Below, one piece after another: positions 1 through 64,000 of a stretch of DNA of 64,000 nt (position 1 is its first letter; each line of letters starts with the position of its first letter). Origin of the DNA: an uncultured Aeromonadales bacterium (GTDB lineage Bacteria; Pseudomonadota; Gammaproteobacteria; Enterobacterales; Succinivibrionaceae); contig CACYPI010000001.1 in the NCBI GenBank assembly GCA_902776275.1, positions 1 through 64,000 on the forward strand, given 5' to 3'. A model generated the notes under the pieces. It did not search any database. It saw nothing but the letters and a program-made list of their open reading frames with translations, and was not told the origin of the DNA. The translations under genes were made by a program, and so were the position numbers.

Positions 1-113
1 TGAACGCCGCGCGCAACATACTAAGGGCAGGACTTGCCCGGCTCGCCTCCCAAGTGAATCACATTGGTGGTCAGCAAGAGGAACCCGCCGAAGATCTCCT
101 AAGAGATCGGTAG
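1..113 (+). CDS. tnpB: TnpB, C-terminal end (partial)
   Basis: Read with codons starting at base 3, the sequence gives NAARNILRAG followed by a short hydrophilic tail ending at TAG (111-113). The (D)xNAAxNI motif is the last RuvC-like catalytic block of TnpB proteins. The preceding codon ends in TG, compatible with Val, Leu or Met, and the catalytic Asp would lie just outside the window. TnpB is an RNA-guided DNA endonuclease that uses an RNA made from the right end of its own element. Only 36 residues are visible, so whether the gene is intact upstream cannot be judged. Confidence 0.75.
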   Translation, partial: NAARNILRAGLARLASQVNHIGGQQEEPAEDLLRDR

Positions 114-147
114 GAATCCCCTCTCTTTAGAGAGGGGAGGATGTCAA
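1..147 (+). mobile_element. Right end of an IS200/IS605-family element (truncated by window edge)
   Basis: The window opens inside a TnpB reading frame and reaches a right-end structure. After the TnpB stop (111-113) comes a perfect hairpin at 118-137, with an 8-bp stem CCCCTCTC/GAGAGGGG and loop TTTA. A TCAA tetranucleotide follows at 144-147. A subterminal hairpin followed by TCAA is the right-end layout of IS608-like elements moved by a Y1 transposase as single strands. No terminal inverted repeats or target duplication are expected for this family. The left end and any tnpA lie outside the window. The exact boundary at 147 is inferred. Confidence 0.75.
1..147 (+). ncRNA. Possible 3' scaffold of an omega-RNA (reRNA) for TnpB
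   Basis: In IS605-type elements the guide RNA of TnpB overlaps the 3' end of tnpB and the right-end hairpin, and reads out into flanking DNA, which becomes the guide. The visible TnpB tail, hairpin (118-137) and TCAA (144-147) match that architecture. The guide would then begin at about base 148. The RNA itself is inferred from family knowledge; no promoter or processing site can be seen. Confidence 0.4.
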
Positions 148-205
148 GTGCCGGATTTTTGAAGACTGGTGACGCCGGATTTGAGGGAAGGCTTCAGGCA
201 AGACA

Positions 206-228
206 ATGCCGGATCGTGGATCCGGCAT
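206..228 (-). terminator. Hairpin downstream of the small ORF
   Basis: This is a perfect 10-bp inverted repeat ATGCCGGATC/GATCCGGCAT with a 3-nt loop. Read on the minus strand it lies about 30 nt past the stop of the 46-codon ORF at 262-402 and is followed by TTGTCTT. That suits a weak intrinsic terminator for that ORF. Confidence 0.45.
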
Positions 229-261
229 GGCGCGCTTTGCTTGTTTGACCGGGCCTTGCGC

Positions 262-402
262 TCAGTCGCGGCCTTCCTCGTAGAGGAAGAAGACCCCGCG
301 GCGGGCCTGGCGGCGCTGCCTCACTTCCTTCATGAAGATGCGGCGCCTGCGGGTGCGGTTCAAGGCGGTCATGCGGTGCAGGGTGTGCGCTGATCTTTTC
401 AT
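262..402 (-). CDS. Small basic protein, 46 aa, unknown
   Basis: The ORF starts ATG (400-402) and ends TGA (262-264). The start is preceded on the minus strand by GGGAG about nine bases upstream, a usable ribosome binding site. The product is very rich in Arg (about 14 of 46 residues), with a run RTRRRRIF near residues 16-23 and a more hydrophobic end VFFLYEEGRD. Such composition suits an RNA-, DNA- or ribosome-associated peptide, but no family is recognised. It lies between an IS right end and the divergently read purL, and is followed by a terminator-like hairpin at 206-228. The call rests on RBS, hairpin and size only; a chance ORF in high-GC DNA is not excluded. Confidence 0.4.
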   Translation of the reverse strand: MKRSAHTLHRMTALNRTRRRRIFMKEVRQRRQARRGVFFLYEEGRD

Positions 403-663
403 TTGCTCTACTCCCTATCGTCTCTATTGAAACCTTTGATGGGACAACGCTCCAAGAAGGGTGGTCGGTCCTTGAGCGTCAAGTGCCTGCGGCGGGGCCT
501 GTGCTAAAATGGCACCGCCTGCTTAGAGGGCGCGCCGGCATTATAGCAGACGCGGCCTGGGCGGCGCCCGGCGGCGCCGCCACAGCATGGCTGTCACTTG
601 TTCCCGGTCTCATGCACGGGCGCGGTCTTGCGGCATGCCTAAGGCCGCGCGCCGGAGGTATCT

Positions 664-4560
<3,897 letters not shown>

Positions 4561-4577
4561 TCGCTGCGCAAGCCTTG

Positions 4578-4604
4578 CAAGGGGGCGGCTTTGCCGCCCC
4601 CTTG
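4578..4604 (+). terminator. Hairpin after purL
   Basis: A perfect 11-bp stem CAAGGGGGCGG/CCGCCCCCTTG with a 5-nt loop sits 18 nt after the purL stop. No clear T-run follows, so termination may be partial or Rho-assisted. Confidence 0.6.
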
Positions 4605-4661
4605 GCGTATTCGGGCTAAGATGGCTAAAGCAGGTTCCTGTGCGGGATTCAAGCTTTTAAA

Positions 4662-4680
4662 ATATGCTTTATAAGCATAT
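4662..4680 (+). promoter_or_regulatory. Palindromic AT-rich operator candidate upstream of the LysR gene
   Basis: A perfect 8-bp inverted repeat ATATGCTT-TAT-AAGCATAT lies 37 nt before the LysR-type regulator start, in an AT-rich island (4655-4705) that contrasts with the GC-rich surroundings. LysR proteins usually autoregulate from such dyads near their own promoter. The assignment is inferred from position and symmetry. Confidence 0.4.
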
Positions 4681-4716
4681 AATGCTATAAAGTATTTTTA
4701 AATTCAGGGGAACCAA

Positions 4717-5607
4717 ATGGATCTGCGCGTTCTCAAGTATTTCGTCACGGTGGCGCACGAGGAGTGCATCACCACCGCAGCCGAGAAGCTCAAGGTCACC
4801 CAGCCCACTCTCTCGAGGCAGCTCAAGGATCTTGAAACAGAGTTCGGAACCCAGCTCTTCATCCGCGGCTCGCGCAGCCGCTGCATCACCCTCACCCCCA
4901 AGGGGCTGATCCTGAGGCGCCGCGCCGAGGAGTTGCTGGCGCTGGCCGAAAAGACCTGCCAGGAGCTCTCGGCACAATCCGAGATCGCGGGCACCGTCTA
5001 CATGGGGCTTGCCGAGACCCAGGCCGTCAGGGACATCGGGCGCGCCTGCAGCATCGTCAGGGAGAAGCACCCGAAGGTGGACTTCAACTTCCACTCGGCG
5101 GATGCCTGCGAGGTGCGCGAGGGGCTTGAGAAGGGCGTGCTCGACTTCGGACTCTTCTGCGTCGAGGCCGACATGCGCGAGTACGAGACGCTCGAGATGC
5201 CCTTCAAGAACTACTGGGGTGCCTACGTGCGCCATGACAGCCCGCTCGCCTCGCTCAAGGCCGTGAAGCCAGCGGACTTCAAGGGGATCCCGGTGCTGGT
5301 ATCGGGCCAGCCCAGCAGCCGCGACACCATCTCCAAGTGGTTCGGGGACCAATGGGGCAGCTTGAACTTCGCCGCGACTTTCAACCTCATCTACAACTCA
5401 GCCGAGATGGCCAAGGAGGGCCTGGGGGCGGTCATAGGCTTCGACGGCCTCGTCAATACCCAGAGCACCGGGCTGGTCTTCGTGCCGTTTGACCCCGAGC
5501 TCAGGGTCACCAACCGCCTGGCCTGGCGCAGGAACTCAGCGCTCTCGCAGCCTGCGCAGGTGTTCCTCGACACGCTTAAGGGCGAGCTAGCCAAGTCCAG
5601 GGACTGA
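4717..5607 (+). CDS. LysR-family transcriptional regulator
   Basis: At 296 aa this is the usual LysR length. Residues 1-60 carry the winged helix-turn-helix (MDLRVLKYFVTVAHEE, then TQPTLSRQLKDLE), and the rest is a periplasmic-binding-protein-like effector domain. The start follows GGGGAACC. The effector and targets are unknown. There is no divergent gene, the usual clue to a target. The next gene, a membrane metallophosphoesterase, begins 14 nt after the stop, so the two may be co-transcribed. A palindrome at 4662-4680 may be its own operator. Confidence 0.93.
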   Translation: MDLRVLKYFVTVAHEECITTAAEKLKVTQPTLSRQLKDLETEFGTQLFIRGSRSRCITLTPKGLILRRRAEELLALAEKTCQELSAQSEIAGTVYMGLAETQAVRDIGRACSIVREKHPKVDFNFHSADACEVREGLEKGVLDFGLFCVEADMREYETLEMPFKNYWGAYVRHDSPLASLKAVKPADFKGIPVLVSGQPSSRDTISKWFGDQWGSLNFAATFNLIYNSAEMAKEGLGAVIGFDGLVNTQSTGLVFVPFDPELRVTNRLAWRRNSALSQPAQVFLDTLKGELAKSRD

Positions 5608-5621
5608 CTTAGGTACAATCC

Positions 5622-6758
5622 ATGATCCTCAACATCGCCTCCGCGCTGCTGCTCGCAGTGCTGCTGCTGCGCTTCGTGCTCCCGCTGCGCTGCGCCGGAA
5701 TCAAGGTCAGGGCAGCCCTGGCCGCCCTGGTCCTCGTCGCCTGCGCCAAGTACCAGATCTACTCCTGGTCAAGCGGCACGCTCTTCCTGCCTGAGCTGCC
5801 CGTGCCGGTGGTCGTGGGCTTCGAGTTCCTCTACGTCTATTCCGTGGTGCTCGCGCTTGCGCTGGTGATCCGCGACCTCTTGCTCATCGCGCTCAAGATC
5901 CTAAGGCTCGCAAAGCTCAATGTGCGCCTGCCCGGCACAGCCGACGCCCAGCGCCTCGTGCTCGCTGCCGCCTGCGGCCTGCTCTCGGCCTACGGCGTCT
6001 ATGAGGCCGTGAGGCTGCCCTCTGTCAACGAGGTCGAAGTCCGGTATGCGAACCTGCCTTCAGATCTCGACGGTTACCGCATCGTGCAGATGAGCGATCT
6101 GCACGCAGGCCCGCTGCACAAGCGCGCCTGGGTCAGCGATGTCGTCGGGATCGCAAACTCGCTCAAGCCAGATCTCGTCGCGATCACCGGCGACTTCATC
6201 GACGGCAGCGTCGCCCAGTCAGGCGACAGCGTGCTCCCGCTAGCCTCCCTCAAGTCCCGCGACGGGGTGTTCGGGGTCACCGGCAACCACGAGTACTACT
6301 ACGGCATGAGGCAGTGGACGGAGCACCTTGAGAAGCAGGGCGTCCGGATGCTCTTCAACGACCATCGCGACGTGCGCCGCGGCAGCGCCGTGCTCGAGGT
6401 GGGCGGGATCCCTGATCCGGCGGCAGGCCGCATGGGCGGGGAGCTGCCCGAGCCCTCCGAGGTGTTCGCAGGCGGCGTCAATGGCGCCTTCAGGCTCATG
6501 CTCTCCCACGAGCCTGCGTTCTTCATCGCAGAAGGGAACGATGCCGATCTCCAGCTCTCAGGCCACACCCACGGCGGCATGATGCCGATCCTGCGCCAGG
6601 TCGTCGCAGGCGCCAACGCAGGCTTCGTGCGCGGGCTCTACAGCCGCGGCAGCCGCTACCTCTACGTGAGCGACGGCACCGGGATCTGGAACGGCTTCTC
6701 CTGCCGCATCCTCACCCCGCCTGAGATCACCGTGCTGACCCTCAGGAAGGCCGGCTAA
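5622..6758 (+). CDS. Membrane-anchored metallophosphoesterase (YkuE/YaeI-like)
   Basis: The 378-aa protein has three to four hydrophobic segments in residues 1-130 followed by a calcineurin-like phosphoesterase domain. The metal-ligand signatures appear in order: SDLHAG (Asp159, His161), GDFID, GNHEYY, LSHEP and SGHTHGG. Related proteins include YkuE and YaeI, which act on membrane or lipid substrates such as UDP-diacylglucosamine, but the substrate here cannot be read from sequence. The catalytic domain probably faces the periplasm or the outer leaflet. It follows the LysR gene by 14 nt. The family call is firm; the reaction is not known. Confidence 0.9.
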   Translation: MILNIASALLLAVLLLRFVLPLRCAGIKVRAALAALVLVACAKYQIYSWSSGTLFLPELPVPVVVGFEFLYVYSVVLALALVIRDLLLIALKILRLAKLNVRLPGTADAQRLVLAAACGLLSAYGVYEAVRLPSVNEVEVRYANLPSDLDGYRIVQMSDLHAGPLHKRAWVSDVVGIANSLKPDLVAITGDFIDGSVAQSGDSVLPLASLKSRDGVFGVTGNHEYYYGMRQWTEHLEKQGVRMLFNDHRDVRRGSAVLEVGGIPDPAAGRMGGELPEPSEVFAGGVNGAFRLMLSHEPAFFIAEGNDADLQLSGHTHGGMMPILRQVVAGANAGFVRGLYSRGSRYLYVSDGTGIWNGFSCRILTPPEITVLTLRKAG

Positions 6759-6841
6759 CGCAGGCCCTTCGGGGCTGTGCTTAACGGCAGAAACTCAAAT
6801 TCCTTTAGCAAATTTTTTATTAAAATTCCTAAAGTTCCTGC

Positions 6842-6868
6842 TAAAGGGTCCCCCGAATGCGGCGATAT
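6842..6868 (+). promoter_or_regulatory. Sigma-28 (FliA)-like promoter upstream of the first small membrane protein
   Basis: TAAAGGGT (6842-6849), an 11-nt spacer, then GGCGATAT (6861-6868). The flagellar sigma-28 consensus is TAAAGTTT-N11-GCCGATAA, giving about 6/8 matches in each box at the exact spacing. It lies about 45 nt before the ATG at 6913. A 9-bp inverted repeat CCTTTAGCA (6802-6810)/TGCTAAAGG (6839-6847) overlaps its -35 end. Functional status is inferred. Confidence 0.4.
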
Positions 6869-6912
6869 GAAGGTGCGGGGAGGAAGTTCTCCCCGACGTG
6901 GAGGAACATCGC

Positions 6913-7164
6913 ATGAACCAAAGCAGCACCAAGCTCGTCTTTGCGCTTGAGAGCGCCGACATCGCCGCAGCAGCAGTCACGGCGCTCTTGCTCATAGTCC
7001 CGCCGATGGGGATCCTGGCAGGCTTCTGCCCTCAGAGCATCTGCCTCGCAGTGGCGCTCTTAATCGAGGCCCTGGCCTGGGCTGCGCTCCAGATCCTCAA
7101 AATGCACTTCGAGGCCGCGCGCGACTACGCGCTTCTGATGGAGTGCAGGCAGCCAAAGCCCTAA
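6913..7164 (+). CDS. Small two-helix membrane protein, 83 aa (paralog of 7402-7665)
   Basis: The start is the ATG at 6913, chosen because GGAGG lies eight bases before it; an in-frame GTG at 6898 overlaps this site. Two hydrophobic segments (about residues 15-36 and 43-60) are followed by a short charged tail. The block ALLLIVPPMGILAGF recurs as ALLLIVPPYGLLAGF in the next gene, so the two are paralogs. No domain family is recognised. A sigma-28-like promoter precedes it and a good intrinsic terminator follows (7187-7225), so it is probably a single-gene transcript. Its place beside flrBC suggests a flagellar or chemotaxis role, as inference only. Confidence 0.7.
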   Translation: MNQSSTKLVFALESADIAAAAVTALLLIVPPMGILAGFCPQSICLAVALLIEALAWAALQILKMHFEAARDYALLMECRQPKP

Positions 7165-7186
7165 GGCGGCAGAAGGCAGTTTTGAA

Positions 7187-7225
7187 GGCGCGCAAGGCCC
7201 CATGCCTTGCGCGCCATTTGTTTTC
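7187..7225 (+). terminator. Intrinsic terminator after the first small membrane protein
   Basis: An 11-bp perfect stem GGCGCGCAAGG/CCTTGCGCGCC (7187-7197, 7205-7215) with a 7-nt loop is followed by ATTTGTTTTC. It separates the two paralogous small genes. Confidence 0.8.
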
Positions 7226-7275
7226 ATAAGACCAAATCACCAGGTAAAATCCCAAAGCCTTCGCAACTTCCAAAA

Positions 7276-7290
7276 CGGCACGCCCCTTGC
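7276..7290 (+). promoter_or_regulatory. Sigma-54-like -24/-12 element (upstream copy)
   Basis: CGGCACG-N4-TTGC has the invariant GG and GC at the spacing required by sigma-54 (consensus TGGCACG-N4-TTGC). It is 112 nt before the second small membrane protein and 31 nt before a second, better-placed copy. One or both may be active. Confidence 0.45.
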
Positions 7291-7320
7291 GCGGCATGCG
7301 CAAGCCTCTCTTCCAGAAAA

Positions 7321-7335
7321 TGGCATGCCTCTTGC
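7321..7335 (+). promoter_or_regulatory. Sigma-54-like promoter for the second small membrane protein
   Basis: TGGCATG-N4-TTGC, followed by TT, matches the -24/-12 consensus with one change (C to T). The predicted start is near 7347, giving a leader of about 55 nt before the ATG at 7402. It sits next to the gene for a sigma-54 activator (FlrC, 8911-10335). Confidence 0.6.
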
Positions 7336-7401
7336 TTGGATGAGGACAGGCGGCAAAAGACCGCCGCATCAAATCCAAAATAAAAAACGGAGAGGCTCGG
7401 A

Positions 7402-7665
7402 ATGCGCAAGGAACTTATTTTGAAAGTGCATGATCTTTTGGTGTCATTTGCCATCTTTGCAACGGCGCTGCTGCTCATCGTCCCTCCATACGGGCTGCTT
7501 GCAGGCTTTAGCAGCGACAGCCTCTGCCTGCTCATGGGCCTCTGGGGCGAGATCCTCTACATGGCTCTCTCGCTCTTTGCACGAGCGGTGGCGCGCGATC
7601 GCGACGAGTTCCGCCGCATAGAATCGTTCATCAAGCGCAGCGGCGCGGAAAGCATGCAGTACTGA
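7402..7665 (+). CDS. Small two-helix membrane protein, 87 aa (paralog of 6913-7164)
   Basis: Two hydrophobic stretches (about residues 10-34 and 39-60) flank the shared block LLLIVPPYGLLAGF. A basic, Arg-rich cytoplasmic tail (ARAVARDRDEFRRIE) follows, and is longer and more charged than in its paralog. The start follows CGGAGAGG. Tandem sigma-54-like elements upstream (7276, 7321) and a strong terminator downstream (7687-7729) mark it as its own transcript. With flrB starting less than 200 nt away, control by FlrC is likely. No known family is recognised and the function is unknown. Confidence 0.75.
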   Translation: MRKELILKVHDLLVSFAIFATALLLIVPPYGLLAGFSSDSLCLLMGLWGEILYMALSLFARAVARDRDEFRRIESFIKRSGAESMQY

Positions 7666-7686
7666 TTGAAGCCTCATCCTTTAAGG

Positions 7687-7729
7687 CGGCGCACCCGCCG
7701 GGGAAGTCTCCGGCGGGTGCGCCGTCTTT
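7687..7729 (+). terminator. Strong intrinsic terminator before flrB
   Basis: A perfect 15-bp stem CGGCGCACCCGCCGG/CCGGCGGGTGCGCCG with an 8-nt loop is followed by TCTTTTT. It closes the small-membrane-protein transcript. Confidence 0.9.
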
Positions 7730-7807
7730 TTGACAGAGCATCCCCAAATCTTCCGCGCAACCCCGATCACGCTCCCAACTTGCTGAAAAAACGAAATTAA
7801 ATTGTCT

Positions 7808-7822
7808 TGGCACGGATGTTGT
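7808..7822 (+). promoter_or_regulatory. Sigma-54-like promoter for flrBC
   Basis: TGGCACG-N4-TTGT agrees with the -24/-12 consensus except for the last base. It lies 34 nt before the flrB start. In Vibrio-type hierarchies flrBC is a class II operon driven by sigma-54 with FlrA, which fits. No flrA is present in this window. Confidence 0.6.
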
Positions 7823-7855
7823 ATCCTCAGGTCAGGCTAAAAGGCTGGAGGCTTT

Positions 7856-8890
7856 ATGGAACAAGTAAGTCAGAGCGAGTTTGAGCTTTTAAGCGAGGTC
7901 TTCTCCAAGACCCCGTCGGCGATAGTCATCCTCGACGAGCACGGCGTGGTGCGCCGCGCCAACGCGAGCGCGCTGGACATGCTGGGCCAGGAGACGCTCG
8001 AGGGACGCAAGTGGTACGAGGTCATCGAGGCGTCCTTCCAGCCCCGCCGCGACGACGGACAGGAGATCTCAACCCGCGCCGGCAGGCGGCTGCAGGTTCT
8101 CACTAAGCCGCTCTCCCACGGCCAGCTAGTGCAGATGAACGATCTCACGGTCACCCGCACGCTCCAGGACAAGATCCGCCACATGGAGCGCCTCTCGTCG
8201 CTGGGCCAGATGGCAGCCTCGCTGGCCCACCAGATCAGGACTCCGCTTTCGGCGGCGATCCTCTATGCGGCGAACATGGGCAGCCCCAAGCTCCCGCCCA
8301 CGGCGCGCGCGCTCTTCCAGAAGAAGCTGATGTCGCGCCTTGAGGCGCTCGAGGCCCAGGTCAGCGACATATTGATGTACGCCCGCTCAGGCGAGCAGAC
8401 TGTCGCGAAGATGGACGCCGTGGACCTGGCCTCGCAGGTGACCCAGAGCGTGCAGGGCGTCATCGAGCGCGGCGGCGCCGAGCTCATGACCGACATCGGC
8501 GACCGGCCGATGCCAATCCTGGGCAACGTGACCGCGCTCTCCGGCGCCGTTTCAAATCTTGTGGCCAACGCCGTTGAAGCAGGGGCCAAAAAGGTTAAGA
8601 TCTCCTTTAAAAAGGAAAACGGCGAGATCGCCATCTCCGTGGCCAACGACGGCCCGGCGATCCCCGATGACATCCGCAGCAGGATCTGCGAGCCGTTCTT
8701 CACCACCAAGAGCAACGGCACCGGCCTGGGGCTGGCAGTGGCCGAAGCGGTGGCCAGGGTCCATCACGGCCGCCTGACGCTCTCGTCAGCTCCCGGATTC
8801 AACGTGGTGTTCTCGCTGTGCATTCCCGAATACGACAGGGAGGAATCCCCCTCCCCCTCTGAGGTAGCGGCGCAGGGCAGCGCCGCCTGA
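7856..8890 (+). CDS. flrB: Flagellar two-component sensor kinase FlrB (FleS-like)
   Basis: This is a soluble histidine kinase of 344 aa with no membrane segment. A PAS-like domain occupies about residues 12-100. The dimerisation/phosphoacceptor motif is AHQIRTPLSA with His125. The ATPase region shows NLVANAVEAGA (N box), ANDGPAIP (G1) and GTGLGLAVAEA (G2). The H-box context RLSSLGQMAASLAHQIRTPLSAA is that of FlrB/FleS. It should phosphorylate FlrC, encoded 20 nt downstream, to switch on mid-stage flagellar genes. A sigma-54-like promoter lies just upstream. The Ser/Pro/Glu-rich C-terminal tail is an unconserved extension. Confidence 0.9.
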   Translation: MEQVSQSEFELLSEVFSKTPSAIVILDEHGVVRRANASALDMLGQETLEGRKWYEVIEASFQPRRDDGQEISTRAGRRLQVLTKPLSHGQLVQMNDLTVTRTLQDKIRHMERLSSLGQMAASLAHQIRTPLSAAILYAANMGSPKLPPTARALFQKKLMSRLEALEAQVSDILMYARSGEQTVAKMDAVDLASQVTQSVQGVIERGGAELMTDIGDRPMPILGNVTALSGAVSNLVANAVEAGAKKVKISFKKENGEIAISVANDGPAIPDDIRSRICEPFFTTKSNGTGLGLAVAEAVARVHHGRLTLSSAPGFNVVFSLCIPEYDREESPSPSEVAAQGSAA

Positions 8891-8910
8891 ACAAAAACGG
8901 GTGCCAGGAG

Positions 8911-10335
8911 ATGAACCGCAACCAGAGCCAGATCCTAATTGTTGACGACGACAGCGAGCTGCGGGAGGCGATCTGCGACACGCTGATGCTCACCGGGTAC
9001 GCCTGCATCGAGGCAGGCTCCGGCGAGGAAGCCCTGGAGGTGCTCTCAAGGCGCCATGCCGACATGGTCATCACCGACGTCCAGATGGACGGGATGAACG
9101 GCCATAAGCTCCTGCTCAACATCCACGAGAAATACCCCGGGATCCCGGTGCTGCTGATGACGGCCTACGCCAATATCAACGGCGCCGTCGAGGCGATGCG
9201 TGACGGCGCGGTGGACTACCTGGCAAAGCCCTTTGCCCCCGAGGTGCTCCTAAACCAGGTCTCCCGCTACGTGCCGGTAAAGCGCGTGGCCTCGGGGGAG
9301 CCTGTCTGGAAGGATCCGTCAACCGGCGAGCTTCTGAAGCTCGCCGCCAAGGTCGCGGTCACCGACGCGACCGTGATGGTCACCGGCCCATCGGGCTCTG
9401 GCAAGGAGATCCTCTCGCGCTACATTCACGACAAGTCCCCCCGCGCCTCGGGGCCCTTCGTCGCCATCAACTGCGCGGCCATCCCCGACACCATGCTCGA
9501 ATCGACGCTCTTTGGCTACGAGAAGGGCGCCTTCACCGGCGCCGTTCAGGCCTGCCCGGGCAAGTTCGAGCAGGCCCAGGGCGGGACCATACTGCTCGAC
9601 GAGATAACCGAGATGGATCTCTCGCTGCAGGCAAAGCTCCTGCGCGTGCTCCAGGAGCGCGAGGTCGAGCGCCTGGGCTCGCGCAAGACCATCGAGCTTG
9701 ACGTCAGGGTCATCGCCACCTCTAACCGCGACTTGAAGCAGGCCGTGGCCGAGCACAAGTTCCGCGAGGATCTCTACTACCGCCTGAACGTCTTTCCGCT
9801 GCACTGGAAGGCCCTGAAGGACCGTCCGCTCGACATACTGCCGATCGCCAGGTTCCTTCTTGGCAAGCACGCCTCTGACAACCAGATGGCGATCCCCGAG
9901 ATCAGCCCCGAGGCCTCCAGGAAGCTTGAGGCATACGCGTGGCCTGGGAATGTGCGCGAGCTTGACAACGTCATGCAGCGCGCGCTGATCCTCTCAGGCG
10001 GCAAGGGCATCGGCCCTGAGAGCGTGATCTTCGACGAGGCCGGGCTCGACGCCGCGCTCTCAGGCCGCGAGGCTTCCTCAGGCGCCGCCCCGGTACTCGA
10101 GCAGCGCCAGGATCAGGAAGCCGAGGCAGCAGCCTCGGATCCGGTGCGGGATCAGAAGATCCCCTCGGGCCTGGGCGGCGAGCTCAAGCAGCAGGAGTAC
10201 CAGATAATCCTCGACGCGCTCATCGAGTTCCGCGGCAACCGCCAGATGGTCTCCGAGAAGCTGGGCATCAGCCCCAGGACGCTGCGCTACAAGATCGCCA
10301 AGATGCGCGACGAAGGGATGATCATCCCGGGATGA
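8911..10335 (+). CDS. flrC: Sigma-54-dependent flagellar response regulator FlrC
   Basis: The 474-aa NtrC-type activator has three domains. The receiver (1-120) has the acidic pocket DDD12-14, phosphoacceptor Asp56 and a Lys in LAKPF. The AAA+ domain has Walker A GPSGSGKE (159-166), the sigma-54 contact loop GAFTGA (206-211) and a Walker B near LLDEI. A Fis-type helix-turn-helix lies at the C-terminus (RQMVSEKLGISPRTLRYKI). It follows flrB by 20 nt and activates class III genes such as flgO and hook-basal body operons in related organisms. The linker (about 385-420) is Gln/Glu/Ala-rich. Its stop overlaps the start of the next gene. Confidence 0.93.
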   Translation: MNRNQSQILIVDDDSELREAICDTLMLTGYACIEAGSGEEALEVLSRRHADMVITDVQMDGMNGHKLLLNIHEKYPGIPVLLMTAYANINGAVEAMRDGAVDYLAKPFAPEVLLNQVSRYVPVKRVASGEPVWKDPSTGELLKLAAKVAVTDATVMVTGPSGSGKEILSRYIHDKSPRASGPFVAINCAAIPDTMLESTLFGYEKGAFTGAVQACPGKFEQAQGGTILLDEITEMDLSLQAKLLRVLQEREVERLGSRKTIELDVRVIATSNRDLKQAVAEHKFREDLYYRLNVFPLHWKALKDRPLDILPIARFLLGKHASDNQMAIPEISPEASRKLEAYAWPGNVRELDNVMQRALILSGGKGIGPESVIFDEAGLDAALSGREASSGAAPVLEQRQDQEAEAAASDPVRDQKIPSGLGGELKQQEYQIILDALIEFRGNRQMVSEKLGISPRTLRYKIAKMRDEGMIIPG

Positions 10336-11369
10336 AGCTCAAGTCCGCGCTTGCAGGAATCGCGGCGGCAGCCGCGCTCCTCCTCTCATCTGCAGCCTGC
10401 GCAGGCGATGAGGGGCAGGAGGCCCTGCCGCAGGTGAACCTCAGGAGCGTCGTGGAGGCGTCGCCCTACAAGCCGATGAGCTTTGCGCTCGACTACATGG
10501 CCGATCTGGTCTCAAAGCGCACCGGCGGCAAGTTCACCATCAGCCGCCGCATGAGCTACGGCGGCCTCTCCTCCTCGGACTGCCTCGTGCAGGTGGTCGT
10601 CAACACCGAGGACATCACGGTGGTCCCGTTGGAGATCATCGGGAATTTCATCCCCTGGGTGCGCGTCATGTGCCTGCCCTACTTCTTCTCGCAGCACGAC
10701 TACGGCGAGCTCACGGCACTAAGACCGGCAGGCAGGGAGCTTTGCCGCAGGATCTCCGATGACGACACCAGGATCATCACCCTGGGCATCTGGTACTCGG
10801 ACTACCTTGAGCTCCTGATGCGCGACCACCCGGTCGGCCGTCCCGAGGATCTGCGCGGCCAGAACATCTGGCTGCCGGTCGCAGGTCCGCTTTCGGAGTA
10901 CCTCGCCTCGATGGGCGCCAACCCGGTGGTGATGCCGATGGATTCGGCCATAGACGCCCTCAGGCGCGGGCTCATCGACGGGATGTTGACGCCGCTAAAC
11001 GGCCTTGCCGCCAAGAACCAGGCCTATGCGCACATGCGCTATGCCTCGCTGCTCTCCATGGCGCGCGGCGGCTATGCCGTGCTGGTCTCCCAGCAGAAGT
11101 TCGAGGCCCTGCCTCCTGAGTACCAGGAGGTTCTGCGCGATGCGGCCGCGGAGGCCGAGGCCTTCCTCAACGACTACAACGAGGAGTGCGCGCACGTGGT
11201 GCTGGGCAGGTTGCGCCGCAACAGCTCGGTCACCCTGAACTCCCCCGACCTCACGCAGTTCAAGGCCTACGCCGACCGCGTGAAGTTCGTCTACCTCAAG
11301 CGCTATCCGCAGGCGGCCGAGAGGATGCGCAGCCTGCTCTACGACAGATCGGGCGAGGCCAGGCGCTAG
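10332..11369 (+). CDS. TRAP-type (DctP family) periplasmic solute-binding protein
   Basis: The 345-aa protein has a signal peptide (about residues 1-24, ending SSAACAG) followed by a TRAP-DctP fold. Typical signatures are the DAL-R-GLIDGMLTP block near 200-215, preceded by NPVVMPMDSA, and an LRGQNIWLPVAG segment. Partner membrane subunits (DctQ/DctM) are absent here. The start overlaps the flrC stop by four bases (ATGA), implying translational coupling and shared control with the flagellar regulators. A role as a sensory binding protein rather than a transporter part is possible but unproven. The ligand cannot be named. A terminator follows at 11397. Confidence 0.8.
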   Translation: MKLKSALAGIAAAAALLLSSAACAGDEGQEALPQVNLRSVVEASPYKPMSFALDYMADLVSKRTGGKFTISRRMSYGGLSSSDCLVQVVVNTEDITVVPLEIIGNFIPWVRVMCLPYFFSQHDYGELTALRPAGRELCRRISDDDTRIITLGIWYSDYLELLMRDHPVGRPEDLRGQNIWLPVAGPLSEYLASMGANPVVMPMDSAIDALRRGLIDGMLTPLNGLAAKNQAYAHMRYASLLSMARGGYAVLVSQQKFEALPPEYQEVLRDAAAEAEAFLNDYNEECAHVVLGRLRRNSSVTLNSPDLTQFKAYADRVKFVYLKRYPQAAERMRSLLYDRSGEARR

Positions 11370-11396
11370 GCCAGTCGGGATATCAATGGTGGAACG

Positions 11397-11427
11397 AGGA
11401 AGGGGAGGCGCCGCGCCTCCCCTTCCT
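11397..11427. terminator. Bidirectional hairpin between convergent genes
   Basis: A perfect 14-bp stem AGGAAGGGGAGGCG/CGCCTCCCCTTCCT with a 3-nt loop lies between the TRAP-binding protein (plus) and the hypothetical gene at 11446-11871 (minus). No strong T-run flanks either side. Confidence 0.65.
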
Positions 11428-11445
11428 GTCCAGCCCCATGACGGG

Positions 11446-11871
11446 CTACTTGCCGGGCTCTCCCTTTGAGATCACCTCGTCGTTGAGCGCCTTTGCCGCA
11501 TCGACGGCCTGCCAGGCGCGCGGGGAGGGCTTCTCGTACTTGCGGATCTTGAAGGTGAAGCTGCGCTTCATCTGCTCAGAGGAGATGCGGAACTCGAAAT
11601 AGTCGGGGTGCTCGTTGTAGATCTTCATCGGGATCTCGAGCTGCGGGATGTCGAACTGGCAGCGCGATCCGCTGAAGTCGGGATCCGGGCTGATATCGAT
11701 GCGGAACTTGACGGTGCCGCCGTTGGGCTTCTTCTCGTCGACTGCCACCACGGTGAGCCTGGCCAGAAGGTTCAGGCTCTGCACCGAAGCATCGTTCGAG
11801 CTGTAGGCGTGCACCTCGCCGTACATCACCTTGTTGACTGAAAGCCTGGTGTCGGCATCTGATATGTTCAT
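11446..11871 (-). CDS. Hypothetical protein, 141 aa
   Basis: The start (11871) gives MNISDADTRLSVNKV and is preceded by CCGGAG about eight bases upstream. The frame stays open further upstream, but that part is proline-rich and lacks an RBS. The protein is predicted soluble, with alternating beta-type segments (LLARLTVVAVDEKK, VKFRIDISPDPDF, YFEFRISSEQMK) and a basic C-terminus. It has no signal peptide or membrane helix. I do not recognise a family. It has its own sigma-70-like promoter (11904-11933) and sits among flagellar genes, which is the only hint to function. Confidence 0.75.
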   Translation of the reverse strand: MNISDADTRLSVNKVMYGEVHAYSSNDASVQSLNLLARLTVVAVDEKKPNGGTVKFRIDISPDPDFSGSRCQFDIPQLEIPMKIYNEHPDYFEFRISSEQMKRSFTFKIRKYEKPSPRAWQAVDAAKALNDEVISKGEPGK

Positions 11872-11903
11872 TGGCAGTCTCCGGCAAATTCTTCGCATTG
11901 CTA

Positions 11904-11933
11904 ATTCTAAGTCAAAGCGCGGGACATGGGCAA
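11904..11933 (-). promoter_or_regulatory. Sigma-70-like promoter for the 141-aa hypothetical gene
   Basis: On the minus strand TTGCCC (11928-11933), an 18-nt spacer and TAGAAT (11904-11909) lie 33 nt upstream of the start at 11871. Confidence 0.5.
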
Positions 11934-12005
11934 CGCAAACGCAGGCGGCAGGTGAGGGCGGCGGGGGCGGATCCAAGGGAGCGGACCTTTTGAACACTTT
12001 GATTC

Positions 12006-12037
12006 AAAAACAAAAAAAGAGCTGCTGATTGCAACTC
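12006..12037 (-). terminator. Intrinsic terminator after tRNA-Arg
   Basis: On the minus strand a 7-bp stem GAGTTGC/GCAGCTC (one G-T pair) with a 5-nt loop is followed by a run of T residues (12006-12018). It lies about 45 nt past the 3' end of the tRNA. Confidence 0.7.
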
Positions 12038-12083
12038 TTCTTTTGCAAAGCCCTCATCAGGCTTCAAGAACCATTTGCTAAAA

Positions 12084-12158
12084 TGGCGACCCTAGTAGGA
12101 ATCGAACCTACAACTAGCCCTTAGGAGGGGCTCGTTATATCCATTTAACTATGGGGTC
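12084..12158 (-). tRNA. tRNA-Arg (anticodon CCU), reads AGG
   Basis: The gene is 75 nt with encoded CCA (12084-12086). It shows TA-GTTAAATGG in the D arm, the anticodon loop CTCCTAA (anticodon CCT at 12123-12125), and a T arm GTAGG-TTCGATT-CCTAC. It closely follows E. coli argW. The acceptor stem GACCCCA/TAGGGTC contains one C-A mismatch at position 6:67. AGG is a common Arg codon in the surrounding genes, unlike in E. coli. A T-rich terminator follows at 12006-12037. Confidence 0.95.
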
Positions 12159-12230
12159 AACGGGCAACATTATATCCGCGGGGCGGGGCGCGGGCAACAC
12201 CCGGAGGAAAATTCCCCGCCACGCCAGGGC

Positions 12231-13415
12231 TTACTCGGCCATCTCCACCTGATCGTTCACGCGCACGTTGAGCAGGTTGTCGTTGAGATCGGCGGGCTTG
12301 AGCCTTGCGCTGGTCGGATAGACCTTGTCCACCACGTAGATCCCGCGGGCCTTGTCCATGCGCCCGTAGGTCCCGCCGTCGGGGGCCACGGTCTCCGAGG
12401 TCTGGCCGATGGTGAACTTCATGCCAGGCTGGATCCCGTTCTCGGATCCCAGGTCGATGATGAAGCCGTCGTTGTCCAGGTCGATGATCGAGGCCGAGGG
12501 CATGCGGCACTGGAGCGCGCCTATGATGTCCGAGGCCGCGCGCTCGGTGAGCTGGTGGACCCTGGTGCCGTAGGCCGAGCCCTTGAACTGCTCGGATCTC
12601 AGGTCGATGAACTCGCCCTGCTTGAACGGCCAGTCGGCCACTGCCTGGTAGTTCTGCGTGAAGATCTGCGAGCCGTTGCGGGCGTCGTAGACCGTGACCG
12701 AGAAGCTGATGCTCCTGGTCCTCTGGTAGAAGAGCTTGTCGAGCACCCCGCTGCCGGCGTCCGATGCGGCGGCCGAGTCGATGGTGCCGGTGACGATGAA
12801 GCCCGCCTGGTTCTGGCGGCCCAAGCCTATGAGTTCATCGCGCAGCTCCCCGCCGGGGGCGCTGCCGTAGCCGGTGCCCTGCAGCGTCGCGCTGACCGGC
12901 GGGCGCACCGCGAGGGCCGGGGACTTGGAGAGGGCCTGGTAGACGTCGGCGCTTATCTCCTGGTTCAAGCTCTCAACCCCGGCGCTGCCCTGGTAGGCGT
13001 TCTGATCGCGGTAGGAGAAGGCGAGGGGCACCACGCTCTTGCGCAGCCTCGAGGCCGCGCAGGTGCGCTGGTGCTCGTCGTCGAGCAGCACCTTGACGGT
13101 GACGCTCACACGTCCCGCGGTCTTCTGCTCCTCGGTCACGACCACCCGGCGCACCGGCACCGAGGATTGGACGCTCATGGAGTTGTGCTGCAGCACCCCT
13201 CCCTTGAAGTCCGAGACGATGCTCACCTGGGCGCCTGCCTCCAGCATGGCGTTGCGGATGGCGTCGTTGACCGCCTCGTCGCGCGCCTGCGACACCGAGT
13301 CCATGATCGGCGCGGTGCCGGTCACCGTGTACCACTTGGCCGCCGCCTGGCCCGAGGCCAGGGCGGCGCAGGCGCACAGCAGCGCCTTGAGCATAGCTTT
13401 GGATGAAATGTGCAT
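12231..13415 (-). CDS. flgT: Flagellar assembly protein FlgT (H-ring)
   Basis: The 394-aa exported protein starts at the ATG at 13415 (MHISSKAMLKALL), chosen because GGAG lies six bases upstream; in-frame ATGs at 13421 and 13427 are also possible. The signal peptide ends around GQAAAK. The N-terminal domain begins KWYTVTGTAPIMDSVSQARDEA, as in FlgT. A middle domain resembles TolB-N, and the C-terminal SH3-like part has DLGSENGIQPGMKFTI. FlgT forms the H ring around the basal-body LP ring in Vibrio-type motors and helps assemble the T ring. It is divergent from flgOPN, the usual arrangement. Confidence 0.88.
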   Translation of the reverse strand: MHISSKAMLKALLCACAALASGQAAAKWYTVTGTAPIMDSVSQARDEAVNDAIRNAMLEAGAQVSIVSDFKGGVLQHNSMSVQSSVPVRRVVVTEEQKTAGRVSVTVKVLLDDEHQRTCAASRLRKSVVPLAFSYRDQNAYQGSAGVESLNQEISADVYQALSKSPALAVRPPVSATLQGTGYGSAPGGELRDELIGLGRQNQAGFIVTGTIDSAAASDAGSGVLDKLFYQRTRSISFSVTVYDARNGSQIFTQNYQAVADWPFKQGEFIDLRSEQFKGSAYGTRVHQLTERAASDIIGALQCRMPSASIIDLDNDGFIIDLGSENGIQPGMKFTIGQTSETVAPDGGTYGRMDKARGIYVVDKVYPTSARLKPADLNDNLLNVRVNDQVEMAE

Positions 13416-13449
13416 GTCCATCTCCATGGGAGTGTCAGAAAATTGTATC

Positions 13450-13464
13450 TGGCACCGAATTTGC
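13450..13464 (+). promoter_or_regulatory. Sigma-54-like promoter for flgO-flgP-flgN
   Basis: TGGCACC-N4-TTGC, followed by A, matches the -24/-12 consensus at invariant positions. It lies 90 nt before the flgO start, in the divergent flgT/flgO region. FlrC is the expected activator. Confidence 0.7.
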
Positions 13465-13553
13465 ATTATCCATACCGAAAACAGCATGGCGGCGCGCAGA
13501 TGGCGCCGCAGGCAGAAAAAATTATAAGAGCAAAGCAGGTGCAGAGGTTCAGG

Positions 13554-14648
13554 ATGAAGCATTTGATGGCTGCGGCGGCAGTTGCCGCCGCCATGGCAGC
13601 CCTGGCGGGCTGCTCGGCAAATCCTGCCCCGGACGGCAGGAAGATGGGCTCTGATGACGTCTACTCGCAGCCGGGCATGGAGGTGAGCAAGGTCGCCTCG
13701 CAGATGGCGGACACGCTCGCCAAGACCCTGGGGGCGGATCTCCAGGCGCAGGAGCGCGAGGCCGCCGACGAGAAGGGCAACCTGAGGGCGAAGAAGCCCA
13801 GCTATCCGCGCGTGGCCGTGACGTCGTTCACCGACACGGACACCTATGAGAACGCGGGATCGCTTGGCAGGCAGCTGGGGGAGTTCTTCATCCACGAGCT
13901 CGACCGCCGCGGGATCCCGGTCGTCGAGTTCAAGACCACCGGCAGCATCTCCGTTTCAAAGGACGGCGAGATGGTGTTCTCGCGCGACTGGAGGAAGCTG
14001 GCCTCGCAGGCGCGCATCCGCCATGTGCTCGCCGGCACCATCAGCCGCAACGAGCGCGGCGTGGTGCTCTCAGGCAGGATCATCGACATGCGCACCTCGC
14101 AGGTCATGGGCTCTGCAACCGGCTTCGTCCCCTACAAGAACCTGCCTTACTGCTACCGCACCGCCGACAGGAACTGCTCGTTCGAGGGCGTGCTCTCCTA
14201 CTACTCCTACATCCCCGCAGGCGGCGCCCAGGAGCGCACCGTCACCGGAGCGCACGGCACCGCGATGAAGGACACCGTGACCTATTCAGGCACCGGCGCG
14301 GCACCGGCTGCAGGCGGCAGCTACTATTCCGCCGGCACCTCGGCTTCAGGCGCCACCTACAGCGGCAACAATCCGCGCACCGGCAAGCAGATGCTGCACG
14401 AGACCTCCGAGGAGCGCCAGGCCCGCCAGAAGCTCTGGCACGACCAGTCGTTCAACGAGCAGTACTACCCCTCAGGGGCCAGCACCGCCGCCACCTCGAC
14501 TGGCAACTACGAGCAGTTCATCCACGGCCACGGATCGATGTCGGGCAAGGGCAGCGTCATTTATCCGGCGGACACCTACCGCTACCAGGGCAAGCTGGTG
14601 CGCGACGTGCACGACCAGAGCCAGTACCAGCGCATCGAGGACAATTGA
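13554..14648 (+). CDS. flgO: Flagellar outer-membrane lipoprotein FlgO
   Basis: The start at 13554 is chosen because AGAGGTTCAGG precedes it; the frame is open further upstream across the promoter. The 364-aa product has a lipoprotein signal (MKHLMAAAAVAAAMAALAGC) with lipidated Cys20. The FlgO core at about residues 80-215 includes RVAVTSFTDTDTYEN and LGRQLGEFFIHELDRRGIPV. FlgO and FlgP form the outer-membrane H-ring disc of polar flagella. The roughly 150-residue C-terminal part is Ser/Gly/Tyr-rich, low in complexity, and longer than in typical FlgO. First gene of flgO-flgP-flgN. Confidence 0.9.
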   Translation: MKHLMAAAAVAAAMAALAGCSANPAPDGRKMGSDDVYSQPGMEVSKVASQMADTLAKTLGADLQAQEREAADEKGNLRAKKPSYPRVAVTSFTDTDTYENAGSLGRQLGEFFIHELDRRGIPVVEFKTTGSISVSKDGEMVFSRDWRKLASQARIRHVLAGTISRNERGVVLSGRIIDMRTSQVMGSATGFVPYKNLPYCYRTADRNCSFEGVLSYYSYIPAGGAQERTVTGAHGTAMKDTVTYSGTGAAPAAGGSYYSAGTSASGATYSGNNPRTGKQMLHETSEERQARQKLWHDQSFNEQYYPSGASTAATSTGNYEQFIHGHGSMSGKGSVIYPADTYRYQGKLVRDVHDQSQYQRIEDN

Positions 14649-14661
14649 GGAGGCAGCGCAG

Positions 14662-15138
14662 ATGATCAAGGATTTCCTGAAGCTCTCAGCGGCCTCCGCC
14701 GCAGTCTTCGCGATGGCGCTCTCGCTTGGCGGCTGCCAGATGCTCTCGAGCACGTCGTTCACCCGCGACATCGCCTACACCGACACCGGGGTGCACCGCC
14801 CCGACGAGTTCCCGGTGCTCCACGCCACCGGCTACGCGGTGATCTCAAGGCAGCCCGGACGGACCGAGGACGAGCGCGAGATCATGGCCATGCGCGCCTC
14901 GAAGGTCGAGGCATACCGTGAGCTCACCGAGCAGGTCAACGGCCTGTACCTCAAGGCCTCGACCACGCTTGCCGGCAACACCAGCCAGGCGCGCGACAGC
15001 GTGCGCTCGGAAGTGGAGGGCTACGTCCATGGCGCGCGCGTCATCAGGCAGTACCCGCTTGGAGACACCTATGCCACCGAGCTTGAGCTCGACACCAAGG
15101 TGATCTACGACCTCTACGACATCAGGGGGGCATTATGA
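14662..15138 (+). CDS. flgP: Flagellar outer-membrane lipoprotein FlgP
   Basis: The 158-aa lipoprotein has signal peptide MIKDFLKLSAASAAVFAMAL and lipobox LGGC (Cys25). The body carries the LPP20/FlgP-type segment with ATGYAVISRQPG and MAMRASKVEAYRELTEQVNG, then a short beta region ending YDLYDIRGAL. It is needed with FlgO for the outer-membrane ring of the motor. It begins 13 nt after flgO behind GAGGAGGCAG. Its stop overlaps the flgN start (ATGA), indicating coupled translation. Confidence 0.92.
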   Translation: MIKDFLKLSAASAAVFAMALSLGGCQMLSSTSFTRDIAYTDTGVHRPDEFPVLHATGYAVISRQPGRTEDEREIMAMRASKVEAYRELTEQVNGLYLKASTTLAGNTSQARDSVRSEVEGYVHGARVIRQYPLGDTYATELELDTKVIYDLYDIRGAL

Positions 15139-15599
15139 TGAGCGCCCAGCAGTTCTCCCAGGCCGCAGTGAAGGCCCGTCCGGTCGTGTTGTGCCTAAAG
15201 GATCAGGAAGGCCTCCTGACCGAGCTTGAGGAGCTCCTTCAAAACGAGCATGTCGCGTTAAGGCACCGCGATCTCGACACCTTGAATGCGATCTCGGCGC
15301 GCAAGTCCTCGCTGATGATCACGCTCCAGGGCAACGATCAGCGCATCCGCCTAAACCCCCAGGCTGCGATGCTCCAGACCATCTACAAGGGCCGGGTCGA
15401 TGCGATCAAGGCCGCGCTCTTGCGCTGCAAGAGGCTCAACACCATCAACGGCAGGCTCATCAACCTCAACCTCAACGCGACGATGAGGCTCTCCTCGGTG
15501 CTCATGAGCACCCGCGACAAGAGCACGATGAACCTCACGTACACCGACAAGGGCAGGACCCGCGCCAGCGGGCCGGTGAGGCTCTCCATCGAGGCCTGA
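15135..15599 (+). CDS. flgN: FlgN-like flagellar export chaperone
   Basis: The 154-aa, mostly helical protein has the FlgN pattern LKDQEGLLTELEELLQNEH-ALRHRDLDTLNAIS-RKSSL, followed by a C-terminal segment mentioning NGRLINLN. FlgN escorts the hook-filament junction proteins FlgK and FlgL to the export gate. It overlaps flgP by four bases. Its usual partner flgM is not next to it: an SSB-like/AAA+ pair intervenes, and flgM lies on the other strand 1.7 kb away. A strong hairpin at 15631-15677 ends the operon. Confidence 0.82.
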   Translation: MMSAQQFSQAAVKARPVVLCLKDQEGLLTELEELLQNEHVALRHRDLDTLNAISARKSSLMITLQGNDQRIRLNPQAAMLQTIYKGRVDAIKAALLRCKRLNTINGRLINLNLNATMRLSSVLMSTRDKSTMNLTYTDKGRTRASGPVRLSIEA

Positions 15600-15630
15600 T
15601 CAAGGCAACTTGCTGATCCTAAAGGGCGCT

Positions 15631-15677
15631 GTACAAAGGGCGGAAAACCGGAGACGCGGTTTTCCGCCCTTTTGTAC
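15631..15677 (+). terminator. Strong hairpin after flgN
   Basis: A long near-perfect stem GTACAAAGGGCGGAAAACC/GGTTTTCCGCCCTTTTGTAC (one extra T) has an 8-nt loop. It separates flgOPN from the SSB-like gene and includes its own T-rich descending arm. Confidence 0.8.
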
Positions 15678-15704
15678 GATGCATGCCGTCTTAAGGAGGA
15701 CAGC

Positions 15705-16067
15705 ATGCAATCTCTCAACAAAGCGCTCCTTTGCGGCACGGTCCCTCCTGACTGCCGCATCCGGAGCTTCACAACCAGGCAGGGGAGGCTCCTCTGCTTT
15801 GAACTCATGACCATGACGCCCGGCAGCGGCAGATGCGAGTACCACAGCGTGGTGGCCCGCGACGGCGGAGGATCGGACCTTGCAAGCAGGAGCGAGGCCT
15901 TCGTCTCCCCTGGCAGCATGGTCTTCGTGACCGGCATGATCCGCTACCGCATGCGCGCAGGCTACGGGGCGGGCAGGGTGACCGAGATAGACGCCACGGC
16001 CATCGATCCGGTGTGGCCTGGCGACGCGCCGCAAGAGGGGGATGGCCATGCCGAAAGTCTCCCTTGA
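15705..16067 (+). CDS. SSB-like OB-fold protein, 120 aa
   Basis: The start follows AAGGAGGACAGC, an excellent RBS. The sequence follows the single-stranded-DNA-binding protein pattern: MQSLNKALLCGTVPPDCRI, RLLCFELMTM, CEYHSVVARD, FVSPGSMVFVTGMIRYRM and GRVTEIDATAI. It lacks the acidic tail that recruits partners in housekeeping SSB (the C-terminus is GDGHAESLP). Its 3' end overlaps the start of an AAA+ ATPase gene by 20 nt, so the two are coupled. It is probably an accessory or phage-type SSB. Its place between flgN and flgM is unexplained. The family call is good; the role is unknown. Confidence 0.8.
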   Translation: MQSLNKALLCGTVPPDCRIRSFTTRQGRLLCFELMTMTPGSGRCEYHSVVARDGGGSDLASRSEAFVSPGSMVFVTGMIRYRMRAGYGAGRVTEIDATAIDPVWPGDAPQEGDGHAESLP

Positions 16068-17184
16068 CCGGATCTTCACGTCAAAGCGGCTGTGCGTGAG
16101 GGAGATCGAGGTTCCAGGAGGGCAGGACCGCTCCCGCATCCCGGCCATCGACCGCAGCTACGTGTTCCCGCTGCCCTTTCTGAACCAGGTGCTGCTCTAC
16201 CTGGCCTGCCCGCTCCACGACTGCCTCTACGTCTCAGGCCCCTCCGGGTGCGGCAAGACCACGATGGCGCTGCAGGTGGCCGCGAGGCTCGGGTGGGGCG
16301 TCGAGCAGCTCACGCTTTGCGGCAAGAGCGAGAGCGCCGACCTCATAGGCCACGCCGCGCTCAGGCGCGGCGAGCTCGTATACGAGTACGGCCCGCTGGT
16401 GCGGGCGATGCGCCAGGGCGAGATCCTCATCCTCAACGAGATAGACCTGATGCCGCCTTCGGATCTGGCGGCGCTCAACGACGTGCTCGAGGGCAAGCCC
16501 CTCGTGATCACCCAGAACTGCGGCGAGCTCGTCGTCCCGGCCCCGGGCTTCCGCGTCATCGCCACGGCCAACACCAAGGGCCTTGGCGACGCGATGGGCT
16601 TCTACAGCGGCGCGCGCGTTTTGAACCAGGCCTTCCTCGACCGCTTCAGGTTCGTTGAGATAGGCTACCCGGACGCGCGCACCGAGACGGCGATCGTCTC
16701 GACCGCCTGCCCGGGGCTTGACGAGGAACTGGCTGCAAACCTGGTGCGCCTGGCAGGCGAGCTGCGCCACGCGGGATCAGACCAGAACGGGGCGGCGCTC
16801 TCGGCGCCCTTCTCGACTCGCGTGCTCCTGCGCATCGCCTCGCTCAAGCACGCCTGCCCGCACCTGCCGGTGCACCGGGCCATCGAGACTGGCTATTCGC
16901 TCAGGCTACCCGACACCGAGCGCGAGTATGTCGCAAGGCTTTGCGCCGACATCTTCGGGAACGACGGCCAGGACGGCTTCGGCGCCATGGGCAAGAGCGC
17001 CCCGCGCCATGGCAGGAACGGGGATGGCGGTGATGGCGAGGCCGGGGACGGAACCGAGGCCCGGGATGATGCGGAAGCCCAGGATGGCACGCAGGAGTGC
17101 GCAGGCCAGGATGACGAGGCCCGGCCCCAGGGCGCGGAGGCTGCGCAGCAGGACGGGCAGGGGGAGGATGTGGCGCAAGATTGA
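16048..17184 (+). CDS. CobS/MoxR-like AAA+ ATPase
   Basis: The 378-aa protein starts at ATG 16048 because GAGGGGG lies six bases before it. It carries Walker A GPSGCGKT (64-71), Walker B ILILNEID with Asn130-Glu131 in place of the usual Asp-Glu, and a sensor region FRVIATANTKGLGD, then FYSGARVLNQAFLDRFRF. The last block is typical of CobS-type ATPases. The final 70 residues are low-complexity Gly/Asp/Glu/Gln. CobS proper works with CobT in cobalt chelation, and relatives appear in phages with an SSB. No CobT/VWA partner is seen here. Coupled to the SSB-like gene, it probably remodels a DNA or protein complex; the substrate is unknown. Confidence 0.85.
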   Translation: MPKVSLDRIFTSKRLCVREIEVPGGQDRSRIPAIDRSYVFPLPFLNQVLLYLACPLHDCLYVSGPSGCGKTTMALQVAARLGWGVEQLTLCGKSESADLIGHAALRRGELVYEYGPLVRAMRQGEILILNEIDLMPPSDLAALNDVLEGKPLVITQNCGELVVPAPGFRVIATANTKGLGDAMGFYSGARVLNQAFLDRFRFVEIGYPDARTETAIVSTACPGLDEELAANLVRLAGELRHAGSDQNGAALSAPFSTRVLLRIASLKHACPHLPVHRAIETGYSLRLPDTEREYVARLCADIFGNDGQDGFGAMGKSAPRHGRNGDGGDGEAGDGTEARDDAEAQDGTQECAGQDDEARPQGAEAAQQDGQGEDVAQD

Positions 17185-17189
17185 GACTC

Positions 17190-17226
17190 GGGGCGGCGCT
17201 GCCGCCCCGCCTTGCCTTTTTGTTTT
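17190..17226 (+). terminator. Intrinsic terminator after the AAA+ gene
   Basis: Stem GGGGCGGC/GCCGCCCC with a 3-nt loop (17190-17208) is followed by CCTTGCCTTTTTGTTTTC. A second, opposite-facing imperfect hairpin at 17236-17272 may serve flgM. Confidence 0.75.
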
Positions 17227-17291
17227 CAAAGACAAGAAGGGCGGCAGCGGCTCCTGCCCCGCTGCAGCCCTTCCCATGGAAACTTCGGATG

Positions 17292-17672
17292 TCAGCCGAA
17301 GATCGAGTTCAGCTCATCCTCCGAATCGATCATCTTTGAGGCGACCGAATCGAAATTGATCTTGTAGCTACCGTCCTTGATCGCGGCCTTGAGCTTTTCG
17401 ATCTTGCCCTGATCCATGCCGTCGGAGGCCTTGGCCTTCTCGGTGGCCTTGGTGAGGGCCTTGGCCGAATCGGTCAGCACGACCGCATCGGCCCTTGAAG
17501 AGGCTTCCGGGGCGATTGCAGCGCCAGTCGATCTCGCATAGGCGGCTGCGCGGGTGTTTTCCGCAGCCACTCTTGAAGTCGATGCCTGGTTGCTTCCAGC
17601 TTTGGCGCTTTCCGTGTTGCGCGCCTGTGCCAGCGCGTTTCCCGCGCGGTTGCTGAGTGCATCTATTGCCAT
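17292..17672 (-). CDS. flgM: Anti-sigma-28 factor FlgM
   Basis: The 126-aa protein starts MAIDALSNRAGNALAQ, preceded by GGGGGG. The N-terminal two-thirds is Ala/Ser/Thr-rich and disordered. The conserved C-terminal sigma-28-binding region has VVLTDSAKALTK, KIEKLKAAIKDGSYKINFDSVASKMI and an acidic end. FlgM holds FliA until it is secreted through the completed hook. It is longer than the usual 90-100 aa. It is transcribed alone, apart from flgA and flgN, with which it normally clusters. A -10-like TATAAA lies at 17712-17717 on the minus strand; no sigma-28 box was recognised. Confidence 0.9.
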   Translation of the reverse strand: MAIDALSNRAGNALAQARNTESAKAGSNQASTSRVAAENTRAAAYARSTGAAIAPEASSRADAVVLTDSAKALTKATEKAKASDGMDQGKIEKLKAAIKDGSYKINFDSVASKMIDSEDELNSIFG

Positions 17673-17914
17673 TTAAGGCCCCCCGGAGTCCTCTCCATAA
17701 GTCTTTCCGCCTTTATAGTTTAACGTGTTTGTGGCGGCGTTTTTCTTTGCTCACTTTTATTAACGTACCGTGCGGGTTTTTCTTAAGCCTTTTTTTTCGC
17801 GTTTCATCGCATCCTGAAAAAAGCTTCAATGATCCATAAGATGGCCGCACATGCGGGGCTTTTCCCGCATCAAGCTGGGTATCGGAAGGGGCGGGGGAAG
17901 CTTTAGCGCTTTGC

Positions 17915-17953
17915 AAGGCTCAATGGGCGCTGCGATTGCGTCCATTGAGCCTT
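17915..17953 (-). terminator. Hairpin downstream of flgA
   Basis: A perfect 12-bp stem AAGGCTCAATGG/CCATTGAGCCTT with a 15-nt loop lies 16 nt past the flgA stop and separates flgA from flgM. Little T-run follows on the minus strand. Confidence 0.6.
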
Positions 17954-17968
17954 AGGGGGCTGCGCCTG

Positions 17969-18679
17969 CTAGAGCAGCACCCTGACTGTGCCCGAGGCCG
18001 TGACCGTCGCGGTGATGACCTTCTTTGACTTGGAGTTGCGGACCTGGACCTGGTCGTTGAGATTGCCGTCGGTCAGGGCCTCGCCCTGGGCCTTGAGCGA
18101 GAGGTTCGAGGTCACGGCCTCGATGTTCACCGGATCGCCGCGGCAGACCATGCAGATGTCGCCGTTGCGGATCTGCTCGCCCTGCCGGATGTCGCGCTTG
18201 AGCTTGGCGCCTTCCAGGGCCTTGGCGTCGTTTATGGCCGCCTGGGAGTTCGTGGACTCGTCCACGTAGTCCTCCTTGAGCATGCCTGGGCCGATGACGG
18301 TGGCGCGCGGGAGGCTCGTTGCGGCGGTGATCGAGGGGATCAACCTCCTGACGGTCACCGGGACGTAGATGGTGTAGCCTGCGCCAGGCTTTGCGCAGGT
18401 GATCTTGACCTGCGAGGATCTGGTGATGCGGCTGCCCTGGAGCTCGGCGGTGAGGTAGCCTTCGCACTTGCCTCCGTAGTCGCGGCGCTCGTCAAGCCTG
18501 GCGGCCTTGACGTCGATCTTCGCGCCGTCCTGCAATCCCTGCGGAAACTGCGCGAGCACGTACTGCTCGGCCACAGTGCGCAGGAACTCGGCCTCGGCGC
18601 TGGTGGCCAGGGCAGAGTCCGGCATAAAGGCGCAGGCTGCGGCTGCCGTTAACCCAATGAGCAAGGATGTGCTTTTCAA
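17969..18679 (-). CDS. flgA: Flagellar P-ring assembly chaperone FlgA
   Basis: The 236-aa exported protein has a signal peptide of about 25 residues ending DSALA. The start is a TTG at 18679, five bases after GGGGGG. The N-terminal FlgA domain (HAQ-type region near 30-110) is followed by a C-terminal SAF domain with TVIGPGMLKEDYVDE, LKRDIRQGEQI and VCRGDPVNIE. FlgA acts in the periplasm to help FlgI form the P ring. It faces away from cheV across about 200 nt, a common arrangement in polar-flagellum clusters. Confidence 0.92.
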   Translation of the reverse strand: MKSTSLLIGLTAAAACAFMPDSALATSAEAEFLRTVAEQYVLAQFPQGLQDGAKIDVKAARLDERRDYGGKCEGYLTAELQGSRITRSSQVKITCAKPGAGYTIYVPVTVRRLIPSITAATSLPRATVIGPGMLKEDYVDESTNSQAAINDAKALEGAKLKRDIRQGEQIRNGDICMVCRGDPVNIEAVTSNLSLKAQGEALTDGNLNDQVQVRNSKSKKVITATVTASGTVRVLL

Positions 18680-18878
18680 GAATCCCCCCGCTCCCGGACT
18701 GGCATGTTCCGGGACAAGCTGAGTTTAGCACATTGGATTGTGTGCTTAATTTGCGTGAAAGTTAGTGATCTGGCGGGGGTATTTGCTGATTTGCCTAGCC
18801 TTGTCTTGCGGCCATGCCTTATCATGGGGGCGTGATGAGGGGCCTGGCGCCCCGGAGCATGCATTTCGGAGAATGAAA

Positions 18879-19871
18879 ATGAACGGTGTAATGGACTCGG
18901 TCAACGAGCTTACTGAAATTGTCGGCCAGAACCGCATGGAGCTCCTGCTCTTCAGGCTGTCCGGGCTGTCGCAGCGCTACGGGATCAACGTGTTCAAGGT
19001 CCGCGAGGTGCTTCCATGCCCGCACTTGACCATCATGCCCAAACTCCAGAAGTTCGTCATCGGCGTGGCCCACATCCGCGGCCAGACCCTCTCGGTCATC
19101 GATCTCGCGATGGCCATCGGCGGCAATCCGACCAAGAACATCGACAAGTCGTTCATCATCATCGCCGAGTACAACCGCTCCACCCAGGCCTTCCTGGTCT
19201 CATCGGTCGAGCGCATCATCAACATGAACTGGAACAAGATCCTCCCTCCGCCCAAGGGGGCCGGCCACAGCAACTACATGACCGCCGTGACCGAGATCGA
19301 CAACGAGCTCGTCGAGATCCTCGACGTCGAGAAGATCCTCGAGGAGATCTCCCCGGCGAGCACCAAGTTCTCCGATGCGGTTACCGAGGACGCCTCGTTC
19401 GAGGAGAAGTGCAAGAACGAGCACGTGACCATCCTCATCGCCGACGACTCGCTGGTGGCGCGCAAGCAGGTCAAGGCCTCGCTCAAGCAGATCGGCATCG
19501 AGTGCATCGAGTGCACCGACGGCCTCAAGGCGCTCAACAAGCTGCGCGAGATCGCCAAGGAGACCGGCGACATCTGCTCGAAGATCAAGCTCGTGATCTC
19601 CGACGTCGAGATGCCGGAGATGGACGGCTACACGCTGTGCGCCAACATCCGCAACGATCCCTCGCTCGAAAGGCTCTACATCATCCTGCACACCTCGCTC
19701 TCCGGCGTGTTCAAGATCTCGATGGTGAGCAAGGCCGGCGCCAACGACTTCATCCCCAAGTTCAACCCGGACGAGTTGGCAAAGGCCGTCAAGAAGGGCC
19801 TCACCCTGATGGATTCGGGCACCAACGGCATGGAGCTCCTGGCCAAGGCCAACAGCCAGCAGCAAAAATAG
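18879..19871 (+). CDS. cheV: Chemotaxis coupling protein CheV
   Basis: The 330-aa protein starts at ATG 18879, because CGGAG lies seven bases before it; the ATG at 18873 abuts the RBS. A CheW-like domain (about 15-160: RYGINVFKVREVLPCP, GVAHIRGQTLSVIDL) is followed by a receiver domain (about 185-315) with ILIADDS, the phosphoacceptor Asp242 in ISDVEMPEMDGY and a Lys in FIPKFNP. CheV links chemoreceptors to CheA and adjusts adaptation. It heads cheV-cheR, which usually precedes flgBCD; those genes are not here. Confidence 0.95.
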   Translation: MNGVMDSVNELTEIVGQNRMELLLFRLSGLSQRYGINVFKVREVLPCPHLTIMPKLQKFVIGVAHIRGQTLSVIDLAMAIGGNPTKNIDKSFIIIAEYNRSTQAFLVSSVERIINMNWNKILPPPKGAGHSNYMTAVTEIDNELVEILDVEKILEEISPASTKFSDAVTEDASFEEKCKNEHVTILIADDSLVARKQVKASLKQIGIECIECTDGLKALNKLREIAKETGDICSKIKLVISDVEMPEMDGYTLCANIRNDPSLERLYIILHTSLSGVFKISMVSKAGANDFIPKFNPDELAKAVKKGLTLMDSGTNGMELLAKANSQQQK

Positions 19872-19915
19872 TTTAAGATCCCGCCATAAGGTGGCAAGAG
19901 GCAGGTAGGACAACG

Positions 19916-21268
19916 ATGTTTTTCTCCTTTTTCAGGCGCAAGCGCGACGACGACGAGGACGACTACTACGGCCGTTCCGACGGCGATGACTCGCATGCCG
20001 GCGCCGGGAGCGAATCGCCGCTGCCGCCTGCCATGGGATCGGGCATAGGCAGGCTTGACCGCCAAAAGCGCCTGGCCTCGCGCACCCAGGGCTCCTTCGG
20101 CAGCTCCGCCTCAAGGCGCGAGCAGTCCGACCGCACCGCCGACGAGCTCAAGCGCCGCTACGCTGAATACGAGCGCACCCACAAGGCCGCATCCGCCTCA
20201 ACTGGCGCGGCGGCGTCCGGAACCTCAGCCGCTTCATCGCTGCAGCGCTATGCCGCAGCGCACCGCCCGGTGCTGAAGACCCAGTCCGCCCCGCGCGACA
20301 TGGCGTCGATTGAAAAGCGCCTGAGCACCATCGGCCGCCCGACTGCCGCGGTCACCGCCTCGGTCGGGCATGGCTTCATCTCAAGAAACCCCGACGTGGT
20401 GCCGGCGACCAACCGCGCCCGGGCCGCCTTGGGAGGAGGTTCGGTCTCCGACATGCAGTACCACCGCTTCGCGGCCTACCTGCAGGAGAAGAGCGGGATC
20501 GTGCTTGGCGAGAACAAGCAGTACCTGGTCAACTCGCGCCTGAACTCGCTCCTTTCCACCTTCCGCTGCGGCTCCATCGACGAGCTGCTCACGCGCTGCA
20601 TGGATGGCAGGGACGACAAGGTGTCCGAGGCGGTGCTCAACGCGATGACCACCAACGAGACGCTGTGGTTCCGCGACACCTACCCATACCTCGCCCTTTC
20701 GAACATCATCCTCCCCGAGCTTGCTATGCGCGGCAAGTATCCGGTGAGGATCTGGTCCTCGGCCTGCTCGTCGGGCCAGGAGCCCTATTCGATTGCGATC
20801 ACCGTGCTCGAGATGCTGGGCCACATGGTCCACATCGATCCCTCGCAGGTGCAGATCATCGCAACCGACCTTTCAACCGACATGCTCTCGCGCTGCCGCG
20901 CCGGATACTACGATGCGCATGCCCTCTCGAGGGGGCTGTCGGCAGAGCGCCGCGCCAAGTTCTTCAGGCCGACGCACAACCCGGCACTGATGCAGATAGA
21001 CCCCAGGGCCAAGCACATGGTCGAGTTTCGCCAGATGAACCTCCTGGGCTCCTACGCCCTCATGGGGCGCTTTGACGTGATCTTCTGCCGCAACGTGCTC
21101 ATCTACTTCAACAACGACGTCAAGGCGCAGATCCTGCGCAAGTTCGCGATGTGCCTGAACAAGGGCGGCTACCTGATCCTGGGCTCGACCGAGACCTTGG
21201 TGGGGGTGGCCGACCAGTTTGAGATGATGCGCTGCCACCCGGGGATCATCTACAAGAAGATCCGCTAG
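19916..21268 (+). CDS. cheR: Chemotaxis protein methyltransferase CheR with long N-terminal extension
   Basis: The 450-aa protein starts after AGGTAGGACAACG. The catalytic part occupies about residues 175-450. It has the CheR N-terminal helices (YHRFAAYLQEKSGIVLGENK), NETLWFRD, the SAM-binding motif WSSACSSGQEPYS near 281-293, and FDVIFCRNVLIYFN. It methylates glutamates on chemoreceptors. The first 170 residues are an acidic-basic, Ser/Ala-rich extension beginning MFFSFFRRKRDDDEDDYY that normal CheR (about 275 aa) lacks. It follows cheV by 44 nt and ends at a strong terminator. Confidence 0.93.
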   Translation: MFFSFFRRKRDDDEDDYYGRSDGDDSHAGAGSESPLPPAMGSGIGRLDRQKRLASRTQGSFGSSASRREQSDRTADELKRRYAEYERTHKAASASTGAAASGTSAASSLQRYAAAHRPVLKTQSAPRDMASIEKRLSTIGRPTAAVTASVGHGFISRNPDVVPATNRARAALGGGSVSDMQYHRFAAYLQEKSGIVLGENKQYLVNSRLNSLLSTFRCGSIDELLTRCMDGRDDKVSEAVLNAMTTNETLWFRDTYPYLALSNIILPELAMRGKYPVRIWSSACSSGQEPYSIAITVLEMLGHMVHIDPSQVQIIATDLSTDMLSRCRAGYYDAHALSRGLSAERRAKFFRPTHNPALMQIDPRAKHMVEFRQMNLLGSYALMGRFDVIFCRNVLIYFNNDVKAQILRKFAMCLNKGGYLILGSTETLVGVADQFEMMRCHPGIIYKKIR

Positions 21269-21283
21269 GCAGGAGCAGCAGAT

Positions 21284-21315
21284 GCGCGAAGGGACCCGAT
21301 CGGGTCCCTTCGCGC
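21284..21315. terminator. Bidirectional hairpin between cheR and cobD
   Basis: A perfect 15-bp stem GCGCGAAGGGACCCG/CGGGTCCCTTCGCGC around AT lies between converging genes. Confidence 0.8.
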
Positions 21316-21329
21316 TTCCTGCCTTGGAG

Positions 21330-22319
21330 TCACCCTAGCGCCAGCGGCACCACCATGCAGGCTGTGGCGAAGGCCACGCCTACAAAGCAGGCGCGGCGGG
21401 TGATCCCAAGCGCCGCATCCTCGCCAGGCTGCTCGAAGCCGCCTATGCGCGGGAAGCGCACCACTTGCCCGCGGTAGCTGCGGGGGCCGCCCATCGAGAC
21501 GTTCACGCAGCCGCCCAGGGCGCCCATCGCGTAGCCGGTTGTTGAATCCGGGTAGTCGAGGGCGCCGCGGATCGCGCGCTTGAAGCTGCGGCGCGGCGAG
21601 AGCGAGAGCGGCATCAGGAGCGTGAGCACGCAGCAGGGCAGCACGAGCATCGCCTCGAAGATGCTCAGGATCGGCTGCCCGAAGCTGCGGTACTCGGGGA
21701 ACTTGGCTGGGAAGGTGCGCGCAAGCGCGTTTACAAGCGTCATCGCGACGGCGCCCTCGAGCCCCAGGACTTCGAACCAGGCGATGACCCCCAGCCACGA
21801 GGCGGTCATCGAGACTGCGGCGTACTCGGAGGAAGCCTTGCAGATCCCCATCGGCGAGAGGCGATCGGTGTCGCGCTGGCAGAAGCGCGAGAGCTCGGCG
21901 CGGGCCTTCTCCTTGTCCCCCTTCCTGAGAGCTGCGCGGGTGCGCAGCGAGCAGCGCACCGCGCTGCCCGAGTCGAGGAGGAAGGGCAGGATCACCAATG
22001 AGAGGATGGCGTCGAAGCCAGTGAGCGCATGGAGCAGCAGCACGATAGCCAGCGCGGCTCCGACTATCACGGCGGCGAGCATGGCGCCTGCGAAGTATCC
22101 CTGGGCGCTGGTGTTGGACTGCAAGTTGACCTTGCGGCCCATCGCGCGGAAGATCGGCGCGAGCGCTCCCACCCTGCACGAGCCGGGGATCGGGATCGCA
22201 AGCTCGATGATGACGGCGGTGAAGGCGATGGCCGAGGGGTGCGAGAAGAAAGCCGACAGGAAGTCGGAACTCAAGATCTGCGAGCCAAGCTCCTCCACCG
22301 CGGCGGAGGCGCCGTCCAT
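21330..22319 (-). CDS. CobD/CbiB-family cobalamin biosynthesis membrane protein
   Basis: The 329-aa protein has four to five membrane segments (for example GAMLAAVIVGAALAIVLLL and LSIFEAMLVLPCCVLTLLMP). Family signatures include VRCSLRTRAALRKGD, YPDSTTGYAMGALGGCVNVSMGGPR (near 265-290) and GGFEQPGEDA. CbiB/CobD attaches aminopropanol to cobyric acid. No other cobalamin gene is nearby. Its start overlaps the mtnN stop (ATGA), and mtnN-cbiB linkage is also known in Vibrio, so this is an old pairing. Whether it still serves cobalamin assembly or salvage cannot be told. Confidence 0.82.
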   Translation of the reverse strand: MDGASAAVEELGSQILSSDFLSAFFSHPSAIAFTAVIIELAIPIPGSCRVGALAPIFRAMGRKVNLQSNTSAQGYFAGAMLAAVIVGAALAIVLLLHALTGFDAILSLVILPFLLDSGSAVRCSLRTRAALRKGDKEKARAELSRFCQRDTDRLSPMGICKASSEYAAVSMTASWLGVIAWFEVLGLEGAVAMTLVNALARTFPAKFPEYRSFGQPILSIFEAMLVLPCCVLTLLMPLSLSPRRSFKRAIRGALDYPDSTTGYAMGALGGCVNVSMGGPRSYRGQVVRFPRIGGFEQPGEDAALGITRRACFVGVAFATACMVVPLALG

Positions 22320-23017
22320 CAGAGCAGCGCCACCAGCGCGCTGACGAGCTTGGCGCTCCTGGCCGCGGCCTTGGGCATGAACTCGTCGTAGTTGGCAGTG
22401 TTGCCCTCGGAGGCCTCGTCGGACACGGCCCTGATGATGAGGAAGGGCACGTGCAGCGTGGTGCAGACCTGGGCTATCGCGGCGCCTTCCATCTCGGCGA
22501 CCATCGCCTCGGGGTAGATGGCGCGGATCGCCTCGCGCTTTTGCGCGGTGTTGATGAACTGGTCGCCTGAGACCACGAGCCCCTGGCGCACGCTGTCCTT
22601 GAACTCGGGGAGGTTGCCTGCGGCGATCTCAGCCTTGGCCATGAGCTCTGGATCGGCGTTGAAGAAGCGCTCCTGGCCCGCCATCTGGCCCATCGGGTAG
22701 CCGAAGGGGGTGAGGTCGGCGTCGTGGTAGGCGGCCTTGGAGGAGAACACGGTGTCGCCGATGCGCAGATCCGGGCTTACCGCTCCGGCGCATCCGGTGT
22801 TGATGACGCGGGTGGCGCCAGCGGCGCAGACGAGCAGGGCGGTGATGGCGCCTGCGGCCACCTTGCCGATGCCGCACTGCACCACCACTGCGTCGCGGCC
22901 CTGGAGGGACCCGCAATGGAACTTGCAGCCGCCGATGTCCTTGACGGTGTGGCCCTTGAGCTTGGAGGCGAGGTCCTCGACCTCAGGCTCCATCGCGCCG
23001 ATGATTCCGGTAGTCAT
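22319..23017 (-). CDS. mtnN: 5'-methylthioadenosine/S-adenosylhomocysteine nucleosidase
   Basis: The 232-aa protein begins MTTGIIGAMEPEVEDL, the family N-terminus; the frame is open upstream but not conserved. Signatures are CGIGKVAAGAITALL, NTGCAGAV near residue 76, SGDQFI, VAEMEGAAIAQVC and IIRAVSDEA with the catalytic Asp. It splits adenine from MTA, SAH and 5'-deoxyadenosine, feeding methionine salvage and AI-2 synthesis. It is translated together with the cobD-like gene. A TATAAT -10 lies at 23090-23095 on the minus strand, and a 10-bp hairpin at 23053-23075 is in its leader. Confidence 0.95.
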   Translation of the reverse strand: MTTGIIGAMEPEVEDLASKLKGHTVKDIGGCKFHCGSLQGRDAVVVQCGIGKVAAGAITALLVCAAGATRVINTGCAGAVSPDLRIGDTVFSSKAAYHDADLTPFGYPMGQMAGQERFFNADPELMAKAEIAAGNLPEFKDSVRQGLVVSGDQFINTAQKREAIRAIYPEAMVAEMEGAAIAQVCTTLHVPFLIIRAVSDEASEGNTANYDEFMPKAAARSAKLVSALVALL

Positions 23018-23390
23018 TCTTGTTTGTGCCTTTGAATCGTTTTCTCTCCCGCCCAGGGCGGCAGCGCCGCCCTGGAGCCCATGGTGGCGATTATACCAAC
23101 CAGGGCGGGGCGGCGCTGCGCGCTCCATTCCACCCAATTCCGCCGCAAAGGCCGCCAAATTGGAGTGTCTCGCACAGTTTTGCGCAAAAGGCCGGGAATA
23201 ATTTGCGCACTCTCGCAATTCCGCCCAAGGTGCGGTGGAACGGCGCTGCAAGGGATCTCATAATTTAACCAGAAGTTGCATGAATAGCGCCGCGCGCCTG
23301 CAATGCGCAGCGGCGCGCCTGGACGGTTATCAGCTGGTGACGGCCGTTCTACAAGAACAATCAAGCAGATATTTCCGGGAGTTGCATATT
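23018..23390. other. Intergenic region between mtnN and glgC
   Basis: These 373 nt between divergent genes hold a perfect hairpin CCAGGGCGGC-AGC-GCCGCCCTGG (23053-23075) and a minus-strand -10 (TATAAT, 23090-23095) for mtnN. Toward glgC there is a G/C-rich stem GCGCCGC/GCGGCGC around 23286-23317, and the octamer AGTTGCAT occurs twice (23274-23281 and 23380-23387), the second overlapping the glgC ribosome-binding area. The glgC frame stays open upstream to 23235, but without conserved sequence or RBS. No gene is seen. Confidence 0.5.
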
Positions 23391-24710
<1,320 letters not shown>

Positions 24711-24732
24711 TCCAGGGCCGGGAAAAGGACGC

Positions 24733-24758
24733 AAGGCCCCCGCAATTGCGGGGGCCTT
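24733..24758 (+). terminator. Hairpin after glgC
   Basis: A perfect 11-bp stem AAGGCCCCCGC/GCGGGGGCCTT with an AATT loop, 22 nt after the stop; no T-run follows. Confidence 0.65.
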
Positions 24759-24872
24759 GACGTGCCTTGGCGGCACGGGCTTTTGCGCAGGTCAGCCTTA
24801 GCGCGGCTTGTCTGCTAGAATTGGGGGTTGCTTTTCAGAAAACCAATAAAGACAAAAACGGAAGTTACGACC

Positions 24873-26030
24873 ATGGCAGACACGAAGGCGGCGGCAGCCC
24901 CGCTGACTAGCGACGATCCCATATTCGACGACATCAGGCCCTGCCGCGACAGCGAGGTTCCGCAGGAGCTCCAGAAGATCGTCACCGACAAGACGGTGAT
25001 CGACAGCATCCTGAGGTTCCGCCATCCAGTGCTCGCAAAGAGTTTGGGATTCCTCTTCGCGCCTTTCGTCAAGAGCTACCTCTCACGCCTGGTCTCCTCG
25101 ATCCACACCATTGCCGACTTCCAAAAGCGCGTGGCCGACTTCATGGGCCAGGTGTCGAAGGCGACCACCGACGGCGTGACCTACGAGGGCTTTGACAAGC
25201 TTGAGAAGGGCAAGGGCTACCTCTTCATCTCAAACCACCGCGACATCTCGCTAGACCCGGCGTTCATCGACATGGCGCTCTACCTCCACGGCCTGGATAC
25301 CGTGAGGATCGCCATCGGCGACAACCTGCTAAGGATCCCGGCTGCGACCTCGCTCATGCGCTTGAACAAGAGCTTCTTAGTCAAGCGCTCGCTCAAGTCC
25401 CCGCGCGAGAAGCTCGTGGCCTTCACCAAGCTCTCGGAGTACATCGGGCTTTCCATCTCCGAGGGCCACTCGGTGTGGATCGCCCAGCGCGAGGGCCGCG
25501 CCAAGGACGGCGACGACCGCACCGAGAGCGCGGTGCTCAAGATGATTGGCCTCAACGGCCGCAAGAAGCGCCAGGGCTTCGGGGAGTACATGTCCTCGCT
25601 CAACATCGTCCCGGTCGCGCTCTCCTACGAGTACGATCCCAACGACGAGGCCAAGGCGCGCGAGCTCTACGAGCGCGAGCGCAACGGTGGCGAGTATCAC
25701 AAGGAGAGCCTCGAGGACATCGACACGATCACGCGCGGGATCCGCGGCTACAAGGGCCGCGTCTGCGTGAGGGCCGGACAGCCCATCCATGGCGGGTTCG
25801 AGGATGCCGAGCAGCTGGCGGCGATCATCGACCGCTTCGTCTGGCGCAATTATGAGATCTTCCCGTCGGCGCTCGCCGCGGCCAAGGCCGAGGGAGTCAG
25901 CGCCGAGCAGGTCGCCAATTTCGAGCGCAGGCTCTCGGCCTGCCCGGCCGAGCTGCGCTCGCGCGTGCGCTACATGTACGCGATGCCGTATAAAAACCGG
26001 ATTTTGTCGCTCAAGGAGGATGGAGACTGA
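24873..26030 (+). CDS. 1-acyl-sn-glycerol-3-phosphate acyltransferase-like protein
   Basis: The 385-aa protein starts at ATG 24873 after GGAAGTTACGACC. The PlsC-type catalytic motif is SNHRDISLD near residue 118 (NHxxxxD), followed by a substrate motif region with WIAQREGRAKDG. The N- and C-terminal flanks are longer than in PlsC (about 245 aa), and no clear membrane helix is present. It probably transfers a fatty acyl group to a phospholipid or related acceptor at the inner membrane; the exact substrate is unknown. Its stop overlaps the start of the next gene (TGATG), so the two are coupled. Confidence 0.85.
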   Translation: MADTKAAAAPLTSDDPIFDDIRPCRDSEVPQELQKIVTDKTVIDSILRFRHPVLAKSLGFLFAPFVKSYLSRLVSSIHTIADFQKRVADFMGQVSKATTDGVTYEGFDKLEKGKGYLFISNHRDISLDPAFIDMALYLHGLDTVRIAIGDNLLRIPAATSLMRLNKSFLVKRSLKSPREKLVAFTKLSEYIGLSISEGHSVWIAQREGRAKDGDDRTESAVLKMIGLNGRKKRQGFGEYMSSLNIVPVALSYEYDPNDEAKARELYERERNGGEYHKESLEDIDTITRGIRGYKGRVCVRAGQPIHGGFEDAEQLAAIIDRFVWRNYEIFPSALAAAKAEGVSAEQVANFERRLSACPAELRSRVRYMYAMPYKNRILSLKEDGD

Positions 26031-26614
26031 TGGCACGCAAGTTCTCGCGGGCCCTTTCGGTGCGCAATGAGGACGGGAGCATATGCGTCTTCCGCCTGTG
26101 TTGCCTGCTGGTGCTGGCAGCGTGCATGCTCGCCTACGGCTGCGTGCTCGCAGCCCAGGACGAAGGCGGCAATGGAGCGGCGGCGAAAAAGCCGTCCGCT
26201 CAGGCCAGCGCGGCGGCTCCATCCAAGGATGAGGGCGAGACGGATGCGTCAAGCCCCGAGGGCGTGCGCGCCCTGGCCTTCCGCGAGATCGACGAGGCCG
26301 ACGAGTACTACCGCGGCTGCGGCTCGGTCAACGAGGGCTTCGTCGGCTGCAGCTGGAAATTCTCCCCTGAAGTCTCCAAGTACTACGAGGGCAGGAGCGT
26401 GGCGGCCGACGACGGCTTTGCCATAACGCTGCGCGCCAAGCCGGGCAACCCAGACAAGGACAAGTGCGCGCTGCTGGAGGCAACCTCGGACGGCAGCCGC
26501 ACCTCGCTTGACGGCAAGGGCAGGGCCTCCGACTGCTTCCCGCATGAGAAGCCCCAGGTGGCCAGCAACTCCGGCGCCCCTTCAGCAGGGGCCGAGGGCA
26601 ACGGCAAGATCTGA
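26030..26614 (+). CDS. Exported/membrane-anchored protein, pilin-like C-terminal half
   Basis: The 194-aa protein has one hydrophobic segment (about residues 20-42, VFRLCCLLVLAACMLAYGC) and then an Ala/Ser/Lys-rich linker. A Cys-containing domain follows, with ADEYYRGCGS, GFAITLRAKPGN, and CALLEATSDGS ending DCFPHE. The last part recalls the C-terminal region of type IV pilins (GFTITA...C..L.L...G....C), but the prepilin signature GFTLIE is missing. It may be a lipoprotein-like or minor pilin-like protein. It overlaps the acyltransferase gene by one base. The similarity is weak; treat as unknown. Confidence 0.65.
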   Translation: MARKFSRALSVRNEDGSICVFRLCCLLVLAACMLAYGCVLAAQDEGGNGAAAKKPSAQASAAAPSKDEGETDASSPEGVRALAFREIDEADEYYRGCGSVNEGFVGCSWKFSPEVSKYYEGRSVAADDGFAITLRAKPGNPDKDKCALLEATSDGSRTSLDGKGRASDCFPHEKPQVASNSGAPSAGAEGNGKI

Positions 26615-26656
26615 GCCTTCAAAGCTATTACAACCATTTAGAACAGGTACAACGTC

Positions 26657-27340
26657 ATGAAGATTTCCCGCAACACCGTGGCCACCGTGGCCTTCACCGT
26701 AACCGACGAGAGTGGCAAGGTGGTCGGCCGCACCCAGCCTGACGAGCCGGTCACCGCGCTCATCGGCTACCACTTCCTGGTGCCGGGCCTCGAGAAGGCC
26801 CTCGACGGCCACGAGAAGGGCGACTCCTTCACCGTGACCCTCACCCCCAAGGACTCCTACGGCGAGTTCGACAAGACCCTGGTGCAGGAGATCGACCGCC
26901 GCATGTTCGGCGACTTCCCCATCGAGGTGGGCAACGTCTTCGAGGCCGACTCCAACAGCGGCCCGGTCGCGGTCGTCATCAAGGAGATCAAGGAGAACAC
27001 CGTGGTCGTCGACGGCAACCATCCGCTGGCCGGCAAGACCCTGACCTTCCTGGTCGAGGTCAAGGACGTGCGCGAGGCCACCGAGGAGGAGAAGAAGCAC
27101 GGCCACGCCCACCCCAACGGCAAGTGCCCCAGCGAGGATCATGATCACGACCACTGCTGTTGCGGCCATCACCACCATCATGACGACGATGACGGCGAGT
27201 GCTGCTGCGGGCACCATCACCACCACGATGATGAGGATGGCGGCGAATGCTGCTGCGGCCATCACCATCACGGCCATGAGGATGGCGATCACGAGTGCTG
27301 CTGCCACTCCGAGGGCAAGGAAGACAAGGAACAGCAGTAA
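26657..27340 (+). CDS. slyD: FKBP-type peptidyl-prolyl isomerase SlyD with metal-binding tail
   Basis: The 227-aa protein has an FKBP domain split by an insert-in-flap domain: VATVAFTVTDESGKVVG, LIGYHFLVPGLEKALDGHEKGD, then the flap insert near 70-125. The tail (about 150-227) has four modules of CCC(G)H with runs of His and Asp/Glu (for example CCCGHHHHHDDDDGE). SlyD folds proteins and hands nickel to hydrogenase maturation. This tail is unusually regular and Cys-triplet rich. The repeats are also direct repeats in the DNA (27150-27310). Two hairpins follow before thiI. Confidence 0.93.
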   Translation: MKISRNTVATVAFTVTDESGKVVGRTQPDEPVTALIGYHFLVPGLEKALDGHEKGDSFTVTLTPKDSYGEFDKTLVQEIDRRMFGDFPIEVGNVFEADSNSGPVAVVIKEIKENTVVVDGNHPLAGKTLTFLVEVKDVREATEEEKKHGHAHPNGKCPSEDHDHDHCCCGHHHHHDDDDGECCCGHHHHHDDEDGGECCCGHHHHGHEDGDHECCCHSEGKEDKEQQ

Positions 27341-27352
27341 GGCACCACAAGA

Positions 27353-27401
27353 TGCCGCGCCAAGGCGCGGCAGCCTCTCCCGGGCAGGTTTCCTGCCCGG
27401 G
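27353..27401 (+). terminator. Double hairpin between slyD and thiI
   Basis: TGCCGCGCC-AA-GGCGCGGCA (27353-27372) is followed by CCCGGGCAGG-TTT-CCTGCCCGGG (27379-27401). No T-run follows. Confidence 0.55.
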
Positions 27402-27429
27402 TTGCGCGTCTTAAACAGGTCTGAAAAAC

Positions 27430-28893
27430 ATGAAATTCATACTCCGCCTCTTCCCTGAGATCTCCATCAAGAGCCGCCCGGTGCGCACCAGGCTCATCCG
27501 CCAGGTCGGGCAGAACCTCACCAACGCCTGCGCCGCGCACGGCATCAAAGTTCGCGCCGACTCCCAGTGGGACAAGATAGTCGCCGACTTTGGCGACGAG
27601 GTGCCGCGCGAGGACGCCGTGCGCGAGCTCTCGCGCGTGCCGGGCATCCATTCGTTCATGGAGGTGAAGGAGTACGCCTTCACCACGCTCGACGACCTCT
27701 ACGAGTCCATCAAGGGCGAGTGCGGGCCGTCGATCACCGGGCATACCTTCGCAGTGAGGGTGCGCCGCCGTGGCCAGCACGAGTTCAACTCCCAGCAGGC
27801 AGAGCGGATCCTGGGGGGCAAGTTCAAGTCGGAGTTTTCGCCCAAGCAGGTGAGCCTCGACAGCCCCGAGGTCACGATCCACGTCGAGATCGAAAGCCAG
27901 ATTGCCTACGTCACCGGCGCGCGCATCGAGGGCATGGGCGGATTCCCCGTGGGCACCCAGGGCGAGGTCTTCTCGCTCATCTCCGGAGGCTACGACTCGG
28001 GCGTCTCCTCCTACCGCGTCATCCACCGCGGCTGCCGCGTGAACTACCTGTTCTTCAACATGGGCGGCACCGCCCATGAGCTGGGGGTCAAGCAGGAGGC
28101 CTACTTCCTCTGGGACCGCTACGCCGCCTCCCACAAGGTGCGCTTCGTGACCGTGCCTTTTGAGGAAGTGGTGGGGCAGATCCTCGAGAAGGTCCACCAC
28201 GGCGTGCGCGGCGTGGTGCTCAAGCGCATGATGGTGCGCGCAGGCGAGAGGGTGTGCAGGCGCTACCACGCGCAGGCGCTGGTCACCGGCGAGAGCCTGG
28301 GTCAGGTGTCATCGCAGACCATCACGAACCTCTCGCACATCGACGCTGCCACGAGCACCCTCATCATCAGGCCGCTGGTGACCATGGACAAGCAGGAGAT
28401 CATCGACGAGGCCGCGCGCATCGGCACGGCGGGCTTTGCCGAGACCATGCCCGAGTACTGCGGCGTCATCTCCGACCACCCGAACGTGTGCCCCAAGCGC
28501 GAGTTCGTCGAGGAGGAGGAGGCGAAGATGGACCCCGGGCTCATCGACCGCGCCATCGAGAAGAGCCGCGCCGTGGACATCCACGAGATCCCGCGCGACG
28601 CCGACCGCCTCAAGACCGTGGTCGAGGAGGTGCCGGAGCTCGAGCCGCGCGACATCGTGCTCGACGTGCGCTCGCCCGACGACGCGCAGAAGGCCCCGGT
28701 CGTAGCCGAAGGCCACGAGGTCATCGCCATGCCCTTCTACCGCGTGGCCAGGGATTTTGCCAGCCTCGACAACACCAGGACCTACGCCCTCTACTGCGAT
28801 CAGGGCGTGATGAGCCAGATGCAGGCCCGCCAGCTCAAGGAGATGGGCCACCACAACGTCAAGGTGTGGCGCCCGGCCAGGAAGCCGCAGTAA
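27430..28893 (+). CDS. thiI: tRNA 4-thiouridine sulfurtransferase / thiamine biosynthesis ThiI
   Basis: The 487-aa protein has a THUMP domain (about 60-165), an adenylating PP-loop SGGYDSG (185-191) and a C-terminal rhodanese domain. The persulfide Cys456 lies in YCDQGVMS, at the same number as in E. coli. It makes s4U8 in tRNA using sulfur from IscS and also feeds sulfur to thiazole synthesis through ThiS. The rhodanese fusion marks the enteric-type enzyme that serves both roles. It converges with yajL, its neighbour in many gammaproteobacteria. Confidence 0.97.
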   Translation: MKFILRLFPEISIKSRPVRTRLIRQVGQNLTNACAAHGIKVRADSQWDKIVADFGDEVPREDAVRELSRVPGIHSFMEVKEYAFTTLDDLYESIKGECGPSITGHTFAVRVRRRGQHEFNSQQAERILGGKFKSEFSPKQVSLDSPEVTIHVEIESQIAYVTGARIEGMGGFPVGTQGEVFSLISGGYDSGVSSYRVIHRGCRVNYLFFNMGGTAHELGVKQEAYFLWDRYAASHKVRFVTVPFEEVVGQILEKVHHGVRGVVLKRMMVRAGERVCRRYHAQALVTGESLGQVSSQTITNLSHIDAATSTLIIRPLVTMDKQEIIDEAARIGTAGFAETMPEYCGVISDHPNVCPKREFVEEEEAKMDPGLIDRAIEKSRAVDIHEIPRDADRLKTVVEEVPELEPRDIVLDVRSPDDAQKAPVVAEGHEVIAMPFYRVARDFASLDNTRTYALYCDQGVMSQMQARQLKEMGHHNVKVWRPARKPQ

Positions 28894-28917
28894 AGCCCTA
28901 TGAGGCGCAGGTACGAC

Positions 28918-28942
28918 GAAGGCGGGGCAATGCCCCGCCTTC
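28918..28942. terminator. Bidirectional hairpin between thiI and yajL
   Basis: An 11-bp stem GAAGGCGGGGC/GCCCCGCCTTC with loop AAT lies between convergent genes. Confidence 0.7.
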
Positions 28943-28967
28943 CTGCGCTTTGGCCTTTAGATTTAGA

Positions 28968-29531
28968 TCAGTTCTGCTCGTTCATCAGCATGCCGGCTGC
29001 GACCTTCTGGGCGATCACCGGGCCCTCGAGGGCCTTTAAGATCGCCAGGGCGAACTTGAGCGAGTAGGCAGGGCCCTTGCCGGTGATGATGAGGCCGTCC
29101 TCTGAGATCTCGACGCCCTTGGTGGTGCAGTTTGAGATCCCGTCGGTGCAGCCGGGGTAGCCGGTGGCGCGCTGGGTGGTGATGATGCCGTCATGGGCGA
29201 GCACGAAGCCCGGGGCCGCGCAGATGGCGGCGATGAGCCTGCTGTGCTCCTGCTGGTCCTGGAGCAGCGCCTTGAGCTTGGCGCTGTCGGCGCAGGCCTG
29301 GGCGCCCTTGAGGCCGCCTGGGATCACTATGACGTCATAGCGCCCGCTGCAGTCCTCGATGTTGCGGTCGCACACGACGCGGGTGCCGTGCGCGAGCTTG
29401 ACCTCGACCGTGCCTGAAGGGGCAACTGCGGCCTTCGTGATGTTGAGGCCGCCGCGGGAGAGCACGTCCGCCACTGCGGTGATTTCGATGTCCTCGCTGC
29501 CGTTGGCGTAGGCGAGCAAAGCCTGTTTCAT
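28968..29531 (-). CDS. yajL: DJ-1/PfpI-family chaperone-like protein YajL
   Basis: The 187-aa protein fits the DJ-1 superfamily, with Glu in the N-terminal strand region, VIVIPGGLKGAQ and the nucleophile elbow AAICAAPGFVL (Cys104, equivalent to E. coli Cys106). YajL protects proteins from oxidative and carbonyl stress; a deglycase activity has been claimed and disputed. The start is preceded by TAGGAGTGGTTG. It is transcribed toward thiI and ends at a shared terminator. Confidence 0.92.
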   Translation of the reverse strand: MKQALLAYANGSEDIEITAVADVLSRGGLNITKAAVAPSGTVEVKLAHGTRVVCDRNIEDCSGRYDVIVIPGGLKGAQACADSAKLKALLQDQQEHSRLIAAICAAPGFVLAHDGIITTQRATGYPGCTDGISNCTTKGVEISEDGLIITGKGPAYSLKFALAILKALEGPVIAQKVAAGMLMNEQN

Positions 29532-29662
29532 TCAACCACTCCTAGCAATTGACTGTTCTTTTAATGTAGTAAATGCAAGGCACCATTTTGGAGCCCATTT
29601 TCGGTGCTGATTATAGGCACGGCCGCTGGCGTTCTCAACGTCAACTTCCGCGCCTGTGAATG

Positions 29663-30889
29663 TCAGGAATTGAGCTCGCGGGCAGGCTCGATCCTGGAGG
29701 CGCGGATGGCCGGGAAGAGCGAGGCCAGGACGCTCATGGCAAGCGCGGTCGCGGCGACGAGCAGGACGTCTGAGAGCTCGAGCCTCGAGGGGATGAAGTC
29801 GATGAAATAGACGTCGGGGTTTAAGAACTTGATGCCAAAGGCGCGCTCGACGCCCTTCATGATCGGGGTCAGGAAGGCGGCGATGAACGATCCTGCGGCC
29901 GCGCCCAGGAGCGTCCCGCGGGCCCCCTGGAGGAAACCCATGAGCGTGAACAGCCTCACGACCTTCGAGCGCGTGGCGCCCATGGTGCGCAGCATCGCGA
30001 TCTCGCGGCTCTTCTCGGAGACCGACATCAGGAGGTTGGCGATGATGTTGAAGCAGGCCACGGCCATCACGAGCACCATCGCGAGGTACATGATCCCGCG
30101 CACGAGCTGGATGTCGTTGTAGAGCTTGCCCTGGGTGTCCATCCAGGTCGAGAGCGCGGCGCGCTCGTGCAGGCGCATCGCTGCGAAGTAGAGCTGATCC
30201 GGGGCCTTGAGCAGGTCGCCGCAGCCCAGGAGTATGAGGTTGGGGGCCTTGAGCCCTGAGGACTCCACGGCGTCCTCGAGCCTCATGAAGGCCAGCATGC
30301 CGTCCATCTGGCCCCCGATGTTGAAGATCCCGGCCACCCTGGCCTCAAAGCCGCCGCCGTCGAGCGAGCCGTCCGATGCCGACATCACGGTGATGGTCGA
30401 GCCCTCTGATGCTCCCAGGGCCTTGGCCGCGCCGCGCCCCAGCACTATCGAGGGCACGCCGTCCTCCCCTTTCCTTGGGATCGACTTTACGGTGGAGAAC
30501 TTGGCCATGGCCTCCTGGGCATGCGTGCCGTCGGCCACGCCCGTCACCTGCACCGGCGCGAAGTTCCCGCCTGAGCTTAGGATGGCGTCTCGTCCGCTTG
30601 CAGGCTCGGCGTAGGTGACTGACGGGTCCTTCGAGAGCTCCTTTAGGTCCTCGTCCAAGTGCATGAAGCCGTCGGGGCCCGAGGTCAGGGTGCCTGCGGG
30701 GATCACCGCGAGCACGCGGTTTTCAAGCTCGCGCTCGAAGCCGTTCATCGCCGAGAGCCCGATGATGAGGGCGGCGACGCCCAGCGTGATCCCGGCTGCC
30801 GAGGCCAGCGACATGAAGCGGGCCAGCGGGCCGTAGCGGCGCGAGCGGGTCAGGCGCCAGGCCATCCTCAGTGTGAAGAGGTCACGCAT
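29663..30889 (-). CDS. lolE: Lipoprotein-releasing ABC transporter permease LolE
   Basis: The 408-aa protein has one N-terminal helix (GITLGVAALIIGLSAMNGFERE), a large periplasmic domain (about 45-270) and three C-terminal helices. The MacB/FtsX segment SEKSREIAMLRTMGATRSKV contacts LolD. It is the third gene of lolC-lolD-lolE and overlaps lolD by eight bases. With LolC and LolD it lifts outer-membrane lipoproteins from the inner membrane to LolA. LolE rather than LolC is chosen from gene order; the two are paralogs. Confidence 0.9.
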   Translation of the reverse strand: MRDLFTLRMAWRLTRSRRYGPLARFMSLASAAGITLGVAALIIGLSAMNGFERELENRVLAVIPAGTLTSGPDGFMHLDEDLKELSKDPSVTYAEPASGRDAILSSGGNFAPVQVTGVADGTHAQEAMAKFSTVKSIPRKGEDGVPSIVLGRGAAKALGASEGSTITVMSASDGSLDGGGFEARVAGIFNIGGQMDGMLAFMRLEDAVESSGLKAPNLILLGCGDLLKAPDQLYFAAMRLHERAALSTWMDTQGKLYNDIQLVRGIMYLAMVLVMAVACFNIIANLLMSVSEKSREIAMLRTMGATRSKVVRLFTLMGFLQGARGTLLGAAAGSFIAAFLTPIMKGVERAFGIKFLNPDVYFIDFIPSRLELSDVLLVAATALAMSVLASLFPAIRASRIEPARELNS

Positions 30890-31562
30890 CTGCGATCACC
30901 CCGTCGCTTATCGTGAGCACGCGGTCGCAGCGCGCGGCCAGCGAGTTGTCGTGGGTGACCATGACCACCGCCGCGCCGTCCTTCTTCGTGAGGGTGGTGA
31001 AGAGGTCGAACACTGCCTGGGCGTTCTTCGCATCGAGGTTGCCGGTGGGCTCGTCGGCGAGGATGAGCGAGGGGCGCGGGCAGAGGGCGCGCGCGATGGC
31101 CGCGCGCTGGCGCTCGCCGCCTGACATCTCCGAGGGGCGGCTTGAGAACTTGCCCTCAAGCCCCACCAGTGAGAGATACTCTGCGGCGCGTTGCCGCGCC
31201 TGCCTCATCCCCATCCCGGCGATGAGCAGCGGCATCATCACGTTCTCCAAGGCCGAGAAGTCGGGGAGCAGGTGGTGGAACTGGTAGACGAAGCCCAGGT
31301 TCTTCGAGCGGAAGGCGGCCTTCTGGGAGTCGCTGAGCTTGGTGAGATCCTCCCCGTTGAACATCAGGCTGCCGCTGTCGGGGGTGTCGAGGGTGCCAAG
31401 GATGTGCAGGAGCGTGCTCTTTCCTGAGCCCGAGCGGCCGATGATCGCGGTGGCCATGCCGCGGCGGGCCTCCATGCTGGCCCCTCGCAGCACCTGCGTG
31501 GAGATGCTCCCCTCGCGGTAAGCCTTCCTGATGTTCAAGGCCTTGAGTATGGTGTCGTTCAT
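30882..31562 (-). CDS. lolD: Lipoprotein-releasing ABC transporter ATPase LolD
   Basis: The 226-aa protein starts MNDTILKALNIRKAY; GGAG sits nine bases upstream, inside the end of lolC. Walker A is GRSGSGKST, the Q-loop follows at YQFHHLLPDFSALEN, the signature is MSGGERQRAAIARAL and Walker B is LILADEPTGNLD, with the H-loop VMVTHD. It powers LolCE. Only five bases separate it from lolC, and its stop overlaps lolE. Confidence 0.96.
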   Translation of the reverse strand: MNDTILKALNIRKAYREGSISTQVLRGASMEARRGMATAIIGRSGSGKSTLLHILGTLDTPDSGSLMFNGEDLTKLSDSQKAAFRSKNLGFVYQFHHLLPDFSALENVMMPLLIAGMGMRQARQRAAEYLSLVGLEGKFSSRPSEMSGGERQRAAIARALCPRPSLILADEPTGNLDAKNAQAVFDLFTTLTKKDGAAVVMVTHDNSLAARCDRVLTISDGVIADA

Positions 31563-31567
31563 TTTAT

Positions 31568-32749
31568 TCACTCCGATGCGAGGTTCCTGGCCGGATCGGC
31601 CGCAGCGGCCTTGATGGCGGGATAGAGGGTGCAGAGCACGCAAAGCCCCAGCGAGAGCAGGGAGATGAGCGCGACGGTGCCCGGGTGCGCCGTGACCACG
31701 AGCGTGCGCCCCGAGGGCACGCCCAGGAGCCACAGAAGCGTCCCCGAGTGGGTTGCAAGCAGCACGCCGCCCACGGTTCCAACAAGGCAGCCCGCGCCTC
31801 CTAGGATCAGCCCCTCGGCCGTGAAGATCCCGACCACTCCTGATGACTTCATGCCCATGGTCTTGAGCACGGCGATCTCGCGGATCCTCGCGCTCACGGT
31901 CATCGCAAGCGCTGAGAGGATGTTGAAGGCCGCGGCGATGACGATGAGGAAGAGCATGACCATCATCGAGAGCCGCTCCATCGCAACCGACCTGAAGAAC
32001 TCGCCCTGGGACTGCCGCCAGTCCTCGTATGAAAGCCCCATCGCATCCAAGGACTCCTCGACTTTGGCGGCGTTGAACGGCGAGTCGAGCCAGAGCCTTA
32101 CGCGGAACTGCTCAGGCGGAATGCGCAGGAGCCTCCTGGCGTCATCGAGGTTTGCCACCGCGTCGATGACCCCGCTCGTGCGCAGGGAAGGCAGGTAGCC
32201 CTCGAGCGTGAAGGTGCGGCGCACCGGGGTGAGGCCGGCGGGCGTGTAGCGGGCGTTGATGGTCGAGACGAGCTTTATTGGATCACCAGGCTCGAGCGCG
32301 AAGCGGTCGTAGAGCGAGGCGCCGGCGTTTATGGAGAAGCTTCCCTTGGGCGGCACCTTGCCCAGGTCGGCCGGCTGGACGCCTCGGGCAAGCTGCACCT
32401 GCGCAGGATCGTAGCCCATGAGGTTCAAAAGCCCCATGCCGCGCCTTGACTGGGCGAGCACGCGGCCGCTCACGAACGGGCCTGCGGCATTGACGTGGGG
32501 GATCTTGAGGAGGGCGGGGATCTTATCCTGCGCTGCCGCCACCACCACGTGGGGCGCGGTCGAGAGCAGGGAGTCGCTGAGCCTGCCCTGGAGCGACTGC
32601 ATGACCGAGGACACGGTGATGAGCGCGCAGACTCCTATGGCGGTGCCGAGCACCGCCAGCAGGGCGACAAAGCTCGCGAAGCGGTGGTTCCTGCCTGAGA
32701 AGATGCAGCGCAGGGCCAGCGATGCCGCGAGCGGGTGGAATAGCTTCAT
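31568..32749 (-). CDS. lolC: Lipoprotein-releasing ABC transporter permease LolC
   Basis: The 393-aa paralog of LolE starts MKLFHPLAASLALRCIF; upstream in-frame sequence is not conserved. It has the same layout: one N-terminal helix (FVALLAVLGTAIGVCALITVSS), a periplasmic domain with the LolA-binding hook region, and three C-terminal helices with ARIREIAVLKTMGMKSS. First gene of lolCDE, divergent from pheS across 257 nt. LolA and LolB are not in the window. Confidence 0.92.
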   Translation of the reverse strand: MKLFHPLAASLALRCIFSGRNHRFASFVALLAVLGTAIGVCALITVSSVMQSLQGRLSDSLLSTAPHVVVAAAQDKIPALLKIPHVNAAGPFVSGRVLAQSRRGMGLLNLMGYDPAQVQLARGVQPADLGKVPPKGSFSINAGASLYDRFALEPGDPIKLVSTINARYTPAGLTPVRRTFTLEGYLPSLRTSGVIDAVANLDDARRLLRIPPEQFRVRLWLDSPFNAAKVEESLDAMGLSYEDWRQSQGEFFRSVAMERLSMMVMLFLIVIAAAFNILSALAMTVSARIREIAVLKTMGMKSSGVVGIFTAEGLILGGAGCLVGTVGGVLLATHSGTLLWLLGVPSGRTLVVTAHPGTVALISLLSLGLCVLCTLYPAIKAAAADPARNLASE

Positions 32750-32910
32750 GAGGAAATCATCCTTGGAACAGTGGTGCCATTTTAACAGGGCGGGGGCGGC
32801 GCGGCTTTCAGGGCGGGGCGCCTGGCGGCGTTTTAAGGCGCTGGGCTTTGCGGGATCGAAAATCAGCCCGCCCAGCCCTTGCCGTTCCTGCCTAGCCCGC
32901 ACCTGCGCTG

Positions 32911-32939
32911 TTTCCAAAACCTGCCAAACAGGCGATAAT
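32911..32939 (+). promoter_or_regulatory. Sigma-70-like promoter for pheST
   Basis: TTTCCA (32911-32916), a 17-nt spacer, then GATAAT (32934-32939) lie 67 nt before pheS. A short hairpin GGGGC-AAGGC-GCCCC (32969-32983) is in the leader. No Phe-rich leader peptide was found. Confidence 0.55.
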
Positions 32940-33006
32940 GATGGGATCACAAACTAGCAACCAAATGCGGGGCAAGGCGCCCCGGCAAAGTCGTGAGCAT
33001 TAGAAG

Positions 33007-33990
33007 ATGGACAAATTAGAGGAAGCCAGGGACAACGGCGTAAAGGCTGCCGCTGCCGCCTCGGATCTGCAGGCCCTGGACGCGGTCAGGGTCGATTATC
33101 TTGGAAAGAAGGGCGTGTTCGCCGGCTTCATGCGCGAACTTGGAGCCCTCTCCAAGGAAGAGCGCCCGGCCCGCGGCGCGGTGATCAACGCCGCCCGCCA
33201 GGCCGTGGCCGACGCCATACAGTCGCGCCATGACGAGATGGAGCGCGCGGAGCTTGAGAAGAAGCTCAGCTCCGAGACTGTCGACATCTCCCTGCCTGGC
33301 CGCCGCGACGCGGAGGGCACCATCCACCCGGTCAGCCGCACCGTGCAGCGCATCCGCGAGCTCTTCGGGTCGATGGGCTTCGACGTGGTCGGCGGCCCGG
33401 AGATCGAGGACGACTACCACAACTTCGACGCGCTGAACCTGCCGCCCAACCACCCGGCGCGCGCGTCGCACGACACCTTCATGCTCGAGAACGGGCTGCT
33501 GCTCCGCTCCCAGACCTCCTCGGTGCAGATCCGCTGCATGGAAGTCCAGAAGCCGCCCATCAGGATGATCGCCCCGGGAAGGGTCTACCGCAACGACTAC
33601 GACATGACCCACACCCCGATGTTCCACCAGGTCGAGGGCCTGGTGGTCGATGAGAACGTCTCGTTCTCCGACCTCAAGGGCGTGCTCCACACCTTCCTCC
33701 TCAACTTCTTCGAGGAGGAGCTCGAGGTGCGCTTCCGCCCCTCCTACTTCCCGTTCACCGAGCCCTCGGCCGAGGCTGACTTGAGGCGCAAGGGCGGCAA
33801 GTGGCTCGAGGTGCTCGGCTGCGGCATGGTCCACCCCAACGTGCTGCGCAACCTGGGCATCGACACCGACAGGTACACTGGCTACGCGTTCGGCATGGGC
33901 ATCGAAAGGCTCACCATGCTGCGCTACGGCGTGAACGACCTGCGCGCGTTCTTCGAGAACGATCTGCGCTTCCTCAGGCAGTTTGCCTGA
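33007..33990 (+). CDS. pheS: Phenylalanyl-tRNA synthetase alpha subunit
   Basis: The 327-aa protein has an N-terminal coiled coil for tRNA contact (residues 1-85) and then the class II core: motif 1 near [20 protein letters not shown], motif 2 [19 protein letters not shown] and motif 3 [17 protein letters not shown]. It charges tRNA-Phe as an alpha2-beta2 tetramer with PheT, encoded 36 nt downstream. A promoter-like sequence precedes it. Confidence 0.98.
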
Positions 33991-34026
33991 ATGCGGCCAC
34001 CACGGATTTAGGAAGAAGACAGAATC

Positions 34027-36405
34027 ATGCTATTCAACAAGAGATGGGTTGACGAACTGGTCCCCAACAAGCTCAGCTCCGAGGAGCTGTGCGACCGCAT
34101 CACCATGGCCGGCCTCGAGGTCGACACCGCCTCCGCCCCCTGCGGCAAGTTTGAAAAGGTCGTCGTGGCCAAGGTGCTCGAGTGCGTCCCGCACCCGGAC
34201 TCCGACCACATGCACGTCACCAAGGTCGATGCCGGCACCGGCGAGATCCTCCAGATAGTCTGCGGCGCCCCGAACGTCCGCGCAGGCCTCAAGACCTGCT
34301 GCGCGCTCATCGGCGGATGCGTCGGCGACATGAAGATGAAGCCCGCGAAGCTGCGCGGCGTCGAGTCCTTCGGCATGCTCTGCTCCTACAAGGAGCTCGG
34401 CATGGCCGAGGAGTCCGACGGCATCATCGAGTTGCCGGACGACGCCCCGGTAGGCACGGACGTCCACGACTACTTCAAGCTTGACGACACCGTGGTCGAC
34501 GTGGACCTCACCACCAACCGCGCCGACTGCCTGGGCATCATGGGCATCGCCCGCGAGGTCGCGGTGCTCACCGGTCAGAAGCTCAAGGCCCCCGAGGTCA
34601 AGCCGGTCCCCGCCTCCATCGACGACCGCTTCGAGGTCGACGTGGAGGACAAGGCCGCCTGCCCGCGCTACCTCTGCCGCGTCATCCGCAACGTCAACCA
34701 GAAGGCCAAGAGCCCGCTTTGGATGACCGAGCGCCTGCGCCGCTGCGGGATCAGGGCCATCAGCCCCATCGTCGACGTCACCAACTACGTCATGCTCGAG
34801 TACAGCCAGCCGATGCACTCCTTCGACCTCGGCATGCTCAAGGGCCGCATCATCGTGAGGAAGGCCAGGGAAGGAGAGAAGCTCCGCGTCCTCTCAGGCG
34901 AGGATCTCACGCTCAAGCCCAACACCCTGGTCGTCTGCGACAGCGAGGGCCCCGCGGCCCTGGCAGGCATCTTCGGGGGCGAGAAGTCCGGGATCAGCGA
35001 GGACACGCGCGACGTGCTCCTTGAGAGCGCCTTCTTCGCGCCTGACGCCATCAAGGGCCGCGCCCGCGAGTACGGGTTGGACACTGAGGCGGCCCACCGC
35101 TTCGAGAGGGGCGTCGACCACGACGGCCAGCGCCGCGCCCTCGAGCGCGCCACGCAGCTGCTGCTCGACATCGCAGGCGGGCAGGCCGGCCCCATCACCG
35201 AGGCCGTGAGCGAGCAGGACATCCCGCAGCACAAGCCCATTCGCCTGCGCTATTCAAAGCTCGACCGCGTGCTCGGCGAGACCATCGACCGCAAGGCCGT
35301 CTTCGACATCCTCGACCGCCTCGAGCTCTCGCCTGCTGCCGACGACCAGGGCGTCACCTGCACCTCGCCGTCGTTCCGCTTCGACATCGCGATCGAGGAG
35401 GATCTCGTCGAGGAGGTCGCCAGGATCTACGGCTACGACTCGATCCCTGCAACCTCTCAGGTCGCGGCGCTCGTGATGAAGCCCCAGCGCGAGGAGGACG
35501 TCCAGGACCGCGAGATCAAGCAGGCCCTGGTCTCCCGCGGCTACAGCGAGGCCATCACCTACTCCTTCACCCACCCCGACTGGATCAAGGCCTTCAACGA
35601 CATCAGCCCGCTGATGCTCACCTCGCCGATCTCCCCCGAGCTCTCGGCGATGCGCACCACGCTGCTGCCGGCGCTGTGCGAGGCGGCCAAGTACAACCTC
35701 AACCGCCAGCAGAAGCGCGTGCGCCTGTTCGAGCAGGGGCTGCGCTACATCAAGGACGAGCATGCCGAGAACGGCGTGCGCCAGGATCCGATGGTCGCAG
35801 GCGTCGCCGCCGGCGAGCGCTACGACGAGACCTGGGGCATCAGGCAGCACGGCGTCGACTTCTTCGACATGAAGGGCGATGTCGAGCAGCTCCTGTCCGT
35901 CACAGCTGATCCAGAGGCCTTCGAGTTCAGGCGCACCACCGAGCGCGCGCTGCATCCGGGCCAGGGCGCCGACATCTACAAGGACGGCGTCAAGGTCGGC
36001 TTCGTCGGCATGCTCCACCCGATAGCGATGAAGCAGCTCGGCCTCAAGGGCAAGGTCGGCGTGTTCGAGATCGAGCGCCAGGCCATCGCCTCCCGCGCCA
36101 TCCCCGCCTACAAGCCGCTCTCGAAGTTCCCGTCGGTCCGCCGCGACTTCGCGTTCGTGATCTCCAAGGACGTCAGCGTCGCCTCTCTGCTTGACGTGGT
36201 CCGCGGCAAGGCGGGCGCGCTGCTTGAGGACATGCTCGTGTTCGACGTGTTCGAGGACGAGAAGCTTGGCGCCGCGCGCAGCGTGGCGCTGGGCGTGGTC
36301 CTGCGCGATCCCGCCCGCACGCTCGAGGACGCCCAGGTCGACGCGATCGCAAAGTCCATAGTTGAAGAGGCATCCGGCAAGCTCGGCGCGCAGCTTCGCT
36401 CTTAA
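34027..36405 (+). CDS. pheT: Phenylalanyl-tRNA synthetase beta subunit
   Basis: At 792 aa it is the normal bacterial length. An N-terminal EMAP-like tRNA-binding domain (about 40-150: VVVAKVLECVPHPDSDHMHV, IVCGAPNVRAGLK) precedes the B3/B4 editing domain (AISPIVDVTNYVMLE), B5 (near 400-475) and a C-terminal ferredoxin-like anticodon-binding domain (YKPLSKFPSVRRDFAFVI). Second gene of pheST; it hydrolyses mischarged Tyr-tRNA-Phe. No ihfA follows, unlike in enterics. Confidence 0.98.
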   Translation: MLFNKRWVDELVPNKLSSEELCDRITMAGLEVDTASAPCGKFEKVVVAKVLECVPHPDSDHMHVTKVDAGTGEILQIVCGAPNVRAGLKTCCALIGGCVGDMKMKPAKLRGVESFGMLCSYKELGMAEESDGIIELPDDAPVGTDVHDYFKLDDTVVDVDLTTNRADCLGIMGIAREVAVLTGQKLKAPEVKPVPASIDDRFEVDVEDKAACPRYLCRVIRNVNQKAKSPLWMTERLRRCGIRAISPIVDVTNYVMLEYSQPMHSFDLGMLKGRIIVRKAREGEKLRVLSGEDLTLKPNTLVVCDSEGPAALAGIFGGEKSGISEDTRDVLLESAFFAPDAIKGRAREYGLDTEAAHRFERGVDHDGQRRALERATQLLLDIAGGQAGPITEAVSEQDIPQHKPIRLRYSKLDRVLGETIDRKAVFDILDRLELSPAADDQGVTCTSPSFRFDIAIEEDLVEEVARIYGYDSIPATSQVAALVMKPQREEDVQDREIKQALVSRGYSEAITYSFTHPDWIKAFNDISPLMLTSPISPELSAMRTTLLPALCEAAKYNLNRQQKRVRLFEQGLRYIKDEHAENGVRQDPMVAGVAAGERYDETWGIRQHGVDFFDMKGDVEQLLSVTADPEAFEFRRTTERALHPGQGADIYKDGVKVGFVGMLHPIAMKQLGLKGKVGVFEIERQAIASRAIPAYKPLSKFPSVRRDFAFVISKDVSVASLLDVVRGKAGALLEDMLVFDVFEDEKLGAARSVALGVVLRDPARTLEDAQVDAIAKSIVEEASGKLGAQLRS

Positions 36406-36455
36406 CCCACCCGCCCCCGGGGCCTCCCCGGGGGCGTTGCTCAAGGAGGCAAGCC

Positions 36456-36722
36456 TTGGCATCTGCAAAACCATCCAAGGAAAAGACGCTCGACGAGCTC
36501 ATCAGGGAGCTTGAGTCGCAGGTCGAGAAGCTCGAGGGCGGCAACATGACCGTCGACGAGTCGATCAAGGCCTACATGGAAGGCATGAGCACCGCCGTCA
36601 AGTGCAAGGCCATGCTCGACGAGATGAGCCAGAAGGTCACCATCGCCCGCGAGAAGGCACGCAAGGCCATGGAAGACGCCCCCGCCCAGGACGGGCAGGA
36701 TCCGGAGGAGGAACAGTGGTGA
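36456..36722 (+). CDS. xseB: Exodeoxyribonuclease VII small subunit
   Basis: The 88-aa protein starts at TTG (36456), five to six bases after AAGGAGGC. The family motif is LDELIRELESQVEKLEGGNMTVDESIKAYMEGM, followed by an acidic tail. It forms ExoVII with XseA (not here), degrading single-stranded DNA. Its stop overlaps the GTG start of ispA. The order xseB-ispA-dxs is conserved in Gammaproteobacteria. Confidence 0.93.
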   Translation: MASAKPSKEKTLDELIRELESQVEKLEGGNMTVDESIKAYMEGMSTAVKCKAMLDEMSQKVTIAREKARKAMEDAPAQDGQDPEEEQW

Positions 36723-37615
36723 GCGGCATGGAACTTGGCGCATTCGCATCATCGGTGCGGGAGCGCGTCACCTCGTTCATGCGCTCCTATGTCGATTACC
36801 TCTCAAACGATGTCCCTTCATTGAAGGAAGGCGTGGCCTACGCGCTGCTCCTAGGCGGCAAGCGCGCCCGCCCGGTGCTGGCGTTTGCAGCAGGGCGCCT
36901 CTACGGCACCCCCGAGTCCATGCTCGACTATGCGGCAGCCGCCGTCGAGTGCGTGCACTCCTACTCGCTCGTCCATGACGACATGCCCGAGATGGACAAC
37001 GACACTATGCGCCGCGGCAACCCCACCGTCCACGTGAAGTTCGGCCAGGCCGGAGCGCTGCTCATAGGCGACACCCTGCAGGCCCTCGCCTTCCAGATCC
37101 TCTCCGATCCGCGCTCGGGTATGGCCCCGTCATCATGCGCCAGGCTCACCAGCATCCTCGCCTGCGGCGCGGGCTACGAGGGCATGTGCGGCGGGCAGTC
37201 GCTCGACCTTGAGGCCGAGCACCAGCACCTTGCGCTCGAGCCGCTGCGCAAGCTGCACTCCAAGAAGACCGGCGCGCTCATCCGCGCGGCCGTGCTCATG
37301 GGGGCGCAGTGCGGCGGGGAGAGGGATCCCGGCGACATCGAGGCGCTCGATGCGTACGCGCGCCATGTGGGACTGGCCTTCCAGGTCTGGGATGACGTCA
37401 TGGACGTCACCGAGGACAGCGCCACCTTGGGCAAGAACGCAGGATCGGATCTTGAGAAGGAGAAGAGCACCTACCCGTCGCTTCTTGGAATAGAAGGCGC
37501 CAAGCGCTGCGCCCGCGAGGCTGCAGACGCCGCCAAGGACGCGCTTTTGGCCATCAAGGGCGACACCTCGCTTCTCTCGCAGTTTGCCGACTTCACAGTC
37601 AGCAGGGATCACTGA
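36719..37615 (+). CDS. ispA: Farnesyl diphosphate synthase
   Basis: The start is taken as GTG 36719 (overlap GTGA with xseB), because GGAGGAGG lies five to seven bases before it; ATG 36728 is the alternative. The 298-aa trans-prenyltransferase has LLLGGKRARPVL, the first Asp-rich motif DDMPEMDND (near 80-90) and the second region FQVWDDVMDVTED near 220. It condenses IPP with DMAPP and GPP to farnesyl diphosphate, the substrate of UppS (59432 in this window). Confidence 0.96.
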   Translation: MSGMELGAFASSVRERVTSFMRSYVDYLSNDVPSLKEGVAYALLLGGKRARPVLAFAAGRLYGTPESMLDYAAAAVECVHSYSLVHDDMPEMDNDTMRRGNPTVHVKFGQAGALLIGDTLQALAFQILSDPRSGMAPSSCARLTSILACGAGYEGMCGGQSLDLEAEHQHLALEPLRKLHSKKTGALIRAAVLMGAQCGGERDPGDIEALDAYARHVGLAFQVWDDVMDVTEDSATLGKNAGSDLEKEKSTYPSLLGIEGAKRCAREAADAAKDALLAIKGDTSLLSQFADFTVSRDH

Positions 37616-37619
37616 GCGC

Positions 37620-39533
37620 ATGGGAAAGCTGCTTGAAAGCATAAACAGCCCCGCGGATCTGAGGAAGCTGAGCGAAAGCGAGCTGCCCCAGCTGTGCTCG
37701 GAGCTTCGCGAATACCTCATTGAAACCGTGAGCAAGACCGCAGGCCACCTGGCCTCGGGCCTTGCCACAGTTGAGCTTGCTGTTGCCATCCACTACGTCT
37801 TCAACACGCCTGATGACAAGCTGGTGTGGGACGTGGGCCACCAGGCCTATCCCCACAAGATCCTCACGGGGCACCGCGACGAGCTCAGGACCATCCGCAA
37901 GAAGAACGGCCTGCACGCCTTCATCTGGCGCGGCGAGACCCCCTATGACCTCATAAGCACCGGACACGCCTCGACCTCCATAGGCTCGGCGCTCGGTCTT
38001 GCCGTGGCATCCAAGCGCCTGGGGCTTTCTAACGAGACTGTCGCCGTCATCGGCGACGGGGCGCTCTCGGGCGGGGCTGCCTACGAGGCGATGAACAACG
38101 CTGGCGAGATGAGGGATCTCAACATGCTCGTGATCCTCAACGACAACGAGATGTCGATCTCCCACAACGTCGGCGCCGTCGCCCGCCGCCTCACCACCAT
38201 CCTGACCAACCCCCACTACGTCAAGCTCATGAAGGGCGGCCAGCAGGTGCTGCGCAAGCTCCCAGCCATCCACGAGTTCGCGCTTCGCGCCCAGGAGCAC
38301 GTCAAGGGCATGGTCATGCCCGGCACGCTCTTCGAGGAGCTTGGCTTCAACTACTCAGGCCCGGTGGACGGGCACGACGTGCTGGGGCTCATCGCGGTGC
38401 TGCGCAACCTCAAGGCCATAGGCGGGCTGCAGTTCCTGCACGTCTTCACGAAAAAGGGCAAGGGCTACCCGCCGGCCGAGGCCGATCCCACGGGATACCA
38501 CGGCGTGCCGGTGTTCGATCCCGAACATGGCATAGAGGTCCCCAAGAACTCCGACCGCACCTTCTCCTCGCAGTTCGGCCGCTGGCTGTGCCAGCGCGGG
38601 GCCATCGACAAGCGCCTGGCCGCGATCACGCCGGCCATGCGCGTGGGCTCGGGGATGTCGGAGTTCGCCGCCAAGTTCCCCGATCAGTTCTACGACGTCG
38701 GCATCGCCGAGCAGCACGCGATGATCTTCGCGTCGGGCCTGGCCGCAGGCGGCTTGAGGCCGGTCGTGAACATCTACAGCACCTTCCTGCAGCGCGCCTA
38801 CGACGGGATAATCCACGACTGTGCGCTCCAGGATCTGCCGATCATGCTCTGCGTCGACCGCGGCGGCATCGTCGGCCCCGACGGCCCCTCGCACCAGGGC
38901 TGCTTTGACATCGCCTACATGCGCACGGTGCCAAACCTCGTGATCATGGCCCCCTCGACCTTGGACGAGGAGTCGCTGATGCTCAACACGGGTTACGCGC
39001 TGGGGCACCCGTGCGTCGTGCGCTTCCCCCGTGCCGAGGGCGAGCGCTCGGGGCGCGAGGTCGGCCCTGGCGAGACCATCGAGATCGGAAAGGCGCGCGT
39101 GCTCACCGACCGCGGCGGCGATGTCGCCGTCGCCGCCTTCGGGCCGATTGCCGTCTCCCTTGAGAAGCCGTGCTCGGAGAGGGGGATCACGCTTGCCGAC
39201 ATGCGCTTCATAAAGCCCTTGGACTACGGCTTCCTGGACCGCGTCGGCAGGAGCTGCCGCGTGCTCATGACCGTTGAGGAGGGCGCGCGCGAGGGCGGGA
39301 TCGGCGAGGAGATCGCTGCCTACTTCGAGGAGAAGGGCTACCGCTGCCGCGTGATCTGCGCGGGGATCCCCGACCGCTTCATCATGGAGGACTCGCGATC
39401 CTCGATCCTCCGGGAGCTCAGGCTCGACGCGGACGGGATCATGGAGCGGCTCAAGCCCTTCCTGGGCGGGTCGGCCCTTGATGACCAGTACGCCCTTCAA
39501 ACCCATAAGGAGAAAACCCATGCCGTCATTTGA
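37620..39533 (+). CDS. dxs: 1-deoxy-D-xylulose-5-phosphate synthase
   Basis: The 637-aa protein starts at ATG 37620, four bases after the ispA stop. Signatures are the thiamine diphosphate motif GDGALSGGAAYEAMNN (near 142), WDVGHQAYPHKILTG, a transketolase core with DVGIAEQHA, and DRGGIVGPDGPSHQG. It is the first and controlling step of the MEP isoprenoid pathway; dxr, the next enzyme, is at 61110. Its 3' end overlaps yajQ by 14 bases, which is unusual. Confidence 0.97.
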   Translation: MGKLLESINSPADLRKLSESELPQLCSELREYLIETVSKTAGHLASGLATVELAVAIHYVFNTPDDKLVWDVGHQAYPHKILTGHRDELRTIRKKNGLHAFIWRGETPYDLISTGHASTSIGSALGLAVASKRLGLSNETVAVIGDGALSGGAAYEAMNNAGEMRDLNMLVILNDNEMSISHNVGAVARRLTTILTNPHYVKLMKGGQQVLRKLPAIHEFALRAQEHVKGMVMPGTLFEELGFNYSGPVDGHDVLGLIAVLRNLKAIGGLQFLHVFTKKGKGYPPAEADPTGYHGVPVFDPEHGIEVPKNSDRTFSSQFGRWLCQRGAIDKRLAAITPAMRVGSGMSEFAAKFPDQFYDVGIAEQHAMIFASGLAAGGLRPVVNIYSTFLQRAYDGIIHDCALQDLPIMLCVDRGGIVGPDGPSHQGCFDIAYMRTVPNLVIMAPSTLDEESLMLNTGYALGHPCVVRFPRAEGERSGREVGPGETIEIGKARVLTDRGGDVAVAAFGPIAVSLEKPCSERGITLADMRFIKPLDYGFLDRVGRSCRVLMTVEEGAREGGIGEEIAAYFEEKGYRCRVICAGIPDRFIMEDSRSSILRELRLDADGIMERLKPFLGGSALDDQYALQTHKEKTHAVI

Positions 39534-40008
39534 CATTGTTTCCAAGATCAAGAAGGACGAGGTCCAGAACGCGGTCGACAACGCCTCCCGCGAGCTCCAG
39601 GGCCGCTACGACTTCCGCGGCACCGAGTCCTCGTATGCGCTCTCAAAGGAGAGCCTCGAGGTCAAGCTCGACGCCCCCGAGGAGTTCCAGATCCAGCAGA
39701 TGGACGAGATCCTGAGGACTAAGCTTGCCAAGCGCGGCATCGAGGCAGGTTCCGCAGAGTTCTCTGCGGTGACCCGCTCGGGCAAGCGCTCGGTGCAAAC
39801 TGTCTCGTTCAAGCAGGGCATCGACAGGGATCTTGCAAAGAAGATCATCAAGATCATCAAGGACGCCAAGCTCAAGGTCGACCCGAAGATGGACGGCGAC
39901 ACCGTGCGCGTGAGTGGCAAGAAGCGTGACGATCTCCAGGCGGCTATCGCGCTGGTGCGCAAGGCTGAAATAGAGCAGCCGCTGCAGTTCGAGAACTTCA
40001 GGGACTGA
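39520..40008 (+). CDS. yajQ: YajQ family nucleotide-binding protein
   Basis: The 162-aa protein starts MPSFDIVSKIKKDEVQNAV after AAGGAGAAAACCC, inside the end of dxs. It matches the conserved YajQ family throughout: ELQGRYDFRGTESS and QGIDRDLAKKIIKIIKDAKLKV. Relatives bind c-di-GMP (XC_3703) or nucleic acids. It may act as a c-di-GMP effector here, but that is not shown by sequence. Nested translation with dxs suggests shared expression. Confidence 0.95.
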   Translation: MPSFDIVSKIKKDEVQNAVDNASRELQGRYDFRGTESSYALSKESLEVKLDAPEEFQIQQMDEILRTKLAKRGIEAGSAEFSAVTRSGKRSVQTVSFKQGIDRDLAKKIIKIIKDAKLKVDPKMDGDTVRVSGKKRDDLQAAIALVRKAEIEQPLQFENFRD

Positions 40009-40015
40009 CCTCCTG

Positions 40016-41269
40016 ATGGCGGGATCGCCAAGAAGCGCCCTCGCGGCGATCTTATCGCCGAGGATGGGCGCGTGCATCGTGCTCGGCTTCTCGTCGGGCA
40101 TGCCGCTGTACGTGCTCATCACCCTCCTCTCGGCCTTCCTGCGCAAGCAGGGGGCCGATCTGAGCGTCATCGGCTTCTTCTCGCTGGTGATGATCCCCTA
40201 CACCTGGAAGTTCGCCTGGGCCCCGCTGCTCGATCGCTTCGAGATCCTCCATCTGGGCCGCAGGCGCGGCTGGATCCTGCTTACGCAGATCCTGCTCATG
40301 GCCTCGATAGCCCTTATGGGGCTTTGCGGCGGGAGCATCCTGGCCGCAGCCTGGCTCGCGCTTGCCACCGCGGTGTGCTCGGCGACGCAGGACATCGCCA
40401 TCGACGCCTTCCGCCGCGAGATCCTAAGCGACAGCGAGATGGGCCTTGGCAACTCGCTGTTCGTGAACGCCTACCGCGTCGCGGGCCTCGTGCCGGGCGG
40501 GCTGTCGCTCATCCTCGCGCAGTTCCTGCCCTGGGGCGCGGTGTTCGTGCTCACCGCGCTGTGCCTGCTCCCGGGGTTCATCATCACGCTGCGCATGCAT
40601 GAGAAGCCCTGCGCCGCCGCCCCGCGCACGCTCAAGGCCGCGGTGGTCGAGCCCTGGCGCGACTTCATCGGGCGCAACGGGATCCGCCACGCGCTGCTAA
40701 TCATCGCCTTCGTGTTCTTCTACAAGCTCGGTGACTCGATGGCCACGGCGCTGGCAACGCCCTTCTACATCGACCTGGGCTACGATCTTGCGACCATCGG
40801 GATCATCGCCAAGAACGTGGGGCTGTGGTCCACGGTGGCAGGCGGGCTCCTGGGCGGGCTCTTCATGCTGAGGATCGGCATCAGCCGCGCGCTTTGGATC
40901 TTCGGGGCAGGGCAGATGATCACCATCGCCGCCTTCGCGCTGCTTGCGCACGCGGGCAAGTCCGGGGTGCCCTCGCTGTGGCTCTTCTCGCTTGCCGTGG
41001 GCGCCGAGGCGCTGGGCTCGGGGCTTGGCACCGCGGCCTTCGTCTCCTACATCGCCTCGGCCACCAACCCCGAGTACACCGCAACTCAGTTCGCGCTTCT
41101 GACCTCGCTCTCGGCAGTCCCGCGCACTTTCTGCAACGCGATGACCGGGATCCTCATAAGCTCCCTGGGCTGGGAGAACTTCTTCATCCTCTGCGTGGCG
41201 CTCGCGCTGCCGGGGATGATCCTGCTCATCTGGGTGGCCCCGCCGAAGCCAGGGCAGGATGCCGCCTGA
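40016..41269 (+). CDS. ampG: AmpG-like MFS muropeptide permease
   Basis: The 417-aa integral membrane protein has about 12 helices. It begins RMGACIVLGFSSGMPLYVLIT and has IPYTWKFAWAPLLDRFEI and SATQDIAIDAFRREIL, all signatures of AmpG, which imports GlcNAc-anhydroMurNAc peptides for wall recycling. It begins seven bases after yajQ, so it is probably in the same transcript. AmpG is favoured over a generic MFS sugar transporter by these motifs. Confidence 0.85.
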   Translation: MAGSPRSALAAILSPRMGACIVLGFSSGMPLYVLITLLSAFLRKQGADLSVIGFFSLVMIPYTWKFAWAPLLDRFEILHLGRRRGWILLTQILLMASIALMGLCGGSILAAAWLALATAVCSATQDIAIDAFRREILSDSEMGLGNSLFVNAYRVAGLVPGGLSLILAQFLPWGAVFVLTALCLLPGFIITLRMHEKPCAAAPRTLKAAVVEPWRDFIGRNGIRHALLIIAFVFFYKLGDSMATALATPFYIDLGYDLATIGIIAKNVGLWSTVAGGLLGGLFMLRIGISRALWIFGAGQMITIAAFALLAHAGKSGVPSLWLFSLAVGAEALGSGLGTAAFVSYIASATNPEYTATQFALLTSLSAVPRTFCNAMTGILISSLGWENFFILCVALALPGMILLIWVAPPKPGQDAA

Positions 41270-41612
41270 GAAGGCCCGTCTTAATAAAAAGCAGGATGCA
41301 GGGCAGCCGGTGCAAACGCTTGCGGCAATGGGCTTTTGTGCAACTTTTGCACGGCTCCCGCGCTCGGTTTTGGATGGCGGGCAGGGCGCTTTTTCCTGAC
41401 ATTTCACGCTTTCGCAAGCCGCTTTGCGCCATGCTCTCACGCATTTCCTTAACCTTGATGCCTCACGGCCTATTCCAAATTCTGTGATAAAATTTACCGG
41501 GTGCAAAAGCGCCCGGTGATCACGTTTTTTTCAAAAAGAAGGCTTGGTTTCCAAGCGCTGCATCCTTTGGGGCATCAATGCCCCGGGCATTTTTAAGTTG
41601 GAATCGTCACCT
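41270..41612 (+). promoter_or_regulatory. ampG-nqrA intergenic region with structured nqrA leader
   Basis: The 5' half has no gene, only an inverted repeat GTGCAA-CTT-TTGCAC (41338-41352). A -10-like GATAAAAT lies near 41486. The likely leader (about 41495-41612) holds three hairpins. The first is ACCGGGTGC-AAAA-GCGCCCGGT (41496-41517), followed after a gap by a T-run. The second is GCTTGG-TTT-CCAAGC (about 41542-41556). The third is GGGGCAT-CA-ATGCCCC (41569-41584), followed by GGGCATTTTT. The ATGCCCC arm can also pair with GGGCAT, so alternative folds are possible, as in an attenuator. The ligand is unknown. Confidence 0.5.
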
Positions 41613-42968
41613 ATGATCAAAATCAAAAAAGGATTGGATCTGCCTATCGGTGGCAAGCCTAAACAGGCCATCAGCGAAGGGCCGGCAGTCAAGACTGTCG
41701 GGCTCATGGGCCCTGATTACCAGGGCATGCGTCCTTCGATGGCGGTTGAGGCCGGCCAGCAGGTCAAGAAAGGTCAGGTCCTCTTTGAAGACAAGAAAAA
41801 TCCTGGTGTGCGCTTCACCGCTCCCGTGGCAGGCACTGTGAAGGCAGTGACCCGCGGGGTGCGCCGCGTGTTCCAGAATGTTGTCATTCAGGCGGATCCT
41901 GAAGGTGAGAGCGTGGAGTTCCGCAAGACTCCCTCGGACAAGCTGTCCTCGCTTTCATCCAAGGACGTCACGGACGAGCTCCTCGAGTCGGGCATGTGGG
42001 TCGCCTTCCGCACCCGCCCGTTCGACAAGAGCCCGAAAGTCGGCACCCTCCCGCACTCCATCTTCGTCACCGCCATGGACACCAACCCCCTGGCCCCTGA
42101 CGCCAAGGTGGTCATCGATGCCGAGGCTGATGCCTTCAAAGACGGCCTGGTGGTCCTAAGCCGCATAGGTGACATTCCCGTCTACGTCTGCAAGGGCGAG
42201 CAGGACCTCCCGGTTCCCGAGGCTTCCAACATCAAGGTCGAGACCTTCGTTGGCCCGCACCCGGCAGGGCTTGCCGGCACCCATATCCACTACCTTGATC
42301 CGGTCTCCGAGACCAAGACGGTGTGGCACATCGGCTACCAGGACGTGATCGCCATTGGCCACCTCTTCACCGAGGGCGAGTACTACAACCGCCGCGTCGT
42401 CTCCTTAGGCGGCCCGCTGGCCAAGAACCCGCGCCTGATCTCCACCGTGCAGGGCGCCTGCATCGACGAGCTGGTTGGAGGCGAGTACGAGGAGTCCAAG
42501 CAGGGCGTCCGCGTCATCTCCGGCTCCGTGCTCTACGGCAACAAGGTCGAAGCCCCGTTCAACTTCCTGGGCCGCTTCCACAACGGCATCGCCTTCCTCG
42601 AGGAGGGCAACCAGAACGAGTTCTTCCTGAAGAACTGGATGGGCATCGGCGCGCACCGCCACTCCGTGACCCGCGCGTTCCTCTCCGGCTTCATCAAGCC
42701 GTCCGAGTACACCTTCAACACCGCCTTGAACGGCGGCCCGCGCCCGATCCTCCCGATCGGCACCTACGAGAAGGTCATGCCGCAGGACGTCGAGGCGACC
42801 ATGCTCATGCGCGCCATCGACATGAACGACACCGATCAGGCGGTCCTTCTGGGCATACTGGAGCTCTCCGAAGAGGATGTGGCCCTGTGCACCTACGTCT
42901 GCCCCGGCAAGATCGACTACGGTCCGCTGCTGCGCAGAAGCCTGACCAAGATCGAAGTGGAGGGTTAA
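41613..42968 (+). CDS. nqrA: Na+-translocating NADH:quinone reductase subunit A
   Basis: The 451-aa soluble subunit starts [16 protein letters not shown], the family N-terminus, behind a weak RBS (GGAAT). Conserved parts are [17 protein letters not shown] and [13 protein letters not shown] (biotinyl-like barrel), [20 protein letters not shown], and [17 protein letters not shown]. First gene of nqrABCDEF, which oxidises NADH, reduces ubiquinone or menaquinone and pumps Na+ out of the cell. Confidence 0.98.
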
Positions 42969-42972
42969 AAGA

Positions 42973-44223
42973 GTGCTTAATCTTCTGAAGAAATACTCGC
43001 TGCTGTTCACCAAGGGCGGACTGCTTTCGTGGTTCTACCCGCTCTTCGAGGGAACGTTCACGTTCCTGTACAGCAGCGGCAGGGTCACCACCGGCAGGAC
43101 CCATGTGCGCGACTTCACCGACATGAAGCGCATCATGATCATCGTCTGGCTGGCAGTGTTCCCCGCGATGTTCTGGGGCTGGTACAACGTCGGCAACCAG
43201 ACCATCAACGCCATCGCCAGCCTGCCCAACGCCTCTGACGTCGCAGGCGCCTCCTACAGCCTGTTCAGCGCTGACTGGCACTACGCGATCCTCCAGATCC
43301 TTGGCGGCAGCCTGGGCGCTGACGCAGGGTTCTGGAGCCGCTTCATCCTGGGCGCCATCTACTTCCTCCCGATCTACATCGTGGTGTTCGTGGTGGGCGC
43401 GTTCTGGGAAGTGCTGTTCTGCATCGTCCGCAAGCACGAGATCAACGAGGGCTTCTTCGTGACCTCCATCCTGTTTGCGCTGATCGTCCCGCCCACCCTG
43501 CCTCTTTGGCAGGCTGCGCTGGGCATCACCTTCGGCGTGCTGATCGGCAAGGAGATGTTCGGCGGCACCGGACGCAACTTCATCAACCCGGCTCTCTGCG
43601 GCCGCGCGTTCCTGTTCTTCGCGTACCCTGCCTACATCTCCGGCACCAACTGCTGGGTTCCGGTCGACGGCTTCTCCGGCGCAACCCCGCTGGCCCAGTG
43701 GTCGGCAGGCGGCGCTGAGGCCCTCAAGGATGCCGCAGGCAACACCATCACCTGGATGGATGCCTTCCTGGGCAACATCCCGGGCAGCATCGGCGAAGGC
43801 TCGACCCTGATGATCCTCGTCGGCGCGTTCATCATCCTGGTCACCGGGATCGCCTCCTGGAGGATCATGCTCGGCGTGGTCGTCGGCGCGTTCCTGACCG
43901 CCTCGCTGTTCAACGCGATCGGCTCTGCGACCAACCCGATGTTCGCGATGCCTTTCCAGTGGCACCTCGTCTTGGGCGGCTTTGCCTTCGGCACCGTCTT
44001 CATGGCGACCGACCCTGTCTCCAGCGCCTTCACCAACCCGGGCAAGTGGGCCTTCGGCCTCCTGATCGGCGTCATGGTGATCCTCATCCGCGTGGTCAAC
44101 CCCGCGTACCCTGAGGGCATGATGCTGGCCATCCTGTTCGCTAACTGCTGGGCCCCTCTGTTCGACTACCTGGCAACGAAGCGCAATATCCAGAGGAGAC
44201 GCATCCGTGTTCAAGCTGAATAA
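42973..44223 (+). CDS. nqrB: Na+-NQR subunit B
   Basis: The 416-aa subunit has about ten helices and starts at GTG 42973, four bases after nqrA. The covalent FMN site is Thr238 in [10 protein letters not shown]. Other conserved parts are [20 protein letters not shown] and [18 protein letters not shown]. It carries riboflavin and the main Na+ path with NqrD and NqrE. Its end overlaps nqrC by 17 bases. Confidence 0.98.
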
Positions 44224-45004
44224 AGACTCCGTACTTGGTACGTTCGTAATCATCATCGGATTCTGCCTGGTCTGCTCCGTGCTGGTCTCCAGCGCCGTGG
44301 TGGCCCTCAATCCGTACAAGGCCGCCGCCATCGCGAACGACCGCCAGAGCAACATCCTCAAGGTCTCGGGCTTTGACGTGGAGGGCAGCATCGCCGCCAC
44401 CTACAAGAAGCACATCGAGGCGCACCTGCTGGACGTTGACAGCGGCGCTTTGGCTGACAACGGCCTGTCCCAGGAGAAGATCGACGGCTACGACTTCAAG
44501 TCGCTGGGCAAGAAGCCGGAGACCTCGGAGGCCATCGCCAAGGATGACGACACCGCCGGGATCAGGACCCGCTCCAAGCTCATGCCGATCTACTTCTCCA
44601 AGGATGACCAGGGCAAGGTTGTCCGCGTGATCCTGCCGTTCTACGGCCAGGGCCTGTGGTCGACCATCTATGGCTATGTCGCAGTCGACCCCAAGGATGG
44701 CAACACCATCAAGGGCGTCACCTTCTACGACCATGGCGAGACCCCGGGCCTGGGCGGCGAGATCGAGAATCCGCGCTGGCAGGCGCTCTGGGTTGACAAG
44801 CATGTCAACGACCAGTCCGGCGCCTACAAGTTCGGCATCATGAAGCACGCCGACCACCAGGGCGCTGGCAAGGACTTCCAGGTCGACGCCCTCTCCGGCG
44901 CCACCCTGACCAGCCGCGGCGTTGACGGCTTCTCGCACTACTGGCTCGGCAAGGCCTACCAGCCTTTCCTGAAGAATCTCAGCAAGGGGGAGATCATCAA
45001 ATGA
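44207..45004 (+). CDS. nqrC: Na+-NQR subunit C
   Basis: The 265-aa protein starts at GTG 44207 after CAGAGGAGACG, inside nqrB. One N-terminal helix anchors a periplasmic FMN domain whose flavin attaches at Thr233 in [23 protein letters not shown] is also conserved. Maturation needs the flavin transferase ApbE, often encoded next to nqrF but not found in this window. It overlaps nqrD (ATGA). Confidence 0.97.
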
Positions 45005-45666
45005 CTGAAGCTGTGAAAGCTCCCAGCGCAAAGCAGGCATTCCTGGAGCCGCTCATCGCCAACAACCCGGTGATGATCCAGGTCCTGGGCATCTGCTCTT
45101 CGCTTGCGGTCACTTCTAGCATGAAGACCGCGTTCGTCATGGGCATCGCAGTGACCGCCGTCACCGCGTTCTCCAACCTGGCCGTGTCCTGCGTGCGCAA
45201 GCTCATCCCGGGCAGCGTGCGAATCATCGCCCAGATGACGATCATCGCGTCCCTCGTGATCCTGGTTGACCAGATCCTAAGGGCATTCGCATACGACCTG
45301 TCCAAGCAGCTTTCCGTGTACGTCGGCCTGATCATCACGAACTGCATCGTGATGGGCCGCACCGAGGGCTTCGCCCTCAAGTACCCGCCGCTCTCCTCGT
45401 TCATGGACGGCTTGGGCAACGGCCTCGGCTACCTGATGGTGCTTTGCGTCGTCGGCACGATCCGCGAGATCTTCGGCGCGGGAACCTGGTTCGGCATGAC
45501 CGTGTTCCAGACCGTCAACAACGGCGGCTGGTACGTGCCCTGCGGTCTCCTGGTGATGCCGCCTTGCGGCTTCTTCCTGCTCGGATCCCTGATCTGGCTG
45601 GTGAAGACCTTCCGCAAGGATCTCCAGGAACCCAGGGAGTATGACACCCACAGGGAGGATTACTGA
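45001..45666 (+). CDS. nqrD: Na+-NQR subunit D
   Basis: The 221-aa protein has six helices and overlaps nqrC by four bases. Conserved parts are [38 protein letters not shown] and [19 protein letters not shown]. With NqrE it holds the membrane-buried 2Fe-2S centre between inverted half-repeats. It ends CREDY-like (THREDY), two bases before nqrE. Confidence 0.97.
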
Positions 45667-45668
45667 TA

Positions 45669-46268
45669 ATGTTGCAGCATTACATTTCCCTCTTGGTCCA
45701 GAGCATCTTCATCCAGAACATGGCCCTGGCCTTCTTCCTGGGCATGTGCACCTTCCTGGCCGTGTCCAAGAAGGTGTCCACTGCCGCAGGCCTCGGATGC
45801 GCGGTGATCATGGTCCAGGTGCTGGCTGTTCCGGCCAACAACCTGATCAACACCTACATCCTCAAGCCCGATGCCCTGGCTCCCGGCCTCGACCTCTCGT
45901 TCCTGAGCTTCATCACCTACATCGGCGTCATCGCCGCAATCGTGCAGGTGCTGGAGATGTTCCTGGACAAGTACGTGCCTTCGCTGTACGCCGCCCTGGG
46001 CATCTTCCTTCCGCTCATCACCGTCAACTGCGTTATCTTCGCGGGCGTGTCCTTCATGGTCCAGCGCGATTACAACTTCCCGGAGTCGGTGGTCTACGGA
46101 TTCGGCTCGGGCGCCTCATGGGCCCTGGCAATCATCCTGCTGGCCGCAATCCGCGAGCGCCTCAAGTACGCTGACGCGCCTGCCGGCCTGCACGGGCTGC
46201 CGTTAACCTTTATCACTGCGGGACTGATGGCCATCGCCTTCATGTCCTTCTCTGGTATCCAGCTCTAA
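45669..46268 (+). CDS. nqrE: Na+-NQR subunit E
   Basis: The 199-aa protein has six helices and is homologous to NqrD with opposite topology: [43 protein letters not shown] and [19 protein letters not shown]. The Cys in FFLGMCTF and VNCVIF match the FeS-binding positions. It follows nqrD by two bases and precedes nqrF by 17. Confidence 0.97.
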
Positions 46269-46285
46269 CAGGGGGATAAGGATAC

Positions 46286-47512
46286 ATGGAAACAATCGTA
46301 GCCGGCGTGGTGATGTTCGTTGTCATCATCGCCGTACTCGTCGCCCTGATCGTCATCGCCAAGAAGTTCCTGGTCAAATCGGGAGATGTGACCATCGGCG
46401 TCAACGGCGATCCGAAGCTGGCAATGACTGTCCCGGCCGGCGGCAAGCTGCTGAACACCCTTTCTGACAAGGGCGTGTTCGTCTCCTCCGCCTGCGGCGG
46501 ACGCGGCGCCTGCGGCCAGTGCCGCCTCAAGGTGGTCTCCGGCGGCGGCAACGTCGTCCCGGTCGAGTACTCGCACTTCACCAAGCGCGAGATCAAGGAA
46601 GGCTGGCGTCTTGCATGCCAGGTTTCCGTCAAGAACGACATGAACATCGAGCTCCCGCCTGAGGTGTTCGGCGTCAAGAAGTGGGAGTGCACCGTCATTT
46701 CCAACCACAACGTCGCGACCTTCATCAAGGAGCTGCGCCTGAAGGTGCCCGATGGCGAGGAAGTTCCGTTCCGCGCCGGCGGCTACATCCAGATCGAGGC
46801 TCCTGCGCACACCGTGTACTACAAGGACTTCGACATCGAGCCGCAGTTCAAAGGTGCATTCCTGCACTTCCACTTCGACAAGCTCGTGTCCAAGGTTGAC
46901 CACCCGACCATCCGCGCCTACTCCATGGCCAACTACCCTGGAGAGAAGGGCCTGATCATGCTGAACGTGCGTCTTGCCACGCCTCCGTTCTCCAACCCCA
47001 GCGCGCCTCCGGGGATCATGTCCTCGTACATCTGGAGCCTCAAGCCTGGCGACAAGGTGACGATCTCCGGCCCGTTCGGCTCCTTCTTTGCCAAGGAGGA
47101 TGACGCGGAGATGGTGTTCATCGGCGGCGGCGCCGGCATGGCCCCGATGCGCTCGCACATCTTCGACCAGCTCAAGCGCCTGAACTCCAAGCGCAAGATC
47201 TCGTTCTGGTACGGCGCCCGCTCCCTGAGCGAAGCGTTCTACATCGACGACTTCAACCAGCTGGCCAAGGAGCACCCGAACTTCACCTGGCACCTGGCGC
47301 TGTCCGATCCTCAGCCCCAGGACCACTGGACCGGCCTGACCGGCTTCATCGCCAACGTGCTCTACGAGCAGTACCTCAAGGCCCACAAGAACCCGGAGGA
47401 CTGCGAGTACTACATGTGCGGACCTCCGATGATGACCAAGTCGGCCGTCGACATGCTCCACTCGCTGGGCGTCGAGGACGACTCGATCTTCTTCGACAAC
47501 TTCGGCGCATAA
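46286..47512 (+). CDS. nqrF: Na+-NQR subunit F (NADH dehydrogenase)
   Basis: The 408-aa protein has one N-terminal helix, then a ferredoxin domain with [10 protein letters not shown] (Cys70, 76, 79, plus Cys in RLACQVS), then an FAD/NADH reductase domain with [11 protein letters not shown] (FAD), [18 protein letters not shown] (NADH), and the C-terminal FFDNFGA. It is the electron entry point. It ends the operon 20 nt before a strong terminator. Confidence 0.98.
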
Positions 47513-47532
47513 GAGCCGCCTGAGTTGATGGA

Positions 47533-47563
47533 CCCCGGGATGCGGAAGCTCCCGGGGTTTTTT
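47533..47563 (+). terminator. Strong intrinsic terminator of the nqr operon
   Basis: Stem CCCCGGGA/TCCCGGGG (47533-47540, 47550-47557) with a 9-nt loop is directly followed by TTTTTT. Confidence 0.92.
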
Positions 47564-47717
47564 GCGCCCGGAATTTGTAAATGCCTTTGCTATTTCAAAC
47601 TTAACGTTTTGAGAAAGCGACAAATATTTTCAAGAAGACGATGAGCCTGCGCGCCAAAACTCCGTTACTATACGCACTTGGGAATTTAGCTATAAGAACT
47701 ACAAAAATAGAAGAAAA

Positions 47718-49553
47718 ATGCTGAAATTAGCAGGTGGCTTGGCAGCTGCCGCCGCGCTCACGTGCGCGGCTGCGCCGATGTGGGAGGCAGGAGAGCTCAA
47801 GTACTCTGACGACGAGGCTGAAGTTTCGGCGTTCATCAACACCGAGCGCGACACCCAGGTCCAGACGGTGCTGTGCGCTAAGAACACCGGCTACTCCTAC
47901 CGCTTCACGCTGCTGCTGCCCCAGTCTTTCAACAACGACTTCGTGATCCAAGCGGGCGTCGAGTCCGACACCTTGAACTCCAAGGTCTACGCGGAGGTGT
48001 CGGGGAACTCGCTTGAGTTCCAAATCGACCAGGCCCTCATCATCAGCCTGCGCGACAGCCCCATGCTCGAGTTCACCTTCTCAAAGCAGGACGCAAAGCT
48101 CCTGGGGCTCCCCGAGAAGCTCTCGGTGCCGATGACCGGCTCCGATCTCACGATGCGCAAGGTCGCCTCCGAGTGCACCGCGCTGTGCCTCACCAAGGAC
48201 TATTCCTGCGACAAGCCGCTCATCTCATCGCTCCTGTGGCCGCAGGGCGGCTTCGCCAAGTATCCGGGAAAGGACGATCTCGAGACTTTATGCACCGACT
48301 TCCGCGACGGGCACTTCGTATTCAACAACTCCGCAGGATGCCGCTTCGGCCTTGACCGCTTCTACTCGCGCCAGGGCATGGGGCCGCTCTCCTTCCTCGA
48401 CGGGATCTTCAACGCCAAGGGTTCGCACTTCGCCCGCTACACGACGCTGTGGAACGCCGCGGCCGAGCAGGCCGCAGGCGAGGTCCCGGGCGAAGACGTC
48501 AAGGCCGACGGGCGCGAGTGGTACCTCTCGCTCTACGCGCTCGCGGGAGGTCGCAAGGTGCGCCAGTACCCGCAGTCGTACTTTGAGATCATGAACCTCG
48601 AAGGCGATCCGACCACCTTCCTCTACGACACCGACAACCGCTACGAGCTAGAGCAGCTCAAGTACACCTCGGTGCTTGCAAGACGCTACAGCTCCTCCGT
48701 CAAGGCCGCCTCCACCTTCGAGGAGGCGCTCAAGGAGTGGTCGGAGTTCTACCGCGAGTTCTGCTCCGCGCTGCCCCAGGTGCGCGAGGCCCAGGCGCTG
48801 AGGCCGGTCATCTACCGCACCATGCTCCTGCGCATCTGGCACCTGGCCGGGATGCCCGCGGGCGTCATTCTCAAGCAGAAGAACGCCTTCAGGCAGGGCA
48901 CCGGCGGCAAGACGGTCACGGGCGAGTATCTCGAGTCGGTTTGCTCGTTCTTCGACGGGGAGGGCGGCAGCGAGTACTTCTACGCCTCGGACCAGTGCGT
49001 GAAAGGCGTGTTCGCAGATCTGGGCGGCAACGGCTTCAAGACCCTGGGCCTGGACGGCGTGGTCTCAAAGTGGGACGCCTTTGCCAAGGCCTGGCGCGAA
49101 AGCTCATTCTTCAACGACAACGTCGATGACGCCGTGGGCACCGCTCCCAGGGCCAAGCTCACGCTCTCGCTGCTCTCGCTCTACAAGATCTACGGCTTTG
49201 GCGACTACTTCCTGATGCGCCAGTGCATCGCAAGCCGCGATCCGGACATCTGCGCCTACGAGAACACCCGCTACTACCGCACCTACGAGCAGGAGCTGGC
49301 AAACCGCCTCGAGTCCATCACCGCCGTCTCGCCCAAGGACGCCTCCGAGCTCTCCAAGGCCAACGAGCTTTGGAAGCAGTACTACGACGCGCTGTGCTCC
49401 TACGTTGACACGCTTGAGCGCTCGGGCCTCATCCCCGCCTGGCGCGCCTCGCTGGTCAAGGGCATGGCCGCCGTGCAGCAGACCAACGCGCTCTTGAATC
49501 TCAACTACGATCGCGAGGAACTCCCCGACGAGTCGTTGGAGAACGTGGACTGA
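47718..49553 (+). CDS. Large exported protein of unknown function, 611 aa
   Basis: The start (47718) follows AGAAGAAAA in an AT-rich upstream stretch. A cleavable signal peptide ends near ALTCAAAPM (about residue 20). The mature part has a beta-type N-terminal region (about 25-150) and a long, mostly helical, Tyr- and Trp-rich region with repeated amphipathic stretches (EEALKEWSEFYREFC, SELSKANELWKQYYDALCSYV). At least 12 Cys residues suggest disulfides. No enzymatic motif or family is recognised. It stands alone between the nqr terminator and a methyltransferase gene. It is probably periplasmic or outer-membrane associated. Confidence 0.85.
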   Translation: MLKLAGGLAAAAALTCAAAPMWEAGELKYSDDEAEVSAFINTERDTQVQTVLCAKNTGYSYRFTLLLPQSFNNDFVIQAGVESDTLNSKVYAEVSGNSLEFQIDQALIISLRDSPMLEFTFSKQDAKLLGLPEKLSVPMTGSDLTMRKVASECTALCLTKDYSCDKPLISSLLWPQGGFAKYPGKDDLETLCTDFRDGHFVFNNSAGCRFGLDRFYSRQGMGPLSFLDGIFNAKGSHFARYTTLWNAAAEQAAGEVPGEDVKADGREWYLSLYALAGGRKVRQYPQSYFEIMNLEGDPTTFLYDTDNRYELEQLKYTSVLARRYSSSVKAASTFEEALKEWSEFYREFCSALPQVREAQALRPVIYRTMLLRIWHLAGMPAGVILKQKNAFRQGTGGKTVTGEYLESVCSFFDGEGGSEYFYASDQCVKGVFADLGGNGFKTLGLDGVVSKWDAFAKAWRESSFFNDNVDDAVGTAPRAKLTLSLLSLYKIYGFGDYFLMRQCIASRDPDICAYENTRYYRTYEQELANRLESITAVSPKDASELSKANELWKQYYDALCSYVDTLERSGLIPAWRASLVKGMAAVQQTNALLNLNYDREELPDESLENVD

Positions 49554-49640
49554 GGCAAAGCGCGGCCCGGGGCGTCGCCTGGGCTTGCTTCCATCCAACC
49601 GGCCATGCCGCAGGGCATGGCCCTGAGCATGAGGCCGCAA

Positions 49641-51443
49641 ATGCCAGCACGCAACCGCTCTCAAAAAAACGCGTCTCTGGCGCCTCCCAAGGCTGCAGAG
49701 GCCTTGGGCGGCGGCGCCTCCAAGAGCGCGGTCTCAAACTGGAAGAGGCTCGGCACGATGGCGGAGGGCAGGCTTCAAAGCCGCGCCAACAAGACGCGCT
49801 CCCAAAGGCGCGTCATGCCCGCAGAATACGCAGAACGCAAGCAGGACGCGCTATCAGCCTTCTTTTTGGCTGCGCGCATCGAGTCTAACGGATATGGCGC
49901 GATGGAGGCCTTCTGGTCGCTCTGCCAGAACCTGCTGCGCCGCGCGGGAATTGCACAAAAGCCCTCGTGCAAGAAGGCGCTCTCAGAGTACTCGCACCTT
50001 AAGACCTTCCCGGATCTTTTAGGCGAGGATCTGCCGGACGAGCCTGACATCCTGGGCCTCGTCTATGAGAGCTACTTAAGCGAGGGGCAGAGAAACGAGC
50101 AGGGCTGCTACTACACGCCAAGGTCCATCGCCTCGGAGATGCTCGAAGGCATGGATCTCATGGATGGTGCCATGCTCCTCGATCCCTGCTGCGGCAGCGG
50201 GGCCTTCCTGCTTGCATCCGACGCCCCGGATCCAAGGCAGCTGTGCGGCATCGACTCCGATCCCATGGCCGTGATGCTTGCGCGCACGAACCTGCTTTTG
50301 AAGTACCGCGATCATGACTTCATCCCCGACATCCGCTGCGCCGACTTCCTCGACGAGGAGACGGGGCTTGAGGAGAGGCGCTTTGACTTCATCGCCACCA
50401 ACCCGCCTTGGGGCGCCAGGGTGGGCCATGATCCCTCGATCGCGGGGATAAGCTCTGGCGAGAGCGCCTCGCTGATCCTGGCCAAGTCCTGCTCGCTGCT
50501 CAAGTCAGGCGGCAGCGCCTGCTTCCTCCTCCCTGATGCGGCGCTCAGCGTCAAAAACCACCTCGATCTGCGAAAGTTCCTGCTCGAGCGCGTCGACCTT
50601 GTACGGATCAAGTCCTACCCCAAGGCCTTCTCCGGGGTCATGACCGGCTTTGCCGCGGTGACGCTCAAGGCCGGCGTGCCCTCGGGCAGGCCTGTCATGT
50701 CCGCCACGCCCAAGTGGGAGCGCCTCATCGATCCCTCGGAGTTCAAGGGGGCGCCCAACCTCGTGTTCAGCCTGATCCCCGCATCCGAGGCCGCCATCGT
50801 CAGGAAATGCCGCAGGCGCGGGGAGTTGAGCCTCAAGGACAGCGCCTTCGCGCTTGGCATAGTGACCGGCAATAACAGGCGCCTGCTCTCGGAGGAGCGC
50901 CTTGACGGGATGGAGCCAATCTACACTGGGCGCGAGATCAAGCCGTACAGGCTGCTTGAGCCCCAATGCTTCATAAGGTACGACCGCAAGGCCTTCCAGC
51001 AGGCCGCCCCCGACTGGATCTACCGCAGGAAGGACAAGCTTGCCTATAAGTTCATCTCAAGCACCCTCGCCTTCGCCTGCGACCGCGAAGGCAGCCTCTT
51101 TTTGAACAGCGCCAACCTGCTGGTCCCCAAGGTTCCAGGCATGAGCGCGATGACGGTGATGGCCTTCTTAAACTCTTCGCTAATGAACTTCCTCTACGGC
51201 AGGATGTTCGCCGAGGTGAAGATCTTGAAGGGCAACCTCATGGAGCTTCCCCTCCCCAGGATCAGCTCAGATGAGGACGCGGAGCTCACGCGCCTTGCCC
51301 AGGCGGCGTCCGAGGGCGATGAAACGGCCCCTTCCGCGATCGACGCTATGGTGCTTGGGATCTTCGGGCTTGGCGAGGCGGAGCGGCAGGAGATCATCGA
51401 AAAGACGCGCCCGCGCGGCAGGAGGGCCGCACCCAGGGCGTGA
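49641..51443 (+). CDS. Adenine-specific DNA methyltransferase, TaqI/Eco57I-like, solitary
   Basis: The start is taken as ATG 49641, because GAGG lies six bases before it; an in-frame ATG at 49605 sits in a hairpin (GGCCATGCC/GGCATGGCC). The 600-aa protein has an N-terminal HTH-like piece (GGASKSAVSNWKRLG). The SAM motif LLDPCCGSGAFLL lies near 179 and the catalytic NPPW motif near 254 (IATNPPWGARVG), giving N6-adenine chemistry. A TaqI-type target-recognition region (YTGREIKPYRLLEPQ, LFLNSANLLVP) occupies 420-560. No endonuclease motif or neighbouring restriction gene is visible. It is either an orphan regulatory methylase or the modification remnant of a type IIG system. Confidence 0.88.
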   Translation: MPARNRSQKNASLAPPKAAEALGGGASKSAVSNWKRLGTMAEGRLQSRANKTRSQRRVMPAEYAERKQDALSAFFLAARIESNGYGAMEAFWSLCQNLLRRAGIAQKPSCKKALSEYSHLKTFPDLLGEDLPDEPDILGLVYESYLSEGQRNEQGCYYTPRSIASEMLEGMDLMDGAMLLDPCCGSGAFLLASDAPDPRQLCGIDSDPMAVMLARTNLLLKYRDHDFIPDIRCADFLDEETGLEERRFDFIATNPPWGARVGHDPSIAGISSGESASLILAKSCSLLKSGGSACFLLPDAALSVKNHLDLRKFLLERVDLVRIKSYPKAFSGVMTGFAAVTLKAGVPSGRPVMSATPKWERLIDPSEFKGAPNLVFSLIPASEAAIVRKCRRRGELSLKDSAFALGIVTGNNRRLLSEERLDGMEPIYTGREIKPYRLLEPQCFIRYDRKAFQQAAPDWIYRRKDKLAYKFISSTLAFACDREGSLFLNSANLLVPKVPGMSAMTVMAFLNSSLMNFLYGRMFAEVKILKGNLMELPLPRISSDEDAELTRLAQAASEGDETAPSAIDAMVLGIFGLGEAERQEIIEKTRPRGRRAAPRA

Positions 51444-51471
51444 AGGCCTGCAGGAAAAGATGCAGAAACGA

Positions 51472-51499
51472 GGAAGGCCCGCATTTGCGGGCCTTCCTG
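51472..51499. terminator. Bidirectional terminator between the methyltransferase and dapD
   Basis: A perfect 12-bp stem AGGAAGGCCCGC/GCGGGCCTTCCT with loop ATTT lies between convergent genes. Confidence 0.8.
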
Positions 51500-51530
51500 A
51501 TCATTCCGGGGCGCGGCCCCGGATACTGCG

Positions 51531-52376
51531 TCAGCCGTGGATCTCGTCCATGGTCTCGCGCAGCAGGCTGTTGATGCCGACCTTGGAGAGGGTGCGCTCA
51601 TCGACGTGCTTTACGATGATCGCGGCGTACAGCGAGTACTTGCCGTCCTTGGAGGGCAGGTTGCCGGCGACGACCACCGAGTGCGGCGGGACGTAGCCGT
51701 AGGAGATCTCGCCGGTGGTGCGATCGTAGATGCGGGTGGACTTGCCCAGGAACACGCCCATGGAGATCACGGAGCCCTCGCCGACGATGCAGCCCTCGAC
51801 GACCTCGGAGCGGGCGCCGATGAAGCAGTTGTCCTCGATGATGGTCGGGCCGGCCTGGACGGGCTCGAGCACGCCGCCGATGCCGGCGCCGCCTGCGATG
51901 TGGACGTTCTTGCCGACCTGGGCGCAGGAGCCCACGGTGGCCCAGGTGTCGACCATGGTGCCGGCGCCGACGTGGGCGCCGACGTTGACGAACGAAGGCA
52001 TCAGCACGGCGGTGGGCTCGATGTAGGCGCCGCGGCGCACGACGGCGCCCGGGCAGACGCGCAGGCCCTCGCGCTCGAAGCGCTCGGTGTCATAGCCGTT
52101 GAACTTGAGGGGAACCTTGTCGAAGTAGGCGCCGCCGGGGATGGTGTTGATCTCGGACTTGTGGAGCCTGAAGGAGAGCAGGACCGCCTTCTTGACCCAC
52201 TGGTTGGTGAGCCACTGGCCGTCCTTCTTCTCGGCCACGCGGATCACGCCGCGGTCGAGGCCGTCGAATACCTGCTCCACGGCGTCCCTGACGTCGGAAG
52301 GAGCATTGTCGGGACTGATGGAGGCGCGGTTTTCGAAGGCGTCGTCGATGATCCCCTGTAAGTCTTGAAGTGCCAT
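51531..52376 (-). CDS. dapD: Tetrahydrodipicolinate N-succinyltransferase
   Basis: The 281-aa protein starts [17 protein letters not shown]. The C-terminal two-thirds is a hexapeptide-repeat left-handed beta helix ([63 protein letters not shown]). It succinylates tetrahydrodipicolinate in the lysine/diaminopimelate pathway. It lies downstream of glnD, 50 nt apart, in the conserved map-glnD-dapD order read on the minus strand. Confidence 0.97.
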
Positions 52377-52426
52377 TTCAGATATACCTGTGTTTGCAAG
52401 CTGATTTATGGGTGCGTGGCCTGCGC

Positions 52427-55069
52427 TCATTCCAGCCCCTCGTGGAGGGCTGCCGAGAGCTCGGCCTTCTTCGCCTCGTTAAGCGGCAGTCCGTTTCCGT
52501 CCGTCACTGTGAAGAAGTCGTCCGCCCTCTCGCCGGTCGTGTTGATCCTGGCTGCCGAAATCAGGCAGCCGCACCGCCCCAGGATGATGCCGATCTTAGC
52601 GAGCAGGCCTTCGCCGTCAAGGGTCGAGACCTCGAACGAGGAGTGCCCGGAGCTCTCGTCGGTGAGGAAGTTTATCTTGGTGGGAACGCTGAACAAGCCA
52701 GGTGAATGCCTTGTAACTTCAATGTCCTGCGCCGGCTCCTCGAACTGGGAGAGTATGCTCTTGCGCAGCCCGTTCAGGCGGTCGTTGTCCAGGGGCATGT
52801 TTTTGCGGTTTTGGAACTTGATGGTGCAAAGCACACAATTATGGTGCGTCAGGAAGATCTGCGCACTGAATACGTTCAGGTGCTTGCGCGCCATCGCCGC
52901 GGCCACCGATCCGAAGAACATCGGCGAGGTGCTGCGGTAGTAGAGCAGGAGCTCGGTGCCAAGAGCGCCAAGCTGCGCGAAGAGGATGAGCGGGCGATCC
53001 TTGTTCTGGAACCTGATGATGTTGCGGGCGTGCCACTTGATCTCCGAGGGCTGGTAGTGGAGGAAGTAGGCCGTCGGGAACTGCGCAAAGTAGCGCAAAA
53101 GCTCGGACTTCCTGATCTCCGGCGTGCTCTCGATGATGAGCTGCTGGTTCTCGTGGGCCTGCAGGCTCGTGTCCAGCGCGCTCTCGCGCCCGCTGCGCAG
53201 CACTTGGCGGGTGGACATGTACAGCTGCCTGAAGATGCTGTCCTTCCAGGAGTTCCACTCGCTGTCGTTCGTGGCGGTGATGTCGGCCACGGTCAGGCAG
53301 TAGAGCATGTTCAGGTGCTCCTCGTCCTTCATCTGGCCGGCGAAGTTGTTGATGACCTCCGGATCGGCGATGTCGCGCCTGGTGGCGATGTTCGAGAAGA
53401 GCAGGTGGTTGCGGATGGTCCAGGTCACAAGCTCGGTCTGGTAGGGGGCGAAGCTGTGGAGCTGGCAGAAGTTGTAGGCCTCCTTAGCCCCCTCCTCGGC
53501 GTGGTGGCCGCCGCGGCCCTTGGCGATGTCATGCAGGAAGGCCGCGACGTTCAAGAGCCCGGGCTCGGAGAGCTGGCGGACCACCGAGGAGAAGAACGAG
53601 AACACCGGGTTGTCCGAGTGCTGGAGCGCCACGATGTTGGTGAGCGCGCGGATGGTGTGCTCGTCCACCGAGAACATGTGGAACATGTCGAACTGGGTGA
53701 GGCCCTCGATGCGCTCCCACTGGGGCATGTACGAGGAGATGACGCGGGTCTCGTGCATCAGCGGCAGCGCCACGCTCAGGCTGTCCTGATCGGTGAGCAC
53801 CTGCTTGAAGATCTCGCGGCAGTGCGGGATCTCGATGAGGAATTGCGCCAGATCGCGGCGGCTTTGGCGCAGCGCCTTCAGGCAGTTCACGTGGATGGCG
53901 CGGATCCCCGGGTGCTTGGCGATGATCCTGAAGAGCTCGAGCATCATCCCCGGCTCGTTGTGGAAGAGGTCGTGGTCTAGGATGTCGATGTACTTGCCGC
54001 GCTGGACGAAGAAGCTGTTGATGAAGACCGGCTCGTCCTCGCCGTCCAGCTCGCCCTTGATGGCGATGGTCTCAAGCTGCAGCACGATCTCGCTGAGCTC
54101 GCGCACGCGCCTGAAGGTGCGGAAGAGCGCGCGCATCATCGCCTCGACCGGTCCGTTGCCTGTGTCGCCGTAGCCGAGCATCGCCGCAGCCTGCTTCTGG
54201 CAGTCGAGCGTCAGGCGGTTGCCGCCGCCTGAGCAGAGGTTCAATGCATAGCGCACCTCGAAGAGGAAGCGGCGGCACTCGATTAGCTCGCCGTATTCGT
54301 CCTCGGTGAGGAGCCCGGCTGAGAGCATGGCCTCGGGATCGCGGGCGCCGAAGTGCAGCGAGGCCACCCACTGGAGCACCTGGATGTCGCGCAGCCCGCC
54401 TGGATTGTTCTTGACGTCAGGCTCGATGGAATAGACGGTGTCCTTGTACTGGTGGTAGCGCTCCTGCTGCTCGGCGACCTTGGCGTCGAGGAAGCGGCGC
54501 GAGTCCCAGCCCATGTCCTGGGCGACGCTCTTGAGCAGGTAGGCGGCGACGTCCTTCGATCCCGCGATCAGGTGGTTCTCAAGCAGGTTGGTCCTCACCG
54601 TGATGTCGCCGCGCGCCTCGATGACGGTGTCGTGCACCGAGCGCACCGAGGATCCCAGGTCGAGCTTGATGTCCCAGAGGTAGGAGATGAAGGACTCGAT
54701 CCTCGATCCAGTCCCGTCGCTTATGGGCTCCTCGGAGCAGACGAGCAGGATGTCGATGTCCGATCCCGGGAACATCTCGGCCCGCCCGTAGCCGCCCACT
54801 GCCATGAGCGCAAGCGTGCCGCTGGCGCCTAGGCCGAAGTGGAGGAAGAGCCTTGAGAGCAGCGAGTCGAAGAAGGCGGTGCGGCAGTCGAGGAGCTCGG
54901 GCACCCCGAAGCCGTCCCTGAAGCACGATGAGAGGTAGTCCTGGAAGCGCGCGAGCAGGGCGCGGCAGGACCTCACGTCATAGATGTCAGCCCCCTGCTC
55001 GTCGAAGGGGCGGACGCGCCCGGGAGCGCCCTCTACGGTCTTCCTCGGCACATTGATGCTCTCGAACAT
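52427..55069 (-). CDS. glnD: Bifunctional PII uridylyltransferase/uridylyl-removing enzyme
   Basis: The 880-aa protein starts [14 protein letters not shown] after GGGAGGGGCGC. Domains are a nucleotidyltransferase with [15 protein letters not shown] (92-106), a helical GlnE-like linker, an HD hydrolase ([16 protein letters not shown], near 510) and two C-terminal ACT domains ([33 protein letters not shown]) that sense glutamine. It modifies PII (GlnB/GlnK) to tie nitrogen status to GlnA and NtrC. Its neighbours map and dapD follow the classic order. Confidence 0.97.
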
Positions 55070-55095
55070 GCGCCCCTCCCTGGGACAGGCCCTGG

Positions 55096-55899
55096 TCAGT
55101 GGTGGATGAAGCGCGGGAAGTCCTCGTCGCTGCGCAGCGTGAGGACCTCGCAGCCGTCGTCGGTCACAAGCAGGGTGTGCTCGAATTGGGCCGAGGGCTG
55201 GTGGTCGGCGGTGGTCACCGTCCATCCGTTCTTGCGGTTGATCCTGCACTTCCACGTGCCGGCGTTGATCATCGGCTCGATGGTGAAGCACATGCCCTTC
55301 TCCAAAAGCAGGTCGTAGTCGTTGCGGTAGTGGAGCACCTGGGGATCCTCGTGGAACCCAAGGCCGATGCCGTGGCCGCAGTAGTCGCGGACGATGGAGA
55401 ACTTGTAGCGGTCGGCGACCTTCTGGATGGCGTCGCCCACCTCAGTGAGGTTGGCGCCCGGGCGCACGGTCCTGATGGCGTCGTACATCGACTCCTGGGT
55501 GCACTTGACGAGCATTTGGTTGCGCAGAGAGGTCTCCCCGCCGACGACGTACATCATCGAGGTGTCGCCGTGGTAGCCGTCCTTGCGCACCGTCACGTCG
55601 ATGTTGACGATGTCGCCGTTGTGCAGGCGCTGCATGCCGGGGATCCCGTGGCAGACCACCTCGTTGACGCTGATGCAGGTGGCCTTGGGGTAGCCCTCGT
55701 ACCCGAGGTCGGCGGACTCGGCGTGCTCGGTGTTCTCTATGTAGTCGAGCATGCGGTCGTCAAGCTCGCCCGTGGTCACGCCAGCCTTCACCAGCGGCGC
55801 GACGAACTCCAGGACCTGCGCGGCGAGCTTGCCGGCAACGCGCATCTTCTCGATCTCGGAGGGCGACTTGAGCGATATTTCCAACTTCCTGTTTCTCAT
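55096..55899 (-). CDS. map: Methionine aminopeptidase type I
   Basis: The 267-aa protein starts MRNRKLEISLKSPSEIEKM, near a TATACT -10 (55933-55938, minus strand). Metal ligands fall in VNIDVTVRKDGYHGDTS, CGHGIGLGFHEDP, FTIEPMIN and QFEHTLLVT, all intact. It removes initiator Met from nascent proteins. It precedes glnD by 26 nt and is divergent from rpsB, as in most Gammaproteobacteria. Confidence 0.98.
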   Translation of the reverse strand: MRNRKLEISLKSPSEIEKMRVAGKLAAQVLEFVAPLVKAGVTTGELDDRMLDYIENTEHAESADLGYEGYPKATCISVNEVVCHGIPGMQRLHNGDIVNIDVTVRKDGYHGDTSMMYVVGGETSLRNQMLVKCTQESMYDAIRTVRPGANLTEVGDAIQKVADRYKFSIVRDYCGHGIGLGFHEDPQVLHYRNDYDLLLEKGMCFTIEPMINAGTWKCRINRKNGWTVTTADHQPSAQFEHTLLVTDDGCEVLTLRSDEDFPRFIHH

Positions 55900-56307
55900 C
55901 TTTAACCTATGCTGCAATTGAGCCTTGAACCAAGTATACCCACGCAGGGCGTCTCCATGTGTCAGACAAGCGCCGCGCACCATGGGCGCCCTGCCCGGGG
56001 TGGCCGAATTTTAAACGAAGGCGGCGCCTGGGGCGCAGGAGGCGCTAATCATTTGCGCGAAGGACAGAACAAGTGAAATAACTTGTTGTATTTAAATTAT
56101 AAAGATGCCGAAGCGCCTTTTGCATCCTGTCTTGGAAAAGCGCTTTCCTTCATGGTAGAATACAGTGCTTTTGTGTCTATGGCGCAACAGCAAATTTTTG
56201 ATTCTTTTGTAAAACACACACTGTCCATCCAACACGCGCCCAGGGTGCCGCAAATGCGGTCGGGCATGTGGGGCAGTGGAGGCACAACCCTTTAAGAGGT
56301 ATAGAAA
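55900..56307. promoter_or_regulatory. Divergent map/rpsB control region and rpsB leader
   Basis: The gap is 408 nt. Toward map there is a -10 AGTATA complement (55933-55938). An inverted repeat AACAAGT-GAAATA-ACTTGTT lies at 56068-56087 in an AT-rich stretch. Toward rpsB there is a sigma-70-like promoter at 56132-56161. The transcribed leader (about 56168-56307) carries a small hairpin CCGCA-AA-TGCGG (56248-56259) and G-rich segments, and may be the target of S2 autoregulation as known for rpsB leaders. No gene is seen. Confidence 0.5.
56132..56161 (+). promoter_or_regulatory. Sigma-70 promoter for rpsB-tsf
   Basis: TTGGAA (56132-56137), an 18-nt spacer, then TAGAAT (56156-56161). The predicted leader is about 140 nt long. 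Confidence 0.6.
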
Positions 56308-57084
56308 ATGTCATCTGTCACCATGCGCGACATGCTCAAGGCTGGTGTCCACTTCGGCCACCAGACCCGCTACTGGAACCCCAAGATGAAGCAGTACATC
56401 TTCGGCGCCAGGAACGGCATCCACATTATCAACCTGGAGAAGACCGTCCAGTGCTATGAAGACGCGCTGAACTTCCTCAGCAGCGTTGTCGCGCACAAGG
56501 GCAAGATCCTGTTTGTCGGCACCAAGCGCGCCGCCTGCGACCAGGTCGGCCCTGCTGCCACTGCCTGCGGCCAGTTCTACGTCGACCACCGCTGGCTGGG
56601 CGGCATGCTCACCAACTGGAAGACCGTGCGCCAGTCGATCAAGCGCCTCAAGGATCTCGAGACCGAGAGCCAGGACGGCACTTTCGAGAAGCTGACCAAG
56701 AAGGAGGCTCTCCTCCGCACCCGCGATCTCAACAAGCTCAACCGCGCCCTGGGCGGCATCAAGGACATGGGCGGCCTTCCGGACGCGCTGTTCGTGATCG
56801 ACGCCGAGGCCGAGCACATCGCGATCAAGGAAGCCAACAACCTGGGCATCCCGGTCGTGGCGGTCGTCGACACCAACTCGGATCCTGATGGCGTCAACTA
56901 CGTCATCCCGGGCAACGACGATGCCATCCGCGCCGTCGAGCTGTACTACAAGGGCGTGGTCGAGGCCATCAACAACGCCCGCGCCCAGCTCGTCGCCGAG
57001 GAGCAGGCTGCCAAGGAGGCCGCGCAGGCCGAGCAGGACAAGGGCGCCGAGGGCGCCGCCCCTGCCGAGAAGGCCGCCGAATAA
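56308..57084 (+). CDS. rpsB: 30S ribosomal protein S2
   Basis: The 258-aa protein begins [20 protein letters not shown] after AAGAGGTATAGAAA. It is fully conserved through [35 protein letters not shown], and [27 protein letters not shown]. An Ala/Glu-rich C-terminal tail (about 225-258) is longer than in E. coli. It is followed by tsf after an attenuator-like region. Confidence 0.99.
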
Positions 57085-57109
57085 GGCAGCTCTTCTTTCA
57101 AGAAGCATT

Positions 57110-57195
57110 GCGGGGGCCCAAGGCCCCCGCCGGGCGCCGCCTTCTGGCGGGCGCCCCCGATTTTGAACTGCAAGGCCGGTATTCCGGTCTTTTTT
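57110..57195 (+). terminator. Attenuator-like hairpins between rpsB and tsf
   Basis: Three hairpins occur: GCGGGGGCC-CAA-GGCCCCCGC (57110-57130), GGGCGCC/GGCGCCC (57132-57156) and GGCCGG-TATT-CCGGTC followed by TTTTTT (57174-57195). The last has full terminator form, just upstream of tsf. Partial termination here would lower EF-Ts relative to S2, as reported for the E. coli operon. Confidence 0.7.
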
Positions 57196-57214
57196 GAACT
57201 GAGGATTTGAAGAT

Positions 57215-58105
57215 ATGGCAAACATTACTGCCGCAATGGTCAAGGAACTGCGTGACGCCACCGGTGCCGGAATGATGGACTGCAAGAAGGCCCTGGTCGC
57301 CGCCAACGGCGACATGCAGGCCGCCATGGACGCGATGCGCAAGAGCGGCGCGGCCAAGGCCGCCAAGAAGGCCGGCCGCATCGCCGCCGAGGGCGTGATC
57401 GCCGTGGCCCGCGATGGCAACAAGGTCGCGATGGTCGAGGTCAACACCGAGACTGACTTCGCCGCCAAGAACGAGCAGTTCCAGTCCTTCGCGCAGAAGG
57501 CCGCCGATGCCGCCCTCAAGGCTGGCACCGAGGACGTCGAGGCCATCAAGGCCGCCCCGTTCGGCGACGGCCAGACCGTCGGCGAGGCCCTCACTGCCCT
57601 GATCGCCAAGGTCGGCGAGAACATGCACCTGCGCCGCGCCGCCTTCGTCAACGCCGATGCCGGCGACACCGTTGCCGTCTACCTCCATTCCAACAAGCGC
57701 ATCGGCGTCGTGACCGTCTTGAAGGGCGGCGACGAGGAGCTGGCCAAGGACGTGGCGATGCACGCCTGCGCCATGAAGCCCGACTTCCTCAAGCCTTCGG
57801 ACGTCGACCCGGCCGTGGTCGAGCACGAGCGCCAGGTCCAGATCGACATCGCCGTCCAGTCCGGCAAGCCGCACGACATCGCCGTGAAGATGGTCGAGGG
57901 CCGCATGCGCAAGTTCACCGGCGAGGTCTCCCTCACTGGCCAGCCTTTCGTCAAGGATCCTTCGATCACCGTCGGCGAGCTGCTCAAGCAGCACAAGGCC
58001 GATGTCCTCTGCTTCAAGCGCCTTGAAGTGGGCGAGGGCGTTGAGAAGAAGAAGGAAGACTTCGCAGCCGAGGTCCAGGCCCAGGTCGACGCCGCCAAGA
58101 AGTAA
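57215..58105 (+). CDS. tsf: Elongation factor Ts
   Basis: The 296-aa protein has the N-terminal UBA-like motif ([23 protein letters not shown]), the core contact [11 protein letters not shown] for EF-Tu nucleotide release, and [11 protein letters not shown]. The start follows GAGGATTTGAAG. It recycles EF-Tu-GDP. It is second in rpsB-tsf-pyrH-frr; pyrH follows by 18 nt. Confidence 0.98.
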
Positions 58106-58123
58106 TCCCGGGGGTGCCTTGAG

Positions 58124-58849
58124 ATGGCTTCGCAGCAATCAAGCAAGCCGCGCCGCATCCTCCTGAAGATCTCCGGCGAAGCCCTCGCCGGGGATCTCGG
58201 GTTCGGCATTGATCCGGCGATCCTCTCGGAGATCGCCTCGGCAGTGCTCGAGGTGCGCTCACGCGGGGTCCAGGCAGCGCTCGTCATCGGCGGGGGCAAC
58301 GTCTTCCGCGGAGCCGAGTTGCAGCGCGCGGGCTTCGACCGCGTCACCGGCGACCAGATGGGCATGCTGGCGACGATCATGAACGGCCTGGCGATGCGCG
58401 AGGAGCTCAAGCGCCAGGGCGGCAGCGCCGTGGTCATGAGCGCCTACGGCATACCTTCCATCACCACGCAGTACTCCGCCTCCATCGGGCGCGAGCTGCT
58501 CTCATCCGGCGCCACCGTGATCTGCTCGGGGGGCACCGGCTCTCCATTCTTCACGACTGACACCGGCGCCGTGCTGCGCGCCATCGAGCTGCAGTGCGAC
58601 GAGGTGCTCAAGGCAACCAAGGTAGACGGCGTCTACTCGGCCGATCCGGTCAAGGACCCGTCCGCGGTGCGCTTTGACAAGCTCACCTTCTCCGAGGTCA
58701 TGCAGAGGCAGCTCAAGGTCATGGACCTGACCGCCTTCGCGCTGGCCAGCGAGCACCAGATGCCAATCAGAGTCTTTTCAATGAAGAAGCCCGGAGCCTT
58801 CGTCAGGGCCGCCTGCGGCGGCAGCGAAGGAACGCTGGTTTCAGGCTAA
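58124..58849 (+). CDS. pyrH: UMP kinase
   Basis: The 241-aa amino-acid-kinase-fold protein has [14 protein letters not shown] at the N-terminus, [27 protein letters not shown] and [16 protein letters not shown]-type nucleotide binding ([12 protein letters not shown]). It phosphorylates UMP and is normally activated by GTP and inhibited by UTP. It lies between tsf and frr. Confidence 0.98.
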
Positions 58850-58860
58850 GGAGCAAAGAT

Positions 58861-59418
58861 ATGCTTAACGACGTCAAGAAAGATGCCAAGGACCGCATGG
58901 ACAAGGCTATCAAGTCCCTGGACGTGCGCCTCTCGAAGATCCGCACCGGCCGCGCCTCTCCGGCGCTGCTCGACGGGATCATGGTCGAGTACTACGGCAC
59001 GATGACCCCGTTGCGCCAGGTCGCGCAGGTCAATGTCGAGGATGCCCGCACCTTGAAGATCAGCGTCTTCGACCGCAACGCGACCAAGGAGGTCGAGCGT
59101 GCGATCCAGAAGTCCGATCTTGGGCTCAACCCGGTCGTGACCTCCTCCGAGCTCCGCGTCCCGCTTCCGCCCCTGACCGAGGAGCGCCGCAAGGAACTCG
59201 TCAAGGTCGTCAAGGGCGAGATCGAGCAGTGCAAGGTCGAGATCCGCAACGCGCGCCGCGATGCCAACAACGGCCTCAAGGAGCTGCAGAAGGCCAAGGA
59301 GATCTCCGAGGACGAGCAGCGCTCGGCCGAGCAGGAGATCCAGAAGCTCACCGACGCCGCGGTCAAGAAGAGCGACGAGCTCTTCGAGGCCAAGCAGAAA
59401 GAGCTGATGGCTATCTGA
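58861..59418 (+). CDS. frr: Ribosome recycling factor
   Basis: The 185-aa protein starts after TAAGGAGCAAAGAT. The long three-helix bundle has [23 protein letters not shown] and the RRF C-terminal helix ([18 protein letters not shown]). With EF-G it splits post-termination ribosomes. uppS begins 13 nt after its stop. Confidence 0.98.
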
Positions 59419-59431
59419 GGCCAAGGCCCCG

Positions 59432-60175
59432 ATGAAGCCCGAAAACGTCGCCAAGGCGGGGCCTGCGCCCCGCCATGTCGCGATCATCATGGACGGCAAC
59501 GGACGCTGGGCCACGTCGCGGGGATTCCCCCGCGTCATGGGGCACCAGAAGGGCGCCGTCGCCGTCCACCGCGTAGTCGAGGCCGCCGCCTCGCGCGGCG
59601 TGGGCGTGCTCACGCTTTTCGCGTTCTCCAGCGAGAACTGGAAGCGGCCCCGCGCCGAGGTCACCGCGCTCATGCAGCTGTTCGTGAGGGCCCTGGACAA
59701 GGAGACCTCGCACCTGCTTGAAAACGGGATCAGGCTGCGCGTGATCGGCGACGTCTCCGCCTTCTCCGAGGGATTGCGCACGCGCATCGCCAAGGCTGAG
59801 GAGCGCACCTCCTCCTGCAGGAGGATGATCCTGAACGTCGCCGCCAACTATGGCGGCAGGTGGGACATCGTCCAGGCAGCCCGCGCTGCCGCGCGCGATG
59901 CAGCATCAGGCAAGCTCGATCCCGCGCACCTTGACGAGGCGCGCTTTTCCACCTACCTCGCCGAGCCCCTCGACGTCGACCTCCTCATCAGGACCGGCGG
60001 CGAGAAGCGCATCAGCAATTTCCTGATGTGGCAGGCCTCCTACAGCGAGCTCTATTTCTCCGACACGCTCTGGCCCGACTACTGCGATGCCGATCTCGAT
60101 GCGGCAATCGAGTTCTTCAAGGGCCGCGAGCGCAGGTTCGGCATGACGTCCGAGCAGGTTGCGGACGCCAGGTGA
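59432..60175 (+). CDS. uppS: Undecaprenyl diphosphate synthase
   Basis: The 247-aa cis-prenyltransferase has HVAIIMDGNGRWATSRG (catalytic Asp in MDGNGRW), TLFAFSSENWKRP and VDLLIRTGGEKRISNFL, all diagnostic. It elongates farnesyl diphosphate to the C55 carrier for peptidoglycan and O-antigen. It precedes cdsA by 69 nt. Confidence 0.97.
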   Translation: MKPENVAKAGPAPRHVAIIMDGNGRWATSRGFPRVMGHQKGAVAVHRVVEAAASRGVGVLTLFAFSSENWKRPRAEVTALMQLFVRALDKETSHLLENGIRLRVIGDVSAFSEGLRTRIAKAEERTSSCRRMILNVAANYGGRWDIVQAARAAARDAASGKLDPAHLDEARFSTYLAEPLDVDLLIRTGGEKRISNFLMWQASYSELYFSDTLWPDYCDADLDAAIEFFKGRERRFGMTSEQVADAR

Positions 60176-60244
60176 CAGCTTGCGGCCAAGGCCGCAGGCA
60201 GCGTTTTTTGGCACAGGAGCGGCGCCAGGCGGCGCCGGTTTTTC

Positions 60245-61108
60245 ATGAAGACTAGGATCATCACCGGCGTAATCCTCATCGCCGCCGTGCTCGCATGGCT
60301 CTTCCTTGCAAGCTACGAGATCTTCGCGCTGGGCGCGCTGTTCATGTACATGGTCGCAGCCTGGGAGATGGGGCCGCTCATCGGCTTCAAGTCGCGCGTG
60401 ACCTTCCTCGGCATCGCGGCCGTCGTGGCCTGCGCGGTGTTCTACTTCGCAGTGCCCGGCAACTTCAAAGAGCTGCCGATCCCGCGCTGGTGCTTCTACC
60501 TCGTGGCCTCAGGCCTCATCGTCTGGGTGTTCTCGCTGCCGCTTTTGTACAAGTTCCCAGCGCTCGACGGCTGGCACAATAGCAGGCTCCTTGGCACCAT
60601 CTACGCCCTCCTGATGCTCGTGCCCTTCCTCATGGGGCTTTTGATCCTGAGGGCCGACTCCTTTGCAACTGATCCCAGGCAGGGCGCCTTCCTGGTCGCC
60701 GGAGTGATGGCCCTGGCCATCGCTGCCGACACCGGCGCCTACTTCACCGGGCGCGCCATCGGCAAGACCCCGATGATCCCGCGCGTGAGCCCCCACAAGA
60801 CCATGGAGGGGCTGGCAGGCGGGATCCTGCTTGCGCTCATCGTGATGGTGCTGCTCACCCGCTTTGGCTGGTACTCGAACTACGGGGCCGATCTCGCCAA
60901 GCTCCTCATCGCAGGCGGCGTGACCGTGCTCTTCTCGGTTGTGGGCGACTTGGTCGAGAGCATGTTGAAGCGCATGGCCGGCATCAAGGACTCCGGGAAG
61001 ATCTTCCCAGGCCACGGCGGCATGCTCGATCGCATCGACTCGCAGCTGGCGTCGGTCCCGGTATTCATCACCATGAACCTCGTTTTGGGAAATGCAGTCC
61101 AGGCCTGA
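60245..61108 (+). CDS. cdsA: Phosphatidate cytidylyltransferase
   Basis: The 287-aa protein has about eight helices and ends with the CdsA signature SMLKRMAGIKDSGKIFPGHGGMLDRIDS. It makes CDP-diacylglycerol for phospholipid synthesis. The start follows GGTTTTTC, so the RBS is poor. Its end is adjacent to dxr. Confidence 0.95.
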   Translation: MKTRIITGVILIAAVLAWLFLASYEIFALGALFMYMVAAWEMGPLIGFKSRVTFLGIAAVVACAVFYFAVPGNFKELPIPRWCFYLVASGLIVWVFSLPLLYKFPALDGWHNSRLLGTIYALLMLVPFLMGLLILRADSFATDPRQGAFLVAGVMALAIAADTGAYFTGRAIGKTPMIPRVSPHKTMEGLAGGILLALIVMVLLTRFGWYSNYGADLAKLLIAGGVTVLFSVVGDLVESMLKRMAGIKDSGKIFPGHGGMLDRIDSQLASVPVFITMNLVLGNAVQA

Positions 61109-61109
61109 C

Positions 61110-62309
61110 ATGCGCAAGATCTCCTTATTAGGCGCCACCGGCTCCATCGGCAGGAGCACGCTCGACGTGCTGAGGCGCCACCAGGGCGAGTTCTCGCTGT
61201 GCGCCGCAGCCTGCGGCAGCAACGCCGAGGCCATGCTCGCCATCGCCAGGGAATTCCGCCTGCCGCTCTGCGCGGTGGCCGACCAGGCTGCGGCGTCAAA
61301 GCTTGAGAAGGCCCTCAGGGAGGAGGGGATCAAGACCGAGGTCCTCTCAGGGCAGGAGGGTGTGTGCCAGTGCGCCCGCGCCCCGGGCAGGGATGGGATC
61401 ACGGTGTGCGCCGTGGTCGGTGCGGCCGGGCTGCCCGGCGCGCTTGCCGCCGTGCGCGAAGGCTGCACCGTGGCCCTTGCCAACAAGGAAGCCCTGGTGA
61501 TGTCAGGAAAGCTGTTCTTCGACGAGGCGAAGGCGCACGGCGCCAGGGTGCTCCCGGTGGACAGCGAGCACAGCGCCATCTTCCAGTGCCTGCCTGCAAA
61601 GTGCCAGGATTCAATGGGCTTCTGCGACCTCAGGGCTGCCGGGGTCCTCAAGATCCTGCTCACCGGCTCCGGCGGCCCCTTCCTCAGGGTGCCGCTTGAG
61701 GATCTCGAGCGCGTCACTCCCAAGCAGGCCGTCTCCCACCCGGTGTGGTCGATGGGCCCCAAGATCTCGACCGACTCGGCGACCATGATGAACAAGGGCC
61801 TCGAATTCATCGAGGCGCGCTGCCTCTTCAACGCCAAGGACTCGGACATCGAGGTGGTGATCCACCCGCAGTCGGTGATCCACTCGATGGTGAGCTACCG
61901 CGACGGCGCGGTGCTCGCCCAGATAGGCCGCCCGGACATGCGCACCCCGATCGCGCGTGCGCTCTTCTACCCAGGCCGCGCCGACTCGGGGGTCGAGCCG
62001 TTCGACTTCACCAAGGCCCCTTCCATGGAGTTCTTAAAGCCCGACTTCAAGCGCTACCCCTGCCTGAAGCTTGCCATGGAAGCGAGCCTCGAGGGCCAGG
62101 GCGCGACCACCGCGCTCAATGCTTCAAACGAGGTCGCGGTCGACGCTTTCTTGAAAGGCCGCATCGGCTACACCGGCATTGCCGCGGTGGTCGCGGACGT
62201 GCTCGCATCCGACCGCCCGGGCAGCGTGTACTCGCTCGATGAGATCATGGAGGCTGACCGCAATGCGCGGTCGCTTGCCATGAAGGCTGTGGAGCGGCAC
62301 GCATGCTGA
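61110..62309 (+). CDS. dxr: 1-deoxy-D-xylulose-5-phosphate reductoisomerase
   Basis: The 399-aa protein starts MRKISLLGATGSIGRSTLDVL (ATG 61110); an in-frame ATG at 61092 inside cdsA is an alternative. Signatures are the NADPH site GATGSIG, ALANKEALVMSG, VDSEHSAIFQ (metal ligands Asp-Ser-Glu), the GSGGPF flap and MNKGLEFIEA. It is the second step of the MEP pathway, following Dxs at 37620. It lies after cdsA rather than before uppS, an order variation. It overlaps rseP by seven bases. Confidence 0.97.
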   Translation: MRKISLLGATGSIGRSTLDVLRRHQGEFSLCAAACGSNAEAMLAIAREFRLPLCAVADQAAASKLEKALREEGIKTEVLSGQEGVCQCARAPGRDGITVCAVVGAAGLPGALAAVREGCTVALANKEALVMSGKLFFDEAKAHGARVLPVDSEHSAIFQCLPAKCQDSMGFCDLRAAGVLKILLTGSGGPFLRVPLEDLERVTPKQAVSHPVWSMGPKISTDSATMMNKGLEFIEARCLFNAKDSDIEVVIHPQSVIHSMVSYRDGAVLAQIGRPDMRTPIARALFYPGRADSGVEPFDFTKAPSMEFLKPDFKRYPCLKLAMEASLEGQGATTALNASNEVAVDAFLKGRIGYTGIAAVVADVLASDRPGSVYSLDEIMEADRNARSLAMKAVERHAC

Positions 62310-63655
62310 GCGCCGCCTGGGATCTCTTCTTCTTTGCAGTAGCGCTCGGGGTGCTAGTGACCGTGCACGAGGCCGGGCACTTCTTCGCCGCCCGCGCCTG
62401 CGGGGTCACGGTGCAGCGCTTCTCCATAGGCTTTGGCAAGGTGCTCATAAAGCGCACCGGCCGCGACGGCTGCGAGTACGCGATCTCGGCCATCCCGCTT
62501 GGCGGCTACGTCAAGATGCTCGGCGAGGCCGACACCGAGACCGGCAGCGGCTCCTTCCGCTCAAAGAGCCTTTCAAGAAGGGCCTTCATCATCGCCGCAG
62601 GCCCAGGCTGCAACATCATATTGGCCTTCCTTCTCTACTGCGCGGTGAACCTCCTGGGCTTCGAGGCCCCGCGCCCCATAGTGGGCGACGTGATCCCGGG
62701 GTCGGCGGCGCAGCAGGCGGGCATCGAGCCCTTCAGCCAGATCGAGTCGGTAAACGGGGTTGACGTGGGGATCTGGGGCGATGCCTCGCTCGAGGCCTTC
62801 CAGGCCGCAGGCTCCGACAGGCCGCTTGAGATCAGAACCGCCGAGTGGAACGGCAGGGGCAGGGCCGGGACCTACAGCCTTAAAGTGCCCGCAGCCGATC
62901 CAGCCTCCCAGTCAGATCCGATGGAACTGGCGGGGCTGCGCCGCTACCAGGGCGACATTCCAACCAAGGTCTCGCAGGTGCAGGCAGGATCCCCTGCCGA
63001 GGCGGCCGGGATCAAGAAAGGCGACAGCGTGAGGGCCGTGAACGGCGTGGCAACCGCTACCTGGTACCGCGTGCTCGATGCGATAAGGGCCAACGGCCCT
63101 GCGCCGCTCGACCTGACAGTCGAGCGCGATGGCAAGCTCTATGACTGCAAGCTCACCCCGCGCATGGCCTACAGCAAGGCGCTGCGCCGCGAGATCCCGC
63201 TTGCCGGGATCGCCGTCTCGGCAGACCCCGGGAGCTACCGCGCAACCTTCCGCGACGTGAGCTATCCGCTTGGCAAATCCATAGCCAAGGGCTGGCGCGA
63301 GACGGTCAGGATGTCCCATCTGGTCATCTCCGCGGCCATCAAGATGGTCAGCGGCGCCATCTCGCCTGACAGCGTCTCCGGACCCATCGCCATAGCCAGG
63401 GGAGCAGGGGAGAGCGCAGCCGTTGGGGCCGTGTTCTTCCTAAGTTTTCTAGCCGCCATTAGTGTAAACTTAGGTATCCTGAATCTGCTGCCAATCCCGG
63501 TGCTGGACGGCGGCCAGCTCCTGTTCATGGCCTACGAGGCCGTGTCCGGCAGGCCCCCCGGGCCCAGGGTGCAGTACGCCCTTACAGTGCTTGGGTTCAG
63601 CATCCTGCTTGGCCTGATGATGCTGGCCGTTTTCAATGACATACGGGGGCTGTGA
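62303..63655 (+). CDS. rseP: Site-2 protease RseP
   Basis: The 450-aa membrane metalloprotease has the zinc motif HEAGH (His22, Glu23, His26) in the first helix, two PDZ domains (about 110-200 and 200-290) and a C-terminal LDG motif (LPIPVLDGGQLLF). It cuts RseA after DegS, releasing sigma-E when outer-membrane protein folding fails, and also clears signal peptides. It is followed by bamA, itself a sigma-E target in relatives. Confidence 0.96.
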   Translation: MLSAAWDLFFFAVALGVLVTVHEAGHFFAARACGVTVQRFSIGFGKVLIKRTGRDGCEYAISAIPLGGYVKMLGEADTETGSGSFRSKSLSRRAFIIAAGPGCNIILAFLLYCAVNLLGFEAPRPIVGDVIPGSAAQQAGIEPFSQIESVNGVDVGIWGDASLEAFQAAGSDRPLEIRTAEWNGRGRAGTYSLKVPAADPASQSDPMELAGLRRYQGDIPTKVSQVQAGSPAEAAGIKKGDSVRAVNGVATATWYRVLDAIRANGPAPLDLTVERDGKLYDCKLTPRMAYSKALRREIPLAGIAVSADPGSYRATFRDVSYPLGKSIAKGWRETVRMSHLVISAAIKMVSGAISPDSVSGPIAIARGAGESAAVGAVFFLSFLAAISVNLGILNLLPIPVLDGGQLLFMAYEAVSGRPPGPRVQYALTVLGFSILLGLMMLAVFNDIRGL

Positions 63656-63710
63656 AGCAGCGGTGATAATATATCCCGCAAGCAGACCCAAACCTGGCAT
63701 ACCAAACATT

Positions 63711-64000
63711 ATGGAAAGAATCAGATTGCTCAAGACCGCCGCCGCCGTGGCAGGCATGATCATGTGCGTGGCGGCCCAGGCCGCCGACGAGTATTCAACC
63801 CCGGTCGAGAACATCCAGGTGCGAGGCCTCAACCGCGTCACGCGCGGAGCCGTGCTGCTCGCGCTCCCGTTCAAGCCAGGCGACATGCTCACGCGCGACA
63901 GCGTCGCCCAGGCCATGAAGCAGCTGTACGCCACCGGCGACTTCGACCGCGTCACCCTCTCCAAGAACGGCGACACCGTGACGGTTGACGTCACCGAGCG
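63711..64000 (+). CDS. bamA: Outer-membrane protein assembly factor BamA (5' part)
   Basis: The window holds the first 96 codons. The signal peptide is about residues 1-24 (LLKTAAAVAGMIMCVAAQA). POTRA 1 starts with TPVENIQVRGLNRVTRGAVLLALPFKPGD and AMKQLYATGDFDRVTL, as in BamA. The full protein (about 800 aa) inserts beta-barrel proteins into the outer membrane. It lies 55 nt after rseP in the standard order. Confidence 0.95.
   Translation, partial: MERIRLLKTAAAVAGMIMCVAAQAADEYSTPVENIQVRGLNRVTRGAVLLALPFKPGDMLTRDSVAQAMKQLYATGDFDRVTLSKNGDTVTVDVTE

Follow-up and report, generated by a model that had tools for sequence, protein, structure and literature searches.

A chromosomal MoxR-type AAA+ ATPase gene beside flgN in Succinivibrionaceae is related to an AAA-VWA module of SXT/R391 and IncC elements

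What are an SSB-like gene and a gene for an AAA+ ATPase doing between the flagellar genes flgN and flgM? The pair lies in a 64,000-nt stretch of DNA (the window) from an uncultured Aeromonadales bacterium of the family Succinivibrionaceae. A first-pass annotation of the window had proposed a DNA-directed complex of the two proteins, with no CobT partner. The features of the locus are given in Table 1.

Table 1. Features of the flgN-flgM interval and its flanks; positions are those of the window
Feature	Position	Strand	Basis
flgN, upstream flank, outside the system	15135..15599	+	PF05130, E 3.7e-15
Hairpin with T-rich tail, terminator-like, in the gap between flgN and the SSB-like gene	15635..15672	+	Folding: -29 kcal/mol, z -6.3
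Shine-Dalgarno AAGGAGG, 5' of the SSB-like ATG	15693..15699	+	Read in the sequence
Divergent SSB-like OB-fold protein, 120 aa	15705..16067	+	ORF call, profile match, model
AAA+ ATPase, CobS/NorQ (AAA_5, CbbQ) type, 380 aa	16042..17184	+	ORF call, profiles
Hairpin with T-rich tail, terminator-like, 3' of the AAA gene	17189..17209	+	Stem -20.7 kcal/mol, z -3.2
flgM, convergent downstream flank, outside the system	17292..17672	-	FlgM, E 2.7e-15

As the first-pass annotation had it, the two open reading frames overlap, by 26 bp, and a strong ribosome-binding site precedes the first. The terminators that it placed on either side fared less evenly: both flanking hairpins fold far more strongly than shuffled sequence, so that the SSB-like and AAA genes are probably a transcription unit of their own, but terminator-like sites, simply counted, are no more numerous in the region than chance would give. 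The GC contents of the genes (65% and 68%, versus 63.8% for the window) resemble that of the host and, with the conserved synteny described below, point to an old resident and not to a recent transfer, in line with the earlier view. Because outgroup genera have flgA-flgM-flgN in line with no gene between them, the insertion of genes between flgN and flgM broke an older flagellar gene order, again as had been supposed. The spot accepts further genes, since an EamA-type transporter gene lies between the AAA gene and flgM in one clade (L040:2891-3775, and the same place in L041, L044, L051, L052 and L053). In G018 an unassigned 502-aa ORF separates flgN from the SSB-like gene (L037:6804).

The AAA protein has a Walker A motif (GPSGCGKT) and, as first described, an Asn-Glu Walker B motif (ILILNEID) and an acidic low-complexity C-terminal tail. 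It passed the cut-offs for AAA_5 (76.2 bits) and CbbQ_C (31.3 bits; cut-off 20.6), and the solved structures nearest to it are midasin, NorQ and CobS; judged by these matches, it is a CbbQ/NorQ-type MoxR AAA. The original CobS-type label stands in part, CobS being the nearest curated name (TIGR01650, E 1.8e-21), but the score of 76.6 bits is far below that model's cut-off of 558.55. Neither did CobN (PF02514) have a match in the genome (G000, 97% complete), and a cobaltochelatase CobNST was rejected on these two grounds. Where NorQ has been described with a Walker B aspartate (PMC9976466), the window AAA has asparagine. The Asn-Glu form was found in 39/39 loci of SXT/IncC and Succinivibrionaceae kind and on the viral contigs L196 and L218; cyanophage-type CobS has Asp-Glu. 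The change from aspartate to asparagine could lower ATP hydrolysis.

Taken alone, the window SSB-like protein is a weak match to PF00436 (16.9 bits, below the curated cut-off of 26), but some relatives at the same place pass that cut-off, and the best Foldseek matches of its alignment-based AlphaFold model (pLDDT 87) were all SSBs. On the evidence of the model, the protein has an OB fold of the bacterial SSB type. The missing acidic C-terminal tip, which had been remarked on for the window protein, extends to the whole group: the tip was present in none of 14 SSBs from such loci versus all 12 housekeeping SSBs. The locus SSBs form a single clade relative to the housekeeping ones (support 100/99), with long branches, and the proteins of G000 and G006 are 41% identical, compared with 71% for the corresponding AAA proteins. 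The gene represents one old, fast-evolving lineage that is tied to the flgN/flgM site and only loosely to the AAA gene. In profile searches it adjoined the AAA gene in 11 of 19 loci of the genus, the window included, with one further weak match, and also in G020, G026 and G029; it was not found in the Succinivibrio dextrinosolvens clade, G005 or G008. The AAA gene stands without it in the S. dextrinosolvens clade and in the outer genera. Conversely, G021 and G033 have the SSB-like gene between flgN and flgM, and G031 has it 3' of flgN, all without an AAA gene. An obligate SSB-AAA pair was therefore rejected, each gene occurring without the other.

The statement that a CobT partner is missing is true within the window and fails for the genome as a whole. 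A search for a distant VWA partner found an HExxH-VWA protein with a complete MIDAS encoded on contig C14, beside queA, and a second AAA gene on contig C16, its product 83% identical to the window AAA, directly upstream of a VWA gene; the C14 and C16 VWA proteins are 82% identical. Across the genus the chromosomal VWA gene is beside queA and tgt, and the window genome adds yajC and secD downstream. HExxH, NxxED and the MIDAS residues DxSxS/T/D (D372, S374, S376, T448, D476) are invariant in the VWA alignment. The structural model of the VWA protein (pLDDT 78, pTM 0.55) supports the VWA domain only, and its best Foldseek match was NorD in the NorQD complex; the C16 protein also gave a weak match to the VWA of CobT. 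Contig C16 (L003, L004) encodes TraL, TraE, TraK, TrbI/TraB, TraC, TrbC and TraU of an F-type conjugation system, and because these genes adjoin the sole full-length rlmJ found in the genome, the contig has the appearance of an integrated conjugative element. It also encodes a series of small proteins that have no Pfam match. In unrooted trees, alike for AAA and VWA, the C16 copies are sister to the chromosomal copies of the window genome with 100/100 support. The close tie of the AAA gene is with the VWA gene, not with the SSB-like gene.

A scan of the collection with short conserved peptides, which is not exhaustive, gave named AAA homologues in Succinivibrio, Succinatimonas, Anaerobiospirillum, Ruminobacter and Succinimonas, which places the host in Succinivibrionaceae. 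The survey of relatives proposed for the pair gave a divided answer: the AAA gene is present, and lies 3' of flgN, in 18/18 same-genus genomes and in several other genera, but the SSB-like gene is patchy. Downstream of the AAA gene, flgM follows in 14 of the 18; the four exceptions either run into a contig end shortly afterwards or gave no flgM (genes in relatives were called with a simple codon-based caller). AAA and VWA occur together in 29 of the 36 Succinivibrionaceae genomes examined, most of them metagenome-assembled and counted without regard to kinship; G019 and G032 were scored as having both despite large insertions in the proteins, and both genes are absent from G021, G022, G027, G030, G031 and G033. 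The remaining genome, G034, gave no more than a weak match for VWA, and its AAA is of another kind, linked to DUF3150; on one short contig of this genome SSB, AAA and DUF3150 stand in a row (L064:2176-5323), the AAA there having a Walker B that looks degenerate (FVLNSVD). Between-genome distances for AAA and VWA correlate at 0.976, a value that vertical descent alone could give. The AAA gene tracks the VWA gene, not flagella: G029, whose FlhA match has only a T3SS-type score, with no flagellar-type FlhA, keeps the SSB-AAA genes and VWA, G028, with no FlhA at all, keeps AAA and VWA, and seven flagellated genomes are without the chromosomal AAA-VWA pair. In the Anaerobiospirillum-type genomes G019 and G032 the AAA protein is 824-1289 aa long, with a long insert before the lid, and the VWA protein 1229-1475 aa, both partners being enlarged in the same genomes (L058:8699-11173, L060:8185-12054, L120:5612-9301, L121:8053).

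Outside the family, the closest AAA proteins (41-45% identity) are those of SXT/R391, IncC and similar elements, where the gene is surrounded by bet, exo, DUF3150 and VWA genes, and often by ssb or radC. AAA, DUF3150 and VWA occur together in SXT/R391, IncC and pALVIN02. The module of these elements (SXT/R391 and IncC, with pR997 and pVC1374 as examples, and pALVIN02) has a homologous AAA with Asn-Glu Walker B and a homologous HExxH/MIDAS VWA, and several of them have an SSB gene nearby, as at the window locus. The window version differs in being chromosomal, split over two loci and without DUF3150, Bet, Exo or RadC; its SSB is of another, tipless lineage. Searched by tblastn with the window AAA (E up to 1e-5, which includes more distant AAA proteins), 4,537 of 72,556 plasmid records matched, many of them conjugative, and the best and inspected matches were IncC/SXT-type elements.

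Hidden DUF3150 or RecT partners were searched for, and none was linked. DUF3150 had no match over the cut-off in G000 and passed it in 4 of 60 genomes, each time near an AAA other than the chromosomal one; no Bet or Exo genes lie beside the chromosomal AAA and VWA loci, and RecT is absent from nearly all of these genomes, G000 having one unlinked copy. On the other hand, Succinivibrionaceae-type pairs do travel. The plasmid-like contig L153 has VWA followed by AAA, and L191, from a 65-kb viral contig, has AAA followed by VWA and also has genes for helicase and primase. The difference in order between these two contigs suggests that AAA and VWA were brought together by mobile elements on more than one occasion. 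L153 was binned as Lachnospiraceae, carries a ParA-like gene beside its Succinivibrio-type pair and is probably a mis-binned plasmid. The pair is not confined to prophages, and prophage cargo was rejected for the window copy, the synteny being conserved among relatives.

The reading that we favour, with some reserve, is that the window AAA acts as the motor in a chaperone pair of MoxR-AAA/VWA type, built like NorQD and CobST and belonging to the SXT/R391-IncC lineage, with the C14 VWA protein as its partner in trans. The AAA and VWA lineage of these elements would have become chromosomal in an ancestor of most Succinivibrionaceae, its DUF3150, Bet and Exo neighbours not being carried along; because the trees are unrooted, the direction from mobile element to chromosome is one that we infer. 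Like NorQ/NorD, the system combines a MoxR AAA, which passes the CbbQ_C cut-off, with a VWA partner of matching fold; unlike it, the VWA protein has an N-terminal HExxH domain, and there is no linked target enzyme. In NorQD, a finger of the VWA domain is inserted into the pore of the AAA, whose activity twists and stretches the NorD linker (PMC13036017). By analogy, an AAA hexamer would grip the VWA domain of the C14 protein, and ATP-driven remodelling would act on that protein's N-terminal HExxH domain or on a client held at the MIDAS site. A physical AAA-VWA complex with ATPase and peptidase activity would be expected on this scheme. Jumbo phages have a MoxR/metallopeptidase-vWA pair built in the same way, one of the two proteins joining a metallopeptidase domain to vWA, and a role in virion assembly was proposed for it (PMC7824862); the window copy differs in being chromosomal, among flagellar genes and with no phage genes around it.

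Where present, the tipless SSB-like protein may bring the complex to single-stranded DNA, for processing or repair of incoming or broken DNA. The location of the nearest AAA relatives, in the ssb-bet-exo recombination region of SXT/R391 and IncC elements, makes a DNA-directed role, as first proposed, plausible, and given the SSB and bet/exo neighbourhoods DNA as the site of action would be the most parsimonious interpretation; the proposal is weakened in that SSB and AAA are not an obligate pair. The SSB-like gene being present patchily, with or without AAA, the link to DNA may be no more than a chance neighbourhood. Similarly, since the chromosomal genomes are without DUF3150 and RecT/Bet, the function of the chromosomal form may have shifted from that of the mobile module. 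SXT bet and exo promote recombination, and cobS is not named in the text of the paper that reported this (PMC2786100).

It also counts against action on DNA that the targets of NorQ and RavA are respiratory enzymes. The main rival to the chaperone pair of mobile-element lineage, unlikely but to be taken seriously, is that AAA and VWA together serve a host enzyme as a chaperone of its maturation or metal insertion, like NorQD or RavA-ViaA, with the SSB-like gene an unconnected neighbour. The architecture and the closest bacterial solved structures, NorQ/NorD, are those expected of such a chaperone, SSB and AAA are each found without the other, and the VWA gene adjoins the housekeeping genes queA, tgt, yajC and secD. 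Against this, no conserved gene for a client enzyme adjoins AAA or VWA, the most closely related AAA genes have ssb, bet and exo, and not metabolic genes, as their neighbours on conjugative elements, and G029 keeps its SSB and AAA genes 19 nt apart at a site remote from flagellar genes.

A role in defence or counter-defence seems to us improbable. Here the host AAA-VWA pair, with the SSB, would target invading DNA or the proteins that come with it, and mobile copies would neutralise or replace the host version; the fast divergence of the SSB-like protein would fit, as would the fact that an ICE-like element, a plasmid-like contig and a phage all carry copies related to the host version. PADLOC models, however, gave only short P-loop matches to the locus, none over most of a model's length, on which ground a known anti-phage defence system was rejected; the AAA-VWA pair has a fixed place in all same-genus genomes, whereas defence islands are patchy, and no toxin or nuclease is linked. 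A flagellar role in gene regulation or assembly, to which the constant position of the AAA gene 3' of flgN and the persistence of the SSB-like gene there even without AAA might point, is very improbable and was rejected, as the pair is kept without flagella in G028 and G029 and missing in flagellated genera, and a hairpin separates flgN from the two genes.

A bolder version of the favoured AAA-VWA machine, which we regard as a long shot, is an ssDNA-guided chromosomal metallopeptidase: the SSB-like protein would recruit the AAA hexamer and the HExxH-VWA protein, which would strip or cleave proteins bound to incoming or damaged DNA, and mobile elements would carry copies as dependants or because they are threatened by it.

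Our literature search returned no paper naming DUF3150 and nothing on cobS together with SXT ssb, bet and exo, and the AAA-VWA part of the SXT/IncC module appears to have no experimental test in the literature. In this gut or rumen bacterium the locus gives the impression of a mobile-element machine that has been pared down and has settled in the chromosome, and this version, being without the other components, offers a simple system for learning what job the AAA-VWA pair does. The best plasmid matches to the window AAA lie in IncC/SXT-type elements, which spread drug resistance.
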